Made by a program: the position numbers and the translations under genes
The notes under the pieces: model-generated
The model's input: the letters and a program-made list of their open reading frames with translations, nothing else
Told to the model about the DNA's origin: nothing
Database searches by the model: none
Shown here: in pieces, positions 1-64,000 of the stretch
How the letters are laid out: each line of letters begins with the position of its first letter
Numbering within the stretch: position 1 is the stretch's first letter
Assembly (NCBI RefSeq): GCF_016865485.1
Contig: NZ_AP024452.1
Span: 1,324,501 to 1,388,500 of the forward strand
Reading direction: 5' to 3'
From: Luteitalea sp. TBR-22
GTDB lineage: Bacteria > Acidobacteriota > Vicinamibacteria > Vicinamibacterales > Vicinamibacteraceae
DNA: 64,000 nt

Positions 1-1946
1 AGAACCAGAAGATGGCCGTCAAGCTGACGCTCGGTTTCGGCGTCAGCTTCATCCTCACGCTGGTCGTGGGCGTCATGGCGCTCCGCAGCCTGTCGACGGT
101 CAAGGATCTCAACAACGTGATGTACCAGAATCACGCGTTGGGCATCGCGCACATCAAGGAAGCCAACATCTCGGTGGTCCGCGCCTCGCGCGCCCTCCGC
201 AACGCGATCATCGACGACGCGGTCGCCGACAAGCAGAAGCGCTGGGACGACGCCAGGAAGTACCGCGTCGAGTTCGCGGCGGCGATGGAGAAGTTCGACA
301 AGACGATCGTGTCCGAGGAGGTCCGCAAGCAGAGCCGCGAGGCGCAGGAGAAGTTCAAGGAAGTGTCCGACGGCCAGGACGTCGCCTTCGAGTTGACGAT
401 TTCGGGCAAGGCCGACGAGGCCAAGGAGATGCTCAAGAGCCTGCGTGCGCAGGCCGACGAGATCGACAAGATCGTCGACACGATCGAGGCCGACAAGATG
501 AAGCGCCTCGAGGCGGCCGCCGACGAGATCGACAGCACCTACACCAGCACGCGCTCGACGCTGATCGGCATCATCGCGACGTGCATGGGCCTCACCGTCC
601 TGCTGATCTGGACGATCGCGCGCCTCATCACCAGGCCGCTCGGTGAGACGGTCAGCGTGCTGCAGCACGTCGCCAAGGCCGACTTCAGCGAGACCATCAA
701 GCTCGACACCCACGACGAGATCGGCGACCTGGCGCGCGCCACCAACGCCGCCATCACCCAGATCAAGGACGCGCTGGGCAACGTGCGGTCGGCGGCCGAG
801 GCGATGGCCAAGGGCGACTTCAGCGTCGAGGTGCGCAAGGACCTGCCCGGCGAGCTCGGCGTGATGGCCAATGCGCTGGGCACCGGCCTGACGTCGCTGC
901 GCGGCGCCGTCGCCAACGTGCGCGAGGCCTCGCAGGGCCTGGCCAACGGCGACCTGACGATCGCGGTCCGCAGCGACCTGCCGGGCGAGCTCGGCGTGAT
1001 GGCCGCGGCCCTGAACGAGGCGGTGACCAAGCTGCGCCAGGCGATGAGCGACGTGCGCGAGACCGCCAATGCGGTGGCCTCGTCGGCCGACCAGCTCGCG
1101 GCGGCCTCGCAGGAGATCTCGAGCGGCGCGCAGGAGCAGGCCAGCAGCCTCGAGGAGACGGCAGCCAGCCTCGAGGAGATGACGGCGACGATCAAGCAGA
1201 ATGCCGACAACGCACAGCAGGCCAGCCAGCTGGCCGGCGGGGCGCGCAGCACGGCCGAGGACGGCGGCCAGGTGGTGAGCGAGGCGGTGCAGGCGATGAG
1301 CGCCATCAACGACTCGTCCAAGAAGATCGCCGACATCATCACGACGATCGACGAGATCGCCTTCCAGACCAACCTCCTCGCCCTGAACGCGGCAGTGGAA
1401 GCGGCGCGGGCCGGCGAGCAGGGCCGCGGCTTCGCGGTGGTCGCGGCCGAAGTCCGCAACCTGGCGCAGCGCAGCGCGACGGCCGCCAAGGAGATCAAGG
1501 ACCTGATCTCCGACTCGACGCGCAAGGTCGAGGCCGGATCGGCGCTGGTCAACGCCTCGGGCAAGACGCTCAACGAGATCGTCGCCGCCGTCAAGCGCGT
1601 CACCGACATCGTCGCCGAGATCGCCGCGGCGAGCCGCGAGCAGTCCTCGGGCATCGAGCAGGTCAACAAGGCCGTCACGCAGATGGATCAGGTGACGCAG
1701 GCCAACGCCTCGCAGACCGAGGAGATGTCGGGCACGTCCGAGTCGCTCTCGGGCGAGGCCGGCAAGCTGCAGGGGCTGGTGCGCCGCTTCAAGCTCGGCG
1801 AGGAGGCGATGGCCGAACAGCAGCGCCCCGCGGCGCGCAAGCCCGTGGCGATGATGAGCCGCAAGCCAGCCGCCGGCCGCCGTCCGCAGGCGCCGACCTC
1901 CGGCACGGCCGCGCTCGCGCTCGACAACGAGTTCCAGGAGTTTTGA
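1..1946 (+). CDS. Methyl-accepting chemotaxis protein with tandem HAMP domains, 5' end outside window
   Basis: Transmembrane chemoreceptor that signals to CheA/CheW. The first visible ATG is at 12, but the frame is open to the window edge and reads NQK before it, as in receptors whose start lies about ten residues further upstream, so I treat the 5' end as cut. Counting from ATG 12, there is a membrane segment at about 5-24, a helical periplasmic four-helix-bundle sensor at about 30-175, and a second membrane segment at about 180-203. A HAMP domain follows, then two further HAMP-like repeats, each carrying the motif [10 protein letters not shown]. The cytoplasmic signalling hairpin has the conserved core [19 protein letters not shown]. 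The C-terminus ends NEFQEF rather than with an NWETF tether, so adaptation enzymes probably dock elsewhere. CheW follows after 29 bases with a GGAGGG site, suggesting co-transcription. Ligand unknown. Confidence 0.93.
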
Positions 1947-1975
1947 ACGCTCGTCATCGAGTGGAGGGCTGAGCC

Positions 1976-2470
1976 ATGACGACACAGCAGGCAGTGGACC
2001 AGGCCCGCACGGACGGCGGGCAGTTCCTGACCTTCCGATTGGGCAACGAGCAGTTCGGGCTCGAGATCCTCAGGGTCCAGGAGATCAAGGGGTACTCGGC
2101 GATCACGCCGATCCCCAATGCCCCCTCGCACGTGAAGGGCGTGATGAACCTGCGGGGCGCGGTGGTCCCGGTGGTGGATCTCCGCCTCAAGTTCGGGATG
2201 CCGGAAGTGGAGTACACCAAGTTCACGGTCATCATCCTGGTGACGGTGAACGGCAAGGTGGTCGGCCTGGTGGTCGACGCGGTGTCCGACGTGCTGACGC
2301 TCGGCGCCACCGACGTCGCCGCACCGCCCATCTTCGACGCGTCGGTGGACACGTCGTTCATGACCGGGCTGGCCAAGGCCGGCGACGGCCTCATCAGCCT
2401 GCTCGACATCGATCGCGTCGTCGGCATGGTCGACGAGGTCGCACCACCGCCGCAGGAGGTGGCCGCCTAG
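1976..2470 (+). CDS. cheW: Chemotaxis adaptor protein CheW
   Basis: A 164-residue coupling protein that links the CheA kinase to chemoreceptors in the polar array. It shows the CheW pattern: FLTFRLGNEQFGLEILRVQEI at the start (first beta barrel), a central NLRGAVVPVVDLRLKFGMP, and a C-terminal GLVVDAVSDVL stretch. The start ATG is preceded by GGAGGG seven bases upstream. It lies directly behind a receptor gene and is followed by a strong intrinsic terminator at 2514-2556, so receptor and cheW probably form the end of one transcription unit. CheA and CheY are not in the window and would be expected upstream or elsewhere. Confidence 0.95.
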   Translation: MTTQQAVDQARTDGGQFLTFRLGNEQFGLEILRVQEIKGYSAITPIPNAPSHVKGVMNLRGAVVPVVDLRLKFGMPEVEYTKFTVIILVTVNGKVVGLVVDAVSDVLTLGATDVAAPPIFDASVDTSFMTGLAKAGDGLISLLDIDRVVGMVDEVAPPPQEVAA

Positions 2471-2513
2471 GCGGCCGACGGGGCGCCAGGCGCGCCCCAC
2501 GGTGATCCCGACT

Positions 2514-2556
2514 AGGCGCGCGTGCACGTGGCCTCGCCACGTGCCGCGCGCCTTTT
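2514..2556 (+). terminator. Strong intrinsic terminator after cheW
   Basis: Arms AGGCGCGCG (2514-2522) and CGCGCGCCT (2545-2553) pair perfectly. Inside them CACGTGGC (2525-2532) pairs with GCCACGTG (2536-2543) around a 3-nt loop, and the stem runs into TTTT at 2553-2556. The only irregularity is a small internal loop at 523-524 opposite 544 (offset 2000). A smaller GC hairpin (2480-2498) precedes it. It sits between cheW and the cheR-cheD gene and separates two transcription units. Confidence 0.85.
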
Positions 2557-2592
2557 CGTGTGCCGGGGCAGGCCATCCTCCGGGGCGAGCCA

Positions 2593-2631
2593 TCGGGAAA
2601 TTCCCGAGGCGATGCGAAGGAATTCTCCTTC
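2593..2631. promoter_or_regulatory. Two palindromes upstream of cheR-cheD, candidate operator region
   Basis: TCGGGAA and TTCCCGA form a 15-bp near-continuous palindrome around one base (2593-2607), and GAAGGA / TCCTTC form a second inverted repeat around ATTC (2616-2631). They lie just after the cheW terminator and 100 bases before the likely cheR start, where the promoter of the second chemotaxis unit must be. No clear -35/-10 pair was recognised. Function as operators is inference. Confidence 0.35.
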
Positions 2632-2731
2632 AAGGGGCCTTCCGCCGATGCCGATGACACGAGCAGCGTCGGGGCCGCCCGGACAACCGGATGGGCCGGC
2701 GTCGGGCGGATCGGTCCGCGAGAACAACTCC

Positions 2732-4396
2732 ATGTCCCTGCTGGGTTCCGTGCCGGGAACCGTCGAACTCACCACCCGCGAGTTCGACAGCCTCCGGACC
2801 CTCATCCACGAGATTGCCGGCATCGCCCTCGCGCCCGCCAAGCGGACGCTGCTGGAGTCGCGCCTGCAGCGCCGGCTGCGCGCCCTGAACCTCCGCACGT
2901 TCAGCGACTACATCGACTGCCTCGCCCAGCCCGGCACGCCGGAGCTGGTCGAGATGATCAACTGCGTCACGACCAACAAGACGGACTTCTACCGCGAGCC
3001 GCACCACTTCCGGTTCCTGCAGCAGCAGGTCATCCCGGCGGTGCAGTCGCGCACGGTGGGCGGGCGCCGCCTCCGCATCTGGAGCGCCGGCTGTTCCACC
3101 GGCGAGGAGCCGTACACCATCGCGCTCGCCATCGCCGATGCGCTCGGGCCGCGCCTGAACTCGTGGGACGTGAAGATCCTGGCCTCCGACATCGACACCA
3201 GGGTGCTGGAGACCGCCGCGGCCGGCACCTACCCGGCCGATCGTGTCGACGTCGTGCCCGACCACCTGCGCGAGCGGTACTTCACCCGCTCCCGGACGCC
3301 TGGCGCCTACGACATCGACGACGCGATCCGCCGGATGATCACCTTCCGCCGGATCAACTTCGCCGACCCGCGCTGGCCGATCAACACGCAGTTCGACGTC
3401 ATCTTCTGCCGCAACGTCATCATCTACTTCGACCGCGACACGCAGGCCGTGCTCTTCGATCGGTTCGCGCAGCTGCTGAAGAAGGACGGGCACCTGATCA
3501 TCGGCCACTCCGAGACCCTCAGCTGGCTCACCGGGACGTTCGCGCAGGTGCGCGGCGTGCCCACCGTGTACCGCCTGGCCACGGCCGCCGACGGCGACCT
3601 GCGGCCGCCCTCGGTGGTGGCCGCACAGGCCGCCGCCGCTGCGCCAGCGTCGCGGCCGGACGCCGTCGAGCCGGCGCCGCGGCCCCTCGCGGTCGGGTCG
3701 GCTCGCCCCGCCCTCCGAGCGGGCGGGCGGCTCGCCTCGCGCCTGGAGTCGCGCCTCGGGCCGCGCCCCGCCACGGCTTCGAAGGTCGGGGCCGATCGGC
3801 GCCTGCATCACGGCGCGATCGAGTCGGCGGCGCACATGCCGCACACCCACATCATCCACGTCGGCGGCGTGTTCGCGTCGGCCGAGGCGGCGGTGGTGCG
3901 CACCATCCTGGGCTCCTGCGTGGCCGCGTGCCTCTACGACCCCGAGACCCGCATCGGCGGCATGAACCACTTCCTGCTGCCCGAAGGCCACGACAAGCAG
4001 CAGGACGCGCGGGCGAGCACGCGCTACGGCGTGCACGCGATGGAAGTGCTGATCAACGAGATGATGCACCGCGGCGCCGACCGTCGCCGCCTGCGCGCCA
4101 AGGCCTTCGGCGCCAGCGAGGCCATCAAGCACGTCGTGCTGAGCCGCGAGGTGCAGGAGCGCAACGCACAGTTCATCACGCGGTTCCTCGAGGTGGAGGG
4201 CATCCCCCTCGATCGGAGCCTGCTCGGCGGGCCTCGCCCCCTCGAGGTGCTGTTTGCCACCGACACGGGCAAGGCGTTCGTGCGCGAGTTGGCGCTGCCC
4301 TCGGTGGAACGCCTGGCACACGAGGAGGACCGCTACAGCCAGACCCTCATCCATCCGGCGCAGCCGGCAGAGGACGACGACATCACGCTGTTCTGA
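2732..4396 (+). CDS. Fused chemotaxis methyltransferase CheR and deamidase CheD
   Basis: A single 554-residue frame joins two receptor-modifying enzymes. Residues about 10-285 are CheR, which methylates receptor glutamates with S-adenosylmethionine: an N-terminal helical domain with RLQRRLRALN, the SAM-binding SAGCSTGEEPYT at 118-129, and FCRNVIIYF at 225-233. Residues about 286-368 are an Ala/Pro/Arg-rich linker. Residues about 370-540 are CheD, which deamidates receptor glutamines, with the catalytic set T391, C396 (TILGSC) and H413 (GGMNHF). I chose ATG 2732 because it lies just before the CheR core. Earlier in-frame starts exist at 2648 (AAGGGG ten bases before) and 2612, while GTG 2522 lies inside a terminator hairpin. 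CheB follows 18 bases later. An internal ATG at 3836 could in principle yield free CheD, but no ribosome site precedes it. Confidence 0.9.
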   Translation: MSLLGSVPGTVELTTREFDSLRTLIHEIAGIALAPAKRTLLESRLQRRLRALNLRTFSDYIDCLAQPGTPELVEMINCVTTNKTDFYREPHHFRFLQQQVIPAVQSRTVGGRRLRIWSAGCSTGEEPYTIALAIADALGPRLNSWDVKILASDIDTRVLETAAAGTYPADRVDVVPDHLRERYFTRSRTPGAYDIDDAIRRMITFRRINFADPRWPINTQFDVIFCRNVIIYFDRDTQAVLFDRFAQLLKKDGHLIIGHSETLSWLTGTFAQVRGVPTVYRLATAADGDLRPPSVVAAQAAAAAPASRPDAVEPAPRPLAVGSARPALRAGGRLASRLESRLGPRPATASKVGADRRLHHGAIESAAHMPHTHIIHVGGVFASAEAAVVRTILGSCVAACLYDPETRIGGMNHFLLPEGHDKQQDARASTRYGVHAMEVLINEMMHRGADRRRLRAKAFGASEAIKHVVLSREVQERNAQFITRFLEVEGIPLDRSLLGGPRPLEVLFATDTGKAFVRELALPSVERLAHEEDRYSQTLIHPAQPAEDDDITLF

Positions 4397-4414
4397 TGCC
4401 GTGGAGACGCCCCC

Positions 4415-5458
4415 ATGACTCGCGTGCTCATCGTCGACGACTCGGCGCTCATCCGCCAGTTGCTGACCCAGATCCTCCAGAGCGACCCCGACATCGAGGT
4501 GGTGGCCGCGGTGCCCGACCCGGTGGCCGCCGTCGAGCGCCTCAAGCACGAGCGGGTCGACGTGATCACGCTCGACGTCGAGATGCCGCGCATGGACGGC
4601 CTGACGTTCCTCGAGAAGCTGATGCGGGCGTGGCCGATTCCGGTCCTCATGGTGTCGTCGCTGACCGAGCGCGGCTGCGCCACCACCCTGCGCGCGCTGG
4701 AGCTCGGGGCGGTCGACTTCGTGACCAAGCCGAAGATCGACGTGCGGGCCGGCATCGAGGAACTCGGCCAGCAGATCCTCGCGAAGGTGCACGACGCCGC
4801 CCGCGCGAAGGTGCGTCGCCGCGAGAGCGGCGCCGCGGCGCCGGTCAAGGTGCTGCCCAACACGCAGGCCCTGATCAACAGCACCCACAAGGTGATCGCG
4901 ATCGGCGCGTCGACGGGCGGCACCGAGGCGCTGCGCGAGGTGCTGCAGGTGCTGCCGGCCGACAGCCCCGGCATCGTCGTGGTGCAGCACATGCCGGAGA
5001 CGTTCACGCGGTCGTTCGCCGAGCGCCTCGACACGTTGTGCCAGATCAAGGTGAAGGAGGCGGCCGACGGCGACCGCATCCTGCCGGGCCATGCGCTCAT
5101 CGCCCGCGGCAACATCCACATGGAAGTCCGCCGGAGCGGCGCGATCTACTCGGTGCGGCTGGTCGACAGCCCGCCCGTCAACCGGCATCGCCCGTCGGTG
5201 GACGTGCTGTTCGACAGTTGCGCGCGGTACCTCGGCGCCAACGCGGTGGGCGTGATTCTCACCGGCATGGGCAACGACGGCGCGCGCGGCATGCGCGCCA
5301 TGCACGACGCCGGCGCGTTCACCATCGCGCAGGACGAGGCGTCCTGCGTCGTGTTCGGCATGCCCAAGGAGGCCATCGCGGCCGGTGGGGTAGACGAGAT
5401 CCTGCCTCTCTCTCGCGTCGCCCCGGGCATGCTGCGGGCCGTCGCCGAGGCGGCCTGA
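4415..5458 (+). CDS. cheB: Chemotaxis response regulator protein-glutamate methylesterase CheB
   Basis: A 347-residue methylesterase that removes methyl groups added by CheR and so resets receptors. The N-terminal receiver domain carries D8, D9 and the phosphoacceptor D54 ([11 protein letters not shown]) and ends with the KPK switch lysine. The C-terminal catalytic domain has S166 (GASTGG), H192 (QHMPETFT) and D288 (GMGNDGARG), each two positions after the E. coli S164, H190 and D286. A GGAG site lies eight bases before ATG. It follows cheR-cheD by 18 bases, so methylation, deamidation and demethylation enzymes are probably co-expressed under CheA control. Confidence 0.96.
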
Positions 5459-5475
5459 GGAGCGGGGAGGATGCC

Positions 5476-6231
5476 ATGTTCCGCCAGGCACGTTCGCTGC
5501 TGCTGTGTACGGCCACGCTGCTGGTCGCCGTTCCCGCGATGGCGCAGATGACGCCGGGCGCCGAACCCGGAGACGTCCTGAGCCTCGGCCAGGTGATGGT
5601 CGAGGCCGGTGCGGGGATGACCTTCGACGCCGAGGACGGCACGTCCGGCGCCGGTGCGCAGCCGCTGATCCGGTTCGGCATCGCGCCGGGCATCGAGCTG
5701 CTCGGGGGATCGGGCGGGTGGACCTCGGCATGCTTCGGCCGCTGCGCCTGGTCGCCGACGACGGCGTTCGCCGGCTGGCGTGCGCTGATCCCCGGGCAGA
5801 TGGCGGGCTTCAACACGGCGGTGTCGGGCCTGTTCTACTACCCGACGCGCACCGACCATGCCCAGCCGCGGGTCATCGAGAGCAGCTTCATGCTGCACGT
5901 CGATCGCGCGATCGGCGAGGCGCTGCTCCTGACGTTCAACGCCGAGATCGCCCGGCTGCACGACGCGGAGACCGCGGTCCTGCGCCATGGGGAAGGCTTC
6001 GGCCTGGTGTGGGATCGCGGCGGGCGCTGGTTGCCGCTGGTGCGGTTCGGGCACCGGGCCGCGGCGGTCGAGGGGCCGGAGCCGTGGTACCTCGAGATGG
6101 GCACCGGCCTGCGCATGGGCGGGGCGTTCGAGTACGAGTTCGCGGTGACACGCGGCCTCAACGCGGCCGAGCCTGGCTGGGGCGTGGCGGCCGCGGTGGC
6201 CATCAGCCACGACTTCCGGCCACTCTACTGA
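5476..6231 (+). CDS. Secreted outer-membrane beta-barrel-like protein, first of a paralogous pair
   Basis: A 251-residue protein with a clear Sec signal peptide (MFRQARSLLLCTATLLVAVPAMAQ). The mature part alternates short amphipathic strands and turns rich in Gly, Tyr and Trp, ends with FRPLY, and has an aromatic C-terminus as in outer-membrane barrels. It resembles the Phenol_MetA_deg / putative transporter group that NCBI calls transporter. GGGGAGG lies five bases before ATG. It shares the C-terminal TRGLNAAE motif with the next gene, so the two are likely an old tandem duplication. It sits 17 bases after cheB, but a role in chemotaxis is not shown by the sequence. Confidence 0.8.
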   Translation: MFRQARSLLLCTATLLVAVPAMAQMTPGAEPGDVLSLGQVMVEAGAGMTFDAEDGTSGAGAQPLIRFGIAPGIELLGGSGGWTSACFGRCAWSPTTAFAGWRALIPGQMAGFNTAVSGLFYYPTRTDHAQPRVIESSFMLHVDRAIGEALLLTFNAEIARLHDAETAVLRHGEGFGLVWDRGGRWLPLVRFGHRAAAVEGPEPWYLEMGTGLRMGGAFEYEFAVTRGLNAAEPGWGVAAAVAISHDFRPLY

Positions 6232-6239
6232 GGCGTTCC

Positions 6240-7043
6240 ATGCAAGCGATGTTTCGTTGCTTCGTGCCGGCCATGCTGCTCGTTGCGGCGCTGGGGAGTG
6301 GCGCGCAAGCGCAGCCGGCCGCGCCTGCCCCGGAGGCGCCGGAACCCGGCGCCGAGTTGCCCACCGATCGCCCCGGCTTCAACGCGCCCGCCACCGTCGT
6401 CGGCCGCGGCGTGGTGCAGATCGAGATGGGGTGGTCCACGGTGCACGGCCGCGACGGCCTGAACGGCAGTGTGGGCCCGCAGCCGTTGCTGCGCATCGGC
6501 GCCACCGACCACCTGGAGTTCGAGTTCACGAGCGCCGGACTCGCCGCCGCCTGCGTCATCAAGTGCGACTGGCACGGCACCGACATCGCGGCCGGCGCGC
6601 GCTACGTGTTGCCGGTGACCCCGCTCGGGATCTCGCTGGCGATGACCGGGCTGCTCTCGGTGCCGACCGGGTCGCAGGCGTTCACGTCGGAGCACCTCGA
6701 TCCCCTGGGCATCGTCCACGTGGACCGGGCCTTCGGGCCGATCGGCGTGTCGTACAACTACATCGCCACGCGCATCCACGACGAGGACGGCGAGGTGGCC
6801 GCCACGCGGAGCGGGCACGGGCTGAACGTCGGGACGTCGATTGGCCGGTGGGCGCCGTTCGTGAACTTCGGCTGGCGGCCGGTCCACGTCGATGGGCGTG
6901 CGCCGGTGCTGGCCGAGGCGGGCCTGGCCTACCGGCTCGCCCGCGACGTGCAACTGGACGTGTCAGCGACGCGCGGACTCAATGCCGCCGAGGCGATGTG
7001 GTCGCTGTCGGCGGGCATCGTGCTGCGGCACCGTCCCCGTTGA
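6240..7043 (+). CDS. Secreted outer-membrane transporter-like protein, second paralogue
   Basis: A 267-residue protein with a signal peptide ending GSGAQAQ and a proline-rich linker before ELPTDRPGFNAPATVVGRG. That opening is typical of the Phenol_MetA_deg/transporter-like outer-membrane family. The rest is predicted beta barrel, with SATRGLNAAE near the end matching the previous gene. The ATG lies eight bases after the previous stop, and a second in-frame ATG at 6249 could also serve. The pair is probably translated from one message. Substrate unknown; the family name reflects similarity only. Confidence 0.8.
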   Translation: MQAMFRCFVPAMLLVAALGSGAQAQPAAPAPEAPEPGAELPTDRPGFNAPATVVGRGVVQIEMGWSTVHGRDGLNGSVGPQPLLRIGATDHLEFEFTSAGLAAACVIKCDWHGTDIAAGARYVLPVTPLGISLAMTGLLSVPTGSQAFTSEHLDPLGIVHVDRAFGPIGVSYNYIATRIHDEDGEVAATRSGHGLNVGTSIGRWAPFVNFGWRPVHVDGRAPVLAEAGLAYRLARDVQLDVSATRGLNAAEAMWSLSAGIVLRHRPR

Positions 7044-7054
7044 CCCGCAGCCCG

Positions 7055-7084
7055 TTGACCTGCGAGGACGGGCCGCAGTACACT
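7055..7084 (+). promoter_or_regulatory. Sigma-70-type promoter for tRNA-Asn
   Basis: TTGACC (7055-7060) and TACACT (7079-7084) are separated by 18 bases, giving a start near 7091 and a leader of about 65 bases before the tRNA. No other gene starts here on this strand. Confidence 0.6.
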
Positions 7085-7155
7085 GTCGCTTCGTCGCGAC
7101 CGGTTCCGGCCGCGGCAGGCAGCACCCTCGCCACCGTGCGAGGTCCCACCCGAGT

Positions 7156-7230
7156 TCCTCAGTAGCTCAATGGCAGAGCATCCGGCTGTTAACCGGAGGG
7201 TTGTAGGTTCGAATCCTACCTGAGGAGCCA
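7156..7230 (+). tRNA. tRNA-Asn (anticodon GTT)
   Basis: Cloverleaf read by eye. Acceptor TCCTCAG (7156-7162) pairs with CTGAGGA (7220-7226). The D arm is GCTC...GAGC (7165-7179). The anticodon stem TCCGG/CCGGA encloses CTGTTAA, giving anticodon GTT. The T arm GTAGG/CCTAC encloses TTCGAAT. The discriminator is G and CCA is encoded (7228-7230). Immediately downstream an imperfect inverted copy of the tRNA 3' end folds back on it. Confidence 0.97.
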
Positions 7231-7273
7231 TTTCTGGCCTGCGGCCAGAATGGCTCCCGCAGGTAGGCTTCAG
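7224..7273. repeat. Inverted copy of the tRNA-Asn 3' end
   Basis: The bases GGAGCCATT...CTGGCC (7224-7239, covering the tRNA 3' terminus) are complementary to GGCCAGAATGGCTCC (7243-7257) with one bulged T. Complementarity continues more weakly: AGGTAGG and TTC at about 7260-7270 match the reverse of the T-arm side. It may act as a terminator or 3'-processing hairpin, or be a relic of rearrangement or integration at the tRNA end. Confidence 0.6.
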
Positions 7274-7660
7274 GCTCGCGTCTGCTCGCCTTCGGCTCGC
7301 ACCCGCGAGCTCGAATCCGCTCTCTCCGTGGCGGGACGCTTGCGCCTCGGCGTGCGGCCGTCGCTTACCCTGAGCGCAGTCGAAGGGGCGTCGCCTCGGC
7401 CGGATCCTCCCGCGCATCGCCACACACGTCGGCTCACCGCCGCCGACTCGGGTCCACTCTCTGCGCTACGAGGAGCGTGCGCCTCGGTGTCTGCCATCGC
7501 TTGCCCTGAGCGTAGTCGACCCGACCGGCTCGAACATCCGGGTTCACGGTGTAGCCGTCGCCCTTGGGCGACGGTCGATCGACGGGCATCCGTGTCTCTC
7601 TCGTTGCTCGCCCCGGCCCGACGTTGGGCCGGACGAATGGCGCGGCGAGGACACCGCGCC
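7231..7660. other. Gene-free stretch with dispersed repeats
   Basis: No credible gene is seen between the tRNA and the converging minus-strand gene. The stretch holds two copies of a dispersed motif, GCTTaCCCTGAGCGcAGTCGA near 7369 and GCTTgCCCTGAGCGtAGTCGA near 7500, and an inverted pair of GTAG hairpins described separately. Confidence 0.6.
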
Positions 7661-7664
7661 CTAC
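7551..7664. repeat. GTAG-REP inverted pair
   Basis: Left unit: GTAG (7551-7554) followed by CCGTCGCCC / GGGCGACGG around TT (7555-7574). Right unit, in the opposite orientation: GGCGCGG / CCGCGCC (7639-7645, 7654-7660) followed by CTAC (7661-7664). A further hairpin, CCGGCCC / GGGCCGG, lies between them at 7613-7632. The CTA of the right unit is the TAG stop codon of the minus-strand gene that ends here. Confidence 0.8.
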
Positions 7665-8671
7665 CGCTGTGGGGGCGTACCGGACGGCGCGAACGTCTCG
7701 ACGATTCGCTGCGCCAGCGCGCGTGTGTTGGCGTGCGCGATGTTGGACGTGACCGCGACGACCACGCCGCCGTCCCCACTCGAGGCCAGCGACATCACCG
7801 TGCCGCCCGCGAGCTGCCCATCGACCCTGCCCGGGTGAGCCGACAGCCCGACGCGCACCAGATCGGTCGGCGTCGACGAGAACGCCTGCCCGTTGGCGGC
7901 GCAGCACGCCAGGTCGCGCATCGCCATCAGGCGACGACCGGTCCGCGGATTGCTGCCCGATTGCGGCACGTAGAACGTCGCCCGGTCGCCGGCGATCGGG
8001 TACTCCGGGCGCATGAGACCGAGCGGCTGCCAGACCACGTGGCGCAGCAACGCCAGCGGCGGGAAGTCCTCTTCCTCCTCGCCGACGTGCTCGGGGCTCC
8101 AGTCGGCTGCCGTATCGACGCCGGTGTGCGGCAAGGCCAGTGTCGACGCGGCTGGCGCGAGCACCGATGCCGCCGTGCCGACGTGGAAGCGCGTGGCTGG
8201 CGTCACGGCCGCCTCGGTCGAAACGTCGCGCCACCCGAACCCCTCGGCCCACAGGAGGGCGCCGCCGGCGCCGACCGCCACGGACACGCCCGGCAGGTTC
8301 TGCTCCAGCATGGCCGTGCGCACCAGGGCGCGGGCGCGCTCGACAGCCGCGGCGTGCTGGGCCGCCGGTGCGGCGGTTGCGGCCGACGGGATGTCCCGGG
8401 CCTGGGGGAACAGGGCCGCCGAGACGGAGACGGCGTGCGTGAGGACGGCGGCGAAGCCCGCGACGCCGACACCGACGAGGAGCGCGGTTCGGAAGCCCCA
8501 TCGCGGCAGGCGTTGGCGGGCCGCCTTCAGGCCGAGCACGAGGCCCGCGATCATGAGCACCAGGCCCATGGCCGCGGCACCGGGCGCGTCGTCGGCTTGC
8601 GCGACGTAGAAGCCCATGGCCCCGATGGCGAGGCCGAGGGTGACGAGGGTGAAGGCCTTGATCATGTGCAT
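7661..8671 (-). CDS. Membrane-anchored serine-hydrolase-like protein without recognisable SxxK motif
   Basis: A 336-residue protein with three predicted membrane helices in the first 85 residues, then an extracytoplasmic domain. The part reading EQNLPGVSVAVGAGGALLWAEGFGW and TPATRFHVGTA resembles the opening of class C beta-lactamase-like serine hydrolases. In that family the next motif is SxxK, but here the position reads GTAASVLAPAA with no lysine. The domain is also much shorter than usual, and the Tyr-x-Asn motif is not evident. It is therefore either a catalytically dead relative or one shortened by internal deletion. GAGG lies five bases before ATG 8671. The TAG stop is supplied by a GTAG repeat hairpin. 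Real function unknown. Confidence 0.65.
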   Translation of the reverse strand: MHMIKAFTLVTLGLAIGAMGFYVAQADDAPGAAAMGLVLMIAGLVLGLKAARQRLPRWGFRTALLVGVGVAGFAAVLTHAVSVSAALFPQARDIPSAATAAPAAQHAAAVERARALVRTAMLEQNLPGVSVAVGAGGALLWAEGFGWRDVSTEAAVTPATRFHVGTAASVLAPAASTLALPHTGVDTAADWSPEHVGEEEEDFPPLALLRHVVWQPLGLMRPEYPIAGDRATFYVPQSGSNPRTGRRLMAMRDLACCAANGQAFSSTPTDLVRVGLSAHPGRVDGQLAGGTVMSLASSGDGGVVVAVTSNIAHANTRALAQRIVETFAPSGTPPQR

Positions 8672-8754
8672 CACGGCCTCATCGTCGCTGACGATCGTGG
8701 CTGGACGATGGCACCTCGCAGGCACGTGACGGCGAGGTGCCCCTCGTCCCTTGC

Positions 8755-9789
8755 CTAGCTGCCCATCCCGTCCTCGAACGAGCCCTGCGCGGCCGGCCAC
8801 GTGAGGTGATCGCGCACGTAGGCAATGCCGTTGGCGCTGGTCCAGTCGAGGTCCTTGTGGGCGCTCTCGGCTTCGACGACGAGCGGCGCCGACGCGCGAC
8901 CCATCACCTGCTTGTAGCGGGCCGGGTAGCCGATGTGGTTCAGGAGCTCGGCGTAGCGCTGCATGTTGATGTCGCCCGAGGGCAGGTCCACGAACTGCAT
9001 CGCGCGCTTCTGCCAGTCGCCGTCCATCATGCGCAGCGGCAGGCCCGGCCGGATGACGAAGTTCTTGATGTGGGCGGCGTACACGCGCTTGCCGACCTTC
9101 AGGAAGCGCGACTCCCAGCTCTCGCCCTCCCAGCAGTGCGACGGATCGGCGTTGACGCCGAGGCACGCGTCGCCGTCGCAGATGTCGACCAGCATGTTGA
9201 AGTCGTCGGCGCACATCGCCGCCGTGCCCGGGTGGATCTCGTGGCACAGGATGATGCCGCGCTCGTTGGCGGCCTTCCGCAGGGAGGCCGTCTTGCTGAC
9301 GAAGCGCTCCTGGCCTTCCTTGATCAGGTCGTAGTCGCCGCCCTGCCAGAAGCCCCAGGGATAGCCCGTGGCCGCTTCCCAGCCGAACGCGACACCCCAG
9401 AACATCGGGAGCACCCGGATCTTCAACTCCGCGGCGAGATCGAACAGCTGCAGCAGGTACGTCTCGGCCCAGGCTTCGATCTCGGCCGGCGACTTCCTGG
9501 CCACGTCCGCGGGCACGAAGGGGCGCACCGTGGGGCTGCCGGTCCACGCCGTCGTGTGCACCCACACGGGGCAGTGTGTCGAGATGCCGTCGAGCGACAG
9601 GCTGCGCGACGCGAATGCGTCGAGGATCTCGCTGGCCTTCCGGAAGCTGCCGTCGGCAGCCTGCAGCATGTAGTTCGAGGGTTGGGCCCCGGCTGCGCCC
9701 GACGCCTTGGCGTAGTCGAGGAACTGCTCGAGGGACTTGGCGCCGTGCTGCGCGCCTTCGATGCTGGCGTGATAGAGGCTCTGTGCCAT
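8755..9789 (-). CDS. Sugar phosphate isomerase/epimerase family TIM-barrel protein
   Basis: A 344-residue protein of the xylose-isomerase-like TIM-barrel superfamily (AP endonuclease 2 fold), whose members isomerise or epimerise sugars using a divalent metal. Candidate metal ligands sit at strand ends: CHEIHP, NADPSHCW and, near the C-terminus, VVEAESAHKD. No signal peptide is seen, so it is likely cytoplasmic. ATG 9789 is preceded by GGAG seven bases upstream, which favours it over longer in-frame starts. It is 83 bases upstream of the serine-hydrolase-like gene on the same strand. Substrate cannot be assigned. Confidence 0.85.
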   Translation of the reverse strand: MAQSLYHASIEGAQHGAKSLEQFLDYAKASGAAGAQPSNYMLQAADGSFRKASEILDAFASRSLSLDGISTHCPVWVHTTAWTGSPTVRPFVPADVARKSPAEIEAWAETYLLQLFDLAAELKIRVLPMFWGVAFGWEAATGYPWGFWQGGDYDLIKEGQERFVSKTASLRKAANERGIILCHEIHPGTAAMCADDFNMLVDICDGDACLGVNADPSHCWEGESWESRFLKVGKRVYAAHIKNFVIRPGLPLRMMDGDWQKRAMQFVDLPSGDINMQRYAELLNHIGYPARYKQVMGRASAPLVVEAESAHKDLDWTSANGIAYVRDHLTWPAAQGSFEDGMGS

Positions 9790-9918
9790 GGGTCTGCTCC
9801 GGCCGCGGGTGCGAAAGGGATGTCGGCGCCAGGCCCCGGGTACCGGCATGCATGACGTCGGGCGGGGCGGCGCACCGCCGAGGATACCGGCGGGCCGTGC
9901 CGCGCGCCAACCCCGGTG

Positions 9919-10521
9919 CTACAGGAGGCCGCGCGCCACCAGCGCCGCCCGAACCGCCGCAGGGCCGTCGACCACCTCGGCCTGCAGTCCGAGCGACCGT
10001 GCCACCGCCACGTTGCCGGGGGCATCGTCGAAGAACAGCACCCGCTCGGCAGGCTGACCGAGCCGCGCCAGCGCGAGGCGGAAGATCTCCGGGTCGGGCT
10101 TGCGAACACCGAGTTCGTGCGACGCCCAGGCATGGTCGAACGCGTCGAGGAGGCCGAGCTCGCGGGTCAGCCGATCCCAGTGCAGGGGATTGTTGTTGCT
10201 GAGGGCGGCCAGCACGAACCGTCCGCGCAGGTCACCGAGCAGGTCGAGGGCGCCCGGCAGCCAGCCGCGCGCCCACGATCGGTATGCGGCGACGAAGTCC
10301 TCCGGCGGGAGCGAGATGCCCCAGTCCTCACGGAAGCGGGCCACGAAGGTGTCGGTGTCGAGGCGTCCGCCGCCGAACGCCAGCGACGGCGCGCAGGCGT
10401 TCCAGCGCGCCTCGACCTCGGCTTCCGACAGCTCGGTGGGCAGCAGGCGCCGCAGCTCCGCGACGCCCGCGAAGTCCACGAGCACGCCACCCAGGTCGAA
10501 GAGCAGGACGGACGGGGTCAC
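9919..10521 (-). CDS. HAD-superfamily (subfamily IA) phosphatase-like hydrolase
   Basis: A 200-residue haloacid-dehalogenase-type hydrolase. Motif I is FDLGGVLVD with nucleophile D9; the usual second Asp two residues later is Gly, as in YihX-like members. Motif II is the SNNNP segment, motif III the lysine in GVRKPDPEIF, and motif IV FFDDAPGN. The cap is the helical insert after motif I. Such enzymes dephosphorylate small metabolites such as sugar phosphates. The start is GTG 10521 with no clear ribosome site; the ATG at 10529 is out of frame. A heptamer repeat array lies just upstream of it. Confidence 0.85.
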   Translation of the reverse strand: MTPSVLLFDLGGVLVDFAGVAELRRLLPTELSEAEVEARWNACAPSLAFGGGRLDTDTFVARFREDWGISLPPEDFVAAYRSWARGWLPGALDLLGDLRGRFVLAALSNNNPLHWDRLTRELGLLDAFDHAWASHELGVRKPDPEIFRLALARLGQPAERVLFFDDAPGNVAVARSLGLQAEVVDGPAAVRAALVARGLL

Positions 10522-10538
10522 GGGGGCATGATACGCGT

Positions 10539-10612
10539 GGCTTACGGCTCAGGGCTCAGGGCTCACGCAGAAGGACAAAGGACAAAGGGCAAACGGCAAA
10601 GGGCGAACGACG
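10539..10612. repeat. 7-bp-period array: GGCTCAG type followed by AAGGACA type
   Basis: GGCTTAC, GGCTCAG, GGCTCAG and GGCTCAC run back to back (10539-10566). After a 4-base GCAG break come AAGGACA, AAGGACA, AAGGGCA, AACGGCA, AAGGGCG and AACGACG (10571-10612). Two different heptamers share one array. It fills the gap between two minus-strand genes. Confidence 0.85.
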
Positions 10613-10616
10613 TCTG

Positions 10617-11588
10617 TCAGCGCGGGAAGAGATCCGGGTTGTTCGTGAACAGGCCGTCCACCTTCAGTTCCTGCACGTACCGCCGCATCTTCGTCGTCAG
10701 CGCCTCCGGCGTGGCAAGGTCGGGCGGGCGCAGCGCGAACGTCCACGGCACGACCGTCAGGCCAGCGGCGTGAGCCTGCGCGACGAGCTCGGGCGTGCGA
10801 TCGACGATGGGGATGGCCGGCGCGACGCCGGTGGCGAACGTGCGCATCTCGGCGAGTCCGGCCGGCGTGAGCCAGCGCGCGACCCCTTCCGGCGTCCCGA
10901 TCAGGAAACTGCGCGGCACTTCCGGGAGCAGCCTGGCCAGTCGGCGGACACTGTCCTCCTCGAAGACCTGCAGGTGCACGGCAGGGCGCCCCTTGAACGT
11001 GGCGCCGACCAGGCCGTTCTTGCGGAGCGCGTCGGCCACCAGCTGCTCCGGGTCGAAGCCCTTCGACCGGAACCGCGCGGGGAACTTCAGCTCGGGGAAC
11101 AGCCCGGCCTTGCCCTTCACCAGGTCGATGGCCTCCTGGAAGGTCAGCATGCGCTCGCCCTTGAACCGCGGGCCGAACCACGACCCGGCATCGAGCGACT
11201 TGATCTCGGCCAGCGTGAAGTCCTCGACGAGCCAGTGTCGCTCCTCACCCTTCGGCGTCTTCACCACGGTGAATCGATCCGGATACCGGTCGCGCACGTC
11301 GGTCGTGCGCTCGAGGGCGCCGTCGTGCGTGCAGACGAGCACGCCGTCCTTCGTGATGCCGAGGTCCGGCTCGACGTAATCGGCGCCCTGCGCGATGGCG
11401 AGTTCGTAAGCCGCGGCCGTGTGCTCGGGGGCGTACGCCGACGCCCCACGGTGCGCGATCACGAATGCACCAGGCGACGATGCGGGCTGCACTGCCGAGG
11501 TGGTGGCCGACATGGCGTGGATGAGCTGCGCGCCGACCAGGGCGAGGCACGCGACGGTTCGCCGTACTGATGAGGATCGACAGGGCAT
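10617..11588 (-). CDS. Secreted glycerophosphodiester phosphodiesterase
   Basis: A 323-residue enzyme that hydrolyses glycerophosphodiesters to glycerol 3-phosphate and an alcohol. A short hydrophobic segment (about 11-30, TVACLALVGAQLIHA) looks like a signal peptide. The GDPD signature follows: H46-R47 in IAHRGASAYAPEHT, the metal ligands E73 and D75 in VEPDLGITKDG, and H88 in VCTHDG. The C-terminal half keeps the TIM-barrel pattern (PELKFP, VDGLFTNNPDLF). ATG 11588 was chosen because it opens directly onto the signal peptide. The gene is divergent from the large receptor gene, with 160 bases between the starts. Likely role: recovery of phosphate and glycerol from lipids or teichoic-type polymers. 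Confidence 0.9.
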   Translation of the reverse strand: MPCRSSSVRRTVACLALVGAQLIHAMSATTSAVQPASSPGAFVIAHRGASAYAPEHTAAAYELAIAQGADYVEPDLGITKDGVLVCTHDGALERTTDVRDRYPDRFTVVKTPKGEERHWLVEDFTLAEIKSLDAGSWFGPRFKGERMLTFQEAIDLVKGKAGLFPELKFPARFRSKGFDPEQLVADALRKNGLVGATFKGRPAVHLQVFEEDSVRRLARLLPEVPRSFLIGTPEGVARWLTPAGLAEMRTFATGVAPAIPIVDRTPELVAQAHAAGLTVVPWTFALRPPDLATPEALTTKMRRYVQELKVDGLFTNNPDLFPR

Positions 11589-11748
11589 GACGCAGCGTAC
11601 ACTCGGTGCCGCATCGACACCATGACGACCGTGCGACGTGCCGGCATCGCGCGTCGCACCCTCGAGACATCCGCTCGCTAGCATCACGCGTCGCGTACAC
11701 GGCGGCGCGACCGCCCACACCACTGCCACGTTCGCCGAGGAGCTCGCC

Positions 11749-14700
11749 TTGTCCATCAGACGACTGCTTGCCTGCTGTGCCCTGCTGTGCAGCCTGGCGT
11801 CACCTGCGTTCGCGCAGTTCGAGACCGGATCCATCACCGGCACGGTGCAGGACAGGAGCGGCGGCGTCCTGCCCGGCGTGACCGTCACCGTCCGCAACCT
11901 CGACACGAACGTGTCGCAGGTGACCGTCACCAACGAGAGCGGCGCCTACGAGTTCTTCACGCTCCGGGTCGGGCGCTACGAAGTGAAGGCGACCCTCGAG
12001 GGATTCGCGCCGGCGACGATCGAGGACGTCCCGCTGGCCATCGGCAACCGGCAGCGTGTCGACGTGACGCTCGGCGTCGGCACGGTCAGCGAAGCCGTCG
12101 ACGTGCGAGCCCAGGGCCTCGCTCTCGAGAAGGACTCCAGCCAACGCAGTTCGGTGGTGACCGCCGAGCAGGCCGTGGCCCTGCCGCTGCCCGGCCGCGA
12201 GTACTCGGCGCTCGTCCAGCTGGCGCCGGGCGTGCGTCGCTCCTCGATCAACAACACGCAGGGCACCGGCCGAGAGGGCTCGTTCACGATCAACGGCCTG
12301 CGCAGCACCTACAACAACTACCTGCTCGACGGCATCGACAACAACGCCTACGGCACCAGCAACCAGGGCTACTCCAACCAGGTCATCCAGCCGCCCCCCG
12401 ACGCGCTCGTCGAGATGCGCGTGGTGACCAACAACATGAGCGCCGAGTACGGCCGCAGCGGCGGCGGCACGATCAACGTCGCGTACAAGAGCGGCACCAA
12501 CCGCTTCCACGGCGCCGGCTGGGAGTTCCGGCGCGACCCGGCGCTCAACGCCACCGGCTTCTTCAAGCCGGCTGCCGGCACCGAGCCGAAGCTGACGCGC
12601 GACCAGTTCGGCTTCGTCTTCGGCGGTCCGGTGCTGCGCAACCGCGCCTTCTTCTTCACCGACTACGAGGGACTCCGGCAGGACCGCTACACGGTGGCGA
12701 TCTCCTCGATTCCCGACCTGGCGCAACGCCAGGGGGTGCTGGGTGTCGCGGTGCGCGACCCGCGCACCGGCACGGTGTATCCCGCCGGCACGGCGCTGCC
12801 GATGACCGCCGCGGCGCGCAAGATCCTCGCCGACCTACCGGAGCCGACCAGCGCCGGGACGGCCAACAACTACCGCGCGACCGTGCTGGCCACCAACGAC
12901 ACCGACAAGGCCAACATCAAGCTCGATCAGAAGATCTCCGACACGCTGTCGCTGTTCGGGCGGTACGGCTGGCGCGACACCGACATCTACGAGGAGCCGG
13001 GCCTGCCCCTGCCGTCGGGCGGCGCCGGCAACGGCTACACCTACGTGACCAACAAGGCCCTCGCGCTCGGCGCCACGTACATGCCCGGCGGCACGCAACT
13101 GCTGGAGTTCCGCTTCGGCTGGTCGAGCACGCAGGGCGGCAAGTACCCGCCGGCGCTCGGCTCGGCCTCGGCACTCGACGCGTACGGCATCACGGGCCTG
13201 CCCACCGACCCGCGCGTCGCCGGCGGCCTGCCGACGCTCACCATCACGGGCTTCACCGCGCTCGGGCGCCAGGCGACCAATCCGCAATGGCAGTACCCCG
13301 AGGTGTGGAATCCGAAGGTGAACTACTCGCTGGTCCGCGGCCGGCAGTCGCTGAAGTTCGGCTACGAGTTCCAGCGCATCGACACGCAGGTGCAGGACGT
13401 CAACCCGCTCTACGGCACCAACATCTTCTCGGGCCAGTTCACCCGACCGACCGGCGTCGCGGCCAACAACGTCTACAACCTCTCGGACTTCATGCTGGGT
13501 TACCAGTCGCAGTACACGCTCAGCAACATCCTGGTGGCCAACATCCGGCAGAACATGCAGTTCGCCTACGTCCAGGACGACATCCGCGTCAACGACCGGC
13601 TGACGCTCAACCTCGGCCTGCGCTACGAGTACGCGACGCCGCACTGGGAGAAGGACAACGTCCTGTCGAACTTCGACCCGACGACCGTGTCGATGATCGC
13701 CGCCAGGGACGGCTCACTCGAGGACCGCGCGACGATCCGCCCCGACCGCAACAACGTCGGCCCGCGCCTCGGCTTCGCCTGGTCGATCACGCCGACCACC
13801 GTCGCGCGCGGTGGCTTCGGCACCTCGTACGTCCACTTCCAGCGGGCCGGCGGCGCCAACATCCTGCCGATCAACGGGCCGCAGGTGATCAACGCCGTGG
13901 CCGTGCAGAACGACCCGACCGCGGCCGCGTTCCGCCTGTACCAGGACGGCTTCCCCGCCGGCTGGACCGACCCGAGCACGTTCAACCCGGCGGCGGCCAA
14001 CGTCACCTACATGCCCCGCGACTACGGATCCAGCCGCGTCGACAGCTGGTTCGTGTCCGTGCAGCGCGAGGTCCTGCCGGGCACCATCGTCGACGTCGCC
14101 TACGTCGGCAACCGGGCCGATGGCCTGCTGCAGCTGGCCAACTACAACCAGGCGCGCCCCAACGCGCAGGGCGAGAACACGCCGCTGCAGGCGCGTCGCC
14201 CGATCACCGGCTTCGGCGACATCACCTATGCCTGGAACGGCGGGCGCTCCGACTACCAGGGTTTCCAGCTGAAGACCGAGACGCGTCGCCGCGGCTTCTT
14301 CTTCGTCAACGCGCTCACGCTGTCGCGGGCCCGCGACAACGGCGCCGGATCGCTCGAGAACGCCAACGGCAACTCGCCCGGCATCCAGGACTTCAACAAT
14401 CCGGACGCCGACTGGGGGATCTCCGGCTACAACCAGCCGTTCAACTGGACGAGCAGCCTGGTGTGGGACGTGCCGGTGGGCCGCGATCGCCGCTACATGA
14501 GCAATGCCTCGGCGTTCGTCGACGCGGTGCTCGGCGGCTGGCAGGTGGCCTTCATCAGCTTCCTCGTGTCGGGCGATCCGGTCACCTTCACGTACACGCC
14601 GGCGGCCATCGCGCAGGTGTCGGGCATCACCCAGGACTTCCGCGGCGCCAACAACTACCGGCCGAACGTCAACGGCGACCCCTACGGCGATCGCGACTCG

Positions 14701-15003
14701 ATCACCGGCTATTTCGATCGCACGGCGCTGTCGATCCCGGACACCTGGAGCCCCTTCGGCAATGCCGCCCGCAACAGCGTGCGCGGTCCGAACCAGTGGA
14801 CCGTCGACTTCGCGCTGCAGAAGCGCTTCCGCCTGCCGATCGGGTCGGCCACCAACCTCGAGGTGCGGGCAGAGGCGTTCAACCTCCTGAACCGCACGAA
14901 CTTCAACGCGCCGAACGGCAACCTGAGCGCCAACGGCTTCGGGACGATCACCAGCACCGCCGACCCGCGGCAGGTGCAGTTGGGGGTGAGGCTGACGTTC
15001 TAG
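11749..15003 (+). CDS. TonB-dependent receptor-like outer-membrane protein with CarboxypepD_reg domain
   Basis: A 1084-residue outer-membrane protein of the Acidobacteriota-expanded receptor family. The signal peptide ends PAFAQ. Residues about 25-110 form a carboxypeptidase-regulatory-like Ig domain (SITGTVQDRSGGVLPGVTV). A plug-like region (NNYLLDGIDNNAYGTSNQG, MSAEYGRSGGGTINV) is followed by a long beta barrel ending in GVRLTF with the terminal Phe needed for BAM insertion. The start is TTG 11749: GAGGAG lies six bases before it and the signal peptide begins there, whereas longer in-frame starts lack both. A GH3 glycosidase follows, suggesting glycan uptake. The substrate itself is not visible in the sequence. 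Confidence 0.9.
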   Translation: MSIRRLLACCALLCSLASPAFAQFETGSITGTVQDRSGGVLPGVTVTVRNLDTNVSQVTVTNESGAYEFFTLRVGRYEVKATLEGFAPATIEDVPLAIGNRQRVDVTLGVGTVSEAVDVRAQGLALEKDSSQRSSVVTAEQAVALPLPGREYSALVQLAPGVRRSSINNTQGTGREGSFTINGLRSTYNNYLLDGIDNNAYGTSNQGYSNQVIQPPPDALVEMRVVTNNMSAEYGRSGGGTINVAYKSGTNRFHGAGWEFRRDPALNATGFFKPAAGTEPKLTRDQFGFVFGGPVLRNRAFFFTDYEGLRQDRYTVAISSIPDLAQRQGVLGVAVRDPRTGTVYPAGTALPMTAAARKILADLPEPTSAGTANNYRATVLATNDTDKANIKLDQKISDTLSLFGRYGWRDTDIYEEPGLPLPSGGAGNGYTYVTNKALALGATYMPGGTQLLEFRFGWSSTQGGKYPPALGSASALDAYGITGLPTDPRVAGGLPTLTITGFTALGRQATNPQWQYPEVWNPKVNYSLVRGRQSLKFGYEFQRIDTQVQDVNPLYGTNIFSGQFTRPTGVAANNVYNLSDFMLGYQSQYTLSNILVANIRQNMQFAYVQDDIRVNDRLTLNLGLRYEYATPHWEKDNVLSNFDPTTVSMIAARDGSLEDRATIRPDRNNVGPRLGFAWSITPTTVARGGFGTSYVHFQRAGGANILPINGPQVINAVAVQNDPTAAAFRLYQDGFPAGWTDPSTFNPAAANVTYMPRDYGSSRVDSWFVSVQREVLPGTIVDVAYVGNRADGLLQLANYNQARPNAQGENTPLQARRPITGFGDITYAWNGGRSDYQGFQLKTETRRRGFFFVNALTLSRARDNGAGSLENANGNSPGIQDFNNPDADWGISGYNQPFNWTSSLVWDVPVGRDRRYMSNASAFVDAVLGGWQVAFISFLVSGDPVTFTYTPAAIAQVSGITQDFRGANNYRPNVNGDPYGDRDSITGYFDRTALSIPDTWSPFGNAARNSVRGPNQWTVDFALQKRFRLPIGSATNLEVRAEAFNLLNRTNFNAPNGNLSANGFGTITSTADPRQVQLGVRLTF

Positions 15004-15058
15004 GGAATCGGGAATCGGGAATCGGGAGTCGGGAGTCGGGAGTCGGGAGTCGGGAGCG
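15004..15058. repeat. 7-bp-period array, GGAATCG then GGAGTCG
   Basis: Three copies of GGAATCG are followed by four of GGAGTCG and a partial GGAGCG, beginning at the very base after the receptor stop codon. The single A to G change at position four of the heptamer switches once along the array. Confidence 0.9.
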
Positions 15059-15138
15059 TTGGACAGGCGGAATCTGCCGAGCGGGGGAGGGCTGGCGTAT
15101 GCTCTGGCCGGGTCCTCCCCTCACACAGGCAGGCACGC

Positions 15139-17661
15139 GTGCGTCCATCGTTCGCAAATCGCCACCACGGGGTCGCCACCGGCGTCCTCGTCCTCTTCGT
15201 CCTCGCCATGCTGGCCACGGTGTCGGCTCGCCAGCAGGGCGGCGTCGCCAACCCTGAACGCTGGCCGGTCGCGAAGTCCCCGGGGGTGCTGACCGACGCC
15301 GCGACCGAGGCGCGCGTGTCGGCGCTGCTGGCCGGCCTTTCGGTCGAGGAGAAGGTCGGGCAGGTGATCCAGGCCGACCTCTCCGCGATCAAGCCCGAGG
15401 ACCTGAAGACGTACCCGCTCGGATCGGTCCAGGCCGGCGGCAACTCGTCGCCCAACGGCGACGAGCGGGCGCCCGCCAGCGTGTGGGTCGAGGCGATGCG
15501 CCAGTTCCGCGCCGCCAACAAGGCGTATTGGGGCTCGCGGCCCGTCATCCCCATCATGTTCGGGATCGACGCCGTGCACGGGCACGCCAACATGGTCGGC
15601 GCGACGATCGTGCCGCACAACGTCGGCCTCGGCGCGATGCGCGATCCGGCGCTGGTGCGGCGCATCGGCGAGATGACGGCGCGCGAGATGGCCGCCACCG
15701 GGGCCGACTGGACGTACGCGCCCACCGTCACCGTGCCGCGCGACGACCGTTGGGGGCGCGGCTACGAAGGCTGGTCGGAAGACCCCGAGATCGTCGCGGC
15801 GTACGCCCGCGCGATCACCCTCGGCCTGCAGGGGGAACTCGGCGTCGACCCGATTGCGCCCGGGCACATCGCCGGCACCGCGAAGCACTTCCTGGCCGAT
15901 GGCGGCACCGACGGCGGCAAGGATCAGGGCGACGCGCGCATCTCCGAGGAGGAACTGGTCCGCGTCCACGCTGCCGGCTACAAGCCCGCCATCGACGCCG
16001 GCATCCTCACCGTCATGATGTCGTTCTCGAGCTGGAACGGCGTGAAGCACACCGGCAACCGGTCGCTGATCACCGACGTGCTGAAGGGCCGCATGGGGTT
16101 CACCGGGTTGGTCATCAACGACTGGAACTCGCACGGCCAGGTGCCCGGCTGCACCAACGACAACTGCCCGCAGGCGATCAACGCCGGCGTCGACATGTAC
16201 ATGGTGCCGAGCGACTGGAAGGGGCTCTACGCCAACCTCGTACGGCAGGTGAAGGACGGCACGGTGCCGATGGCGCGGCTCGACGACGCGGTGCGGCGGA
16301 TCCTGCGAGTGAAGATCAAGGCCGGGCTGTTCCGCAGTGACCGGCCACTCGAGGGTCGCCTCGAGCTGCTCGGCGCTCCCGAGCACCGCGCCATCGCGCG
16401 CGAGGCGGTCCGCAAGTCGCTCGTCCTGCTCAAGAACGACGGCGTCCTGCCGATCCGCGGCAACGCGCGCGTGCTCGTCGCCGGCGATGCCGACGACATC
16501 GGCAAGGCCTGCGGCGGCTGGACGCTGTCGTGGCAGGGCACCGGCAACACCAACAAGGACTTCCCCGGTGCCCAGTCGATCCTCGCGGGCCTGCGCGACG
16601 CGCTCGGCGCGCAGGGCGGCTCGGTCACCTACAGCGCCGACGGCCGCGTCACGACCCGGCCGGACGTGGCGGTGGTCGTGTTCGGCGAGGAGCCCTACGC
16701 CGAGTTCCAGGGCGACCTCGCGACGATGCACTACAAGCCCGGTGACGATCGCGACCTGTCGGTGCTGCGCACGTTGAAGGCGCAGGGGATCCCGACGGTC
16801 GCGGTGTTCCTGTCGGGGCGTCCCCTCTGGGTGAACCGCGAGATCAACGCCAGCGACGCGTTCGTCGCCGCCTGGCTGCCGGGCACGGAAGGCGGGGGCA
16901 TCGCCGACGTGCTCGTCGGCGACGCGGCGGGGCGGCCGCGATTCGACTTCACGGGCACGCTCGCGCGCACCTGGCCGAAGCGGCCCGATCAGGCCACGCT
17001 CAACCGCGGCGATGCCGGCGCCGACCCGTTGTTCGCGTACGGCTATGGCTTGTCGTACGCGCGACCCGCCGCCGTCGGCAGGTTGCCGGAGGACGGCGCC
17101 GTCAGCGAGAGCACGGCGGGCGACGTGTTCTTCGGCGCGGGCCGCATGCAGGGTGGGGCGCGGGCGATTCTGCGCGACAGCGCCGGTGAGCGCCACGTGC
17201 CGGTGGAGGGCGCCGCCGAGAGTCCGGCGCGTGTGGTCGTGATGTCCCCCCGGGACGTCGGCGCACAGGAGAACGCGCGCGAGGTGACGTGGTCGGGCGC
17301 AGCGGCAGGCACGCTGGAGTTCACGGGGATCACCCGCGACCTCTCGCGTCAGGCCAACGGCGACATGGCGATCGCGTTCACCTGGGCGGTCGAGGAGGCG
17401 CCGACGGCCGCGGTCACGCTCGGCATGGGGTGTGGCGACGGCTGCCTCGGGCGCGTCGACGTCACGTCGCAGTTGCGGGCATCGGCGCCGGGGCAACTGC
17501 GCTCGCTGAAGGTGAAGCTGTCGTGCCTCGCCGCGCAGGGCGCCGTCATGCGGCGCATCGACCGCCCCGTCGTCCTCGAGACGACCGGGCGGCTGCGCGT
17601 CGTGCTGCGCGAGGTCAGGCTCGTCACCAACGAGGGCGACGCCATCTGCCCGGGCCGGTGA
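15139..17661 (+). CDS. Secreted glycoside hydrolase family 3 enzyme
   Basis: An 840-residue exo-acting beta-glycosidase with an N-terminal hydrophobic signal (about 12-30). The GH3 N-domain contains MFGIDAVHGHANMVG and KHFLADGGTDGGKDQG, and the catalytic nucleophile is D328 in LVINDWNSHGQ. The GH3 C-domain follows (SLVLLKNDGVLPI, VVVFGEEPYAEFQGD, FAYGYGLSY). The last 200 residues form an extra beta-sandwich, as in marine ExoP-type exo-beta-glucanases. Length and layout match that group better than short GH3 N-acetylglucosaminidases. The GTG start has AGGCAGG shortly upstream. It lies 135 bases after the receptor gene, with a heptamer array between. Likely cleaves beta-glucans or cello-oligosaccharides in the periplasm. 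Confidence 0.92.
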   Translation: MRPSFANRHHGVATGVLVLFVLAMLATVSARQQGGVANPERWPVAKSPGVLTDAATEARVSALLAGLSVEEKVGQVIQADLSAIKPEDLKTYPLGSVQAGGNSSPNGDERAPASVWVEAMRQFRAANKAYWGSRPVIPIMFGIDAVHGHANMVGATIVPHNVGLGAMRDPALVRRIGEMTAREMAATGADWTYAPTVTVPRDDRWGRGYEGWSEDPEIVAAYARAITLGLQGELGVDPIAPGHIAGTAKHFLADGGTDGGKDQGDARISEEELVRVHAAGYKPAIDAGILTVMMSFSSWNGVKHTGNRSLITDVLKGRMGFTGLVINDWNSHGQVPGCTNDNCPQAINAGVDMYMVPSDWKGLYANLVRQVKDGTVPMARLDDAVRRILRVKIKAGLFRSDRPLEGRLELLGAPEHRAIAREAVRKSLVLLKNDGVLPIRGNARVLVAGDADDIGKACGGWTLSWQGTGNTNKDFPGAQSILAGLRDALGAQGGSVTYSADGRVTTRPDVAVVVFGEEPYAEFQGDLATMHYKPGDDRDLSVLRTLKAQGIPTVAVFLSGRPLWVNREINASDAFVAAWLPGTEGGGIADVLVGDAAGRPRFDFTGTLARTWPKRPDQATLNRGDAGADPLFAYGYGLSYARPAAVGRLPEDGAVSESTAGDVFFGAGRMQGGARAILRDSAGERHVPVEGAAESPARVVVMSPRDVGAQENAREVTWSGAAAGTLEFTGITRDLSRQANGDMAIAFTWAVEEAPTAAVTLGMGCGDGCLGRVDVTSQLRASAPGQLRSLKVKLSCLAAQGAVMRRIDRPVVLETTGRLRVVLREVRLVTNEGDAICPGR

Positions 17662-17674
17662 AGCGGCGAACCGT

Positions 17675-18286
17675 CTAGGCCTGCTCCGCTGCCGCCGCGT
17701 CGAGGCGTCCGGCGAGCGCGAGCGCCGCGTCGAGGTAGCGGGTCACCATCGGCTCGTTCTCGGGGTCATCGGGGGCGCCCCGCAGTTCGAGGCGCAGCCA
17801 CTGCCCCTTGACCACCAGCAGCGTGAGGTCGCCGGTCCGGCACCCGTCGGCCATCGCGGCCCGCATGTCGGCGTCGAGGGCACGCTCGGCGACGCCCGGC
17901 GCCGTCGTGCGCAGCAGGCAGGCGGCATCGAAGGCCGGGTCGTGCAGCACCACGTCGCCGGCGATGCGTGCACCGAGGTCCGATACCTGCGGCTCCACCT
18001 GCAGGTGGATGTCGGTGGCGACGGGAATCTCGATCCACGTCTCCACGGTGGTCCCGTACCGGCTACTGCTGCGGCGCCGCAGCGTCACGATGAACCGCCG
18101 GCCGTTGCGTTCTCCGGTCAACCGGGCGGGATCCTCGCGCTCGAGGCTGGCACCGAGGCGCGGCGCGAGTTCGTGCAGGAAGGCGTGGCTTTCCCGCTGC
18201 ATGCGCAGGGACGAGCGCAGGACCACCACCACGAACGTCCCGATGACCAGGACGACCAGGATCACGATCAGCAGGGCCGGGTTCAT
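17675..18286 (-). CDS. Conserved membrane-anchored hypothetical protein
   Basis: A 203-residue protein of unknown function. One membrane helix occupies residues about 4-23 (ALLIVILVVLVIGTFVVVVL), followed by a basic stretch and an alpha/beta domain that would lie in the cytoplasm or periplasm depending on orientation. No catalytic motif was recognised. I chose ATG 18286 because it places the membrane helix at the N-terminus; GTG 18313 is an alternative. It converges on the GH3 gene with 13 bases between the stop codons and diverges from the DUF4397 gene. Confidence 0.6.
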   Translation of the reverse strand: MNPALLIVILVVLVIGTFVVVVLRSSLRMQRESHAFLHELAPRLGASLEREDPARLTGERNGRRFIVTLRRRSSSRYGTTVETWIEIPVATDIHLQVEPQVSDLGARIAGDVVLHDPAFDAACLLRTTAPGVAERALDADMRAAMADGCRTGDLTLLVVKGQWLRLELRGAPDDPENEPMVTRYLDAALALAGRLDAAAAEQA

Positions 18287-18546
18287 CGGCGACAGCTTGC
18301 CACAAGGCGTCACCCTCCAGGGGCTCGCGCCCGTGGGGCTCGATCTGCATCAGGCGAGCCGATGAGCTGATCCTGCTCGCGGATCCCCGTTTCGCCGACT
18401 GGCGTCCTTCGAAAGAACGGGCAGCCCCTGCCGGCTCACGGCGCGCGTTCGGCTGGTGTGCCTGTCATCCGGAGCGCCGCGCGCGCTGCCGGTTCCGTCA
18501 CCACGACTCGTCGATGACTCCTTCTTCCGGAACTGGAGGTTCCGTC

Positions 18547-19260
18547 ATGCATCGCTTCGTCCTGAACCTGGTCACGGCCGGCCTCGTTCTCGCCTCGGCC
18601 GGCACGGCTGCCGCGCAGAATGCTCACCTGTACGCCGTTCACGGCATCCCCGGCGGCGACCTCGGTCTCTCGGCGGCCCTGCCCGTGGACGTGTCGGTCA
18701 ACGGGGCGTGTGCGTTGACCGACTTCCGCTTCGGGCAAGTGCGTGGCCCGCTGTCGTTGCCTCCGGGCAACTACACGTTCGAGATCAAGCTGAATCTGGG
18801 CGGCGAGCCCTGCACCGGCCCCACCGCGATCGGCCCGGCCGTGATTCCTCTGGCCGCGGGAGAGAACGCCACCGTGATCGCCCACCTGACCGCTGGTGGC
18901 GCTCCGACCGCGTCCAAGTTCGTCAACGACGTCAGCAACACCAGGGCGGGCCGCGCGCGCATCGTCGCGCATCACACGGCCGCCGCGCCCGCCGTGGACG
19001 TCTACGTGGGCCGCAAGCTCAGCGATCCCACCGCTCCGGCGTTGATCGTTCCCGGCGTGGTCAACGGCGACCAGGCAGGCGCGCCGCTGCAGCCTGGCAA
19101 CTGGCAGGCGGCGCTCAAGCTCGCGGGCACCGACACCGTTGCGCTCGGTCCGGCGACGGTGCGCCTGCGGCCGTTCACCGCGTACTTCGTCTATGCCGTC
19201 GGGTCGGCCTCGACCGGCAGCCTCACGTTCATCGTCAACGCGATCGACAGTCGTCGCTGA
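18547..19260 (+). CDS. Secreted DUF4397-domain protein
   Basis: A 237-residue secreted protein with a signal peptide ending GTAAAQ. The mature part begins AHLYAVHGIPGGDLGLSAALPVDV and contains two related Ig-like beta-sandwich halves (VSVNGACALTDFRFGQV; VDVYVGRKLSDPTAPALI), the layout of DUF4397 proteins. A perfect GGAGG lies seven bases before ATG. The family is extracytoplasmic with no known biochemical activity. The two cysteines (about 57 and 99) could form a disulfide. Confidence 0.8.
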   Translation: MHRFVLNLVTAGLVLASAGTAAAQNAHLYAVHGIPGGDLGLSAALPVDVSVNGACALTDFRFGQVRGPLSLPPGNYTFEIKLNLGGEPCTGPTAIGPAVIPLAAGENATVIAHLTAGGAPTASKFVNDVSNTRAGRARIVAHHTAAAPAVDVYVGRKLSDPTAPALIVPGVVNGDQAGAPLQPGNWQAALKLAGTDTVALGPATVRLRPFTAYFVYAVGSASTGSLTFIVNAIDSRR

Positions 19261-19388
19261 CCGGAGCCCTCGCGCGCGCCGTCGACATCGCCGCCCACGC
19301 GGGGTGTCGGCGGCGGCCGCGCCGTGGGCACTCCGTGGCTGCCGGCCGGCGCAGGTGAGGCCCTCGCCCATTTCGGCGGCGCCGCGGG

Positions 19389-19394
19389 TATAGT
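19389..19394 (+). promoter_or_regulatory. Candidate -10 element for a leaderless M28 peptidase mRNA
   Basis: TATAGT ends seven bases before ATG 19402, so transcription would begin at or next to the start codon. No ribosome site is present in this interval. No clear -35 is visible. Confidence 0.45.
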
Positions 19395-19401
19395 GCCCGC
19401 C

Positions 19402-20694
19402 ATGCTGGACGCCTCTCCCGACCGCATCGCCCACGACCTTCAGCTGCTCGCCGGTGACATCGGCGTCCGCCTCGCCGGCACCGACGGCGAGCGCGCGGCC
19501 GCCGCCTACGTCGCCGACGTCGGACGCCGCCTCGGGGCGGTGGTCGCCGTCGAGGAGTTCCCGGTGCGCTCGCGGGTGGTCACCGAGGAGCAGCTCGAGG
19601 TCCGCATCGGCGACGCGTGGCACGCGTTCCCGTGCTCGCTGTTCAGCAGCACACCCGGCACCGAGGGGGCGTGGGTCGGCGGCGCCATCGCCACGCTCAC
19701 GCCGACCGACTACCAGCGCGACGACTTCTCGCACCTGCGCGGCAAGGCCGTCATCCACCTCGGGTGCCACATCGAGTCGCGCGCCGCCTACCAGCGGCTC
19801 ATCGCCGCGCAGCCCGCGGTGCTGCTGATGGTGGACACGCGCTACGCGGGGGACACGCCGCGCGCCGACGGGATGTTTCCCTCGTACACGGCGGCGATCG
19901 GCGCCGTCCCGACGCTGAACGTCGCGCATCAGGATGCCTGGCACTGGGTGGTGCAGGGCGCCACCGAGGCACGCTGTCGCGTCGTCGGGGGCATGCAGCC
20001 GGCCATCTCGCAGAACGTCGTGATCGACCTGCCGGGCACGGACCTGGCCGAGGAGATCCTCTACGCGAGCGCGCATCACGACACGCAGGCGGACTCGCCG
20101 GGCGCCGACGACAACGGATCCGGGGTGGTCGGCGTGCTCGAACTGGCGCGGCTGCTGCAGTCATTGCCGCGCCGACGCACGATCCGGCTGGTCTCGTTCG
20201 GCGCGGAGGAGCAGCTGTCGGTCGGGTCGGCGGCGTACGTGCGCGCGCACCGGGAGGAGATCGCGGCGCGTGGCCGGTGCATGTACAACCTCGACAGCTT
20301 CGGCTCTCACCTGGGATGGCTGCAGCTGTACGTGAACGGGCACCCGGACTTCGAGGCGTCGTTTCGTCCGTACCTGCACGCCGCCGACATCCGCTACCAG
20401 ACGATCACGGCCGTCGTCCCCTACGCGGATCACTTCCCGTTCGTCGCAGCGGGGATCCCCGGTGTGTTCCACTACCGCGTCAACTGCGATGGCGGGCGGT
20501 TCTTCCATCACCGTCCGGACGATGACCTGACGCGCGTGTCGCCGTCGGTGATCGGGCGCGACGTCGGGGCGGTCGCCAGCTGGCTCGACGCCATGGCGAC
20601 GGCGGAAGTGCTGCCCTTCACACCCTCGATTCCGGAGGAGCAGCGCGCTGAAGTCGCGGCGTGCTGGGAGGATCTCTTCGGCGGCTGGAGGTGA
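19402..20694 (+). CDS. M28-family zinc metallopeptidase, aminopeptidase-like
   Basis: A 430-residue protein with the M28 di-zinc exopeptidase core in its second half: AHHDTQADSPGADDNGSG at about 224-241 (zinc His and bridging Asp), GAEEQ at 267-271 (general base and ligand Glu), NLDSF at 296-300, and a late His in the YADHFPF segment. The first 200 residues hold a lid or PA-like insertion. No signal peptide is evident, so cytoplasmic location is possible. ATG 19402 is chosen because the -10-like TATAGT seven bases upstream suggests a leaderless message and conserved sequence starts just after. Specificity is unknown; relatives include aminopeptidases. Confidence 0.85.
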   Translation: MLDASPDRIAHDLQLLAGDIGVRLAGTDGERAAAAYVADVGRRLGAVVAVEEFPVRSRVVTEEQLEVRIGDAWHAFPCSLFSSTPGTEGAWVGGAIATLTPTDYQRDDFSHLRGKAVIHLGCHIESRAAYQRLIAAQPAVLLMVDTRYAGDTPRADGMFPSYTAAIGAVPTLNVAHQDAWHWVVQGATEARCRVVGGMQPAISQNVVIDLPGTDLAEEILYASAHHDTQADSPGADDNGSGVVGVLELARLLQSLPRRRTIRLVSFGAEEQLSVGSAAYVRAHREEIAARGRCMYNLDSFGSHLGWLQLYVNGHPDFEASFRPYLHAADIRYQTITAVVPYADHFPFVAAGIPGVFHYRVNCDGGRFFHHRPDDDLTRVSPSVIGRDVGAVASWLDAMATAEVLPFTPSIPEEQRAEVAACWEDLFGGWR

Positions 20695-20967
20695 AGTCCA
20701 TGGCCGACCAAGGCTGCTCTTTTGAGCCCTAATGGTTATCCTGGCGCTGACTTCCTGGCTTCGCGCTGCGTCTTGTCCGCTAACGGGGGAGGGTGCTGAA
20801 CGGCCCGCGCCTTGCTTAGCTCAACCTCAAGCCAGATCAAGGACCTGTCCGATACTGCGCTGCCGCGCGATGCGATCGGCGCCGTCCGGCTCGTACTCCA
20901 CGTGGAGGTGGTGCGGCAGTGGGCCGTGCCGCCGACACGCGGTGTCAACCCTCTCGAGGAGATGACT

Positions 20968-21381
20968 TTGCACCGACTGTTCACATTCGCACTCTTTGCT
21001 GCGTGTCTCGGCGTGGCCGCCGCCGCGCAGGCGCAGGTCGCGCACTCCACCGCCGGAGAGCGCCAGGCCGCCGCGGCCGCCGCGGCCCAGGTCGCCACGA
21101 TTGCCCCGGCGCCCGCCCAGCCGCAGCCTCCGACCGCCGAGGAACTCGCCGCCATCGCCGCCGTCGCGCGCATGATTTCGACCGACACCAGCGCTCTCCG
21201 GCCCGTCGTTCACCCCGATGGAGCGATCAGCGTCGACCTGCAGGGCACGTTCATGAACATCGCCACCGCCAGCGTCGGGGCCGACGGGGCGCTCGCCTTC
21301 GCGTGCTCCATCCCGGGTCACGACCACGGCGCGCGCACCGCCACCGCCCCCAAGGCCGTCAAGCCGCTGGAGCTGAAGTAG
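20968..21381 (+). CDS. Small secreted protein of unknown function, coupled to metallopeptidase
   Basis: A 137-residue protein with signal peptide MHRLFTFALFAACLGVAAAAQAQ, an Ala/Pro/Gln-rich mature N-terminus, and a short C-terminal domain containing a single cysteine and two histidines (CSIPGHDHG). I choose TTG 20968 because GAGGAG sits six bases before it, the same arrangement as the receptor gene at 11749. ATG 20962 lies directly against the GAGGAG and is a poorer fit. The stop is two bases before the metallopeptidase ATG, so the two are almost certainly translated together. It could be a cofactor, chaperone or inhibitor of that peptidase; this is inference from position. Confidence 0.65.
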   Translation: MHRLFTFALFAACLGVAAAAQAQVAHSTAGERQAAAAAAAQVATIAPAPAQPQPPTAEELAAIAAVARMISTDTSALRPVVHPDGAISVDLQGTFMNIATASVGADGALAFACSIPGHDHGARTATAPKAVKPLELK

Positions 21382-21383
21382 CC

Positions 21384-23099
21384 ATGCGTCGCACCAGCGT
21401 CATCACGGGCGCGCTCGCGCTCGCCACCGCACTGACCGTCCCTGCGCAGTCGTGGGCGCAGCCGGCCCAGATCCTCATCGTCAACACCGACGGGCCGAAC
21501 GAGGGGTTCAACGATCCGACGCCGGTGGCGCCGGTCGGCGGCAACACCGGGACGACCCTCGGCCAGCAGCGACTGATCGCATTCCAGCACGCCGCGAACC
21601 TGTGGGCTGCCGAGTTGCAGAGCCCGGTGCCCATCCGCGTGCAGGCGTCGTTCAACCCGCTGACCTGCACTGCCACGTCGGCGGTGCTCGGCGCGGCGGG
21701 TGCGATCCAGATCTTCGGCAATTCGCCTGGGGTCGAGATCCAGAACATCTGGTATCCCGTGGCGCTCGCCAACAAGCTGGCGGGCTCCGACCTCGCACCG
21801 GGGCCCGAAGGCACCTCCGCTGACGACATTGTCGCGATCTTCAACTCCAACCTGGGCGCCCCGAGCTGCCTGGGCGGCCGGCCGTTCTACCTCGGGCTCG
21901 ACACCAACCACGGCACTGCCATCAACCTCGTCACCGTGCTGCTGCACGAGTTCGGGCACGGCCTCGGGTTCGCCAACTTCGTGACCGAGACCAACGGTAC
22001 GTCGCCGCTCAACCTCGGCGACGTCTACTCGCAGTACACGCTGGACACCACGGTCAACAAGACGTGGAACCAGATGACGGCGGCCGAACGGGCGGCGTCG
22101 GCGGTGCGCGGCCGTCGCGTGGTGTGGAGCGGCCTCAACGTCACCAATGCGGTGCCCTCGGTGCTGTCGCTGGGCACGCCGCTGTTCCGCGTGACGTCGC
22201 CCTCGACCCTCGGGGTCTTCCAGATCGGCGCGGCGGCCTTCGGGCCGGCGCTGTCGAGCCCGGGCGTGTCCGGCGATGTGGTCCTGGCGCTCGACGCGGC
22301 TGATGGCGCCGGGCCGAGCACGTCTGATGCCTGCTCGCCCATCACCAACAGCAACGCCGTGTTCGGCCGGATCGCCCTGGTGGATCGCGGCTCGTGCCTG
22401 TTCCCCGTGAAGGTCAAGAACGCCCAGGATGCCGGAGCGATCGCGGTCCTGGTCGCCGACAACGTCGCTGGCGAACCGCCGGCCGGACTCGGCGGCACCG
22501 ACCCGACCATCACCATCCCCTCCGTGCGGATCTCGCTCGGCGACGGCAATGCCCTGAAGGCCGCGCTCGCGCAGGGCGTGGTGACCGGCACGCTCGGCGT
22601 CGATCCGACGGTGCGGGCAGGCGCCGACACGTCCAACCGCGCGATGCTCTACATGCCCAACCCGGTGCAGTCCGGTTCGTCCGGATCGCACTTCGACACC
22701 AGCGCCACCCGCAACCTGCTGATGGAGCCGGCGATCAACGCCGACCTGACGCACGTGGTCAAGCCGCCGGTCGACCTGACCCTGTCGCTGTTCCAGGACA
22801 TCGGCTGGTTCTCCGACGGCGACGGCGTCCCCGACGGCGTCGACGCGTGCCTCGGCTCCAACCGCTCGGCGACCGTGGTCGTGGGGGGGATCGACAGCGG
22901 CGTGGCCAACACGGTCTTCGCGAGCGGCTGCCGCATCAGTGACTTCGTCGAGTACTGCGAGAAGTCGGGCGGCAACCACGGCGGCGTGGTCACCTGCGTC
23001 GGCGACCTGTCGCTGCGGCTCAAGAGCACCGGTGTGATCACCGGGCGCGAGTACGGCGCATTGACCAGCGCCGTCGCGCGCACGCGCACGGCGCCCTGA
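21384..23099 (+). CDS. Secreted PA-domain zinc metallopeptidase
   Basis: A 571-residue secreted protein with a signal peptide ending QSWAQ. The zinc motif HEFGH is at 188-192 within LLHEFGHGLGFANFV. The metzincin third ligand, expected six residues after the second His, is Asn here, so a different third ligand must be used. A protease-associated domain (about 265-400, VFGRIALVDRGSCLFPVK) is inserted downstream of the zinc helix. The C-terminal region has SDGDGVPDGVDAC, a calcium-binding thrombospondin-3-like motif, then a Cys-containing tail. It is coupled to the small secreted gene upstream. Likely degrades extracellular protein; the specificity-determining PA domain suggests substrate or maturation control. 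Confidence 0.85.
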   Translation: MRRTSVITGALALATALTVPAQSWAQPAQILIVNTDGPNEGFNDPTPVAPVGGNTGTTLGQQRLIAFQHAANLWAAELQSPVPIRVQASFNPLTCTATSAVLGAAGAIQIFGNSPGVEIQNIWYPVALANKLAGSDLAPGPEGTSADDIVAIFNSNLGAPSCLGGRPFYLGLDTNHGTAINLVTVLLHEFGHGLGFANFVTETNGTSPLNLGDVYSQYTLDTTVNKTWNQMTAAERAASAVRGRRVVWSGLNVTNAVPSVLSLGTPLFRVTSPSTLGVFQIGAAAFGPALSSPGVSGDVVLALDAADGAGPSTSDACSPITNSNAVFGRIALVDRGSCLFPVKVKNAQDAGAIAVLVADNVAGEPPAGLGGTDPTITIPSVRISLGDGNALKAALAQGVVTGTLGVDPTVRAGADTSNRAMLYMPNPVQSGSSGSHFDTSATRNLLMEPAINADLTHVVKPPVDLTLSLFQDIGWFSDGDGVPDGVDACLGSNRSATVVVGGIDSGVANTVFASGCRISDFVEYCEKSGGNHGGVVTCVGDLSLRLKSTGVITGREYGALTSAVARTRTAP

Positions 23100-23112
23100 C
23101 AGGTCCTCGCGA

Positions 23113-23146
23113 CCCTCACCACGTGCGACGAACGGCGTGGTGAGGG
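23113..23146 (+). terminator. Hairpin terminator candidate after metallopeptidase gene
   Basis: CCCTCACCACG (23113-23123) and CGTGGTGAGGG (23136-23146) form a perfect 11-bp stem with a 12-base loop, 14 bases after the stop codon. No T run follows, so it may act with Rho or stabilise the 3' end. Confidence 0.6.
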
Positions 23147-23452
23147 CGCATTGACGCGCCGTCCCGAGGCGCATGGAGTCTCGGTCACGCATGTATTCCA
23201 CTCCCGCGCCCTCGACGTTTCGGGCGCGGGAGTCGTCCGTGCAAGACGCACGGGCGTTGCGTACCGTTGTCCGGCTGGCACGCGGTGCGACCGCCAGTGA
23301 ACATGACGCGACCCACGCCCCCCTGAGTCCTCCCGCATCAGCATTGCCCGACCGCACCCGAGGTCCAGTGCAGGAGAACGAGAAACGCACCGCTCCCCAG
23401 GTGCCGGGGCCAGCAAGACACGTGAACTGAGAGCAGCTTGCGCAAGACTCAA
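23147..23452. other. Gene-free stretch with one strong hairpin
   Basis: No credible gene is seen here. CTCCCGCGCCC (23201-23211) and GGGCGCGGGAG (23222-23232) form a perfect 11-bp stem with a 10-base loop. It lies between convergent genes and may insulate them. Nothing else was recognised. Confidence 0.5.
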
Positions 23453-24649
23453 TCAGAGCGGCAGCCGGACGATGAGGATGTCGCGCAGGGTCTCGCCCGG
23501 CCTCACGGCCCCGGTCGCATCGAAGGATCGGGACTGCGTGTTGAGCATGTACAGCAATGACTGGCCGTCCAGGGCGGCCGTGGTCATGCCGCCGAATTGC
23601 GGGTGGTAGCGCTCGAGGATCTCGGCACGCATGACGCGTGGCCGTGACGCGTCGAGGGCCAGGCGCACGACGCGTCCGGGGTGGATGCCGTTCTGGATGC
23701 CGACCAGCCCGCCCTGATGCCAGTAGAGGCCGTCGAAGCTGCCGGTCACGACTCCGCGCGGCGCCTCGAGCGGCTGGACATGACGCGTCACGAGGTCCAC
23801 CCGGTGGATGTCGTGCCAGCCCGCCACGTACAACACGCGCCCCTCGGGAGCGATGGTGATGCCGTTGGCCTCGGAGATGGATCCGGCGGGCAGCAGCCTC
23901 GTCAGCTCACCCCGGCTGGCGCGCCAGACAGAGCCCTCGGTCGTGTTGGTCACGTAGGCATCACCGTTCGGCGCGACGACCACGTCGTTGAAGGCGCCAG
24001 GCGCACCGCGGTAGGTCGCCAGAGACGTGCCGGTGTCGATGTCGTACTGCACCAGCGCCGCGCCCTCGATGGCGACATCGGCGAAGGCGCGCGGGTCGTC
24101 GACGACGGCCCAGAGGTGCCGGCGGGCGCTGTCGACGCGGACGCCGACGACGACGCGGGGCGCTTCCGGGCGAGACACGTAAGCGAAGTCGGACACGCCT
24201 CCGCGGCGATCGACCCGGACGATCTTGCCCTTGAAGCTGCCAACGAACAGCGCGCGGGTCCGCGGATCGAAGGCGATGCCCTCGGGTTGCAGGTCACGCT
24301 CGGCGATCCTGAAGGCGATGGTGCTGCGCACGAGAGGCCGATGACGCGTGCGGATGCGCGCCACGATGTCCTCGAAGGTCGCATCGCCGTGCAGCCCCCG
24401 GAACGCTCGTGAGAAGGACGGGTCCAGGCCGCCGGGTGCGCGACTGACCGCATCGAGCCACCGCAGGCCTTCAGCGGTGCGGTCGGCGGCGATGGCGTGG
24501 GCGGCAAGATGGAACAGCACCACTGCATCCTGCGGGTCGCGAGCCTGCATCGCCTCCAGGCGTGCGACCTGGTCGGACTGGGGGCCTCGGGCAGCATGGG
24601 GGGACACCACGAGGGCACTGGCGAGCAGGGTCGGCAGCAGCAGGCGCAT
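23453..24649 (-). CDS. Secreted SMP-30/gluconolactonase-like beta-propeller protein
   Basis: A 398-residue protein with signal peptide MRLLLPTLLASALVVSPHAA. Residues about 20-95 form a short helical, TPR-like segment (RDPQDAVVLFHLAAHAIAADR). The remainder is a six-bladed propeller of the SMP-30/gluconolactonase/LRE type, with repeats such as LQPEGIAFDPRTRALFVGSF, GAFNDVVVAPNGDAYVTN and EANGITIAPEGRVLYVAGW. The metal-binding residues of the family (Glu after QP, Asn in FND, Asn in ANG) are present. No clear ribosome site precedes ATG 24649. The combination of helical N-segment and propeller is seen in secreted sensors or lactonases; the substrate is unknown. Confidence 0.82.
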   Translation of the reverse strand: MRLLLPTLLASALVVSPHAARGPQSDQVARLEAMQARDPQDAVVLFHLAAHAIAADRTAEGLRWLDAVSRAPGGLDPSFSRAFRGLHGDATFEDIVARIRTRHRPLVRSTIAFRIAERDLQPEGIAFDPRTRALFVGSFKGKIVRVDRRGGVSDFAYVSRPEAPRVVVGVRVDSARRHLWAVVDDPRAFADVAIEGAALVQYDIDTGTSLATYRGAPGAFNDVVVAPNGDAYVTNTTEGSVWRASRGELTRLLPAGSISEANGITIAPEGRVLYVAGWHDIHRVDLVTRHVQPLEAPRGVVTGSFDGLYWHQGGLVGIQNGIHPGRVVRLALDASRPRVMRAEILERYHPQFGGMTTAALDGQSLLYMLNTQSRSFDATGAVRPGETLRDILIVRLPL

Positions 24650-24796
24650 CGACGTCGTCGTGAGCAAAGCGTAGCCCCGATCCTCGGCTGGCCTGGAGTG
24701 ATGGGACGACACGGCCTGCTTGTGTGACGACCTGTCGCCGGGCGCGCGCTGCCGACCCATGGCCGGCCCCAGGTCGGGACTTGCGCCCAGTGTCGG

Positions 24797-24825
24797 TTGA
24801 TTCGTGCCCGGCCAGTGCCTACAGT
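24797..24825 (+). promoter_or_regulatory. Sigma-70 promoter placing transcription start at the DUF6265 start codon
   Basis: TTGATT (24797-24802) and TACAGT (24820-24825) are spaced by 17 bases. The -10 ends seven bases before ATG 24833, so the message would be leaderless. No ribosome site is present. Confidence 0.6.
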
Positions 24826-24832
24826 GGGGCCC

Positions 24833-25297
24833 ATGCTGACACTGCTGCTGGCGGGCCTCACGAGCGTCATGGCCGAACAACCGCAGCTCGAGGGCCTGGC
24901 CTGGTTGGGTGGGTGCTGGCAGAGCACGGCGGGCACGCGGGTCGTCACCGAGATGTGGATGCCGGCCGACGGGGGAGTCATGATCGGCGGGGGCCGCACG
25001 GTCGTGGCGGGCCAGGCTCGTGCCTTCGAGCACCTGCGCATCCGGGCCGACGGCGAGGCCCTGGTCTACACCGCGGTCCCGTCCGGCCAGCGCGAGACGG
25101 ACTTCCGTTCCACGGCCACCAGAGCGACCGGCTTCACCGTCGAGAACCTCGCCCACGACTTTCCCCAGCGCATCGTCTACACGCGCACGGGCGACGCCTC
25201 GTTCACCGCCCGCGTCGAGGGTCCGGGGCCGAACGGGCCGCGCGGGTTCGACCTCGCGTTCCGGCGTGTCCCGTGTGAGAGCGCGCCGCCGAAGTAG
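24833..25297 (+). CDS. DUF6265-family protein
   Basis: A 154-residue protein opening with a short hydrophobic segment, then LEGLAWLGGCWQSTAGTRVVTEMW, the signature of the DUF6265 family, whose members are small lipocalin-like beta barrels of unknown ligand. Later conserved parts are ENLAHDFPQRIVYTR and a C-terminal FRRVPC. The gene is probably expressed from the promoter at 24797-24825 as a leaderless message. The TAG stop overlaps GTAG followed by a 7-bp hairpin (25297-25314), resembling the dispersed GTAG repeats. It is divergent from the propeller gene. Confidence 0.78.
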   Translation: MLTLLLAGLTSVMAEQPQLEGLAWLGGCWQSTAGTRVVTEMWMPADGGVMIGGGRTVVAGQARAFEHLRIRADGEALVYTAVPSGQRETDFRSTATRATGFTVENLAHDFPQRIVYTRTGDASFTARVEGPGPNGPRGFDLAFRRVPCESAPPK

Positions 25298-25407
25298 CGC
25301 TCGGGGACGAGCGCGCCGGGGGCGTACGCGTCCGCGGCACGAGCCCCTGCGAGCCGTCCCAAGGACGCAGGTGGGAGGCGAGTGGCGTGGGTGATCATGT
25401 GTCAGCC

Positions 25408-26523
25408 ATGACGACAGCCCATCTCGCCGTCCTGTTGACCGCCCTGATACCGGCCCTCGCCGTCGCCCAACCAGCCGACCCCGCGCCGCCGGCGGCCCTG
25501 ACGTGGCACCGCGTGACGCCCGCGGTGGTCGAGGGCAAGGGGTGGACCGACACCGCCGGCGACTTCGATCGCTTCCCGAAGCGGGCCAAGGACGATGTGC
25601 CCGAGGCGGTGTGGGAGCTGTCGCGACAGTCGGCAGGATTGAGCGTGCGGTTCACCAGCAACGCCACCCGCGTGCGCGTCCGCTGGACCGTGACCCGCGA
25701 CCGTCTGGCGTTGCCCCACATGCCCGCGACCGGGGTCAGCGGGCTCGACCTCTATGCCAGGGACGCCGGTGCGTGGCGCTTCGTTGGCGGCGCCCGGCCC
25801 ATCGACTCGCCCACCAATGACGCGAGCGTGATCGTCGGACTCACGCCGGAGCCCCGTGAGTTCCGCCTCTACCTGCCGCTCTACAACGGCGTCGACCGTC
25901 TGGAGGTGGGCGTGCCGGAAGAGGCATCCTTCCGCTTCGACGAACCGTCGCGGGCCAAACCCGTGGTGGTCTATGGCACGTCGATCACGCAGGGCTGCTG
26001 CGCGTCCCGCCCGGGCATGAGTTACACCGCGATCCTCGGGCGCAGGCTCGGCGTCCCGGTCATCAACCTGGGCTTCTCGGGGAGCGCCAGGGCCGAACCT
26101 GAAGTCGCGCGCCTGCTGGCCGAGCTCGACCCGGCGGCCTACGTCCTCGACGCGCTGCCGAACATGACGCCCCAGCAGGTCGTCGAGCGCATGCCCGCAC
26201 TGATCGACATCATCCGGGCCGCCCGTCCGCACACGCCGATTGTGCTGGTCGAGCACCTGCTGTATCCCAACCTGCGTTTCCGTAAGGAGAAAGCGTCGGA
26301 TGTCGCCGCGGCCAATGCGTCGCTGCGCCAGATCCACGAGGCGCGGCGCAAGGGCGGCGACAGGCGGATCACGATCGTGCCGAGTGCGACGCTGCTCGGC
26401 TCCGACGGCGATGGCACGGTGGACGACAGCCATCCGACCGAACTCGGCTTCCAGCGCATGGTCGATGGCCTCGAGCCGTACCTGCGACGCGCGTTGTGGC
26501 CGGGGTCCACGACCGCTCGATGA
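25408..26523 (+). CDS. Secreted SGNH/GDSL-type esterase
   Basis: A 371-residue protein with a signal peptide (cleavage near ALAVAQP). Residues about 30-185 form an N-terminal beta-sandwich (SGNH_N type), and the catalytic SGNH hydrolase follows: block I is VVYGTSITQG with the nucleophile Ser, a Gly-containing block is NLGFSGSARAEPEVA, and block V is DDSHPTELGF with the catalytic Asp-x-x-His. Enzymes of this two-domain layout are often carbohydrate esterases that remove acetyl groups from plant or bacterial glycans. The gene converges on a sulfatase, another enzyme that removes glycan substituents, but no operon links them. ATG 25408 directly precedes the signal peptide. Confidence 0.85.
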   Translation: MTTAHLAVLLTALIPALAVAQPADPAPPAALTWHRVTPAVVEGKGWTDTAGDFDRFPKRAKDDVPEAVWELSRQSAGLSVRFTSNATRVRVRWTVTRDRLALPHMPATGVSGLDLYARDAGAWRFVGGARPIDSPTNDASVIVGLTPEPREFRLYLPLYNGVDRLEVGVPEEASFRFDEPSRAKPVVVYGTSITQGCCASRPGMSYTAILGRRLGVPVINLGFSGSARAEPEVARLLAELDPAAYVLDALPNMTPQQVVERMPALIDIIRAARPHTPIVLVEHLLYPNLRFRKEKASDVAAANASLRQIHEARRKGGDRRITIVPSATLLGSDGDGTVDDSHPTELGFQRMVDGLEPYLRRALWPGSTTAR

Positions 26524-26592
26524 ACGCCCGGGAGGCACCCGCTCTGGCCCATCGGCGTGGAGCGAGCGCCGTTCGAGTGAAGGTGGAGTCGC

Positions 26593-28044
26593 CTACCGCT
26601 GCCGGTACGCGGCAAGCCGCGCCGACAGGTCGGCGACCACTGACGCGTGTTCCGCGGCCCCGGCGAGGTTCCGCGTCTCCCCGGGATCGGCTGCGAGGTC
26701 GTACAACTGGCGGCCTTCGGCGCCCTCGGCCCACTCGACGTAGCGCCAGCGATCGGTCCTCACCGCGTAGCCGTTGTAGGCCTGCGTGAACGCGGCGTCG
26801 CGCACCGAGCGGTCCGGTGCGTCGAGGACGGGCACCAGGCTTCGCCCGTCGAGCGGGTCACTGGATGTCAGTCCCGCCATCTCCGCGAGCGTGGGGTAGA
26901 GGTCCACGAGTTCCGCGAGGGACCGTGTCGACGTGCCGCGCGCGCGTCCAGGCGCGGCAATCACCAGCGGCACGCGGGCGCAATGCTCGAACAGGCTCGG
27001 CTTCTGCCACAGGCCGTGGTCGGCCAGATGGTAGCCATGGTCGCTCGTGAACACCACCACCGTGTCGTTGGCCAGGCCGAGCCGGTCGAGCGCGGCCAGC
27101 ACCACGCCGACCTGCGCGTCCATGAACGTGGTCGCCGCGTAATAGGCCTGGATGGCCTCGCGCCGCTGCGCGTCGGTCATCGCATCCTGTTCCCTGGTGG
27201 CGCGACGGTAGGCCGCCTTCGGCTCGCGTGCCGTGTCGTCGGCAGATAGCGTGGGCAGCATGATGCCGGTCGTCGGGTACATGTCGAAGTAGCGCCGCGG
27301 CGCGACGTACGGCGTGTGCGGGCGGTAGAAGCCGACGCCCAGGAAGAACGGCTTCCGCTCCCGCTGGAACCGCTCGAGCAGGCGCACGGCCTCCGCCGCA
27401 CCGATGCCGTCGGTGTGCTGCGCATCGTCGCCCTCATCGTCGGCCAGCCAGCTGACGGTGCCGCCGAACTGGCCGGGCACGAGCGAGAACACCTTGTCGA
27501 GCATCTCGCGGTCGCGGCCGCGTGGGTTGACCGCGATGTCCCAGGACTTGTAGTCGTCGAGGCCGCCGGTGCCGATGTCGAGCGGCACGCCGTAGTGGAA
27601 CAGCTTGCCGACGCGGGCCGACACATAGCCGTTGTTCCTGAACAGCTGGGGCAGGGTCACCGCATTCGGGAGCCGCTCGCGGAAATGCGGCGACATCGGG
27701 TTGCGCCCCGGGTTGCTCAGCACGCCGGTCACGTCGGGCCGACGACCCGTCAGCATCGACGACCGACTCTGGTTGCACACGGGGTACTGCGTATACGCCC
27801 GATCGAACCGGAGCCCGCGGCGCGCCAGTGTGTCGATGTTCGGCGACCGTGCCGGCCCGCCGTACGTCGCCAGGTCGGTGTTGAGGTCGTCGGCCATGAT
27901 CAGCAGCACGTTCAGCCGCTTTGGCCCCGGCGCTGGCGCGGGCTGCGCGACCAGCGTGACGATGGCGCTCAGGCCGACACACAGCAACAGGACGGGCCAC
28001 AGGGCCGTGCGCACGCGCGTGGCGTGCCGGAGGGGTGTCGTCAT
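26593..28044 (-). CDS. Secreted sulfatase, iduronate-2-sulfatase-like
   Basis: A 483-residue arylsulfatase-superfamily enzyme. A signal or anchor helix occupies about 15-33. The metal-binding LLIMADDLNTDLATYG is at 47-61 and the formylglycine site is C90-N-Q-S-R94 in PVCNQSRSSMLTGRRPD. The canonical CxPxR proline is Gln here. Further conserved parts are VGKLFHYG, GFYRPHTPYVAP and VVFTSDHGYHLADHG with the Asp-His metal ligands. The WQKPSLFE stretch is typical of iduronate-2-sulfatase-like bacterial enzymes. ATG 28044 opens on the signal helix. Likely removes sulfate from polysaccharides. A formylglycine-generating or anaerobic maturase would be needed and is not in the window. Confidence 0.9.
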   Translation of the reverse strand: MTTPLRHATRVRTALWPVLLLCVGLSAIVTLVAQPAPAPGPKRLNVLLIMADDLNTDLATYGGPARSPNIDTLARRGLRFDRAYTQYPVCNQSRSSMLTGRRPDVTGVLSNPGRNPMSPHFRERLPNAVTLPQLFRNNGYVSARVGKLFHYGVPLDIGTGGLDDYKSWDIAVNPRGRDREMLDKVFSLVPGQFGGTVSWLADDEGDDAQHTDGIGAAEAVRLLERFQRERKPFFLGVGFYRPHTPYVAPRRYFDMYPTTGIMLPTLSADDTAREPKAAYRRATREQDAMTDAQRREAIQAYYAATTFMDAQVGVVLAALDRLGLANDTVVVFTSDHGYHLADHGLWQKPSLFEHCARVPLVIAAPGRARGTSTRSLAELVDLYPTLAEMAGLTSSDPLDGRSLVPVLDAPDRSVRDAAFTQAYNGYAVRTDRWRYVEWAEGAEGRQLYDLAADPGETRNLAGAAEHASVVADLSARLAAYRQR

Positions 28045-28168
28045 GGCTGGAACCCGCGCCGACGATATCACCCTCCTGCGAACGCAGGGCCACGGCCGGC
28101 TCGCTGGCGGGCCTCCACCGGCCGCAGCACCCGGCACCGCGATTCCCGCCCCCCGATCCGCGTCTGCC

Positions 28169-28273
28169 CCCGGTGCCCGGTGCCCGCTGCCCGACTCCCG
28201 ACTCCCGACTCCCGACTCCCCGTACCCGGTACCCGGTGCACCGTACCCGGTGCACCGTGCCCGGTGCCCGGTG
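28169..28273. repeat. Array of 15 exact-spaced heptamers, CCCGGTG and CCCGACT types
   Basis: Fifteen consecutive 7-base units without a spacing error: two CCCGGTG, CCCGCTG, four CCCGACT, CCCCGTA, CCCGGTA, CCCGGTG, CACCGTA, CCCGGTG, CACCGTG and two CCCGGTG. It ends directly against the TACAGT -10 candidate and 14 bases before the ATG of the GH5-like gene. Confidence 0.92.
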
Positions 28274-28279
28274 TACAGT
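28274..28279 (+). promoter_or_regulatory. Candidate -10 element for leaderless GH5-like mRNA
   Basis: TACAGT ends eight bases before ATG 28288 and directly follows the heptamer array. Any -35 region would lie inside the array, where TGCACC (28251-28256) is at the right distance but a weak match. Confidence 0.4.
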
Positions 28280-28287
28280 CCTCACCC

Positions 28288-29412
28288 ATGTCGATCAGGC
28301 ACGCCGCGCTGCGGCTCGTCGTCACCCTCCTGCTCCTGGGACAGGGCGCGCTCACGTTCGCTGGGCCCCGCTGGACCGAGCAGCAGGCGCGCGACTGGTA
28401 CGCCCGCCAGGGCTTCCTCGTCGGCGCCAACTTCGTGCCGGCCACCGCCATCAACGAGCTGGAGATGTGGCAGGCCGAGACCTTCGACCCGGCCCGCATC
28501 GACCTCGAGCTCGGATGGGCGGCCGGGATCGGCATGAACACGATGCGCGTGTTCCTGCACGACCTCGCGTACCAGCAGGATCCCGAAGGCTTCCTGAGGC
28601 GGGTCGACCAGTTCCTCGCCATCGCAGCGAAGCACCGCATCAGGCCGATGCTCGTGCTGCTCGACTCGGTGTGGGATCCGTTCCCGGCGGTCGGCCCGCA
28701 GCGTCCGCCGCGCCCCGGCGTGCACAACTCGGGATGGGTGCAGAGCCCGGGCAAGGTCGCCATCGAGGACCCGACCCACTGGCCCCGTCTCGAGCAGTAT
28801 GTGAAAGGCGTCGTCGGCCGTTTCAAGGACGATGGGCGCGTGCTGGCGTGGGACCTGTGGAACGAGGTCGACAACATGAACGACCCCGCGTACCTGAGCC
28901 TGGAGCCGAAGAACAAGGGCGAACTGGTGCTGGGGCTACTGCCGCAGGTGTACGCGTGGGCGCGCGAGGCGGGCGCATCGCAGCCGCTGACGAGCGGCCT
29001 GTGGCGAGGCGGCGACTGGTCGAAGCTGTCGGAACTGGCGCCGATCGACCGCGTGCAACTGGCGCTCTCCGACGTGATCACCTTCCACAGCTACGACCCG
29101 CCCGCGCAGCTCGAGTCGCGCATCATGCAGTTGAAGGGCTACAACCGCCCGATCATCTGCACCGAGTACATGGCGCGCGGCAACGGCAGCACCTTCGAGG
29201 GATCGCTGCCGATCCTGAAGCGGCACGGCGTGGGCGCGATCAACTGGGGCCTGGTGCAGGGCAAGGCACAGACGCACCTGCCGTGGGACTCGTGGCGGCG
29301 CCCGTACGTCGATCGCGAGCCGACCGTCTGGTTCCACGAGGTGTTCCGTCGCGACGGCACGCCGTACGACCCGAAGGACATCGCGGCGATCAAGGCCGCG
29401 ACAGGGAGGTAG
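28288..29412 (+). CDS. Secreted GH5-like (clan GH-A) glycoside hydrolase
   Basis: A 374-residue secreted retaining glycosidase with a signal peptide of about 26 residues. The clan GH-A TIM barrel shows the acid/base Glu E193 in WDLWNEVDN and the nucleophile E293 in IICTEYMAR, with H267 in FHSYDPP between them and GINWGLVQGK near the end. The pattern matches the cellulase/mannanase-type GH5 proteins common in Acidobacteriota and Bacteroidota. The substrate is a beta-linked glycan but cannot be named. The start lacks a ribosome site and sits just after a TACAGT element and a heptamer repeat array. Confidence 0.85.
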   Translation: MSIRHAALRLVVTLLLLGQGALTFAGPRWTEQQARDWYARQGFLVGANFVPATAINELEMWQAETFDPARIDLELGWAAGIGMNTMRVFLHDLAYQQDPEGFLRRVDQFLAIAAKHRIRPMLVLLDSVWDPFPAVGPQRPPRPGVHNSGWVQSPGKVAIEDPTHWPRLEQYVKGVVGRFKDDGRVLAWDLWNEVDNMNDPAYLSLEPKNKGELVLGLLPQVYAWAREAGASQPLTSGLWRGGDWSKLSELAPIDRVQLALSDVITFHSYDPPAQLESRIMQLKGYNRPIICTEYMARGNGSTFEGSLPILKRHGVGAINWGLVQGKAQTHLPWDSWRRPYVDREPTVWFHEVFRRDGTPYDPKDIAAIKAATGR

Positions 29413-29427
29413 GACGGGCTTCCTTGC

Positions 29428-29498
29428 GGCTCAGGGCTCAAGGCTCAGGAGCATGCTGTGCCGGGCTGCAGGCTGCAGGCTGCGGGCTGCAGGCCGCC
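29428..29498. repeat. 7-bp-period array, GGCTCAG then GGCTGCA
   Basis: GGCTCAG, GGCTCAA and GGCTCAG (29428-29448), 15 irregular bases, then GGCTGCA, GGCTGCA, GGCTGCG, GGCTGCA and GGCCGCC (29464-29498). It lies between convergent genes and is followed ten bases later by a GTAG hairpin pair. Confidence 0.85.
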
Positions 29499-29507
29499 CG
29501 CTGGTTC

Positions 29508-29584
29508 GTAGCCGTCGACATTCATGTCGACGGTCAGCGATCGTCCCGGAGATCTCTCGCGCGCCGGCCAGGGCCGGCGCCTAC
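29508..29584. repeat. GTAG-REP inverted pair whose foot supplies a stop codon
   Basis: Left unit: GTAG (29508-29511) plus CCGTCGACAT / ATGTCGACGG around TC (29512-29533). Right unit, opposite orientation: GCGCCGGCC / GGCCGGCGC (29561-29569, 29572-29580) and CTAC (29581-29584). The CTA at 29581-29583 is the TAG stop of the sigma factor gene. Confidence 0.85.
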
Positions 29585-30531
29585 GCCAGCAGTTCCGGTA
29601 ACCCGAAGCGCGGGAACAGCGTGGGCGTGTCGAGGAAGAACGTCTGCGCAGCCACCGCGCCGCGGTCCACTTCCAGCACGCAGATCGCCCACGGTCGCCA
29701 GGTGCCGTCGTCGGCCGGCTTGTACTGCGCGAACGCCGGCAGGCCGTTGGCCTCGACGCGGATCGTCCGCGAGCCGCGGCACGCGGCGCCCCGCCCGAGC
29801 AGCCAGCCCTTGTACGGTTCACGGCCACGCAGCCAGAGGCTGAACGGCGGCATCGCCATCGTGGCGTCCTCGTGCATCAGCGCGGCGAGGGCATCGACGT
29901 CGTAGCGCTCGAACGCGTGCACGTAGCGGTCGACCAGCGCCTGTTCGTCCGAGGAGAGCGTCGAGTCGGTCGGCGCGACGTCGCGCGTGGCCAGCGTCGC
30001 GCGCGCTCGCTGCAGGGCGCTGTTGACGGCGGCGACGCTCATGCCGAGGCCCTGCGCTACCTCGGCGGCCGTCCAGCCCAGCACTTCCACGAGGAGCAGC
30101 ACCGCGCGCTGGCGCGGCGGCAGGTGCTGCAGCGCCGCCACGAAGGCCAGCCGGAGGCTCTGGCGCAGCACGGCGTGCTCGTGCGGGTCGCTGTCGGCAG
30201 GGATGGCGGTGACGTCGGCGATGGGCTCGATCCACGCCGAGGCCGGCAACGGGGTGAGCGGATCGTCGATCGTGCCGACCGGGCCGGCTTCGGTCGACCG
30301 GAGGCGCCGCGACCGCGAAGCCAGCATGTCGAGACACACCCGCGTCGCGATCCGGTAGAGCCACGTCCGCAGTGATGACCGGCCTTCGAACCGGTCGAGG
30401 TGGCGCCAGCCCCGGACCATCGTCTCCTGCACTGCATCGTCGGCGTCGGTTACTGAACCGAGCATGCGATAGCAGTGGCCGCGGATGGCGGAGCGGTGGC
30501 GTTCGAGGTCCTCGATCGTCGGCGTTGTCAC
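29581..30531 (-). CDS. ECF-type RNA polymerase sigma factor with SnoaL-like C-terminal domain
   Basis: A 316-residue sigma-70-family factor of the SigX5/SigG-like type. Sigma-2 (about 5-75) has [20 protein letters not shown] and [17 protein letters not shown]. Sigma-4 (about 125-180) has [21 protein letters not shown] and [17 protein letters not shown]. The last 120 residues form a SnoaL_2-like fold ([26 protein letters not shown]), which in this class probably senses a ligand or controls activity. No anti-sigma gene is adjacent. GTG 30531 has AGGAG nine bases upstream and fits family starts; ATG 30552 is an in-frame alternative. The TAG stop lies within a repeat hairpin. Confidence 0.88.
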
Positions 30532-30617
30532 GGCTGGGCTCTCCTGAAGCATCGTGTGCGTCCGACGGGTGCGGACACACAAGTCTGACATCAGGAGCCC
30601 GCGGAAAGACTTCGCAC

Positions 30618-30685
30618 CTGGGCCTTGGGCCCTGGGCCTTGGATCCTTCCCTGAGCCCTGAGCCCTGAGCCGTAAGCCGTAAGCC
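30618..30685. repeat. 7-bp-period array, CTGGGCC then CTGAGCC then GTAAGCC
   Basis: CTGGGCC, TTGGGCC, CTGGGCC and TTGGATC (30618-30645), a 5-base break, then three CTGAGCC and two GTAAGCC (30651-30685). It occupies the divergent region between the sigma factor and ADP-ribosylglycohydrolase genes. Confidence 0.88.
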
Positions 30686-30697
30686 AGAGGAATCAGC

Positions 30698-30703
30698 TAC
30701 CAT
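30698..30703 (+). promoter_or_regulatory. Candidate -10 element before ADP-ribosylglycohydrolase gene
   Basis: TACCAT ends nine bases before ATG 30713 and no ribosome site is present, so a leaderless or near-leaderless message is possible. The -35 region is not recognisable. Confidence 0.3.
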
Positions 30704-30712
30704 CCCGTCCAT

Positions 30713-32260
30713 ATGCGATTGCGTGCGTTGATGTCCGGAGCCCTGCTCTGCCTGGGACTCGGTGTGCCCGCCGAGGTCGCGGCCCAACCCTCGACGGCTG
30801 CCGCATCCGTGCGGATCTCCAAGGCCGTGCTCCGCGACAAGATTCGCGGCGGATGGGCGGCGCAGACCATCGGCGTCACCTTCGGCGGCCCCACGGAGTT
30901 CAACTACAACGGCACGTTCATCCAGGACTACGAGCCGATCCCGTGGTACGCGGGCTACCTCAAGGAGACCTACGAACGGTCGCCGGGCCTGTACGACGAC
31001 GTGTACGTCGACCTGACGTTCGTGGACGTCATCCGCAAGCACGGCCTCGACGCGCCTGCGGCGACATTCGCGCAGGCGCTCGCGGGCGCGGAGTACATGC
31101 TGTGGCACGCCAACCAGATGGCCCGCCACAACGTGCTGCGCGGCCTGGCGCCCCCGGCCAGCGGGCACTGGCGCAACAACCCGGAAGCCGACGACATCGA
31201 CTTCCAGATCGAGGCCGACTTCATCGGCCTGATGTCGCCGGGCCTGCCCAACGCTGCCACCGCGTATGCCGACAAGGTGGGCCACATCATGAACTCGGGC
31301 GACGGCTACTACGGCGGCGTGTTCGTCGCCGCCATGTACTCCCTCGCGTTCGTGCACGACGACGTGCGCACGGTGGTGACGCGGGCGCTCGACACGATCC
31401 CGGCGGCCAGTCGCTTCCACAAGACCATCAGCGCCGCGATCCGGTACCACGATGCCTACCCCGACGACTGGAAGCGCGCGTGGTTCGAACTGCAGCGCGA
31501 GCACTCGGAGGACGTCGGCTGTCCCGAGGGCGTGTTCGTCGCCTTCGACATCGACGCGCGCATCAACGCGGCGTACGTCGTGCTCGGGCTGCTGTACGGC
31601 AACGGCGACATGAGCCGCACGATCTCGGTCGCGACGCGCGCTGGCCAGGACTCCGACTGCAATCCGGCCACCGCGGCCGGGGTGCTCGGCACGATCCTCG
31701 GCTACGAGCGCATCCCCGCCTACTGGAAGCAGGGGCTCGCCGAGGTCGAGGCCCTGCCGTTCAAGTACACGACCATCTCGCTCAACGACGCCTACGCGCT
31801 CTCGTACGAGCACGCGCTCGAGGTGGTGCGTCGTGCCGGCGGTCGCGAGGACGGCGACGCGGTCCTCATCCCCGTCCAGGCGCCGGCGCCGGTCGCGCTC
31901 GAGCAGAACTTCGAGGGACACCATCCGGTGGCCGAGATCCGGCTGGCGCGGGCGACCGACGGCCTCGAGACCCGCTTCGAGTTCGACGGCATCGGCTACG
32001 CCATCCAGGGCAGCGTGCACAGCGAGGACGGCAAGGACCACGTCCTGCTCGTCGACGTCCTGATCGACGGCCGGCCGGCGGAGACCGTGGAACTGCCGAC
32101 CAACGTCAATCGTCGTCGCTTCATCCCGTTCTGGAAGTACGAGCTGCCCGACGGCCATCACACCGTGCGGCTGCGCCTGCAGCGCGCCGTGCCGGGCGCG
32201 TCGCTGCGCCTGCAGCGGGCCATCATCTATGGCAGCGCGCCGCGGCGACCGGAGATCTGA
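30713..32260 (+). CDS. Exported ADP-ribosylglycohydrolase-family protein with C-terminal beta-sandwich
   Basis: A 515-residue protein with a signal peptide ending EVAAQ. The ADP-ribosylglycohydrolase (ARH/DraG) fold is seen in IRGGWAAQTIGVTFGGPTEF, an acidic pair at D95-D96 in GLYDDVYVDLTF (metal ligands) and GQDSDCNPATAAGVLGTILG, the second metal motif. Residues about 385-505 form a separate beta-rich domain that may bind carbohydrate. The family removes ADP-ribose from proteins, but secreted bacterial members with this layout are uncharacterised and may act on other N- or O-glycosides. The stop is directly followed by ATG of the META-domain gene, so the two are translationally coupled. Confidence 0.82.
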   Translation: MRLRALMSGALLCLGLGVPAEVAAQPSTAAASVRISKAVLRDKIRGGWAAQTIGVTFGGPTEFNYNGTFIQDYEPIPWYAGYLKETYERSPGLYDDVYVDLTFVDVIRKHGLDAPAATFAQALAGAEYMLWHANQMARHNVLRGLAPPASGHWRNNPEADDIDFQIEADFIGLMSPGLPNAATAYADKVGHIMNSGDGYYGGVFVAAMYSLAFVHDDVRTVVTRALDTIPAASRFHKTISAAIRYHDAYPDDWKRAWFELQREHSEDVGCPEGVFVAFDIDARINAAYVVLGLLYGNGDMSRTISVATRAGQDSDCNPATAAGVLGTILGYERIPAYWKQGLAEVEALPFKYTTISLNDAYALSYEHALEVVRRAGGREDGDAVLIPVQAPAPVALEQNFEGHHPVAEIRLARATDGLETRFEFDGIGYAIQGSVHSEDGKDHVLLVDVLIDGRPAETVELPTNVNRRRFIPFWKYELPDGHHTVRLRLQRAVPGASLRLQRAIIYGSAPRRPEI

Positions 32261-33079
32261 ATGACCACGCTCATCCTTTCGACCTGCGACCCCGTCGTGC
32301 GCGCCCGGGCGCGGCGCACCGGCCTGGCACTGACGGCCCTGCTGGCCCTCGCGAGCGCGACGTACGCACAGTCCACCACGGGCTCGGCCACGACGACCTT
32401 CCGCGCGGTAGGGAACGAGCCCGGCTGGACGCTGGACATCGGCGGGGGGCGGATCTCGCTGGTGGCCGACTACGGCGCGACCAGGGCCGACGCGCCACTG
32501 CCGGCAGCGACGACGCTGGAGGCGGGGAAGCGCCTGGTGGCGCGGACCACTGATGGTCGTGCGCTCGAGGTGACGCTGGTCGACGTCGTGTGTGCCGACA
32601 CGATGACCGGGATGCCGCGGCCGGTGACCGTGGAGGTCGTACTCGACGGGCGGACGTTGAAGGGCTGCGGCGGCGACCCCGGGTCATTGCTGCGCGGCAA
32701 GACCTGGGTGGTCGAGGACATCAGCGGCCGGGCCGTGGTCGACCGTGCACGGGTGACGCTCGTGTTCGGCCAGGGCGGTCGAGTGTCGGGAACGGCCCCG
32801 TGCAACCAGTTCCGCGCCACCTACGTGCTGTCGGGCGAGGGGCTCGGCATCACGATGCCGATCTCGGGCATGCGCGATTGCCCGCCCGCACAGACGGCGC
32901 AGGAAGGGGTGTTCCTCGAGGTGCTCCGCGGCGTGCAGCGCTTCGAGATGACCCGCGACGGCGCGCTGGTGCTCCACGCCGCCGATGGCGGCCGGCTCAC
33001 CGCCCGCGCCGAGGATCCCGTGCAGGCCGCGCTCGAGCAGGAGGCGGCGAAGCAGAAGAAGAAGAACAAGAAGCAGTGA
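32261..33079 (+). CDS. Secreted META-domain (HslJ-like) protein
   Basis: A 272-residue exported protein: basic N-terminus, hydrophobic signal at about 20-36 (cleavage near TYAQS). An N-terminal beta domain opens FRAVGNEPGWTLDIGGGRI, as in COG3650-type envelope proteins. The META/HslJ domain spans about 145-235 (WVVEDISGRAVVDRARVTLVF, SGTAPCNQFRATYVL, MRDCPPAQTAQEGVFLEVL) with its two conserved cysteines. The C-terminus is very lysine-rich (AKQKKKNKKQ). ATG immediately follows the TGA of the ADP-ribosylglycohydrolase gene. The META family is linked to heat- and antibiotic-stress resistance in E. coli HslJ; the role here is unknown. Confidence 0.82.
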   Translation: MTTLILSTCDPVVRARARRTGLALTALLALASATYAQSTTGSATTTFRAVGNEPGWTLDIGGGRISLVADYGATRADAPLPAATTLEAGKRLVARTTDGRALEVTLVDVVCADTMTGMPRPVTVEVVLDGRTLKGCGGDPGSLLRGKTWVVEDISGRAVVDRARVTLVFGQGGRVSGTAPCNQFRATYVLSGEGLGITMPISGMRDCPPAQTAQEGVFLEVLRGVQRFEMTRDGALVLHAADGGRLTARAEDPVQAALEQEAAKQKKKNKKQ

Positions 33080-33119
33080 TCGTGGCGCGGTCGGAACGGA
33101 TGTTGCTCCCGCAGGAGCC

Positions 33120-34298
33120 GTGACCGTCCCCTCCTCGCTCTTCCGTTCATTCTGGATCGGCGGTTTCGAGTCCGCCACGCACATCACCGACTGCAGCGAG
33201 CGCCTCGACATGATCGCGGCGACGCAGCACGACCGGCAGGTTGACGGCGACTACGCCCGCCTGGTGGCGCACGGCATGCGGACGGCGCGCGACGCCATGC
33301 GGTGGCACCTCATCGAGCAGCGTCCCGGCCGCTTCGACTTCTCGAGCGTGGCGCCGTTCGTCGATGCGGCCCGCGCCCATGGCGTGCAGGTGATCTGGGA
33401 CCTGCTGCACTACGGCACGCCGTGCGGCGTCGAGCTCTTCAGCCCGGAGTTTCCGCGTCGGTTCGCCGAGTTCGCGCGCGCGGCGGCCACCTGGTTGAAG
33501 GCACAGGGCGAGATGGCGCCGCTGCTGACGCCGATCAACGAGCTGTCGTTCTTCGCCTGGGCCGCCGGTGAGGTCGGCTGGTTCTATCCGCACGGTCGGG
33601 GGCGGGGCTACGAGCTGAAGCAGCAGCTCGTGCGTGCGTGGGTGGCCGGTGTCGATGCCGTGCGGGAGGTGACCCCGGCGGCACGCGTGATCTCGGTCGA
33701 GCCGCTCATCCACAACGTGCCGCCGCTCGGGCACGACGACGTCGAGGGGCGAGCCGCGGCGCAGCGCGCGTCGCAATGGGAGGCGTGGGACATGATCGCC
33801 GGGCTGCGTCAACCCGAGCTCGGCGGTCGCGCCGACCTGCTCGACGTGGTCGGCGTGAACTTCTACCACGACAACCAGTGGGAGGTTCCCGGCGGGGAGA
33901 AGATCGCGTGGCACGTGCGCCCGCGCGACCCGCGGTGGGTGCCGTTCCACCGCCTCCTGCGCGAGGCCTGGGACCGCTACCGCCGCCCGATCTTCGTCGG
34001 CGAGACCAGCCACGTCGGCGCCGGCCGCGCCGAGTGGATCCGCGAGATGACCGACGAGTGCGTGCGGGCCATCGAGGACGGCGTGCCGCTCGAGGGCCTC
34101 TGTCTGTATCCGATCATCGACCGCTACGAGTGGGACGACCCTGGCCACTGGCACAACAGCGGCCTCTGGGACTATCAGCGCGACGCCGACGGGACGCTGC
34201 GGCGCATCGTCTGCGAGCCCTACGCCGCCGAACTGCAACGCTGTCAGGCGCGCATCGCGCAGGCGCGTCACCCGTTGGCGTCGCCGCTGCGCGGCTGA
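33120..34298 (+). CDS. GH1-like glycosidase family protein, first of tandem pair
   Basis: A 392-residue cytoplasmic-looking TIM-barrel protein. It opens LFRSFWIGGFESATHITD, then RLDMIAATQHDR, as in COG2723 beta-glucosidase-like proteins. Candidate acid/base E141 is in LTPINELSFFAWAAGEVGW and candidate nucleophile E295 in IFVGETSHVG, the clan GH-A pattern but not the canonical GH1 TFNEP/ENG sequences. The ending LCLYPIIDRYEWDDPGHW also fits the family. GTG 33120 has AGGAG close upstream. It probably hydrolyses a small glycoside. The next gene is a close paralogue with the same catalytic motifs. Confidence 0.82.
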   Translation: MTVPSSLFRSFWIGGFESATHITDCSERLDMIAATQHDRQVDGDYARLVAHGMRTARDAMRWHLIEQRPGRFDFSSVAPFVDAARAHGVQVIWDLLHYGTPCGVELFSPEFPRRFAEFARAAATWLKAQGEMAPLLTPINELSFFAWAAGEVGWFYPHGRGRGYELKQQLVRAWVAGVDAVREVTPAARVISVEPLIHNVPPLGHDDVEGRAAAQRASQWEAWDMIAGLRQPELGGRADLLDVVGVNFYHDNQWEVPGGEKIAWHVRPRDPRWVPFHRLLREAWDRYRRPIFVGETSHVGAGRAEWIREMTDECVRAIEDGVPLEGLCLYPIIDRYEWDDPGHWHNSGLWDYQRDADGTLRRIVCEPYAAELQRCQARIAQARHPLASPLRG

Positions 34299-34465
34299 GC
34301 GACGGCGCACCGGTGCTGGTGACGCCCCACCGTCCGCCGCGCCTGCCCCATCGTCTGAGGAGAGCAGGATTTCCGGTGGAATTCGCGCGGCCGCACCGGC
34401 CGGCGACGGGGAACGCGCCTTGCGACGTGCAGGGAAGGTCCCGACGGCCTCCTCACGCACGATCC

Positions 34466-35662
34466 ATGTCCACGCCGCTCACGTTCCTCCCCTCGCTGTT
34501 CGACTCGTTCTGGCTCGCCGGCTTCGAGTCGGCCTGCCACGTCACCCGCGCGGGCCGGCGCCTCGACATGCTCGCCGCGACGCAGCACGACCGGTTCGTC
34601 GACGAGGACTACGCACGCCTCGAACAGGTGCGCATCGGCACCGTGCGCGACACCATCCGCTGGCATCGCGTCGAGCCGTCACCCGGCCGCTTCGACTTCG
34701 CCTCCGTCGCCCCCTACCTGCAGGCCGCGCGTGCCAACGACCTGCAGGTCGTGTGGGACCTGCTGCACTACGGCGTGCCCGACGACGTCGACGTCTTCGC
34801 GCCATCGTTCGTGGACCGCTTCGCCGGGTTCGCGCGCGCTTCGGCCCGCTTCATCCGCGAGCACGGCGACGAGGTGCCTTTCTACACCCCGATCAACGAA
34901 CTGTCGTTCTACGCCTGGGCCGCGGCCGACGTGGGCTGGTTCCACCCCCACGCCCATGGCCGTGGCGCGGAGTTCAAGCGTCAGCTCGTGCGTGCCTGGA
35001 TCGCGGCCGTCGACGCCATCCGCGACGTCGACCCGCGGGCGCGATTGGTGTCGGTGGAGCCGCTGATCCACGTGGTGCCGCCGCTCGGCCAGCCCGACGA
35101 GGGCGGACGCGCGGCCGCGATGCGGGAAGGGCAGTTCGAGGCCTGGGACCTCATCGCGGGCGTGCGAGAGCCCGCCCTGGGCGGCGCGGCGCACTACCTC
35201 GACGTGATCGGGGTGAACTTCTACCACGACAACCAGTGGGAGGAACCGGGGGGGCGCCGGCTGCACTGGCACGTCCATCCGCGAGATGCCCGCTGGCAAC
35301 CGCTGCACCGGCTCCTGCAGGAGGTGCACGCCCGCTTCGGCCGGCCGCTGATCATCGGCGAGACCAGCCACGTCGGCGTCGGCCGCGCCGAGTGGATCGC
35401 CGAGATCACCGACGAGGTCGTGCGGGCGCTGACCGCAGGCGTGCCGATCGAGGGCATCTGCCTGTACCCGATCATCGACCGGTTCGAATGGGACGACCCG
35501 ACGCACTGGCACAACAGCGGCCTCTGGGATTTCGTGCACCAAGCCGATGGCGCGTACACCCGGGTGCTGAACGAGCCGTACGCGCAGGAGTTGCGGCGCT
35601 GCCAACTCCGGCTGGCGGCGATGGGCTGCGGCACCGTGGAACCCTCCTCGGTCACCGCGTGA
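34466..35662 (+). CDS. GH1-like glycosidase family protein, second of tandem pair
   Basis: A 398-residue paralogue of the preceding protein, aligned essentially without gaps after a four-residue longer N-terminus. Candidate catalytic residues are E145 (PINELSFYAWAAADVGW) and E299 (IIGETSHVGVG), and the IICLYP-type ending is kept. Differences concentrate in the segment before DLLHYG and in the region after it, which could change substrate preference. ATG 34466 opens at the family-typical FLPSLFDSFWLAGFESA. The 167-base gap between the copies carries no recognised element. The duplication looks old enough for divergence of function. Confidence 0.82.
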   Translation: MSTPLTFLPSLFDSFWLAGFESACHVTRAGRRLDMLAATQHDRFVDEDYARLEQVRIGTVRDTIRWHRVEPSPGRFDFASVAPYLQAARANDLQVVWDLLHYGVPDDVDVFAPSFVDRFAGFARASARFIREHGDEVPFYTPINELSFYAWAAADVGWFHPHAHGRGAEFKRQLVRAWIAAVDAIRDVDPRARLVSVEPLIHVVPPLGQPDEGGRAAAMREGQFEAWDLIAGVREPALGGAAHYLDVIGVNFYHDNQWEEPGGRRLHWHVHPRDARWQPLHRLLQEVHARFGRPLIIGETSHVGVGRAEWIAEITDEVVRALTAGVPIEGICLYPIIDRFEWDDPTHWHNSGLWDFVHQADGAYTRVLNEPYAQELRRCQLRLAAMGCGTVEPSSVTA

Positions 35663-35887
35663 GCGCCGGCATCGGCTCAGGTCCGACGGGAGCACCTGAA
35701 GCGAGAGAATTGTCTGCTGAACGCAAGACTTCCTGGGCCTCTCCCCTCCTGCCTGCGCGACCGATGAATGGCAGAGCTTTGGTATGAGCTTCGCATAGCC
35801 CCGTCCGAACCGAGTCCATCGCGGAGGTCGCACGGGACCGGCACGATCCGGTGGTGCGCGGCACCGCCATCTCGTTCGGGAGAGCAC

Positions 35888-36562
35888 ATGAGAATCACCT
35901 TGGCAGGCGCGCTGGCAGGCGTGCTCATGCTGGCCGGGCAGGCCGCTTACGCGGCGCCCATCACGACGCTGTTCAACACGGGCATGGCGGCCGACCGCTC
36001 CCTTCTGGCCGACGGAACGCTCGGCGATCCCCACTACACGCTCACGACCGTTCCCCTGACCAGTACCAGCACGATCCGCGTGATCACGGAGGCCAGCGGT
36101 TACCCCATCGGCCCCTACATGGGCGACAACCTGCAGTCCCGTTGGATCGGGCCCAACAACACCCCCGACGTGGACGGGCCCGCCGGAACTTACGTGTACC
36201 GCACCACGTTCAGCCTCGCCGGGCTGAATCACGCCACCGCGTCCATCAGCGGCCTGTGGGCGACCGACAACGAGGGCCTGAACATCTACCTCAACGGCCA
36301 GGCGCGCAACTTCCAGTCGGCTTCCTATGGCTTCTTCTCGCCGTTCGTGCTCAACAGCGGGTTCCTGCCCGGGCTGAACACGATCGAGTTCCACGTGAAC
36401 AACGGCGGCGGCCCGACGGCGCTGCGCGTCCAGATGAACGGCACGGCCGACCCGATCCGCGATCCGGATCCCGATCCCGACCCGGCGCCCGAGCCGGCCA
36501 CCCTTGCCATCCTCGGCGCGGGTCTGGCCGGCGTCGCGCTGCGTCGTCGCACTCGCCCCTAG
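35888..36562 (+). CDS. PEP-CTERM sorting-domain protein
   Basis: A 224-residue exported protein with a signal peptide ending AAYAAP and a C-terminal PEP-CTERM sorting tail: PEPATLAILGAGLAG followed by an arginine cluster (RRRTRP). In the PEP-CTERM/exosortase system the tail is cleaved and the protein anchored or released with exopolysaccharide. The middle is a beta-sandwich (TTLFNTGMAADRSLLADG, LWATDNEGLNIYLNGQ) resembling a carbohydrate-binding or PA14-like fold. An Asp-Pro repeat (about 192-202) precedes the tail. GGGAG lies six bases before ATG. A strong intrinsic terminator follows. No exosortase is in the window. Confidence 0.88.
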   Translation: MRITLAGALAGVLMLAGQAAYAAPITTLFNTGMAADRSLLADGTLGDPHYTLTTVPLTSTSTIRVITEASGYPIGPYMGDNLQSRWIGPNNTPDVDGPAGTYVYRTTFSLAGLNHATASISGLWATDNEGLNIYLNGQARNFQSASYGFFSPFVLNSGFLPGLNTIEFHVNNGGGPTALRVQMNGTADPIRDPDPDPDPAPEPATLAILGAGLAGVALRRRTRP

Positions 36563-36584
36563 CCACCTGGTCGGCGTGTGGAAG

Positions 36585-36618
36585 CAAGGCCCTGCCTCGG
36601 CAGGGCCTTTTCCTTTCT
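36585..36618 (+). terminator. Intrinsic terminator after PEP-CTERM gene
   Basis: AAGGCCCTGCC (36585-36595) and GGCAGGGCCTT (36598-36608) form a perfect 11-bp stem that runs into TTTTCCTTT. This is one of the clearest Rho-independent terminators in the window. Confidence 0.92.
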
Positions 36619-36708
36619 GCGGCATGCCCGCGTGGCTGCGACCGTTGCCGACGGGTGCATGATGATCGGGTGCGCCGGCGTCGTGCATCACCTCAGCCCT
36701 CGCGCGCG

Positions 36709-37071
36709 ATGCGTGAGGAGGCCGAGGACCGGCTCCACCATCGGGTGTACGTGGTGCGCCTGGCGCACCCGCGGCACCCGGGCGTACGCGACTGCTACTA
36801 CGTGGGGATGACCGGGCTGCGACCCGAGGAGCGCCTCGAGAACCACAAGGCGGGCATCAAGGCCGCGGCGGTGGTCCGCCGCTACGGCCTCGAACTGGCG
36901 TACGAGTGGTTCGACGACATTCCGCCCATGACCTACGAGGACGCCGCGCAGTGCGAACCGACGCTGGCCGACGAACTGCGCGACCGCGGCTTCGTCGTCT
37001 TCGGCCCGACCAACCGCCCGTCCGAGCCGCCGCCTCCGCGTGCCCGCCGGCGGGCCAGCAAGAAACGGTAG
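36709..37071 (+). CDS. GIY-YIG-like nuclease domain protein
   Basis: A 120-residue protein resembling the GIY-YIG nuclease fold: VYVVRLAHP for the first strand, DCYYVGMTG for the YIG strand, then an Arg and RLENHKAG as in UvrC/Slx1 type domains. The C-terminus is Pro/Arg/Lys-rich and may bind nucleic acid. The start is uncertain: ATG 36709 has no clear ribosome site but begins just before the conserved part. The stop lies five bases before the cupin gene, so both may share a message. Small free-standing GIY-YIG proteins of this kind have no assigned role. Confidence 0.65.
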   Translation: MREEAEDRLHHRVYVVRLAHPRHPGVRDCYYVGMTGLRPEERLENHKAGIKAAAVVRRYGLELAYEWFDDIPPMTYEDAAQCEPTLADELRDRGFVVFGPTNRPSEPPPPRARRRASKKR

Positions 37072-37076
37072 GCACC

Positions 37077-37403
37077 ATGGCCACCTCCAGTCTCCCCGCC
37101 GCTCAAGCCCTCGCCTTGAGTGATCTCGTCACCCCGACGGCCCACGGCATCGCGAGCCGCGTGCTCGCCAAGGCGGCGGGTGGCAACGTCACGCTGTTCT
37201 CGTTCGACGAGGGGCAGGGGCTGACCGAGCACACGTCGGCCTTCGACGCGCTGGTGCTGGTGCTCGAGGGGCGCCTCGACCTCACCATCGGTGGTCAAGC
37301 AGTGACCGCCACGCCGGGCACGATCGTGCGCCTCCCGGCCGACGTGCCGCACGCCCTCGACGCCCCGGAGGCTGCGAGGATGCTGTTGGTGATGGTGAAG
37401 TAG
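37077..37403 (+). CDS. Small cupin-domain protein
   Basis: A 108-residue single-domain cupin. The conserved pieces are LFSFDEGQGLTEHTSAFDALV (metal-binding His region), LEGRLDLTIGGQ, and GTIVRLPADVPHALDAPE with the second histidine motif. Such minimal cupins bind a metal and may act as small isomerases, dioxygenases or sensors. ATG 37077 is five bases after the previous stop. A heptamer array begins two bases after its TAG. Confidence 0.85.
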   Translation: MATSSLPAAQALALSDLVTPTAHGIASRVLAKAAGGNVTLFSFDEGQGLTEHTSAFDALVLVLEGRLDLTIGGQAVTATPGTIVRLPADVPHALDAPEAARMLLVMVK

Positions 37404-37405
37404 CC

Positions 37406-37433
37406 GGGAGTCGGCAGTCGGGAGTCGGGAGTC
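37406..37433. repeat. 7-bp-period array, GGGAGTC type
   Basis: GGGAGTC, GGCAGTC, GGGAGTC and GGGAGTC in exact register, starting two bases after the cupin stop codon. The heptamer is the same class as at 15004-15058, with one unit identical to the array at 53245. Confidence 0.85.
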
Positions 37434-37469
37434 GCCGATGGCGGAGCGGGGCCTCGCCTCGTGCCACGT

Positions 37470-37496
37470 GGAGCTGCCGGCCTTGGCCGGCAGTCA
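37470..37496. repeat. REP-like hairpin with GGAG foot
   Basis: GGAG (37470-37473), CTGCCGGCC / GGCCGGCAG around TT (37474-37493), then TCA. The plan matches the GTAG hairpins elsewhere, with GGAG in place of GTAG. No partner hairpin is seen. Confidence 0.5.
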
Positions 37497-37518
37497 CCGC
37501 ATCTGGCGCGTCACTTCG

Positions 37519-38406
37519 TCACTTCGTCACGCCGTCCAGCCACGCGATGAGGTCGGCGGTGACCTCGTCGCGGTTGGTCTCGTTCACCAGCTCGTGCCGC
37601 GCGCCGGGGTAGAGGCGCAGGCTGACGCGGGTGAGGCCGGCGCCGACGTACGCGTCGTACAGCCGTCGCACGCCGCGGCCGCGTTCGCCGACCGGATCGC
37701 GATCGCCGGCGATCAGGTGCACCGGCAGGCCGACGGGAATCCCGCGCAGCAGCGCATCCTGGCCGAGCACCGCCTTGCCCTCCAGGAAATCCACCCATGC
37801 CTGCGTCGTGAGCGGGAAGCCGCACAGCGGGTCGGCGATGTAGGCGTCGACCTCGGCCGGATCACGCGACAGCCAGTCCATGTCGGTGCGAACCGGCGAG
37901 ATGCCACGGTTGTAGGTGCCGAAGACGGCCTGCTGGACCCAGCGGCTCGGCGTGCGCGGCCCGCGTAGCCGGCGCTCGGCTCGCGCGAGCAGGCGCCCGA
38001 CGTCCTCGAGGGCGCCGGGAGGGCCGTTGCTGCCGCACAGGACCGCCGCATCGTAGTCGCGCCCGTACCTGCCGATCAGCGTCTGCCCGACGAACGAGCC
38101 CATGGAGTGCGCAAACAGCACCAACGGCACGCCCGGGTGGGCAGCGCGCAACGCCAGCGTCGTCGCGTGCGCCTCGGTGACCAGCGCCTCCCAGCCGCCC
38201 TCGTCACCGAAATGGCCCTGCCCACCCGTCTCCTGGTGCGCGCCGTGCCCACGATGGTCGTGCGCCCACACGGCATACCCGGCGTCGTTCAGCGCCGCCG
38301 CCAGGCGCCCGTATCGCGCCCCGTACTCGGCCATCCCGTGGACGATGTGGACCAATCCGCGGGGGCTGGCGATCTCCCAGCGATGGATCGGGGGCAGCTC
38401 GGGCAT
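37519..38406 (-). CDS. Alpha/beta hydrolase, monoacylglycerol lipase-like
   Basis: A 295-residue serine hydrolase of the lysophospholipase/monoacylglycerol lipase group: [16 protein letters not shown] with the oxyanion [14 protein letters not shown], the nucleophile elbow FAHSMGS, the acid Asp in [11 protein letters not shown] and the His in [10 protein letters not shown]. No signal peptide is seen, so it probably acts on lipids from the cytoplasmic side. A TATGGT -10-like element lies five bases before ATG 38406, with no ribosome site. The stop codon sits in a short tandem repeat of TCACTTCG (37511-37526). Confidence 0.9.
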
Positions 38407-38411
38407 GATTC

Positions 38412-38417
38412 ACCATA
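38412..38417 (-). promoter_or_regulatory. Candidate -10 element for leaderless lipase-like gene
   Basis: On the minus strand TATGGT ends five bases before ATG 38406. No ribosome site is present in the gap. No convincing -35. Confidence 0.3.
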
Positions 38418-38428
38418 CCGCCGAACAC

Positions 38429-38600
38429 AAGGGACCGGGGACCCGGACTCACGTCACCAGGACGTCAAGGGACCGGTGGCCAGCGGGCAAGGGACGAGGA
38501 GCGAGCGCCCTGGTCCCGTCCCCCTTGTCGCTGCTCCCTCGACGTCCTTGTCCCTCGTCCCTCGACTCCCTTGTGACTCGTCCCCTTGTCCCTCGTCTCT
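38429..38600. repeat. Degenerate 7-bp-period region
   Basis: AAGGGAC, CGGGGAC, CCGGACT and CACGTCA at 38429-38456, and CTTGTCC, CTCGTCC and CTCGACT at 38547-38567 with related pieces to 38600. The period is kept only in parts; the second half is roughly the complement class of the first. It fills the divergent promoter region between two genes. Confidence 0.6.
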
Positions 38601-38620
38601 TGTACAATCCGCCCCAACCC

Positions 38621-39952
38621 GTGCCTCTCCATCGTCGAGCCTTCCTGACTGCCGCGGCGGTGGCAGCGCTTCGCCCGTGGCGCCTGGACGCCGCAGGCTG
38701 GCGCGCCGGCGTGGCCACCGTCGACATCACCCCGAAGACCTCGCTCTGGATGGCCGGCTTCGCGGCGCGCACGCAGCCCGCCCAGGGGACGTCGCAGCCC
38801 CTGCATGCCAAGGCGCTGGCGATCGAGGACGTTCGCGGCCGACGGCTCGTCGTCGTCACGCTCGACCTGCTCGGCGTCACCGGCCCGATGGCCGACCGCA
38901 TCAGCACGGCGGTCCGGGCTCGCTACAAGGTGCCGCGCGAGCGCCTGTTGCTCGCGTCGAGCCATACGCACAGCGGGCCGGTGGTCGACACGCAGTTGCT
39001 GGTGGCCTACGACGTCACGCCGCAGCAGATTGCCGACATCGAGGCGTACACCGGTTGGCTCGAGGGGCAGATCGTCGACGTGGTCGGCGCCGCGCTGAAG
39101 GGGCTGGCGCCTGCGACGCTGCACGCGGGCGAGACGACGGCCGGCTTTGCCGCCAACCGTCGCGTGCAGTACACGCCCGACGGGCCCGTCGATCATCGCG
39201 TGCCGCTGCTGCGCGTCGACATCGGCGGCGCGCCGAAGGCCATCCTCTTCAGCTACGCCTGTCACAACACGACACTGCAGGCGAGCAACGTGGAGTGGCA
39301 TGGCGACTACGCCGGCGTCGCGCAGGCCGCCATCGAGGCGGCGCAGCCGGGGCTCACCGCGCTGTTCATGACCGGCTGCGGCGCCGACGCGAACCCGAAG
39401 CCGCGTGGCACGTTCGCCGACGTCGAGCAGCACGGCCGTGCGTTGGCCAGGGCCGTGACCGACGCGATGACGGGGCTGGCGCCCATTGCCGGAGACACGC
39501 GCGCCGCGATCGAGTTCGTGGACCTCCCCTTCGAGAAGGCGCTGACGCCCGACGAGTGGAAGACGCGCTTCGGCCTGGCCGACCCCTATGTCGCCCGGCA
39601 CGCGCGCCTCATGGAAACCGTGAAGGCCCGGGACGGCAAGCTGCCGACGAGCCAGCCCATTCCGCTGCAGGTCTGGCGATTCGGCAAGGCCGTCACGCTC
39701 GTCGCCCTCGGTGGCGAAGTGGTGGTGGACTATGCGCTGCGCCTGCGTCGCGAGCATCCCGACGACCACGTCTGGCCCGTCGGGTACGCCAACGACGTGT
39801 TCGGGTACGTGCCCTCGAAGCGCGTGCTGACCGAGGGCGGCTACGAGGGCGGCGGCGCGTTGCTGTACTACGGTCGCCCGGGCCCGTTCGACGCCACCGT
39901 CGAGGACCGCATCTTCACGACGCTCGAGCGCCTGTTGAAGGAGACACGATGA
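38621..39952 (+). CDS. Exported neutral/alkaline ceramidase-like (PF04734 N-domain) protein
   Basis: A 443-residue protein with a twin-arginine-like signal ([14 protein letters not shown]), indicating export. The catalytic domain of neutral ceramidases is recognised in [10 protein letters not shown], the SSHTHSGP zinc/active-site segment, [10 protein letters not shown] and [13 protein letters not shown]. The Ig-like C-terminal domain of full-length ceramidases (about 650-700 residues) is absent, as in many short planctomycete and acidobacterial homologues, whose substrate is unknown. The start is GTG 38621; TACAAT at 38603-38608 may be its -10. The stop overlaps the DegT ATG (ATGA), so the two are translationally coupled. 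Confidence 0.85.
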
Positions 39953-41319
39953 CCATCGACCGCGCACGTCGCAAGTTCCTCGGCACCGTCGCCGCCGGCG
40001 GCGCCTCGCTCGTGGCTGCGCGTCCGGCACGATCCGCGTCGCAAGCTGCCGCGCCCCGCGCTGCCGTCGCCGGCGGCAAGCCGGCCGTGCTCGGCGGCAC
40101 GCCGGTGCGCACGGCGGCCTTCCCGTCGTGGCCGGTACAGGACAGCCGCGAGGAGCAGGCGCTCGTGTCGGTGCTCAAGAGCGGGCGCTGGGGACGCGGG
40201 GGTGGTTCGCAGGTCAAGGCGTTCGAGACGAAGTACGCCGAGGTCACGGGGACGCAGCACTGCCTGGCGACGGCCAACGGCACGTCGGCGTTGCTGACGG
40301 CGCTTGCGGCGATGGGCATCGGGGCCGGCGACGAGGTCATCGTGCCGCCGTACACCTTCGTGGCGACCGTCAACGCGGTGCTCGCGCTCAACGCGCTCCC
40401 GGTGTTCGTCGACACCGACATCGAGACGTTCCAGATCGACGCGACGAAGATCGCCGCGGCGATCACGCCGCAGACGCGCCTCATCCTGCCGGTGCACCTC
40501 GGTGGCGCGGTCGCCGACATGGACACCATCCTCGCGACGGCCAACGCCCGCAACATCGCCGTGATCGAGGATGCCTGCCAGTCGCACCTCGCGCAGTGGA
40601 AGGGCCGGCACGTCGGCTCGCTCGGGCGGGCCGGGTGCTTCTCGTTCCAGGCCAGCAAGAACCTGAACAGCGGCGAGGGGGGCGCGATCATCACCAGCGA
40701 CGCGACGCTCGCCGAGCGCGCCTACGCGTTCCACAACAACGGCCGCCCCGGTTCGGGCAGCGACTTCGCCTACCGGCACACCGGGCTCAACCTGCGCCTC
40801 ACCGAGTTCCAGGCGGCGCTGCTGCTGGCGCAGATGACCCGCCTCGAATCGCAGGCCAGCCAGCGCGAGACCAACGCCGCGTACCTGACGAAGGCGCTCG
40901 CGCAGATTCCCGGCATCACGCCCGCGAAGATGTACCCGGGCGTGACGCGCAACGCGTACCACCTGTACATGTTCCGCTACGATCCGTCGGCCTTCGGCGG
41001 CCTGTCGCGCGCCGGCTTCCTCAAGGCGCTCAAGGCCGAGGGCATCCCGGCCAGCAGCGGCTACTCGCCCCTGAACGACGAGCCGTTCCTCGCCAACACG
41101 CTTGCCGGCACCGCCTACCAGCGCATCTACGGTGCCGCGGCGATGAAGGCGTGGCCGGAGCGCAACCGCACGCCGCAGAACGCGCGCCTCTGCGAGCAGG
41201 CCGTGTGGCTCACGCAGACCATGCTGATCGGGCCGCGCCAGGACATGGACCACATCATCGAGGCCGTGACGCGCATCCAGAAGCACGCAGGCGACATCGC
41301 GCGCCAGTCCAACGACTAG
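39949..41319 (+). CDS. Tat-exported DegT/DnrJ/EryC1/StrS-family aminotransferase
   Basis: A 456-residue PLP-dependent enzyme of the sugar-aminotransferase family. The fold is complete: [42 protein letters not shown] with the PLP-ring Asp D208, and [15 protein letters not shown] with the Schiff-base lysine K237. Preceding it is an unusual N-terminal twin-arginine signal, [20 protein letters not shown], which predicts folded export; the cofactor would be loaded in the cytoplasm first. It overlaps the ceramidase-like gene by ATGA and is followed 16 bases later by an ABC transporter. A periplasmic aminotransferase would need an amino donor there. Alternatively the protein could be an oxidoreductase-operon relic. 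The reaction is unknown. Confidence 0.88.
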
Positions 41320-41335
41320 GATCGGCGCGCCGACC

Positions 41336-42082
41336 GTGAAAGCCGCGGCCGTCGACTTCCAGGGCGTCTCGTTCAGCCACGAGGACGGCACGCCCGTGCT
41401 CGACGGCCTGACGCTGTCGGTCGCGCCCGGCGAGGTCGTGTCGCTGCTCGGCCGCAGTGGCGCCGGCAAGTCGACGGTGCTGCGGCTGGTCAACCGCATG
41501 CTGCTGCCGACCCGCGGCAGCGTCATCGTCGAGGGCGCCGACACGCGCGAGTGGGATCCGATCCGGCTGCGCCGTCGCATCGGGTACGTCCTGCAGGACG
41601 GCGGACTCTTCCCGCACATGACCGTCGCCGACAACGTGGGCGTGGTGCCACGCCTCGAGGGTTGGGCGCCGCACGAGACCGAGGCGCGCGTCCGCACGCT
41701 GCTCGCGATGGTCGGGCTGCCGCCCGAGCGGTTCGCCACACGATGGCCGTCCGAGTTGTCAGGGGGACAGCGACAGCGGGTCGGGGTCGCGCGGGCGCTT
41801 GCCGTCGATCCACCGGTCCTCCTGATGGACGAGCCCTTCGGGGCGCTCGACCCGATCACCCGGGCGGAACTCCAGCAGGAGACGGCCCGCCTGCAGCAGG
41901 CGCTGCACAAGACCGTGCTGCTGGTCACGCACGACGTCGAGGAGGCGCTCCTCCTCAGCGACCGCGTCTGCATCCTGGAGGATGGGCGCGTGCAGGCCTG
42001 CGTCGATGTCGCGGCCTTCGATCACGCCGACGACCCGGTGATTGCCGCGCTGCGCGATGCCAGGCTACGGAGGAATCGGTGA
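41336..42082 (+). CDS. ABC importer ATPase, quaternary amine/ergothioneine type
   Basis: A 248-residue ABC ATPase with Walker A GRSGAGKST (39-47), signature ELSGGQRQRVG, Walker B VLLMDEPFGALDP and switch His LVTHDVEEAL. It is of the OpuCA/ProV/EgtV class that energises glycine betaine, choline or ergothioneine import. The CBS domains of many OpuCA proteins are absent, so osmotic gating through CBS is not expected. The GTG start lies 16 bases after the aminotransferase stop, and the permease gene starts four bases after its own stop, indicating one operon. Confidence 0.9.
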   Translation: MKAAAVDFQGVSFSHEDGTPVLDGLTLSVAPGEVVSLLGRSGAGKSTVLRLVNRMLLPTRGSVIVEGADTREWDPIRLRRRIGYVLQDGGLFPHMTVADNVGVVPRLEGWAPHETEARVRTLLAMVGLPPERFATRWPSELSGGQRQRVGVARALAVDPPVLLMDEPFGALDPITRAELQQETARLQQALHKTVLLVTHDVEEALLLSDRVCILEDGRVQACVDVAAFDHADDPVIAALRDARLRRNR

Positions 42083-42086
42083 CGCG

Positions 42087-43622
42087 ATGGCGGTGATCCA
42101 GTTCTGGCTCGCCCATCGCGCGGAAGTGCTCGCGCTGCTCGGGCAACACCTGCTGCTCGCGGGCGTGGCGACCCTCGTGGCCACGGCGATCGGCGTGCCG
42201 CTCGGCATCGCCGCCGCCCATCGTCCGCGCCTCGGCGCGCCGCTCGTGGGCCTGGCCAACGTGGTGCAGACGATCCCGAGCCTCGCCATGTTCGGGTTCC
42301 TGCTGCCGTTGCCCGTGCTGGGCGGCATCGGACCGCGCACGGCCATCGTCGCCCTCACGCTGTACGCGCTGTTGCCGATCGTCCGCACGACCATCACCGG
42401 CATCACGGGGATCGATCGCACGGTGCGCGATGCCGGCATCGCGCTCGGCATGACGCCGCGCCAGCTGCTGTGGCAGGTGGAGTTGCCGCTCGCGGTGCCA
42501 GCCATCGTGTCCGGCGTGCGGATCGCGGCGGTCGTCGCGGTGGGCGCCGCGACGATTGCGGCGGCCGTCGGCGCCGGTGGGCTCGGCGAGTACATCTACC
42601 GTGGCCTCGCGATGGTCGACACCACGGTGATCCTGGCAGGCGCCATCCCGGCGGCCCTGCTGGCACTCGTCGTGGACGGCGCGCTGTGGCTCGCGCAGTG
42701 GCGCCTGCAGCGCCGGGAGCGTCGTCGCATGCGGCGACGCACGCTCATCGTCGGCGGCGTGCTGCTGGTCCTCGGCCTGGCGGCGTGGGCCATCGTCGCC
42801 TCGCGCGCTGGTGCCGAGATCGTCGTCGGCTCGAAGAACTTCGGCGAGCAGCTGGTGCTCGGCGAGATCGTCGCGCAGGCGTTGGAGCGCGAGGGGCTGC
42901 GCGTGCGTCGGCAGCTCAACCTCGGCGGCACGCTCATCTGCGACCGCGCGCTGCTGGCCGGCGACATCGACGTGTATGTGGAGTACACCGGTACCGCGCT
43001 GACGGCCGTCTTCAACAAGCCGATCGGCGCGTCGCGCGATGCGGTGACCGCGACGGTGCGTGAGGCCTACGCGCGCACCGGTCGCACGCTGCTCGCGCCG
43101 CTCGGGTTCGACAACACCTTCGCAATGCTCGTCCGTGGGGCCGACGCGCGCGCGAGGGGCTTGCGGACGATCGAGGACGCGGCGCGCGAGTCGCCGCGAT
43201 GGCGCGCGGCCTTCGGCTACGAGTTCCTCGATCGCCCGGACGGGTTCACGGGCCTGGCGCGGGCCTACGGGATCACGCTCGCCGAGCCGCCGCGCGCCAT
43301 GGACCTGTCGCTCACGTACCGTGCACTTGCCGCTGGCCAGGCCGACCTGATCGCCGGCGACGCGACGTCGGGCCTGATCCGCGCGCTCGACCTCGTGGCC
43401 CTCGAGGACACGCGTCACTACTTTCCGCCCTACGATGCGGTGCCCGTCGCCCGCGCCGACACGCTGTTGCGCGAGCCCCGGATGCGCGCCGCGCTCGATC
43501 GCCTGGCCGGCCGCATCACCGCCGCGCACATGCGGGAGATGAACTACCGCGCGGAAGCCCTGCGCCAACCCCCGGCCGACGTGGCCCGCGACTTCCTCGC
43601 CGGCCGCATCGCCGTCCCCTGA
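42087..43622 (+). CDS. ABC importer permease fused to its substrate-binding domain (EgtU/OpuF-like)
   Basis: A 511-residue fusion. Residues about 1-215 are an OpuCB/ProW-type permease with several membrane helices and the EAA-like loop GIDRTVRDAGIALGMTPRQLLWQVELPLA. A basic connector and one extra helix (about 217-243) lead to an extracytoplasmic OpuAC-type binding domain (about 248-511) opening IVVGSKNFGEQLVLGEIVAQALE. The layout equals EgtU of pneumococcus and the BilEB/OpuF proteins, which import ergothioneine, bile acids or compatible solutes. I cannot decide the ligand: the residues of the pocket would need an alignment. It forms a complete two-gene importer with the preceding ATPase. 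Confidence 0.9.
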   Translation: MAVIQFWLAHRAEVLALLGQHLLLAGVATLVATAIGVPLGIAAAHRPRLGAPLVGLANVVQTIPSLAMFGFLLPLPVLGGIGPRTAIVALTLYALLPIVRTTITGITGIDRTVRDAGIALGMTPRQLLWQVELPLAVPAIVSGVRIAAVVAVGAATIAAAVGAGGLGEYIYRGLAMVDTTVILAGAIPAALLALVVDGALWLAQWRLQRRERRRMRRRTLIVGGVLLVLGLAAWAIVASRAGAEIVVGSKNFGEQLVLGEIVAQALEREGLRVRRQLNLGGTLICDRALLAGDIDVYVEYTGTALTAVFNKPIGASRDAVTATVREAYARTGRTLLAPLGFDNTFAMLVRGADARARGLRTIEDAARESPRWRAAFGYEFLDRPDGFTGLARAYGITLAEPPRAMDLSLTYRALAAGQADLIAGDATSGLIRALDLVALEDTRHYFPPYDAVPVARADTLLREPRMRAALDRLAGRITAAHMREMNYRAEALRQPPADVARDFLAGRIAVP

Positions 43623-43636
43623 CCGGAGCCCGTCGC

Positions 43637-46057
43637 GTGCCTCGTTTCGTTCGTGTCGTGATCGTGTGCCTGTTCCTGGCGGCCGGGGCCACCGCGCCCG
43701 CGCGCGCCGCCGTTGACGACCTCGTCGATCTGTCGCGGGCCACCGTGGTCGTGCGCCGCGATCCGCGCCCGCCCGCCGAGCGTGCCGCCGCCGACGTGCT
43801 GGTCGAGGAGGTCGAGCGTCGTCTCGGCGCGAGGCTGCCGGTCGCGACGGACTGGCCGACAGGGGCGCCGGTCACGATCGCGCTGCTGTCGGGAACGGCG
43901 GCCGCGCCGTGGGCCGGCGCACCCGCGCTGCCCGAGCGCCGCGACGCTGGCCGCGCTGCCGAGGGCTTCCAGGTGTCGGTCACGCGTGACGCGCGCGGCA
44001 CGACGGTGTGGGTGCTGGGCGCCGACGGTCGTGGCGTACTGTTCGGCGTCGGCGAGCTGCTGCGAGCCCTGCGATGGGTGCCGGGCGCGACGGCCGGGCC
44101 ACGCGGCATCCCCGCGACCATGGACGTGGCAAGCGCGCCGGCGTACCCGATTCGCGGCCACCAGCTCGGCTACCGCCACCACTCCAACACGTACGACGCG
44201 TGGGACGAGGCGCGCTACGACCGGTACGTGCGCGAGCTCGCGCTCCTCGGCGTCAACAGCATCGAGAACATCCCGTTCCAGGACACCCGTGTCAGCCCGC
44301 ACTTCCCGCTGCCGCGCGACGAGATGAACGTCGCGATCAGCCGTGTCTGCGCGCGCTACGGCATGGACTACTGGATCTGGGCGCCCGCCGACTTCGACCT
44401 GAACGACGCGGCGCTGCGCGCCAGGACGCTCGACTCGCTCGAGACGCTCTTCGTGAAGCTGCCACGCATCGATCACGTCTTCGTGCCCGGTGGCGATCCG
44501 GGCCACAACCGCGCCGAGCTCGTGCTGCCGTGGCTGAAGGACCTTGCCGAGCGTCTGCGTCGCCATCACCCGCGCTCGCAGGTGTGGCTGTCGCTCCAGT
44601 GGTTCGACGCGCCGCAGATCGCCTGGATCTACGACCAGATCAACAAGGAGCCGCTGCCCTGGTTCGGTGGTCTCGTGGCGGGGCCCAGCAGCCCGCCGCT
44701 GGCCGAGACACGGGCCCGCCTGCACCAACGCTACCGCCTGCGCGACTACCCGGACGTGACCCATGTCGTCCGCGCCCAGTACGTGGTGCCCGACTGGGAT
44801 CCGGCCTACAACTTCACGCTCGGGCGTGAGCCGATCAATCCGCGACCCGTGTTCTATGCGTCGCTGCACGACCGTATCGCCTCGCACACCGACGGCTTCA
44901 TCAGCTACTCCGATGGCGTCAACGACGATGTGAACAAGGCGATCTGGAGTCGGAAGGCGTGGTCACCCTCGGCAACGCCGCGCGAGATCCTGATCGAGTA
45001 CGCGCGGCTGTTCTTCGGCGAGCCGGTGGCCGAGCGCGCCGCCGATGGCCTGCTGGCCCTCGAGAAGAACTGGGAGGGCCCGCTCGCCACCAACGGCGCG
45101 GTGGACGGCACGCTGTCGTCCTGGCAGCGGCTCGAGGCCGAGGTGCCCGCCCTGGAGGGCAACTGGCGCTGGCAACAGGCACTGTTTCGCGCCTACTACG
45201 ACGCCTACACGCGCCACCGGCTCCTGCGCGAGAGCGCGATCGAGCAGCGCGCGAACGCCGCGCTGCTGCCCCCGTATGCCGGGACCGCCGCTGACGCCGT
45301 GGCCCGCGCGACGGCCATCCTCGCCGAGGCCGACACGACTGGCTCTCACGACGCCTGGCGTGCCCGCATCGTCGCGCTGGGCGCGGCGTTGTTCTCGTCC
45401 ATCGGCATGCAGATGGATACCCCGAACTACAAGGCGAGCGGCACCGAGCGGGGCGCCGTGCTCGACTTCCTCCACTACCCGCTGAACAACCGCTGGTGGC
45501 TCGAGGACGAGTTCACGAAGGTACTCGCACTACCCAGCGAGACGGAGCGACGCTCCCGGCTCGAACTGCTGGCGCGATGGGAAGACCCCGGGCCGGGAGG
45601 CTTCTACGACGACCTCGGGCACGTGGGGAAGTCGCCGCACGTGCGCAAGGCCCGGATCAGCCAGGCCAACCCGCCGGAACTCGAGGATGGGCCGACGCCG
45701 CACTTCACGTGGGAGCAGGAAGGCCGCAGCCGCAAGCGCCTGGCCTGGCAGGTGAGCCTGCGCTGGCCCATCGCGCTGGTGTACGAGCAGATCGACCCGT
45801 CGGCGCGCTACATGGTGCGCCTGAACGGCAACGGCGACGTGCGCCTGCGCATCAACGGCGTCCCCGTGCAGCCCGCCGTGCCGTCGACCACGCTCGGCGA
45901 GCCGAAGCTGTTCGACGTGCCGCTCGACGCCATCCGCTCGCGCCGCATCGTCGTCACCTTCGACGACATCGACGAGAGCGACAGGAACTGGCGCCAGCAC
46001 TCGCGCGTGCACGAAGCGTGGCTCATCAAGGTCCCGCCGGGACGCGTCGGCGGGTAG
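43637..46057 (+). CDS. Secreted glycoside hydrolase with GH67/GH20b-like N-terminal domain
   Basis: An 806-residue secreted protein with a signal peptide ending APARAA. Residues about 28-135 resemble the N-terminal domain shared by GH67, GH20 and GH84 enzymes (AAADVLVEEVERRLGARLPVAT, VLGADGRGVLFGVGELLRAL). A TIM-barrel-like region follows (YPIRGHQLGYRHHSNTYDAW, LALLGVNSIENIPFQ, DHVFVPGGDPGHN). Then comes a helical region, and the last 120 residues form a beta-sandwich that may bind carbohydrate. The exact family is uncertain; alpha-glucuronidase-like or hexosaminidase-like activity is possible. GTG 43637 has GGAG eight bases upstream and lies 14 bases after the transporter stop, so it may be the last gene of the operon. 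Confidence 0.75.
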   Translation: MPRFVRVVIVCLFLAAGATAPARAAVDDLVDLSRATVVVRRDPRPPAERAAADVLVEEVERRLGARLPVATDWPTGAPVTIALLSGTAAAPWAGAPALPERRDAGRAAEGFQVSVTRDARGTTVWVLGADGRGVLFGVGELLRALRWVPGATAGPRGIPATMDVASAPAYPIRGHQLGYRHHSNTYDAWDEARYDRYVRELALLGVNSIENIPFQDTRVSPHFPLPRDEMNVAISRVCARYGMDYWIWAPADFDLNDAALRARTLDSLETLFVKLPRIDHVFVPGGDPGHNRAELVLPWLKDLAERLRRHHPRSQVWLSLQWFDAPQIAWIYDQINKEPLPWFGGLVAGPSSPPLAETRARLHQRYRLRDYPDVTHVVRAQYVVPDWDPAYNFTLGREPINPRPVFYASLHDRIASHTDGFISYSDGVNDDVNKAIWSRKAWSPSATPREILIEYARLFFGEPVAERAADGLLALEKNWEGPLATNGAVDGTLSSWQRLEAEVPALEGNWRWQQALFRAYYDAYTRHRLLRESAIEQRANAALLPPYAGTAADAVARATAILAEADTTGSHDAWRARIVALGAALFSSIGMQMDTPNYKASGTERGAVLDFLHYPLNNRWWLEDEFTKVLALPSETERRSRLELLARWEDPGPGGFYDDLGHVGKSPHVRKARISQANPPELEDGPTPHFTWEQEGRSRKRLAWQVSLRWPIALVYEQIDPSARYMVRLNGNGDVRLRINGVPVQPAVPSTTLGEPKLFDVPLDAIRSRRIVVTFDDIDESDRNWRQHSRVHEAWLIKVPPGRVGG

Positions 46058-46099
46058 CGGCAGGAGACCGGGGTCGGGCGCGGTCTGCCGAGGTTCAGG

Positions 46100-46204
46100 G
46101 TAGGGCGCGGTCTCCCCCTCGACTTCGCTCAGGGCAAGCGACCGCGCCGTTAGTCGGTCGTCAGGCCCTTCAAGCCAACGGCGGGGTGGGACACCCCGCC
46201 CTAC
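46100..46204. repeat. GTAG-REP inverted pair, one hairpin split by another repeat
   Basis: Left unit: GTAG (46100-46103), GGCGCGGTC (46104-46112) and GACCGCGCC (46140-46148) separated by 27 bases that contain CCCTCGACTTCGCTCAGGG, a different dispersed repeat. Right unit, opposite orientation: GGCGGGGTG / CACCCCGCC (46180-46188, 46192-46200) and CTAC (46201-46204). Confidence 0.82.
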
Positions 46205-46277
46205 CTGTGGGGCACCTCGCCCTGCTCGCGACCGGGCCTCACGGGTCTCTCACCCCGGGTGAGGGATACTTGGAGGG

Positions 46278-46850
46278 ATGTTGCGCCTCCAGATCATCGT
46301 CGTCAGTACGCGGCCCGGACGGAAGGGGCCTGCCGTTGCCACCTGGTTCGAACAGCGCGCCCGCGCCCACGGGGCCTTCGAGGTCGAGGTCGTGGACCTC
46401 GCGGAGGTCGCCCTCCCCGTGTTCGACGAACCCGAGCACCCGCGCCTCCGCAAGTACCAGCACGAACACACGAAGCGGTGGAGCGCGATCGTCGAGCGCG
46501 GCGACGCCTACGTGTTCGTGACCCCGGAGTACAACTTCAGCGCGCCGCCGAGCCTGCTCAATGCGCTCGACTTCCTGTACACCGAATGGGCCGAGAAGCC
46601 CGCCGGCTTTGTCAGCTATGGCGGCGTGTCCGGCGGGTTGCGCGGGGTGCAGATGGCCAAGCAGGTGCTGACCTCCCTCGGCGTGATGCCGATCGTGGCC
46701 GGGGTGGCGATTCCCTTCTTCGCCACGCGCCTCGGTCCCGACGGCGCCTTCGCGTCCGACGAGAAGCTCGACGGGTCGGCGGCTGCCCTGCTCACCGATC
46801 TGGCTCGCTGGGCCGGCGCCCTGGCGTCGATGCGCGCGTCCCGGGGCTGA
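46278..46850 (+). CDS. NADPH-dependent FMN reductase-family oxidoreductase
   Basis: A 190-residue flavodoxin-fold enzyme: LQIIVVSTRPGRKGPAVATWF binds the FMN phosphate, and VFVTPEYNFSAPPSLLNALDF is the family signature. Members reduce FMN, quinones, azo dyes or chromate with NAD(P)H. It is cytoplasmic with no signal. GGAGGG lies just before ATG. Its stop is one base from the start of the metal ATPase gene, so the two are probably co-translated; a link to metal or redox stress is plausible from position. Confidence 0.9.
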   Translation: MLRLQIIVVSTRPGRKGPAVATWFEQRARAHGAFEVEVVDLAEVALPVFDEPEHPRLRKYQHEHTKRWSAIVERGDAYVFVTPEYNFSAPPSLLNALDFLYTEWAEKPAGFVSYGGVSGGLRGVQMAKQVLTSLGVMPIVAGVAIPFFATRLGPDGAFASDEKLDGSAAALLTDLARWAGALASMRASRG

Positions 46851-46851
46851 C

Positions 46852-48759
46852 GTGGGCCTTGCGCCTGGGGAAGGTGCCACGCCCCGGATCGATGCGCGGC
46901 TCGCGCTGAGCCTCGCCTGTGGCGCGCTGCTGCTGGTCGCCTGGGTGGGGGAGACGTGGCTTGGTGTGCCCCACCCGGTCGCGATCGGCCTGTACGTCGC
47001 GTCGGGCGCCTGCGGCGCCTGGGACCTGGTCCGCACCAACATCGCGGTGATCCGGGGCGGACACTACCGCGCCGACATCGACCTGCTGATGCTGCTGGCC
47101 GCCGTTGGCGCCGCCGGCCTCGGCGAGTGGGTCGAGGGCACGTTCCTGCTGTTCCTGTTCTCGCTCGCCAATGCCGCCGAGCACTACGCGATGGGGCGCG
47201 CGACCGGCGCCATCCGCGCGCTGGGCGAGTTGACGCCACCCACGGCGCGACTGCTCTTCCCTGACGGACACGACGAGGTGGTGCCGATCGAGCAGGTGAC
47301 GCGCGGCGCCCTGGTGCTGGTGCGCCCGGCCGAGCGGATGCCCGTCGATGGCATCGTGCGCAGCGGCCGATCGGCGGTCGATCAAGCCCCGATCACAGGT
47401 GAGTCGGTGCCGGTCGACAAGGCCCCCGGCGATCAGGTGTTCGCCGGGACGGTGAACGGCGACGGCGCGCTACAGGTCGAGACGACCGGCGCGGCCGGCG
47501 AACGCACCCTCGACCGGATCATCACGTTGGTCGCCGAGGCGCAGGCCCAGAAGGCGCACACCGAGCAGCTCACCGCGCGCTTCGAGCGCGTCTTCGTGCC
47601 CGTGGTGCTGGTCGGCGCCGCGGCGCTGATCGTGGCGCCGCCCCTGCTCGGCGCCTGGCCCTGGGCCACCAGCATCTACCGCGGCATGGCGCTGCTCGTG
47701 GCCGCCTCGCCCTGCGCGCTCGCCCTCGGCACGCCGGCCGCGATCCTGTCCGGCATCGCCCAGGCGGCGCGTCACGGCGTGCTGGTCAAGGGCGGCGCGC
47801 AACTCGAGGCCCTCGGGATGGTCCGGGCGCTGGCCGTCGACAAGACCGGCACCCTCACGATGGGACGGCCGGAGGTCACCGACGTGCTTGCCGTGGATGC
47901 CGAGCCCGATCGGGTGCTCGCCATCGCAGCCGCCGTGGAGCGGCAGTCGCAGCATCCACTGGCCGAGGCGATCGTCCGCCGGGCCGACGCCGAGGGCGTG
48001 TCCACGCCGGCCGCCGGCCCGCTCGAGAGCGTGACGGCGCGCGGCGTCCGGGCGCTCGTGGACGGCGCGACCGTCGAGATCGGCAGCCTGCGGATGTGGG
48101 CCGACCTGCCCGGCGGCGTGCCGGCACGGGTCTCTGAAGCCGTGCAGGAGCTGCAGGCCCGGGCGCGCAGCACGATGGTCGTCAGGCACGGCTCGTGCTG
48201 GCTCGGCGTGATCGGCGTGGCCGACAGGCCGCGCCCGACGGCGCGGGCGGCGCTCGGCGCCCTGCGCCGCCTCGGCGTGTCGCCCATCGTCATGCTCACC
48301 GGCGACAACGAGCAGGTCGCCGAGGCGATTGCGCAGGAAGTCGGCATCGACGAGGTCCGCGCGCACCTGCTGCCGGCCGACAAGGCCGAGGCGATCGCGC
48401 AGCTCCGCCGCCGACACGGTGGCGTCGCGATGATCGGCGACGGGGTCAACGACGCGCCGGCGCTGGCGAGCGCGACCGTCGGGATCGCGATGGGCGCGGC
48501 GGGCACCGCGGCGGCGCTCGAGGCCGCCGACGTCGCGCTCATGAGCGACGACATCGCCCAGGTGCCGTTCGCCATCGGCCTGGCCCGCCAGACACGCCGC
48601 ATCATCGTGCAGAACCTGGTCATCGCGCTCGGCGTGATCGCGCTGCTCATCGTGGTGACGACGACCGGCACGATCGGCATCGGCCCCGCCGTCGTGCTGC
48701 ACGAAGGCAGCACGCTGGTGGTCATCGCCAACGCGCTGCGATTGCTCGCCTATCGATGA
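46852..48759 (+). CDS. Heavy-metal P-type ATPase, P1B-4 (CoaT/ZiaA-group) type
   Basis: A 635-residue metal-exporting ATPase. The membrane metal site is S286-P-C288 (ASPCALALGTPAA) instead of CPC, and the last helix region has H617-E-G-S-T621. Together these mark subgroup P1B-4, which moves Co(II), Zn(II), Fe(II) or Ni(II). Catalytic parts are complete: TGES in the actuator, phosphorylated D330 in DKTGT, HP in SQHPLAEA, and GDGVNDAP. There is no N-terminal heavy-metal-binding domain, as is usual for this subgroup. The GTG start directly follows the FMN reductase stop. A regulator is not evident nearby. Likely detoxifies excess cobalt or iron. Confidence 0.93.
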   Translation: MGLAPGEGATPRIDARLALSLACGALLLVAWVGETWLGVPHPVAIGLYVASGACGAWDLVRTNIAVIRGGHYRADIDLLMLLAAVGAAGLGEWVEGTFLLFLFSLANAAEHYAMGRATGAIRALGELTPPTARLLFPDGHDEVVPIEQVTRGALVLVRPAERMPVDGIVRSGRSAVDQAPITGESVPVDKAPGDQVFAGTVNGDGALQVETTGAAGERTLDRIITLVAEAQAQKAHTEQLTARFERVFVPVVLVGAAALIVAPPLLGAWPWATSIYRGMALLVAASPCALALGTPAAILSGIAQAARHGVLVKGGAQLEALGMVRALAVDKTGTLTMGRPEVTDVLAVDAEPDRVLAIAAAVERQSQHPLAEAIVRRADAEGVSTPAAGPLESVTARGVRALVDGATVEIGSLRMWADLPGGVPARVSEAVQELQARARSTMVVRHGSCWLGVIGVADRPRPTARAALGALRRLGVSPIVMLTGDNEQVAEAIAQEVGIDEVRAHLLPADKAEAIAQLRRRHGGVAMIGDGVNDAPALASATVGIAMGAAGTAAALEAADVALMSDDIAQVPFAIGLARQTRRIIVQNLVIALGVIALLIVVTTTGTIGIGPAVVLHEGSTLVVIANALRLLAYR

Positions 48760-48779
48760 ACGCCGAACGACGGACGTTC

Positions 48780-49012
48780 GTAGCCGTCGACATTCATGTC
48801 GACGGTCAGTGATCTTCCCCGATGATCGATCCGTCGCCCGTGCGTCGGCCAGGGCCGACACCTACATGCGGACGTGGGGTTCGCCGGCCCCGTGTAGCCG
48901 TCGCCCTTGGGCGACGGTCAGGGGCCGTTCCGTTCGTAGCCGTCGACATTCATGTCGACGGTCAGTGATCTTCCCGGAAGATCGATCGAACCCTGGCCTT
49001 CCCGCGTCCTAC
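48780..49012. repeat. Cluster of four GTAG-REP hairpins
   Basis: Units: GTAG plus CCGTCGACAT / ATGTCGACGG (48780-48805, forward); GTCGGCC / GGCCGAC plus acCTAC (48844-48865, reverse); GTAG plus CCGTCGCCC / GGGCGACGG (48894-48917, forward); GTAG plus CCGTCGACAT / ATGTCGACGG (48936-48961, forward). The last is followed by GATCTTCC / GGAAGATC around one C (48967-48983) and a CTAC at 49009-49012 without a recognisable right stem. Confidence 0.88.
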
Positions 49013-49020
49013 CACCTGCG

Positions 49021-49203
49021 ATGAACGGCGTGAAGAAGCAGCACCTGCCCACGAAGATCTGCGCGACCTGCGGGCGCCCGTTCACCTGGCGCAAGAAGTG
49101 GGCGCGCGACTGGGAGCAGGTCAAGTACTGCAGTGATGCCTGCCGCCGTGACTCGACGCGCCGTGTCGACGTCTCCGCCACACGTCCGGTCCGCTCACCG
49201 TGA
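49021..49203 (+). CDS. DUF2256 zinc-binding small protein
   Basis: A 60-residue protein with the DUF2256 signature: [19 protein letters not shown], a run of aromatic and basic residues, then [11 protein letters not shown]. The four cysteines (two CxxC-like pairs) probably bind zinc. The family is frequently encoded beside cryptochrome/photolyase genes, none of which is visible here, and has no known biochemical role. ATG 49021 begins the conserved sequence. The 3' end overlaps the convergent PHP gene by nine bases, and a cluster of repeat hairpins occupies the upstream region. Confidence 0.85.
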
Positions 49204-50313
49204 CCCGGCTCGTCGCGCGGCGCACCACTCGAGCAGTCGCCCGATCGGCCACGTGTTGATGACCTGATCCGGTGGCACCTGCGCAAGGCGCGCGTGGGCC
49301 ACTGCCGTCTCCGCATAGGCGAGCTGATCGATGCCGTGGGCATCGCTGTCGACCGCAATCAGGCAACCGGCGTCGGCCGCCTCTGCGGCCATGGTGTGAT
49401 CGAGATCCTGGCGCGACGGGTCGCCGTCGATTTCGAGCGCGACGCCGGTCCTGGCCGCCGCCTCGAAGATGGCCGGCCAGTGCGCCGACACGCCGGGTCG
49501 CGACCCGTACATCCGCCCGCGCGGGTGGCCGATCACGTGCACGCCCGGCTGACTCACTGCCGCGAGCATGCGCGCGGTCTGGTCCTCGGCCCGGCGCAGC
49601 GCCGAATGAGGCGACGCGATGACGATGTCGAGCGTGGCGAGTTCCTCCGGCGTCATGTCCACGCTGCCGTCGGCGCGCAGGTTCGCCTCGATCCCTTTCA
49701 GCACGTGAAACCGTCCGGCCCAGCGGGCGTTGAGCGCGTCGATCTCGGCATGCTGCCGCGCGAGCCTGTCCATCGGCACGCCGCCGGCGATGGGCAGGCC
49801 GTACGAGTGGTCCGAGATCGCGCAGTAGGCGAGGCCGCGAGCCGCGCACGCGTCGGCCATCTCCTCGACGCCGTGTGCGCCGTCGCTGTACGTGGTGTGC
49901 ATGTGCAGGTCACCGCGGATGTCGGCGAGCGTCGGACCTGCGAGCCCCTCACGTCGCAGGGCCTGCATGACCTGCGCACGGCTGAGGAAGTGCTCGCGGT
50001 ACGTGGCGCGCGTCTCGACCGCGGCCACCGCCCCTGCGTCTCGCACCGCTTGCTCGACGGTGGGGGAACGGCCGGTGTCGAGGATCTCGAGCACGACGCG
50101 CAGTGAAGAGGGGCCGACGTGCTTGACGCGTGGGAGCGCTCCCTCGGGCCCGCGCAGTTGCGTGAGCGGCACATCGAGATCGAGGATGGCCGCGGCCGCG
50201 CGCTTGTAGCCCCACGCCTTCTGGGTGGAGGATTGCACCGCCGCGAGATCACGAAGCGCTGCGGCGACCCGGCTGTTGATGTCCTCGATGGCGTCCGGTC
50301 CGTGGGGGCCCAT
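49195..50313 (-). CDS. PHP-domain phosphoesterase with PolX-like helix-hairpin-helix N-terminus
   Basis: A 372-residue protein. The C-terminal two thirds are a PHP metal-dependent phosphoesterase: [12 protein letters not shown] (H137, H139), [35 protein letters not shown] and DSDAHG supply the metal ligands. The first 110 residues ([49 protein letters not shown]) match the helix-hairpin-helix 8-kDa-like region of bacterial DNA polymerase X. The polymerase palm normally lying between the two is missing. It may act as a DNA-end or abasic-site phosphoesterase/exonuclease. ATG 50313 is preceded by no strong ribosome site. Confidence 0.85.
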
Positions 50314-50429
50314 GCGCGAGAGCGATGCAGGAGGCGGGCCATCGCACGGTCGCCGGACTCCGGGAATCGAGCTCGGGCATGGCCCGGTCGCACGCCGCAG
50401 CCGGGCCGGCCCCTTCCTTCGATGTCGCC

Positions 50430-52139
50430 CTACTGGCAGCGCACCGGATACGTGTTCCCCGGCACGCGCACGCGCTTGCGGTCGGGATCGTGGTGGCCCA
50501 CGGTGCCCGCGACGATGCCCCTGGCCTGGCTGCCAATCACGGAGACGATCGACTCGCGCATCGGCGTGTCGAGCTGCAGCGTGAAGCGCTCCGCCATGTC
50601 GGGGAAGTACCCGCCGCCGCCCGAGGACAGGAACTCGCTCGTCACCACCTTGAGGGGCGCGTCCGCCGGGAGTACTTGTCCGTTCCGTGACACCGCCACC
50701 CGTGGCGTGGTGCCGTCGCAGGTGATCGTCACCTCGATGCCGGACACGATCGGGATCGGCCCGCGTGTCACGCCTCGGAGGATGGCCTCGGAGACCGTCG
50801 CCACCGGCAGCGTCGCCGTCGCCACCACGCTGTCGAACGGCAGCAGGGCGTACAGCTTCCCGTAGGTGATCGGGCCGGCCGGCAGCGACGTGCGCGTGCC
50901 TGTCGCGTTGTAGATGGCGACGTCGGCCTCCGGGTGCGCTGCCCGCAACAGGTCCACCACCAGGTTGCTGGCCGGCGACTCGTCGCGCGTCGAGTGCGGG
51001 TAGGCCTGTGCCGCCGTGACGCCCAGCGGCTGCTCGCGCCGGCGACGCGCCCGCTCGATGTCGTCGCGCAGCACCGCGATGAGGGCGGCGTCGCGGCGCA
51101 CCGGCCGTCCTTCGTAGGCGGGCGGCTGGCAGGCATCGGCGGCCCACGTGTCGATCTCGCGCGGCGTCCTGCCGTCGCACACGTACTGCGGCGGATGGAT
51201 CCGCGACGAGGTGACGCGACCGGCGGCGGGATCGACCACGAGATCGACGCGGCCGAACGCGCGACCGACGTTGAACGGCTCGACGATCGCGATGCCGCTC
51301 ACCCGGTGGGCGATGCCGTCGTGGGCATGGCCCGCCGCGATCGCGTCCACCAGGCCCGCCGGCAGCGCCCGCGCCAGCCTGAAGATCTCGCCCTGCTCCC
51401 GGCAGCTCGACACGTCGTCGGGATCGCCGAAGGCCTCGCAGCGCCCGCCGGCGTGCGCCAGCAGCACGACCACGGCCGCGCCTTCACTGCGCAGCCGCGT
51501 CGCCTCACGCACGACGATGTCGCGCAGCGGCGCGACGGTGAGGCGCACGAGGTTGCGGGGATCGGTGGCCGACGGCGTCGCCGTGGTGGTGACGCCCACC
51601 AGGCCGACGCGCACGCCCGCGACGGTGACCATCACCGACGGCCGCACGTTGGGCGGCGTCCACGGTCCGCCTTCGCGCGTGAGGAGATTGGCCGCCAGGA
51701 ACGGGAAGCGGGCCTGCCTGGCCCGCGCCTCGATGTTGCCCGTCGGGTTGTCCGAGGCGTCGCGCGGGACCGTCCGCGGGCCGACGGGACCGAAGTCGAA
51801 CTCGTGGTTGCCGATGGTGACCGCGTGATAGCCGAGGGCGTTGTAGGCACGGACGCTGGCCGCCCCCTCGCCCAGGTTGGACTCGAGCGTGCCCTGCCAC
51901 ATGTCGCCGGCATCGACGAGCAGCACGTCGCCGCCCTCGGCACGCCGCGCGGCGCGCAGGTTCTGCACGTAGCCCGAGATCCACGGCAGGGACTCGAGCC
52001 GTCCGTGGATGTCGGTCGTGGTGACCAGGGTGATCGTCCGCGGCCCGGCCGCCGTCGCAGGGGCCGGGGCCGGCACTGGGCGAGCACAGGCCGCGGCCAG
52101 CAGCAGGATCAGGAAGGGCCAGCGGCGCACGGGAAGCAC
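50430..52139 (-). CDS. 5'-nucleotidase/metallophosphoesterase lipoprotein
   Basis: A 569-residue bifunctional-type UshA/5'-nucleotidase. The N-terminus has a lipoprotein signal with lipobox LAAAC at about 18, predicting an envelope-anchored enzyme. The metallophosphatase domain shows TTDIHGRLE, VDAGDMWQGT, GNHEFDFG and AGHAHDG. The 5'-nucleotidase C-terminal domain begins about residue 365 and includes ESPASNLVVDLLRAAHP, YGKLYALLPFDS and FLSSGGGGYFPDM, which bind the nucleoside. It cleaves nucleotides or related phosphoesters in the periplasm to recover phosphate. The GTG start has no evident ribosome site. Confidence 0.92.
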   Translation of the reverse strand: MLPVRRWPFLILLLAAACARPVPAPAPATAAGPRTITLVTTTDIHGRLESLPWISGYVQNLRAARRAEGGDVLLVDAGDMWQGTLESNLGEGAASVRAYNALGYHAVTIGNHEFDFGPVGPRTVPRDASDNPTGNIEARARQARFPFLAANLLTREGGPWTPPNVRPSVMVTVAGVRVGLVGVTTTATPSATDPRNLVRLTVAPLRDIVVREATRLRSEGAAVVVLLAHAGGRCEAFGDPDDVSSCREQGEIFRLARALPAGLVDAIAAGHAHDGIAHRVSGIAIVEPFNVGRAFGRVDLVVDPAAGRVTSSRIHPPQYVCDGRTPREIDTWAADACQPPAYEGRPVRRDAALIAVLRDDIERARRRREQPLGVTAAQAYPHSTRDESPASNLVVDLLRAAHPEADVAIYNATGTRTSLPAGPITYGKLYALLPFDSVVATATLPVATVSEAILRGVTRGPIPIVSGIEVTITCDGTTPRVAVSRNGQVLPADAPLKVVTSEFLSSGGGGYFPDMAERFTLQLDTPMRESIVSVIGSQARGIVAGTVGHHDPDRKRVRVPGNTYPVRCQ

Positions 52140-52146
52140 TCTAGCA

Positions 52147-52181
52147 GGCTCGGGGCTAAGGGCTCACGGCTGAGGGCTCAA
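52147..52181. repeat. 7-bp-period array, GGCTCAG class
   Basis: GGCTCGG, GGCTAAG, GGCTCAC, GGCTGAG and GGCTCAA in exact register, directly followed by a GTAG-REP hairpin. Confidence 0.85.
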
Positions 52182-52185
52182 TCGA

Positions 52186-52279
52186 GCGTCGACCTGAAGG
52201 TCGACGCCTACGGCGGTAATTGACCCGAGGACCGCCCAATGGCGCTCCAGCGCGTAGCCGCCGACCTTCAGGTCGGCGG
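52186..52279. repeat. GTAG-REP pair in outward arrangement
   Basis: GCGTCGACC / GGTCGACGC around TGAA followed by CTAC (52186-52211), then GTAG followed by CCGCCGACC / GGTCGGCGG around TTCA (52254-52279). Here the feet face each other, the reverse of the usual pair. It lies just after the 3' end of the PhyH gene. Confidence 0.85.
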
Positions 52280-52293
52280 TCGGGCCGCGATCG

Positions 52294-53232
52294 TCACGCC
52301 CAGGGCACCAGTCCCAGCAGCTTCTCGCCGAGCGGCGTGAGCGTGGCGGTCTGCGCGTGCTGGCGCTCCCAGTCGCGCGGGTCGCCGGGGAACGCGGGGC
52401 GCTGCGGGTGATCGAGCTCGCGCCACAGGCGGATGCGCTCGAGGCGCTCGGCCTCGTTGTGCCACTCGGCCGGGTGCATCGCCACGTACTGCGCGATGCG
52501 CGGCCGGTCGATCGAGTGGTTCGGTCGCACGCCGTGCGCGAGCAGCGAGTTGAAGATCAGCAGGTCGCCGGCCTCCATCGACACGTTGACGATGCGCAGG
52601 CCGGTCGTGTCGGGGTGCATCGGGTCGCGGTCGGCCGGTTGGGTCTTCACCCACGCATCGAAGTCGGAGAACAACTCGGGCACGCACTGGAAGCCGCCGG
52701 TTTCCTCGTCCTGCGCGGCCAGGCTCAGCACGCCCTGCACGCCGATCGGCAAGGGCCGCTTCGACGTGTCGACGTCCCAGTGGATGAAGCCGTTCGGGTT
52801 GCCCTTCACCTTCTTCGGCAGGTTCAGGTTCGCGCGGTCGATCGTCACCCACAGGTCCTCGCGGTCCCAGATGTCGACGAACGCGTCGTACACGCGTGGG
52901 TCGGTGCGCGTGTCCCACAGGTACTGGTGGTTGTAGATCTCCAGCATCCCCGTGTGATTCAGCTCGCGCATGGCGTGCTCGCGCCGCTGCGGGGCTTCCC
53001 AAGTGGCCGGGTCGTGCGGGTCCTTCTCGTCGAACCGCCAGAGCAGATCCACCAGCCGGTCGACCTTCTCGCGTGGCACGGCCTGCTTGACGATGACGTA
53101 GCCCTGCGTGATCCAGTGCTGCCAGTCGTCCTCCGACAGCACGCGCAGCGGCAGCCGCTTGCGGATGTCCTTCAGCTGCACGTCCGAGACATGCGACGTC
53201 GGGTGGCTGTGCTCGTTCATCGAGATGTGCAC
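52294..53232 (-). CDS. Phytanoyl-CoA dioxygenase (PhyH)-family Fe(II)/2-oxoglutarate oxygenase
   Basis: A 312-residue non-haem iron oxygenase. The facial triad is visible: His and Asp in GFIHWDVDTS and the distal His in LLAHGVRPNHS, with an Arg shortly after (IDRPRIAQY) for 2-oxoglutarate. Others of the family hydroxylate lipids, compatible solutes or natural products. GTG 53232 has GAGG six bases upstream (minus strand), better than ATG 53220, which is four codons later and has no site. A near-perfect array of thirteen heptamer units lies directly upstream. It is the last of four same-strand genes with DUF1501 and PSD1 proteins. Confidence 0.87.
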   Translation of the reverse strand: MHISMNEHSHPTSHVSDVQLKDIRKRLPLRVLSEDDWQHWITQGYVIVKQAVPREKVDRLVDLLWRFDEKDPHDPATWEAPQRREHAMRELNHTGMLEIYNHQYLWDTRTDPRVYDAFVDIWDREDLWVTIDRANLNLPKKVKGNPNGFIHWDVDTSKRPLPIGVQGVLSLAAQDEETGGFQCVPELFSDFDAWVKTQPADRDPMHPDTTGLRIVNVSMEAGDLLIFNSLLAHGVRPNHSIDRPRIAQYVAMHPAEWHNEAERLERIRLWRELDHPQRPAFPGDPRDWERQHAQTATLTPLGEKLLGLVPWA

Positions 53233-53244
53233 GATGATCCTCTC

Positions 53245-53336
53245 GGCAGTCGGCAGTCGGCAGTCGGCAGTCGGCAGTCGGCAGTCGGCAGTCGGCAGTC
53301 GGCAAGTCGGCAGTCGGCAGTCGGCAGTCGGCAGTC
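53245..53336. repeat. Near-perfect 7-bp array, GGCAGTC
   Basis: Eight exact GGCAGTC units, one 8-base variant GGCAAGTC, then four more exact units. This is the most homogeneous array in the window, which suggests recent expansion. It begins 12 bases upstream of the PhyH start codon. Confidence 0.95.
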
Positions 53337-53339
53337 GAG

Positions 53340-53401
53340 GTAGTGCGGCGTGTCCCACGCCGCCGCTGTGGATAGCGGCGCGGTCGGAGACCGCGCCCTA
53401 C
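53340..53401. repeat. GTAG-REP inverted pair with TCC triloops
   Basis: GTAG (53340-53343), GCGGCGTG / CACGCCGC around TCC (53345-53363); then GGCGCGGTC / GACCGCGCC around GGA (53377-53397) and CTAC (53398-53401). It lies between the DUF1501 stop and the PhyH start. Confidence 0.87.
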
Positions 53402-53410
53402 CTTGTGTTC

Positions 53411-54832
53411 CTACGCCAACAACCCCTTGACCACCTTGCCGTGGACGTCGGTCAGGCGGAAGTCGCGGCCCTGGAACTTGTACGTCAGCTTCTCGTGGTC
53501 GATGCCGAGCAGATGCAGCATCGTCGCGTGCAGGTCGTGTACCTCGACGGGATCCTTCGTGATGTTGTACCCGAGCTCGTCGGTCTCGCCGTAGGTGATG
53601 CCTGGCTTGATGCCGCCGCCGGCCATCCACATCGTGAAGGCGCGCGGGTGGTGGTCGCGGCCGAGGAACTTCGAGCCGTTGCGGGCCTCGTTCATCGGCG
53701 TGCGGCCGAACTCGCCGCCCCACACCACGAGCGTCGTGTCGAGCAGTCCGCGCTGCTTCAGGTCCTTTACGAGCGCCGCGGCCGCCTGGTCGGTCTGGCG
53801 GCACATGTGCGGCAGCTTCTCGATCACGTCGTCGCCGAAGCTGGCGCCGTGGGTATCCCAGCCGCGGTGATACAGCTGCACGAAGCGGACGCCGCGCTCC
53901 ACCAGCCGGCGGGCCAGCAGGCAGTTGTTGGCAAACGAGGTCTGCCCCGGCTGCGTGCCGTAGAGGTCGTGCACCGCCTGCGGCTCGTCGCTGATGTCGG
54001 TCAGCTCGGGGACGCTGGTCTGCATCCGGTAGGCGAGCTCGTACGCGTTGATGCGCGTCTCGATCTCCGGATCGCCGACGCTGGCCTGCCGCATGCCGTT
54101 CAGGTCCTTGAGTGCGTCGAGCGACGCACGACGCAACTGCGCGTCGACGCCCGCGGGATTGGAGACGAACAGCACGGGATCGGCCCCGCTGCGGAACTCC
54201 ACGCCCTGGTGCGTGGTCGGGAGGAAGCCCGACCCCCAGCACGACTTGCCCCCGTCCGGGTTGTTCTCGCCGGAGATCAGCACGACGAAGGCGGGCAGGT
54301 CCTTCGAGTCCGAGCCCAGCCCGTACGACAGCCACGACCCCATGCTCGGGCGCCCGATCACCTGGTGGCCCGTGTTCATGAAGATCTGCGCCGGTGCGTG
54401 GTTGAACTGCGTCGTCGACATCGACTTGACGATGGCGATGTCGTCCGCGATGGTGCCGAGGTGCGGCAGCAGGTCCGAGATCTCCTGGCCCGACTGGCCG
54501 TGGCGCCTGAATTCGTACGGCGAGCCGAGGAGGCGGGGCGTGCCCTTGATGAACGCGAACCGCTCGCCCTTGACGATCTCGGCCGGAATCTCCTGCCCGT
54601 CGTACTTGCGCAGGGCCGGCTTGTTGTCGAACAGGTCGAGCTGCGACGGCGCGCCGGCCATGAACAGGAAGATCACCTGCTTGGCCTTCGGGGCGACGGC
54701 CGGAGCCACCTGCCGCGCCGCCTGCGCGAACAACTGCTCCTGCATGAGCGAGGCGAGCGCCGCCCCGCCGATGCCGAACCCGGTTGCCTGGCGGAAGAAG
54801 TGGCGTCGTGTGACTGCCTTCAGTTCGTTCAT
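53411..54832 (-). CDS. Tat-exported DUF1501 protein
   Basis: A 473-residue protein with a twin-arginine signal ([17 protein letters not shown]) and the DUF1501 domain, a sulfatase/alkaline-phosphatase-like fold: [49 protein letters not shown], and [12 protein letters not shown] with candidate metal residues. Its genes are commonly paired with PSD1/planctomycete-cytochrome genes in Planctomycetota, Verrucomicrobiota and Acidobacteriota, exactly as here, and the function of the pair is unknown. It lies 122 bases downstream of the nearer PSD1 gene on the same strand, with a heptamer array between. Confidence 0.92.
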
Positions 54833-54893
54833 CGTCGTTCTCGATCACGGCCGGCTCGGCCTTTCGACTGCGCTCAAGCCGCCCCTGCCGTCC

Positions 54894-54949
54894 GTAAGCC
54901 GTAAGCCCTGAGCCTGTCCTTGTGAGCCCTGAGCCTTGAGCCCTGAGCC
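54894..54949. repeat. 7-bp-period array, GTAAGCC and CTGAGCC
   Basis: GTAAGCC, GTAAGCC, CTGAGCC, TGTCCTT, GTGAGCC, CTGAGCC, TTGAGCC and CTGAGCC, eight units with no spacing error. Same heptamers as at 30651-30685. Confidence 0.88.
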
Positions 54950-54954
54950 TGCCC

Positions 54955-57900
54955 CTATCCCTTGGTCATCGTCTCGTCCAGGTTCAGCAGCACGTTGCCG
55001 ACCATCGTCCAGGCGGCCAGGTCCAGTTGATCGGGCGTGAGCGCGGTGCCGGCCTTCAGGCCGAGCGCCTCGATCGCTTCCCCGGGGACCTTCGCGTAGC
55101 GCGTGCGTGCCTGGGCATGGAAGGTCCGCAGCCGCGCCAGTTCCTGCGCGGTCGGCAGCCGACTCGTGACCAGGCGGAAGCCGAGCGTCAGTCGGGCGTC
55201 GACGGTGGCCGGTGAGGCCTCGGCGCGCATGCGGGTGGCCAGGGCGCGGGCGTACTCGAAAAAGCCGGTGTCGTTGAGCGTCGCGAGCGCCTGCAGCGGC
55301 GTGTTGGTGCGCACGCGGCGCACGGTGCAGAACTCCCGGCTGGTGCCGTCGAAGGTCGTGAACATCGGGAACGGCGCGGTGCGGCGATGGAACGTGTAGA
55401 GGCTGCGGCGGACCCGATTCTCCCCGGTGCTCTCGATCCAGCGCGAGTTGTCGTACGGGTTGTCCCAGATGTTGGGCGGCTGCGGCGGGAACACGCTCGG
55501 CCCCCCGATCTTCGTGCTGAGCTGCCCGCTCGCGGCCAGGGCCACGTCGCGCACCATCTCTGCCTCCATGCGGAAGCGGGGCCCACGCGCGAGCAGCCGG
55601 TTGTACGGGTCGCGGGCCTGCAGCGCCGGCGCCACCGTCGAGTCCTGCCTGTACGTCGAGGAGAGCACCAGCGTCCGCAGCAGTCGCTTGACGCTCCAGC
55701 CCTGATCCATGAAGTCGACGCCCAGCCAGTCCAGCAACTCGGGATGTGAGGGCGGCGCGCCCATCGTGCCGAAGTCCTCGCTGGTATCGACGAGGCCGCG
55801 CCCGAACAGCGCTTCCCAGTACCGGTTCACCGCGACGCGCGCGGTGAGCGGGTTGTCGCGCCGCACCAGCCAGCGGGCCAGGCCGAGCCGATTGGGCGGC
55901 AGGTCGTCGCCGAGCGGCGGCAGCGAAGAGGGCGTGTTGGCATGGACGCGCTCGCCCCGCGCCGTGAACGCCCCGCGTTCACGAAAGTCGATGGCGGGCC
56001 GCTCGAACGTCGGCTTCTCCTCCATCACGAGCGCAGTGGGAAGCTTCAGGTCGTCGAGCGCCTTCTTCAGGCGCGCGACCTCCTTGCGCTCCGCCTCGAA
56101 CAGGTCCGACTGCTCCCTGAACTGCGTCGCCAGGTCCCTGGCCTGCGCTGCCGTGCGGGCCGACAGCGGCACGTCGAGCACCGCGCGCGTGCGGGCGCTG
56201 ACGCCTACCGCCAGCAACGGGTCTTTGGCCGTCGTCGTCGACACCCGGAAGCGCCCCAGCCCCTGGCCCAGCGTACCGTCCTCGTGGCCGAGGACGACGG
56301 TCAGCACGGTGCCGCCGGGATGGCCGATCGGCGCCCTGGGAACCAGCACCAACTGGAAGGGCACGCGCCATCCCTCGCGCACCGCGTCGACCACCCACGC
56401 ATTGCCGAGGCGCGCGTAGGCCTTGGGCGTGGCGACCGTGAGCCCCAGCAGGTCGCCGCGCGACACGTTGCCGTCGGCCTTGACCGCCGTGAACGCGACA
56501 GGCGTCCGCTTCGTGGGGTCGGACGCGGGGGCGGCCAACACCTGCACGTTGGTCAGCCGGAAGTGGCCGTAGGGATCCCGTCCCGGGCCCTGCTTGGGCA
56601 GCGACGGGTCGAGCAGCGCCTCGACGCGGACGCCCGTGACGCCGGTGGCGTCGGTCGTCGCCTGGATTGTGTAGGTGGTGTTCGGGGGATTGGGACCGCT
56701 GGCGAGCACGCTGCCGTCGTCCTTCACGGTCAGCACGGTGCCGTTGGTCGCCGCCGCGTGGCTCGGCATCAGCGCCGCCCAGGCCTTGCCGGCATCGCGC
56801 ACCTCCGCCTCCCAGCGGGCCTGCGCGCTGGCGCGTTCGGCGGTGTTGGTCGCGAGCGCCTCCTCGGCGGCCTTCAGCTGCGCGCGCAGGGCGCTGCGCG
56901 TCGCGTCCTGTTCCGGCGTGGCGAGGTCCAGGACCCCTTCGAAGTAGCGCGTGCCGTCGCCGAACGTCTCGGAGCGGTACGCGGGGTTGGCGAAGAAGGC
57001 CATCAGCCGGAAGTAGTCCTTCTGGCTGAACGGGTCGTACTTGTGGTTGTGGCACTGCGCGCACGCCAGGGTGCTGCCCAGCCACACGGTCGCCGTCGTG
57101 TTGACGCGGTCCACCTGCACTTCGTACAGCGCCTCGTCCGGATCGACGCCGCCTTCCTCGTTGGTCATCGCGTTGCGGTGGAAGCCCGTGGCGATGCGCT
57201 GGGCGCGGGTCGCGCCGGGCAGCATGTCGCCGGCGACCTGTTCGACGGTGAAGCGGTCGAACGGCATGTCGGCGTTGAAGGCCTCGATCACCCAGTCGCG
57301 ATACGGCCACATCGAGCGCAGCCGGTCCTTCTCGTGGCCGTTGCTGTCGGCGTAGCGCGCCAGGTCGAGCCAGGGCCGCGCCCAGCGCTCCCCGAAATGC
57401 GGCGAGGCGAGGAGGCGATCGACGACGCGTTCGTAGGCGTCGGGCCGTGCGTCGGCGAGGAAGGCGTCGAGCTCGGCGATCGTCGGCGGCAGGCCCGTGA
57501 GATCGAGCGACACCCGTCGCAGCAGGGTCTCCTTCGAGGCCTCGTGCGACGGCATCAACTTCTCGGCGTCCAGTCGGGCGAGCACGAAGCGGTCCACCGG
57601 CGTGCGGACCCACGCCTCCTGCGACACGGCGGGCGGCGCGGCCTTCTTGGGGGCGACGTACGCCCAGTGCTCCTCGACCGTGTGTGTGGCCGTGGTGGCC
57701 GGCCCGCCCGGCCAGGTCGCGCCCTGATCGATCCAGGCGCGGATGAGGCCCGTCTGCTCGGCGGTGAGCGGATCCTTGTCGAGGGGCATGCGGTCTTCGC
57801 CGCCCTCGCCGAGGATGCGCTGCAGCAGGTAACTCTTCGCGCTGTCGCCCGGCACCAGCAGCGGTCCGGTCGCGCCTCCCTTCAGCGCCAGGTCACGGAC

Positions 57901-58128
57901 GTGGAGCCGCAGCTTGCCGCGCGCCTTCTTCTCGCCGTGGCACTCGTAGCAGTGCTCGCGGAGCAGGGGTTCGATCTGGGTGGCGAAGTCGATCGTGGCG
58001 GCCGGTTGCGCTGACTGCACCACGTCGCCGCCGACCCAGAGTGCGGCCAGCGTGGTGGTGGCGAAGACGAGGGCTGCGCCGGGCAGCCAGCGGAGGCCAG
58101 TGGACATCGGCATCGGGAGCAGGGCCAT
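54955..58128 (-). CDS. PSD1 and planctomycete cytochrome C-domain protein, copy 1
   Basis: A 1057-residue exported protein with an N-terminal hydrophobic signal (about 15-34). The PSCyt1 haem site is C60-Y-E-C63-H64 in LLREHCYECHGEKK. The PSCyt2/DUF1549 domain spans about 165-375 (PVDRFVLARLDAEKL, RWARPWLDLARYADSNG, LACAQCHNHKYDP with a second CxxCH). A middle beta region may bind carbohydrate. The PSD1/DUF1553 domain begins about 760 (PNRLGLARWLVRRDNPLTAR, VNRYWEALFGRGLV). The family is thought to act in envelope-associated degradation of complex polymers, but no activity is proven. ATG 58128 gives the same length and cysteine position as the tandem copy upstream. Confidence 0.92.
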   Translation of the reverse strand: MALLPMPMSTGLRWLPGAALVFATTTLAALWVGGDVVQSAQPAATIDFATQIEPLLREHCYECHGEKKARGKLRLHVRDLALKGGATGPLLVPGDSAKSYLLQRILGEGGEDRMPLDKDPLTAEQTGLIRAWIDQGATWPGGPATTATHTVEEHWAYVAPKKAAPPAVSQEAWVRTPVDRFVLARLDAEKLMPSHEASKETLLRRVSLDLTGLPPTIAELDAFLADARPDAYERVVDRLLASPHFGERWARPWLDLARYADSNGHEKDRLRSMWPYRDWVIEAFNADMPFDRFTVEQVAGDMLPGATRAQRIATGFHRNAMTNEEGGVDPDEALYEVQVDRVNTTATVWLGSTLACAQCHNHKYDPFSQKDYFRLMAFFANPAYRSETFGDGTRYFEGVLDLATPEQDATRSALRAQLKAAEEALATNTAERASAQARWEAEVRDAGKAWAALMPSHAAATNGTVLTVKDDGSVLASGPNPPNTTYTIQATTDATGVTGVRVEALLDPSLPKQGPGRDPYGHFRLTNVQVLAAPASDPTKRTPVAFTAVKADGNVSRGDLLGLTVATPKAYARLGNAWVVDAVREGWRVPFQLVLVPRAPIGHPGGTVLTVVLGHEDGTLGQGLGRFRVSTTTAKDPLLAVGVSARTRAVLDVPLSARTAAQARDLATQFREQSDLFEAERKEVARLKKALDDLKLPTALVMEEKPTFERPAIDFRERGAFTARGERVHANTPSSLPPLGDDLPPNRLGLARWLVRRDNPLTARVAVNRYWEALFGRGLVDTSEDFGTMGAPPSHPELLDWLGVDFMDQGWSVKRLLRTLVLSSTYRQDSTVAPALQARDPYNRLLARGPRFRMEAEMVRDVALAASGQLSTKIGGPSVFPPQPPNIWDNPYDNSRWIESTGENRVRRSLYTFHRRTAPFPMFTTFDGTSREFCTVRRVRTNTPLQALATLNDTGFFEYARALATRMRAEASPATVDARLTLGFRLVTSRLPTAQELARLRTFHAQARTRYAKVPGEAIEALGLKAGTALTPDQLDLAAWTMVGNVLLNLDETMTKG

Positions 58129-58145
58129 GATACCCCGCTCACGCT

Positions 58146-58204
58146 GGCTCACGGCTCATGGCTCGAGGCTCAGAAAGCTCCCGAAAGACCCTGAGCCCTG
58201 AGCC
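58146..58204. repeat. 7-bp-period array, GGCTCAG and CTGAGCC flanks
   Basis: GGCTCAC, GGCTCAT, GGCTCGA and GGCTCAG (58146-58173), 17 irregular bases, then CTGAGCC twice (58191-58204). The two halves are reverse complements of one heptamer class. It fills the space between the two PSD1 genes. Confidence 0.85.
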
Positions 58205-58208
58205 CGTT

Positions 58209-61200
58209 CTATCCCTTGGTCACCGTCTCGTCCAGGTTCAGCAGCACGTTGCCGACCATCGTCCAGGCGGCCAGGTCCAGTTGATCGGGCGTGAGCGTGG
58301 TGCCGGCCTTCAGGCCCAGCGCCTTGACGGCTTCCTCGGGCACCTTCGCGTAACGCGTGCGGGCCTGGGCGTGGAAGGTGCGCAGGCGCGCCAGCTCCTG
58401 GGCGGTCGGCAGGCGACTGGTGACGAGCCGGAATCCCAGGGTGAGGCGGGCGTCGACACTGGCGCCTGGCGCCTCGGTGCGGATGCGTGTGGCCAGGGCG
58501 CGGGCGAACTCGAAGAACCCGGTGTCGTTCAGCGTCGCGAGCGCCTGCAGCGGCGTGTTGGTGCGCACGCGCCGCACCGTGCAGAACTCGCGGCTGGTGC
58601 CGTCGAAGGTCGTGAACATCGGGTACGGCGCGGTGCGGCGATGGAACGTGTACAGGCTCCGGCGCACGCGATCCTCGCCGGTGCTCTCGACCCAGCGTGA
58701 GTTGTCGTACGGGTTGTCCCAGATGTTGGGCGGCTGCGACGGGAAGACGCTCGGGCCGCCGATCTTCCGACTCAGTTGTCCGCTCGCCGCCAGGGCGACG
58801 TCGCGGACCATCTCGGCTTCCATGCGGAAGCGCGGGCCGCGCGCGAAGAGGCGGTTGTACGGATCGCGCGCCTGCAGCGCCGGCGAGACGCCCGAGTCCT
58901 GCCGGTAGGTCGACGACAGCACCAGGGTGCGCAGCAGGCGCTTGACGCTCCAGCCCTGCTCCATGAAGTCGACGGCCAGCCAGTCCAGCAACTCGGGGTG
59001 CGACGGCGGCGCGCCCATCGTGCCGAAGTCCTCGCTCGTTTCCACCAGCCCGCGGCCGAACAGCGCTTCCCAGTACCGATTCACCGCGACGCGCGCCGTC
59101 AGCGGGTTGTCGCGCCGCACCAGCCAGCGCGCGAGCCCCAGACGGTTGGGCGGCAGGTCGTCGCCCATCGGCGGCAGCGATGACGGCGTGTTGGCGTACA
59201 CCTTCTCGCCGGGCGCCGTGAACGCGCCGCGCTCGCGGACGACGGTGGAGGGGCGCTCGAACGATGGCTTCTCCTCCATGACCAGCGTGGTCGGCAGCTT
59301 GAGGTCGTCGAGCGCCTTCTTCAGGCGCGCGATCTCCTTGCGCTCCGTCTCGAAGAGCGGATCCTGCTCGCGGAACTGGCTGGCGAGCAGCTTCGCCTCG
59401 TCCTCGCTGCGGGCCGCCAGCGGCTTGCCCAGCGCGGCGCGCGTCCGCGCCGTGATGGACACCGCGTCCAGAGGCTTCGCCCCCGTCGTCGCCGACAGCC
59501 GGAAGCGCCCGAGGCCCTGCCCGATCGTCCCGTCTTCGTGGGCGAGTTCGACGGTGATGACGGTGCCGCCTGGTTCCCCGAGGGGCGTCTTCGGAACGAG
59601 CACCAACTGGAACGGCACGCGCCAGCCGTCCCGCACGGCATCGACCACCCAGGAGCGGCCCTGCCGTGCGTACGTCGCGGGGGCATCAGTGGTGAGGGGT
59701 AGCAGGTCGCCGCGCGACACGTTGCCGTCGCCCTTCACGGCGGTGAACTCGACGCGTCGCCGGTTGGCCGGGGCCGCGGCGGGGGCCGCGAACACGCGGA
59801 TCCCCGTCAGGCGGAAGTGTCCGTACGGATCCCGCCCGGGTCCCTGCTTGGGCAGCGACGGGTCCAGCAGGGCCTCGAGGCGCAGGCCGGTGAGGCCCGT
59901 CGTCGTGGTCGTGGCCTGCAGCGTGTACACCGTGACCTTCGGGTTCGGGCCACTCGCCAGGACGCTCCCGTCGTCGCGCACCGACAGCTGCGCGCCGTTG
60001 GTGGCGGCCGCGTGGCTCGGCACGAGCGTCGTCCAGCCGCGGCCGGTCTCGGCAAGCGACGACTCCCACCGCGCCTGGGCGGCGGCGCGCGCCGGCGTCT
60101 CGGCGGCGAGCGCGTCCTCGGCGACCTTGAGCTGCGCCTTGATGGTCGTCCGCTGCGCGTCCTGCTCGGGCGTCGCGAGATCGACCTGCGCTTCGGTGTA
60201 CTTGAACCCGGCGCCGTGCTTGTCGACCGTGTAGGCGGGATTGGCGAAGAACGCCATCAACCGGAAGTAGTCCTTCTGGCTGAAGGGGTCGTACTTGTGG
60301 TTGTGGCACTGCGCGCACGCCAGGGTGCTGCCGAGCCACACCGTGCTCGTCGTGTTGACGCGGTCGACGAGCACCTCGTACAGCGCTTCCTCGGGATCGA
60401 CGCCGCCTTCCTCGTTGGTCATCGCATTGCGGTGGAACCCGCTCGCGATGCGCTGGGCGCGCGTCGCGCCAGGCAGCATGTCGCCGGCGATCTGCTCGAC
60501 GGTGAAGCGATCGAAGGGCATGTCGGCGTTGAACGCCTCGATCACCCAGTCGCGATACGGCCACATCGAGCGCAGCCGATCGGCCTCGAAGCCGTTGCTG
60601 TCGGCGTAGCGGGCCAGGTCGAGCCACTGGCGCGCCCAGCGCTCCCCGAAATGCGGCGAGGCCAGCAGGCGATCGACGACGCGCTCGTAGGCGTCGGGCC
60701 GGGTGTCGGCGACGAAGGCATCGAGTTCCGCGATGGTCGGCGGCAGGCCGGTCAGGTCCAGCGACACGCGTCGCAGCAGGACCTCCTTCGGCGCCTCGTG
60801 CGAGGGCACCAGCTTCTCGGCGTCGAGTCGGGCGAGCACGAAGCGGTCGACCGGCGTCCGGACCCAGGCCTCCTTCGAGACGGCGGGGGGCGCGGCCTTC
60901 TTCGGCGCGACGTACGCCCAATGCTCCTCGACCGTGTGGGCGGCCGTGGTAGCCGGCCCACCCGGCCACGTCGCGCCCTGATCGATCCAGGCGCGGATGA
61001 GCGCGGTCTGCTCGGGGGTGAGCGGGTCCTCGTCGAGCGGCATGCGGTCCTCGCCGCCCTCGCCGAGGATGCGCTGCAGCAGGTAGCTCTTCGCGCTGTC
61101 GCCGGGCACGAGGAGCGGTCCAGTGGCGCCGCCCTTCAGGGCGAGGTCACGGACGTGCAGGCGCAACTTGCCGCGCGCCTTCTTCTCGCCATGACACTCG

Positions 61201-61382
61201 TAGCAGCGCGACTCCAGAATGGGCTGGATCTGGGTCGCGAAGTCGACGGGCGCCGGTGCCTGGGCCGACAGGAGCGCGCTCGACGCCAGTCCTGCCGGGG
61301 CACACGCCGCCGCCACGATGAAGGCCGGCCCGGCCAGCCGCTGCAGCGATCGCGCGAAGGACATGGAGATGAGGCGGATCAT
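58209..61382 (-). CDS. PSD1 and planctomycete cytochrome C-domain protein, copy 2
   Basis: A second 1057-residue protein collinear with copy 1 from end to end: the haem Cys is again residue 60 (ILESRCYECHGEKK), the second site is LACAQCHNHKYDP, and the DUF1549 and DUF1553 segments match in order and spacing. Divergence is largest in the signal peptide and the middle beta region, which is where substrate recognition would be expected. No recognisable ribosome site precedes ATG 61382; ATG 61364 is an in-frame alternative. The copies are separated by 80 bases carrying a heptamer array, and share strand with DUF1501 downstream. Confidence 0.92.
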   Translation of the reverse strand: MIRLISMSFARSLQRLAGPAFIVAAACAPAGLASSALLSAQAPAPVDFATQIQPILESRCYECHGEKKARGKLRLHVRDLALKGGATGPLLVPGDSAKSYLLQRILGEGGEDRMPLDEDPLTPEQTALIRAWIDQGATWPGGPATTAAHTVEEHWAYVAPKKAAPPAVSKEAWVRTPVDRFVLARLDAEKLVPSHEAPKEVLLRRVSLDLTGLPPTIAELDAFVADTRPDAYERVVDRLLASPHFGERWARQWLDLARYADSNGFEADRLRSMWPYRDWVIEAFNADMPFDRFTVEQIAGDMLPGATRAQRIASGFHRNAMTNEEGGVDPEEALYEVLVDRVNTTSTVWLGSTLACAQCHNHKYDPFSQKDYFRLMAFFANPAYTVDKHGAGFKYTEAQVDLATPEQDAQRTTIKAQLKVAEDALAAETPARAAAQARWESSLAETGRGWTTLVPSHAAATNGAQLSVRDDGSVLASGPNPKVTVYTLQATTTTTGLTGLRLEALLDPSLPKQGPGRDPYGHFRLTGIRVFAAPAAAPANRRRVEFTAVKGDGNVSRGDLLPLTTDAPATYARQGRSWVVDAVRDGWRVPFQLVLVPKTPLGEPGGTVITVELAHEDGTIGQGLGRFRLSATTGAKPLDAVSITARTRAALGKPLAARSEDEAKLLASQFREQDPLFETERKEIARLKKALDDLKLPTTLVMEEKPSFERPSTVVRERGAFTAPGEKVYANTPSSLPPMGDDLPPNRLGLARWLVRRDNPLTARVAVNRYWEALFGRGLVETSEDFGTMGAPPSHPELLDWLAVDFMEQGWSVKRLLRTLVLSSTYRQDSGVSPALQARDPYNRLFARGPRFRMEAEMVRDVALAASGQLSRKIGGPSVFPSQPPNIWDNPYDNSRWVESTGEDRVRRSLYTFHRRTAPYPMFTTFDGTSREFCTVRRVRTNTPLQALATLNDTGFFEFARALATRIRTEAPGASVDARLTLGFRLVTSRLPTAQELARLRTFHAQARTRYAKVPEEAVKALGLKAGTTLTPDQLDLAAWTMVGNVLLNLDETVTKG

Positions 61383-61386
61383 ACAC

Positions 61387-61455
61387 AGGCTCAGGGCGTA
61401 CGGCTCTGGGCTCAAGGCTCAGGCCGAAGGCCCAAGGCCCAAGGCCCAAGGCCCA
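61387..61455. repeat. 7-bp-period array, GGGCTCA then AGGCCCA
   Basis: AGGCTCA, GGGCGTA, CGGCTCT, GGGCTCA and AGGCTCA, a 6-base unit, then four exact AGGCCCA. It lies in the divergent region between the second PSD1 gene and the epimerase gene. Confidence 0.88.
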
Positions 61456-61501
61456 GGTCTGAGGCGTGGTAACGTTCCGGCCGGTTCCCAGGAGGCCGCC
61501 G

Positions 61502-62698
61502 ATGCACGCACCCGTCCGTCGTCTACCGTTGTCCTTGCTGCCGCTGTTGCTGGCGGTCACACTGGGGAGCGCCTGCGGTTCCTCGACGCCCGAGGCGCCC
61601 GCGCCGACCTCCGCCCCGGCCGCTGCGCCGGCGCGCACACCTGCAATGACCAGAACTCCCTTCGGACAGCTGCCCGACGGCCAGGCCGTCGAGGCCTTCA
61701 CCTTCACCAACGCCAAGGGCATGTCCGTCACGGCCATCACCTACGGCGGCATCATCACGTCGCTCAAGGTGCCCGACAAGGCGGGCCAGCTGGCCGACGT
61801 CGTGCTCGGCTACGACTCGCTCCAGGGTTACCTCGACAAGTCGCCGTTCTTCGGCACCATCGTCGGCCGCTACGGCAACCGCATCGCCAAGGGCAAGTTC
61901 ACCCTCGACGGCAAGACCTACTCGTTGCCGATCAACAACGGCGAGAACCACCTGCACGGCGGCCCGCAGGGCTTCGACAAGAAGGTCTGGAAGGCCGAGC
62001 CGTTCGAGCACCCTGGCGCGGTGGGCGTGGTCTTCACGCACACCAGCCCCGACGGCGACATGGGCTACCCGGGCACGCTCGCGGTGAAGGTCACCTACAC
62101 GCTCACCGACGACAACACCCTGCGCTTCGACTACGAGGCGACCACCGACAAGGCCACGCCCGTCAACCTGACGCAGCACACCTACTTCAACCTCGCCGGC
62201 GCCGGCTCGGGCGACATCCTCGGCCACGAGATCGAGATGAAGGCCGACCGCTACACGCCGGTGGACAAGGGCCTCATCCCGACCGGCCAGCTCGCGCCCG
62301 TCGAGGGCACGCCGTTCGACTTCCGCAAGGCCACGCCGATCGGCGCCCGCATCGACGCCGACCACCCGCAGATCAAGGCCGGCGGCGGCTACGACCACAA
62401 CATGGTGTTCACCCGCACCGGCACGGACCTCGAGCCGCTGATCACCGTGTACGAGCCGACGACCGGCCGCACCATGACCGTGGCGACGACGCAGCCCGGC
62501 GTGCAGTTCTACACGGGCAACTTCCTCGACGGCACGATCACCGGCAAGGGCGGCAAGGTCTACCCCAAGCGAGCCGGGTTCTGCCTCGAGACGCAGCACT
62601 TCCCGGACTCGCCCAACAAGCCCGAGTTCCCGACGACGATCCTGAAGCCGGGCGAGACGTACCGGCAGAGCACCGCGTACACCTTCGGCGTGCGCTGA
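61502..62698 (+). CDS. Exported aldose 1-epimerase (galactose mutarotase)
   Basis: A 398-residue mutarotase that interconverts the alpha and beta anomers of hexoses. The N-terminus is a signal peptide ending near LGSACGSS; the cysteine could be lipidated, though the -3 position is not ideal for a lipobox. The catalytic core is complete: TYGGIITSLKVPD, GRYGNRIAKGKF, NNGENHLHGG, the general acid His in NLTQHTYFNLAG and the general base Glu in FCLETQHFPDSPNKPEF. AGGAGG lies six bases before ATG 61502. Periplasmic mutarotases often work with glycan uptake. It stands alone, divergent from the PSD1 gene. Confidence 0.93.
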   Translation: MHAPVRRLPLSLLPLLLAVTLGSACGSSTPEAPAPTSAPAAAPARTPAMTRTPFGQLPDGQAVEAFTFTNAKGMSVTAITYGGIITSLKVPDKAGQLADVVLGYDSLQGYLDKSPFFGTIVGRYGNRIAKGKFTLDGKTYSLPINNGENHLHGGPQGFDKKVWKAEPFEHPGAVGVVFTHTSPDGDMGYPGTLAVKVTYTLTDDNTLRFDYEATTDKATPVNLTQHTYFNLAGAGSGDILGHEIEMKADRYTPVDKGLIPTGQLAPVEGTPFDFRKATPIGARIDADHPQIKAGGGYDHNMVFTRTGTDLEPLITVYEPTTGRTMTVATTQPGVQFYTGNFLDGTITGKGGKVYPKRAGFCLETQHFPDSPNKPEFPTTILKPGETYRQSTAYTFGVR

Positions 62699-62700
62699 GG

Positions 62701-62832
62701 TGGCAATTTGAAATTGCACATCTGAAATTGATCGGCGGCCGGCCTGTCGGCCTTGCCGCTCGACACATCTCGAGGGGCGGCGGCGCAGCCGCGCCCCTCG
62801 AGAATTTCAGATTGTCCAATTTCAAATTGGCA
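62701..62832. repeat. AT-rich imperfect inverted repeat enclosing a GC hairpin
   Basis: The left arm (62701-62729, beginning TGGCAATTTGAAATTG) is nearly the reverse complement of the right arm (62803-62832, ending CAATTTCAAATTGGCA). Between them CTCGAGGGGCG (62769-62779) and CGCCCCTCGAG (62792-62802) form a strong stem. The arms are very AT-rich against a GC-rich background. It starts two bases after the epimerase stop and may be a MITE-like insertion or a composite terminator. Confidence 0.75.
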
Positions 62833-62882
62833 GCATCAGGCCGTACCATCGGTAGCTCATCCAGGCGCGAGGACCTGTCCAG

Positions 62883-64000
62883 ATGCCCCTGCACGAGCTG
62901 CTCGATGTGGCGCCGGTCACGCCGCGCACGCGTCCGTCGCCAAGACCCACCCTGGCGGGGCGGTGGCTCGATCTTGTCGAGCGCGTCGGGAACCGGTGCC
63001 CCGACCCCATCCTGCTGTTCCTCGTGGCCCTCGCGGCGACCTGGGGCCTGTCCGCCCTGCTGGCCGGCATCGACTTCGGGGTGCTGGACCCGCGCAACGG
63101 GCAGCCCCTGCGGATCAACGACCAACTGACGCTCGTGGCGATGTCGGCCTTCCTGGCCAACATGACGGTCACCTACGTCACCTTCCCGCCGCTCGGCATG
63201 GTGCTGGTGATGGTGCTGGGGGTGGGCCTGGCCGAGCGGTCCGGCCTGCTCGCGGCCGCGTTGCGCGGGGTGCTGGCGGTGGCGCCGGTCCGACTGCTCA
63301 CGCCGCTGGTCGTCCTGGCCGCGATCGTCGCGCACGTCCTCTCCGACTCGGCGCTCGTGATCGTGTTGCCGCTGGCCGCGGCCCTGTTCTACGTCGCCGG
63401 TCGCCACCCGCTCCTCGGCATCGTCGCCAGCTTCGCGCCCCTGTCCGGGCTGCTGTTCGGCAGCCTGCTGCCGCAGAGCCTCGACGCGATTCTCGCCGGA
63501 TTCACCGAAGGCGGGGCGCGCCTCATCGACCCCGCGTTCAGGGTCACGCCGCTGAACAACTACTGGCTCGCCGCCGCCATCGCGCTGGCCGCCGTGCCGG
63601 CCACGTGGTGGATGGTGGACCGCACGATCGCGCCACGCGTCGCCGACATCGTCGTGGACGGCGACCCGGCGCTGATGCCCTCGGCACCGCCGCTGACCGC
63701 GCCCGAGCGTCGTGGGCTGTGGGGCGCCGCACTGGCGTGCCTGGCCGTCCTCGGTGCCGTGGCGTGGGCCGCCTGGCCGGCGGGCTCGCCGTTGCGCGGC
63801 GCAGACGGGTCGCTCACCGGCGCGGGAGCGCCGCTGATGCGCGGCATGACGCCGATCCTGCTGGTGCTGGCGGCCGTGCCGGCGCTGGTCTACGGGCGCG
63901 TCGCCGGGACGATGCGTACGCACCGCGACGCCATCGAGGGCATGAGCGCCACCATGGCCTCGATGAACTACTACCTGGTGATGGTCTTCTTCGCGGCGCT
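62883..64000 (+). CDS. AbgT-family transporter, 3' end outside window
   Basis: The first 372 residues of an AbgT (p-aminobenzoyl-glutamate transporter family) membrane protein; the frame is open at the window end. It shows the family opening LAGRWLDLVERVGNRCPDPI followed by several hydrophobic helices, VTYVTFPPLGMVLVMVLGVG, HVLSDSALVIVLPLAAALF, VASFAPLSGLLFGSLLPQSLD, LNNYWLAAAIA and, at the edge, MASMNYYLVMVFFAA. Full-length members have about 500-530 residues and import p-aminobenzoyl-glutamate or export sulfonamides by ion coupling. No ribosome site precedes ATG 62883, so the start is moderately certain. An AT-rich inverted repeat lies just upstream. Confidence 0.88.
   Translation, partial: MPLHELLDVAPVTPRTRPSPRPTLAGRWLDLVERVGNRCPDPILLFLVALAATWGLSALLAGIDFGVLDPRNGQPLRINDQLTLVAMSAFLANMTVTYVTFPPLGMVLVMVLGVGLAERSGLLAAALRGVLAVAPVRLLTPLVVLAAIVAHVLSDSALVIVLPLAAALFYVAGRHPLLGIVASFAPLSGLLFGSLLPQSLDAILAGFTEGGARLIDPAFRVTPLNNYWLAAAIALAAVPATWWMVDRTIAPRVADIVVDGDPALMPSAPPLTAPERRGLWGAALACLAVLGAVAWAAWPAGSPLRGADGSLTGAGAPLMRGMTPILLVLAAVPALVYGRVAGTMRTHRDAIEGMSATMASMNYYLVMVFFAA

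Follow-up and report, generated by a model that had tools for sequence, protein, structure and literature searches.

A merged cheR-cheD gene in Luteitalea sp. TBR-22 probably encodes a tethered receptor-modifying enzyme

Background

CheR methylates glutamates of chemotaxis receptors, and CheD converts receptor glutamines to glutamates. Both belong to the core chemotaxis proteins, of which fused pairs are known, such as CheB-CheR. CheA-CheY fusions likewise join two such proteins (excerpts of PMC2577667). A CheR-type domain is joined to a core chemotaxis domain by a 28-residue linker in the CheW-CheRlike proteins of Spirochaetia F2 systems (excerpts of PMC7666581), and CheR is joined to a domain of another kind in the CheR-TPR fusions, FrzF among them (excerpts of PMC3447774).

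The arrangement closest to the locus described here is that of the cheR-cheD-cheB clusters of Pseudomonadota (such as loci L007 and L096), which have the same gene order and families and similar partners. The taxonomic order to which L007 belongs also supplies the nearest rows in our trees. Here we describe a gene in a window of 64,000 nucleotides from Luteitalea sp. TBR-22 (genome G000) in which cheR and cheD form one reading frame. Features and positions are collected in Table 1.

Table 1. Features of the cheR-cheD region, with positions as counted in the window
Feature	Position	Strand	Remarks
Methyl-accepting chemotaxis protein (MCP)	12..1946	+	tail EFQEF; candidate methylation/deamidation site of 10 residues
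cheW	1976..2470	+	
cheR-cheD fusion gene	2732..4396	+	554 aa, 61.3 kDa, ATG at 2732
CheR_N all-alpha domain (residues 17-65)	2780..2926	+	Pfam PF03705, E 1.2e-15
CheR SAM-dependent methyltransferase domain (residues 82-274)	2975..3553	+	Pfam, E 6e-63; R88, D153, Y232 kept
CheR beta-loop (residues 187-194)	3290..3313	+	shorter by 2 residues than the loop of most relatives; Asp in place of Salmonella R197
Ala/Arg/Pro-rich linker (residues 286-368)	3587..3835	+	predicted disordered, pLDDT <50 at 294-367
CheD domain from Met369	3836..4351	+	Pfam stretch 3974-4285; T391, C396, H413 kept
C-terminal tail D-I-T-L-F	4379..4393	+	pentapeptide-like motif, common to unfused CheDs
cheB (receiver + methylesterase)	4415..5458	+	

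Results

Domains and key residues

Frame 0 of the window runs uninterrupted from 2516 to the stop codon at 4394-4396. The matches to CheR_N, CheR and CheD each exceed the curated Pfam cut-off, the CheD match covering residues 415-518 (E 3.3e-20, 72.7 bits against a cut-off of 25). This confirms the original prediction that CheR and CheD domains are encoded in one uninterrupted frame. The Thr/Cys/His site of Thermotoga maritima CheD (2f9z_C), which we take to be the catalytic triad, aligns with T391, C396 and H413. For the other half, R98, D154 and Y235 of Salmonella CheR align with R88, D153 and Y232, and these residues are given as marks of an active CheR in excerpts of PMC5907407. Each domain keeps its key residues, in line with the original prediction, and the linker is as rich in Ala, Pro and Arg as described, with 22 Ala, 11 Arg and 10 Pro among 83 residues.

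The stricter NCBIfam equivalog models were not reached. For CheR, PRK10611 gave 222.8 bits against a cut-off of 435, a threshold that we presume was chosen for proteins closely related to the enterobacterial one, and the CheD half fell under all nine of the CheD equivalog cut-offs that it matched. In the AlphaFold model 316 of the 554 residues have a pLDDT of at least 90, forming two confident domains with a disordered linker at residues 294-367 between them. A Foldseek search with this model returned Salmonella CheR (1af7, 2.1e-28) and T. maritima CheD (2f9z_C, 2.5e-13). At residues 459-462 (window 4106-4117) the CheD half reads FGA where the other 13 of the 14 aligned CheDs have GG; judged by this substitution, its activity might be altered.

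Regulation of CheD by CheC was a premise of the original prediction which probably does not apply here. The Met-Phe pair that contacts CheC (M101 and F102 in Bacillus subtilis, numbering transferred by inspection via the T. maritima alignment) is Ala464-Ile465 in the CheR-CheD protein, and this contact is described as conserved where CheC is present (excerpts of PMC3513319). The sole PF04509 match in the genome is CheX-like, scoring 64.7 bits with CheX and 27.9 with CheC, which passes the CheC cut-off of 22. The CheD half would thus probably lie outside CheC control. The CheX gene stands in a row with a CheY-like and an HDOD-like frame at L094:831-2594, where the names CheY and HDOD were given by looking at the sequence.

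Integrity of the junction

A frameshift in the linker, the case named against the original prediction, is made unlikely by the neighbouring frames. Frame +1 lacks a stop between 3495 and 3963, the latter inside CheD, and frame +2 lacks one from 2503 to 6231. A one-base indel in the linker would therefore put the end of CheR 127 bases beyond the start of CheD, or much farther. Since the short overlap usual in many relatives is recreated by neither frame, an artefact from one indel is unlikely. GC content at the three codon positions of the linker is 0.88, 0.70 and 0.90 (GC3 0.90). By codon usage frame 0 tops the three forward frames in every scoring window of the linker, with scores below zero there, and in the scoring window at 3692 one reverse frame marginally outscores it. 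Two long open frames cross the che genes off-frame, 2560-6231 on the plus strand (1223 codons) and 2630-5731 on the minus strand (1033 codons); these are probably by-products of a GC-rich sequence.

Gene neighbourhood and chemotaxis set of the genome

Reading the window together with its upstream flank (locus L059) gives a row of genes on one strand: a short MCP-like protein ending in GDVELF, STAS, CheY, CheA, MCP, CheW, CheR-CheD and CheB. The gap between cheW and cheR-cheD is 261 bases, and a promoter and terminator scan of 2400-5600, this gap included, found none. We infer that the two genes are cotranscribed, which is not certain given the length of the gap. The neighbouring MCP carries glutamine-bearing sites that match the methylation consensus.

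The genome consists of a single 6.47-Mb contig, and the fusion is the only CheD match in it. Other profile matches comprise five CheR, one of them partial, and eight MCP-signal. At a distance of about 3.86 Mb there is a paralogous set of MCP-like, STAS, CheY, CheA, MCP and CheW genes (positions 4991-11513 of locus L143, G000:C1:5178000-5196000). Its CheA and MCP are 75% and 81% identical to those of the window, and its MCP has the same tail, DNEFQEF. Within the 18 kb examined around this cluster no CheR, CheD or CheB was found. One CheR-CheD and one CheB may serve both clusters, in a genome that has other CheRs as well.

Search for further fusions

Fusions were called from stop-to-stop frame scans. 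CheD was found in 19 of 162 genomes of the order, at 21 places, all of which were inspected, and it is fused to CheR only in TBR-22 and in genome G026 (contig C54), from another family. The original prediction had proposed a search of relatives for the same domain pair in one protein, and G026 answers it with one example. This second fusion is divergent, with about 45% identity in each domain, and groups with that of TBR-22 in the concatenated trees, so that the fusion is not an artefact of one genome. It is rare, occurring in two of the 19 CheD-bearing genomes of the order.

Additionally, CheD was found in 26 of 193 genomes of the class and in 89 of 396 of the phylum. In the class of genome G516, which we take to be Gammaproteobacteria in the phylum Pseudomonadota, it was found in 92 of 274, and in that phylum in at least 156 of 398. 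The sets of 396, 274 and 398 genomes are samples; those of the order (162) and class (193) are not flagged as such. No third fusion was seen among the CheD places inspected, which came from the listed matches in roughly 1,200 distinct genomes of overlapping samples. Outside the order, inspection covered the listed frames of at least 400 amino acids plus a few shorter ones, where both domains need about 420. For Pseudomonadota the check likewise holds among the matches listed, at the weak end of which a CheD like that of TBR-22 would fall and could be missed.

No CheD match was obtained from four genus-mates and two further members of the family; at E 0.001, all of these but one genus-mate also lacked a match to the CheR-CheD protein. 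Viral contigs contained no relative of the protein. Among plasmids, 716 records had a match, and in three of them a single place accounted for 80% or more of the query; cheR and cheD were separate in all six plasmid loci that were opened.

In nearly all relatives inspected, cheR and cheD are separate genes, neighbouring or overlapping. Four apparent fusions of 491-498 amino acids in the order of G516 (two in G1229, one each in G1228 and G1227) were rejected, being tandem genes with an in-frame stop between them (TGA in three, TAA in one). At these loci (L130, L131, L132 and L133), cheR and cheD share a frame in which just a stop codon and a few further bases part them. Such an arrangement suggests that the loss of one stop codon could create a fusion of this kind.

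Phylogeny

All trees were unrooted. Two were built from concatenated CheR and CheD, the first with 42 of 43 pairs (the fragment L050 was dropped) and the second with 42 of 43 chosen loci (one without either domain was dropped). In both, the fusions of TBR-22 and G026 form one side of a branch, with support of 98/92 and 99/97, respectively. From the order of G516, 17 unfused pairs were included; 15 of them adjoin the fused pair (97/87), and two are placed elsewhere. The closest unfused relatives are cheR and cheD genes that stand side by side in Pseudomonadota. A tree of CheD only also groups both fused proteins (100/96). In the tree of CheR only they are not grouped (two changes; 16% of bootstrap trees unite them in one group).

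The two fused proteins are 45.8% identical in CheR and 44.6% in CheD. The unfused pair L007 is nearer to the TBR-22 protein than the second fusion is, with 48.9% and 46.7%. The linkers differ in length, 83 residues in TBR-22 against about 17 in G026. The simplest account is that the genes fused once and that the copies then diverged for long while their frame stayed open; two fusion events, or a transfer between families, are possible alternatives.

A pentapeptide-like tail in CheD

Most unfused CheDs of the clade end, about 25 residues past the domain, in [DEG]-[VI]-[ET]-L-F. Within a clade of 36 rows the strict motif was found in 27 and a looser one in 33, as against none of six outgroup rows. 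The strict pattern occurs in 36 of 88 distinct CheDs (including L007, L008, L063-L066, L089, L104 and L133), and 12 of these 36 carry one residue past the Phe. Over all loci, 3,307 stop-to-stop frames reach 100 amino acids or more, and 61 of them end in the looser motif, a count that includes these CheDs and repeated loci. Short MCP-like proteins with the same tail lie in the same clusters as CheDs (L059:8736-9521, L143:4991-5926, L008:8582-9784 and L098:5516-6715).

The CheD tail resembles the receptor pentapeptide that docks CheR. In Vibrio cholerae System III, whose gene cluster includes cheD, a receptor tail E-W/V-E-x-F is given as a possible CheR3 site (excerpts of PMC11940527). No stated function of the CheD tail was found in the literature searched. 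A speculative idea, which we consider unlikely, is that unfused CheD docks on CheR (or CheB) by this receptor-mimicking tail, and that fusion made the complex covalent, after which each fusion lost one side of the docking. The second fusion has lost the tail, and the TBR-22 protein keeps it (DITLF) with an altered CheR loop, as would be expected if a covalent link had replaced docking. When the unfused pair L133 was folded as one chain, the tail was disordered (residues 480-490, pLDDT 34 in the last block) and lent docking no support; in the TBR-22 model, residues 551-553 form a short strand with a pLDDT of about 51. Three further points count against docking. Position 2 of the CheD tail is Val or Ile, where aromatics at pentapeptide positions 2 and 5 are stressed as central (excerpts of PMC7390727); 12 of the 36 tails run one residue past the Phe; and tail-less CheDs mostly have full-length CheR loops beside them too. 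If this idea is correct, many Pseudomonadota would have a general CheR-CheD complex that has gone unrecognised, and the fusion would be a sign of it.

Discussion

We consider it likely that the merged gene encodes a tethered, bifunctional receptor-modifying enzyme, with both activities predicted from domain content and conserved residues. The CheR half would use SAM to methylate glutamates in the methylation helices of the receptors. The CheD half would convert glutamine to glutamate on the same helices, and perhaps act by receptor binding too. As the product of CheD is the substrate of CheR, the fusion would link two reactions that follow each other on the same substrate. The linker, flexible and about 75-83 residues long, would bring sites on adjacent receptors of an array within range of both halves, and CheB from the next gene, with its own receiver, would provide demethylation and CheA-controlled feedback. 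The gene would have arisen when adjacent cheR and cheD of a Pseudomonadota-type che cluster merged into one frame; a single event in an ancestor shared by the TBR-22 and G026 copies is the simplest case. We infer that one product is translated, that it acts on the MCP encoded nearby and on the paralogue of that MCP, and that tethering is of benefit; that the fusion sets the ratio of CheR to CheD and their place at the receptor array is a reasonable supposition.

One alternative concerns the number of products. The internal start proposed at 3836 does exist as an in-frame ATG, exactly at the beginning of the CheD fold, and a free CheD of 20.7 kDa made from it alongside the full-length protein would leave the stoichiometry unfixed. 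By a simple count of Shine-Dalgarno matches this ATG does at least as well as the start at 2732 (4 of 6 against 3 of 6), but neither has a clear site, unlike CheW and CheB with GGAGGG and GGAG upstream. On sequence alone translation could begin at either ATG, and we are unsure of the exact start of the gene itself, for which a codon-usage gene finder picks the GTG at residue 7 and not the ATG at 2732. In the second fusion the corresponding stretch (about residues 318-382) lacks an in-frame ATG and offers just three GTGs, located at the CheD fold or within it. Altogether we regard two products as rather unlikely. That there is no fusion at all, cheR and cheD being truly separate genes joined by an assembly or sequencing error, would agree with their separate, adjacent or overlapping state in almost all relatives inspected. 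Such an error is highly improbable in a single-contig genome in which no single linker indel yields a normal junction, and with a second fusion in another family.

A different role for CheD, mainly as a receptor-binding tether for a CheR that has lost pentapeptide docking, with deamidation secondary, seems unlikely to us. By the criteria in excerpts of PMC5907407 the CheR half looks pentapeptide-independent, its beta-loop being two residues short with Asp194 at the R197 position. Among 42 CheR rows only the TBR-22 protein has Asp there, and a loop gap occurs in three including it. In B. subtilis, moreover, CheD binding outweighs deamidation (excerpts of PMC3513319). However, Arg at the R197 position is absent from 25 of the 42 rows (24 of 41 without TBR-22), many of them unfused nearest relatives and two with Glu, so that this mark, present in just 17 of 42, is not special to the fusion. 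The beta-loop of the second fusion is of full length, the neighbouring MCP still has a pentapeptide-like end (EFQEF), and the key residues of the CheD half are conserved.

If the merged gene does encode a tethered enzyme with both activities, glutamate-making and glutamate-methylating enzymes would be coupled in a genome with one CheD and no clear CheC. Fusions hint at proteins that act together, and a physical link between CheR and CheD becomes testable, alongside the tail conserved in unfused CheDs.

Comparison with known systems

No report of a CheR-CheD fusion was found in the literature searched, which covered few subscription journals. What the locus adds is a rearrangement of known parts, real but modest. 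The CheA-CheY and CheB-CheR proteins join other pairs. In the CheR-TPR fusions the partner is not a receptor-modifying enzyme, and their genes lie mostly in clusters of alternative function (excerpts of PMC3447774). The CheR-like half of CheW-CheRlike is thought inactive by its authors (excerpts of PMC7666581), whereas the key residues of CheR are intact in TBR-22. CheD also forms part of a multidomain protein in three genomes of the same phylum (L061:5047-7932, L068:2548-3903 and L069:2677-4131), but there its partner is HDOD and CheD is N-terminal. The cheR-cheD-cheB clusters of Pseudomonadota remain the nearest counterpart, with two separate proteins where TBR-22 has one.
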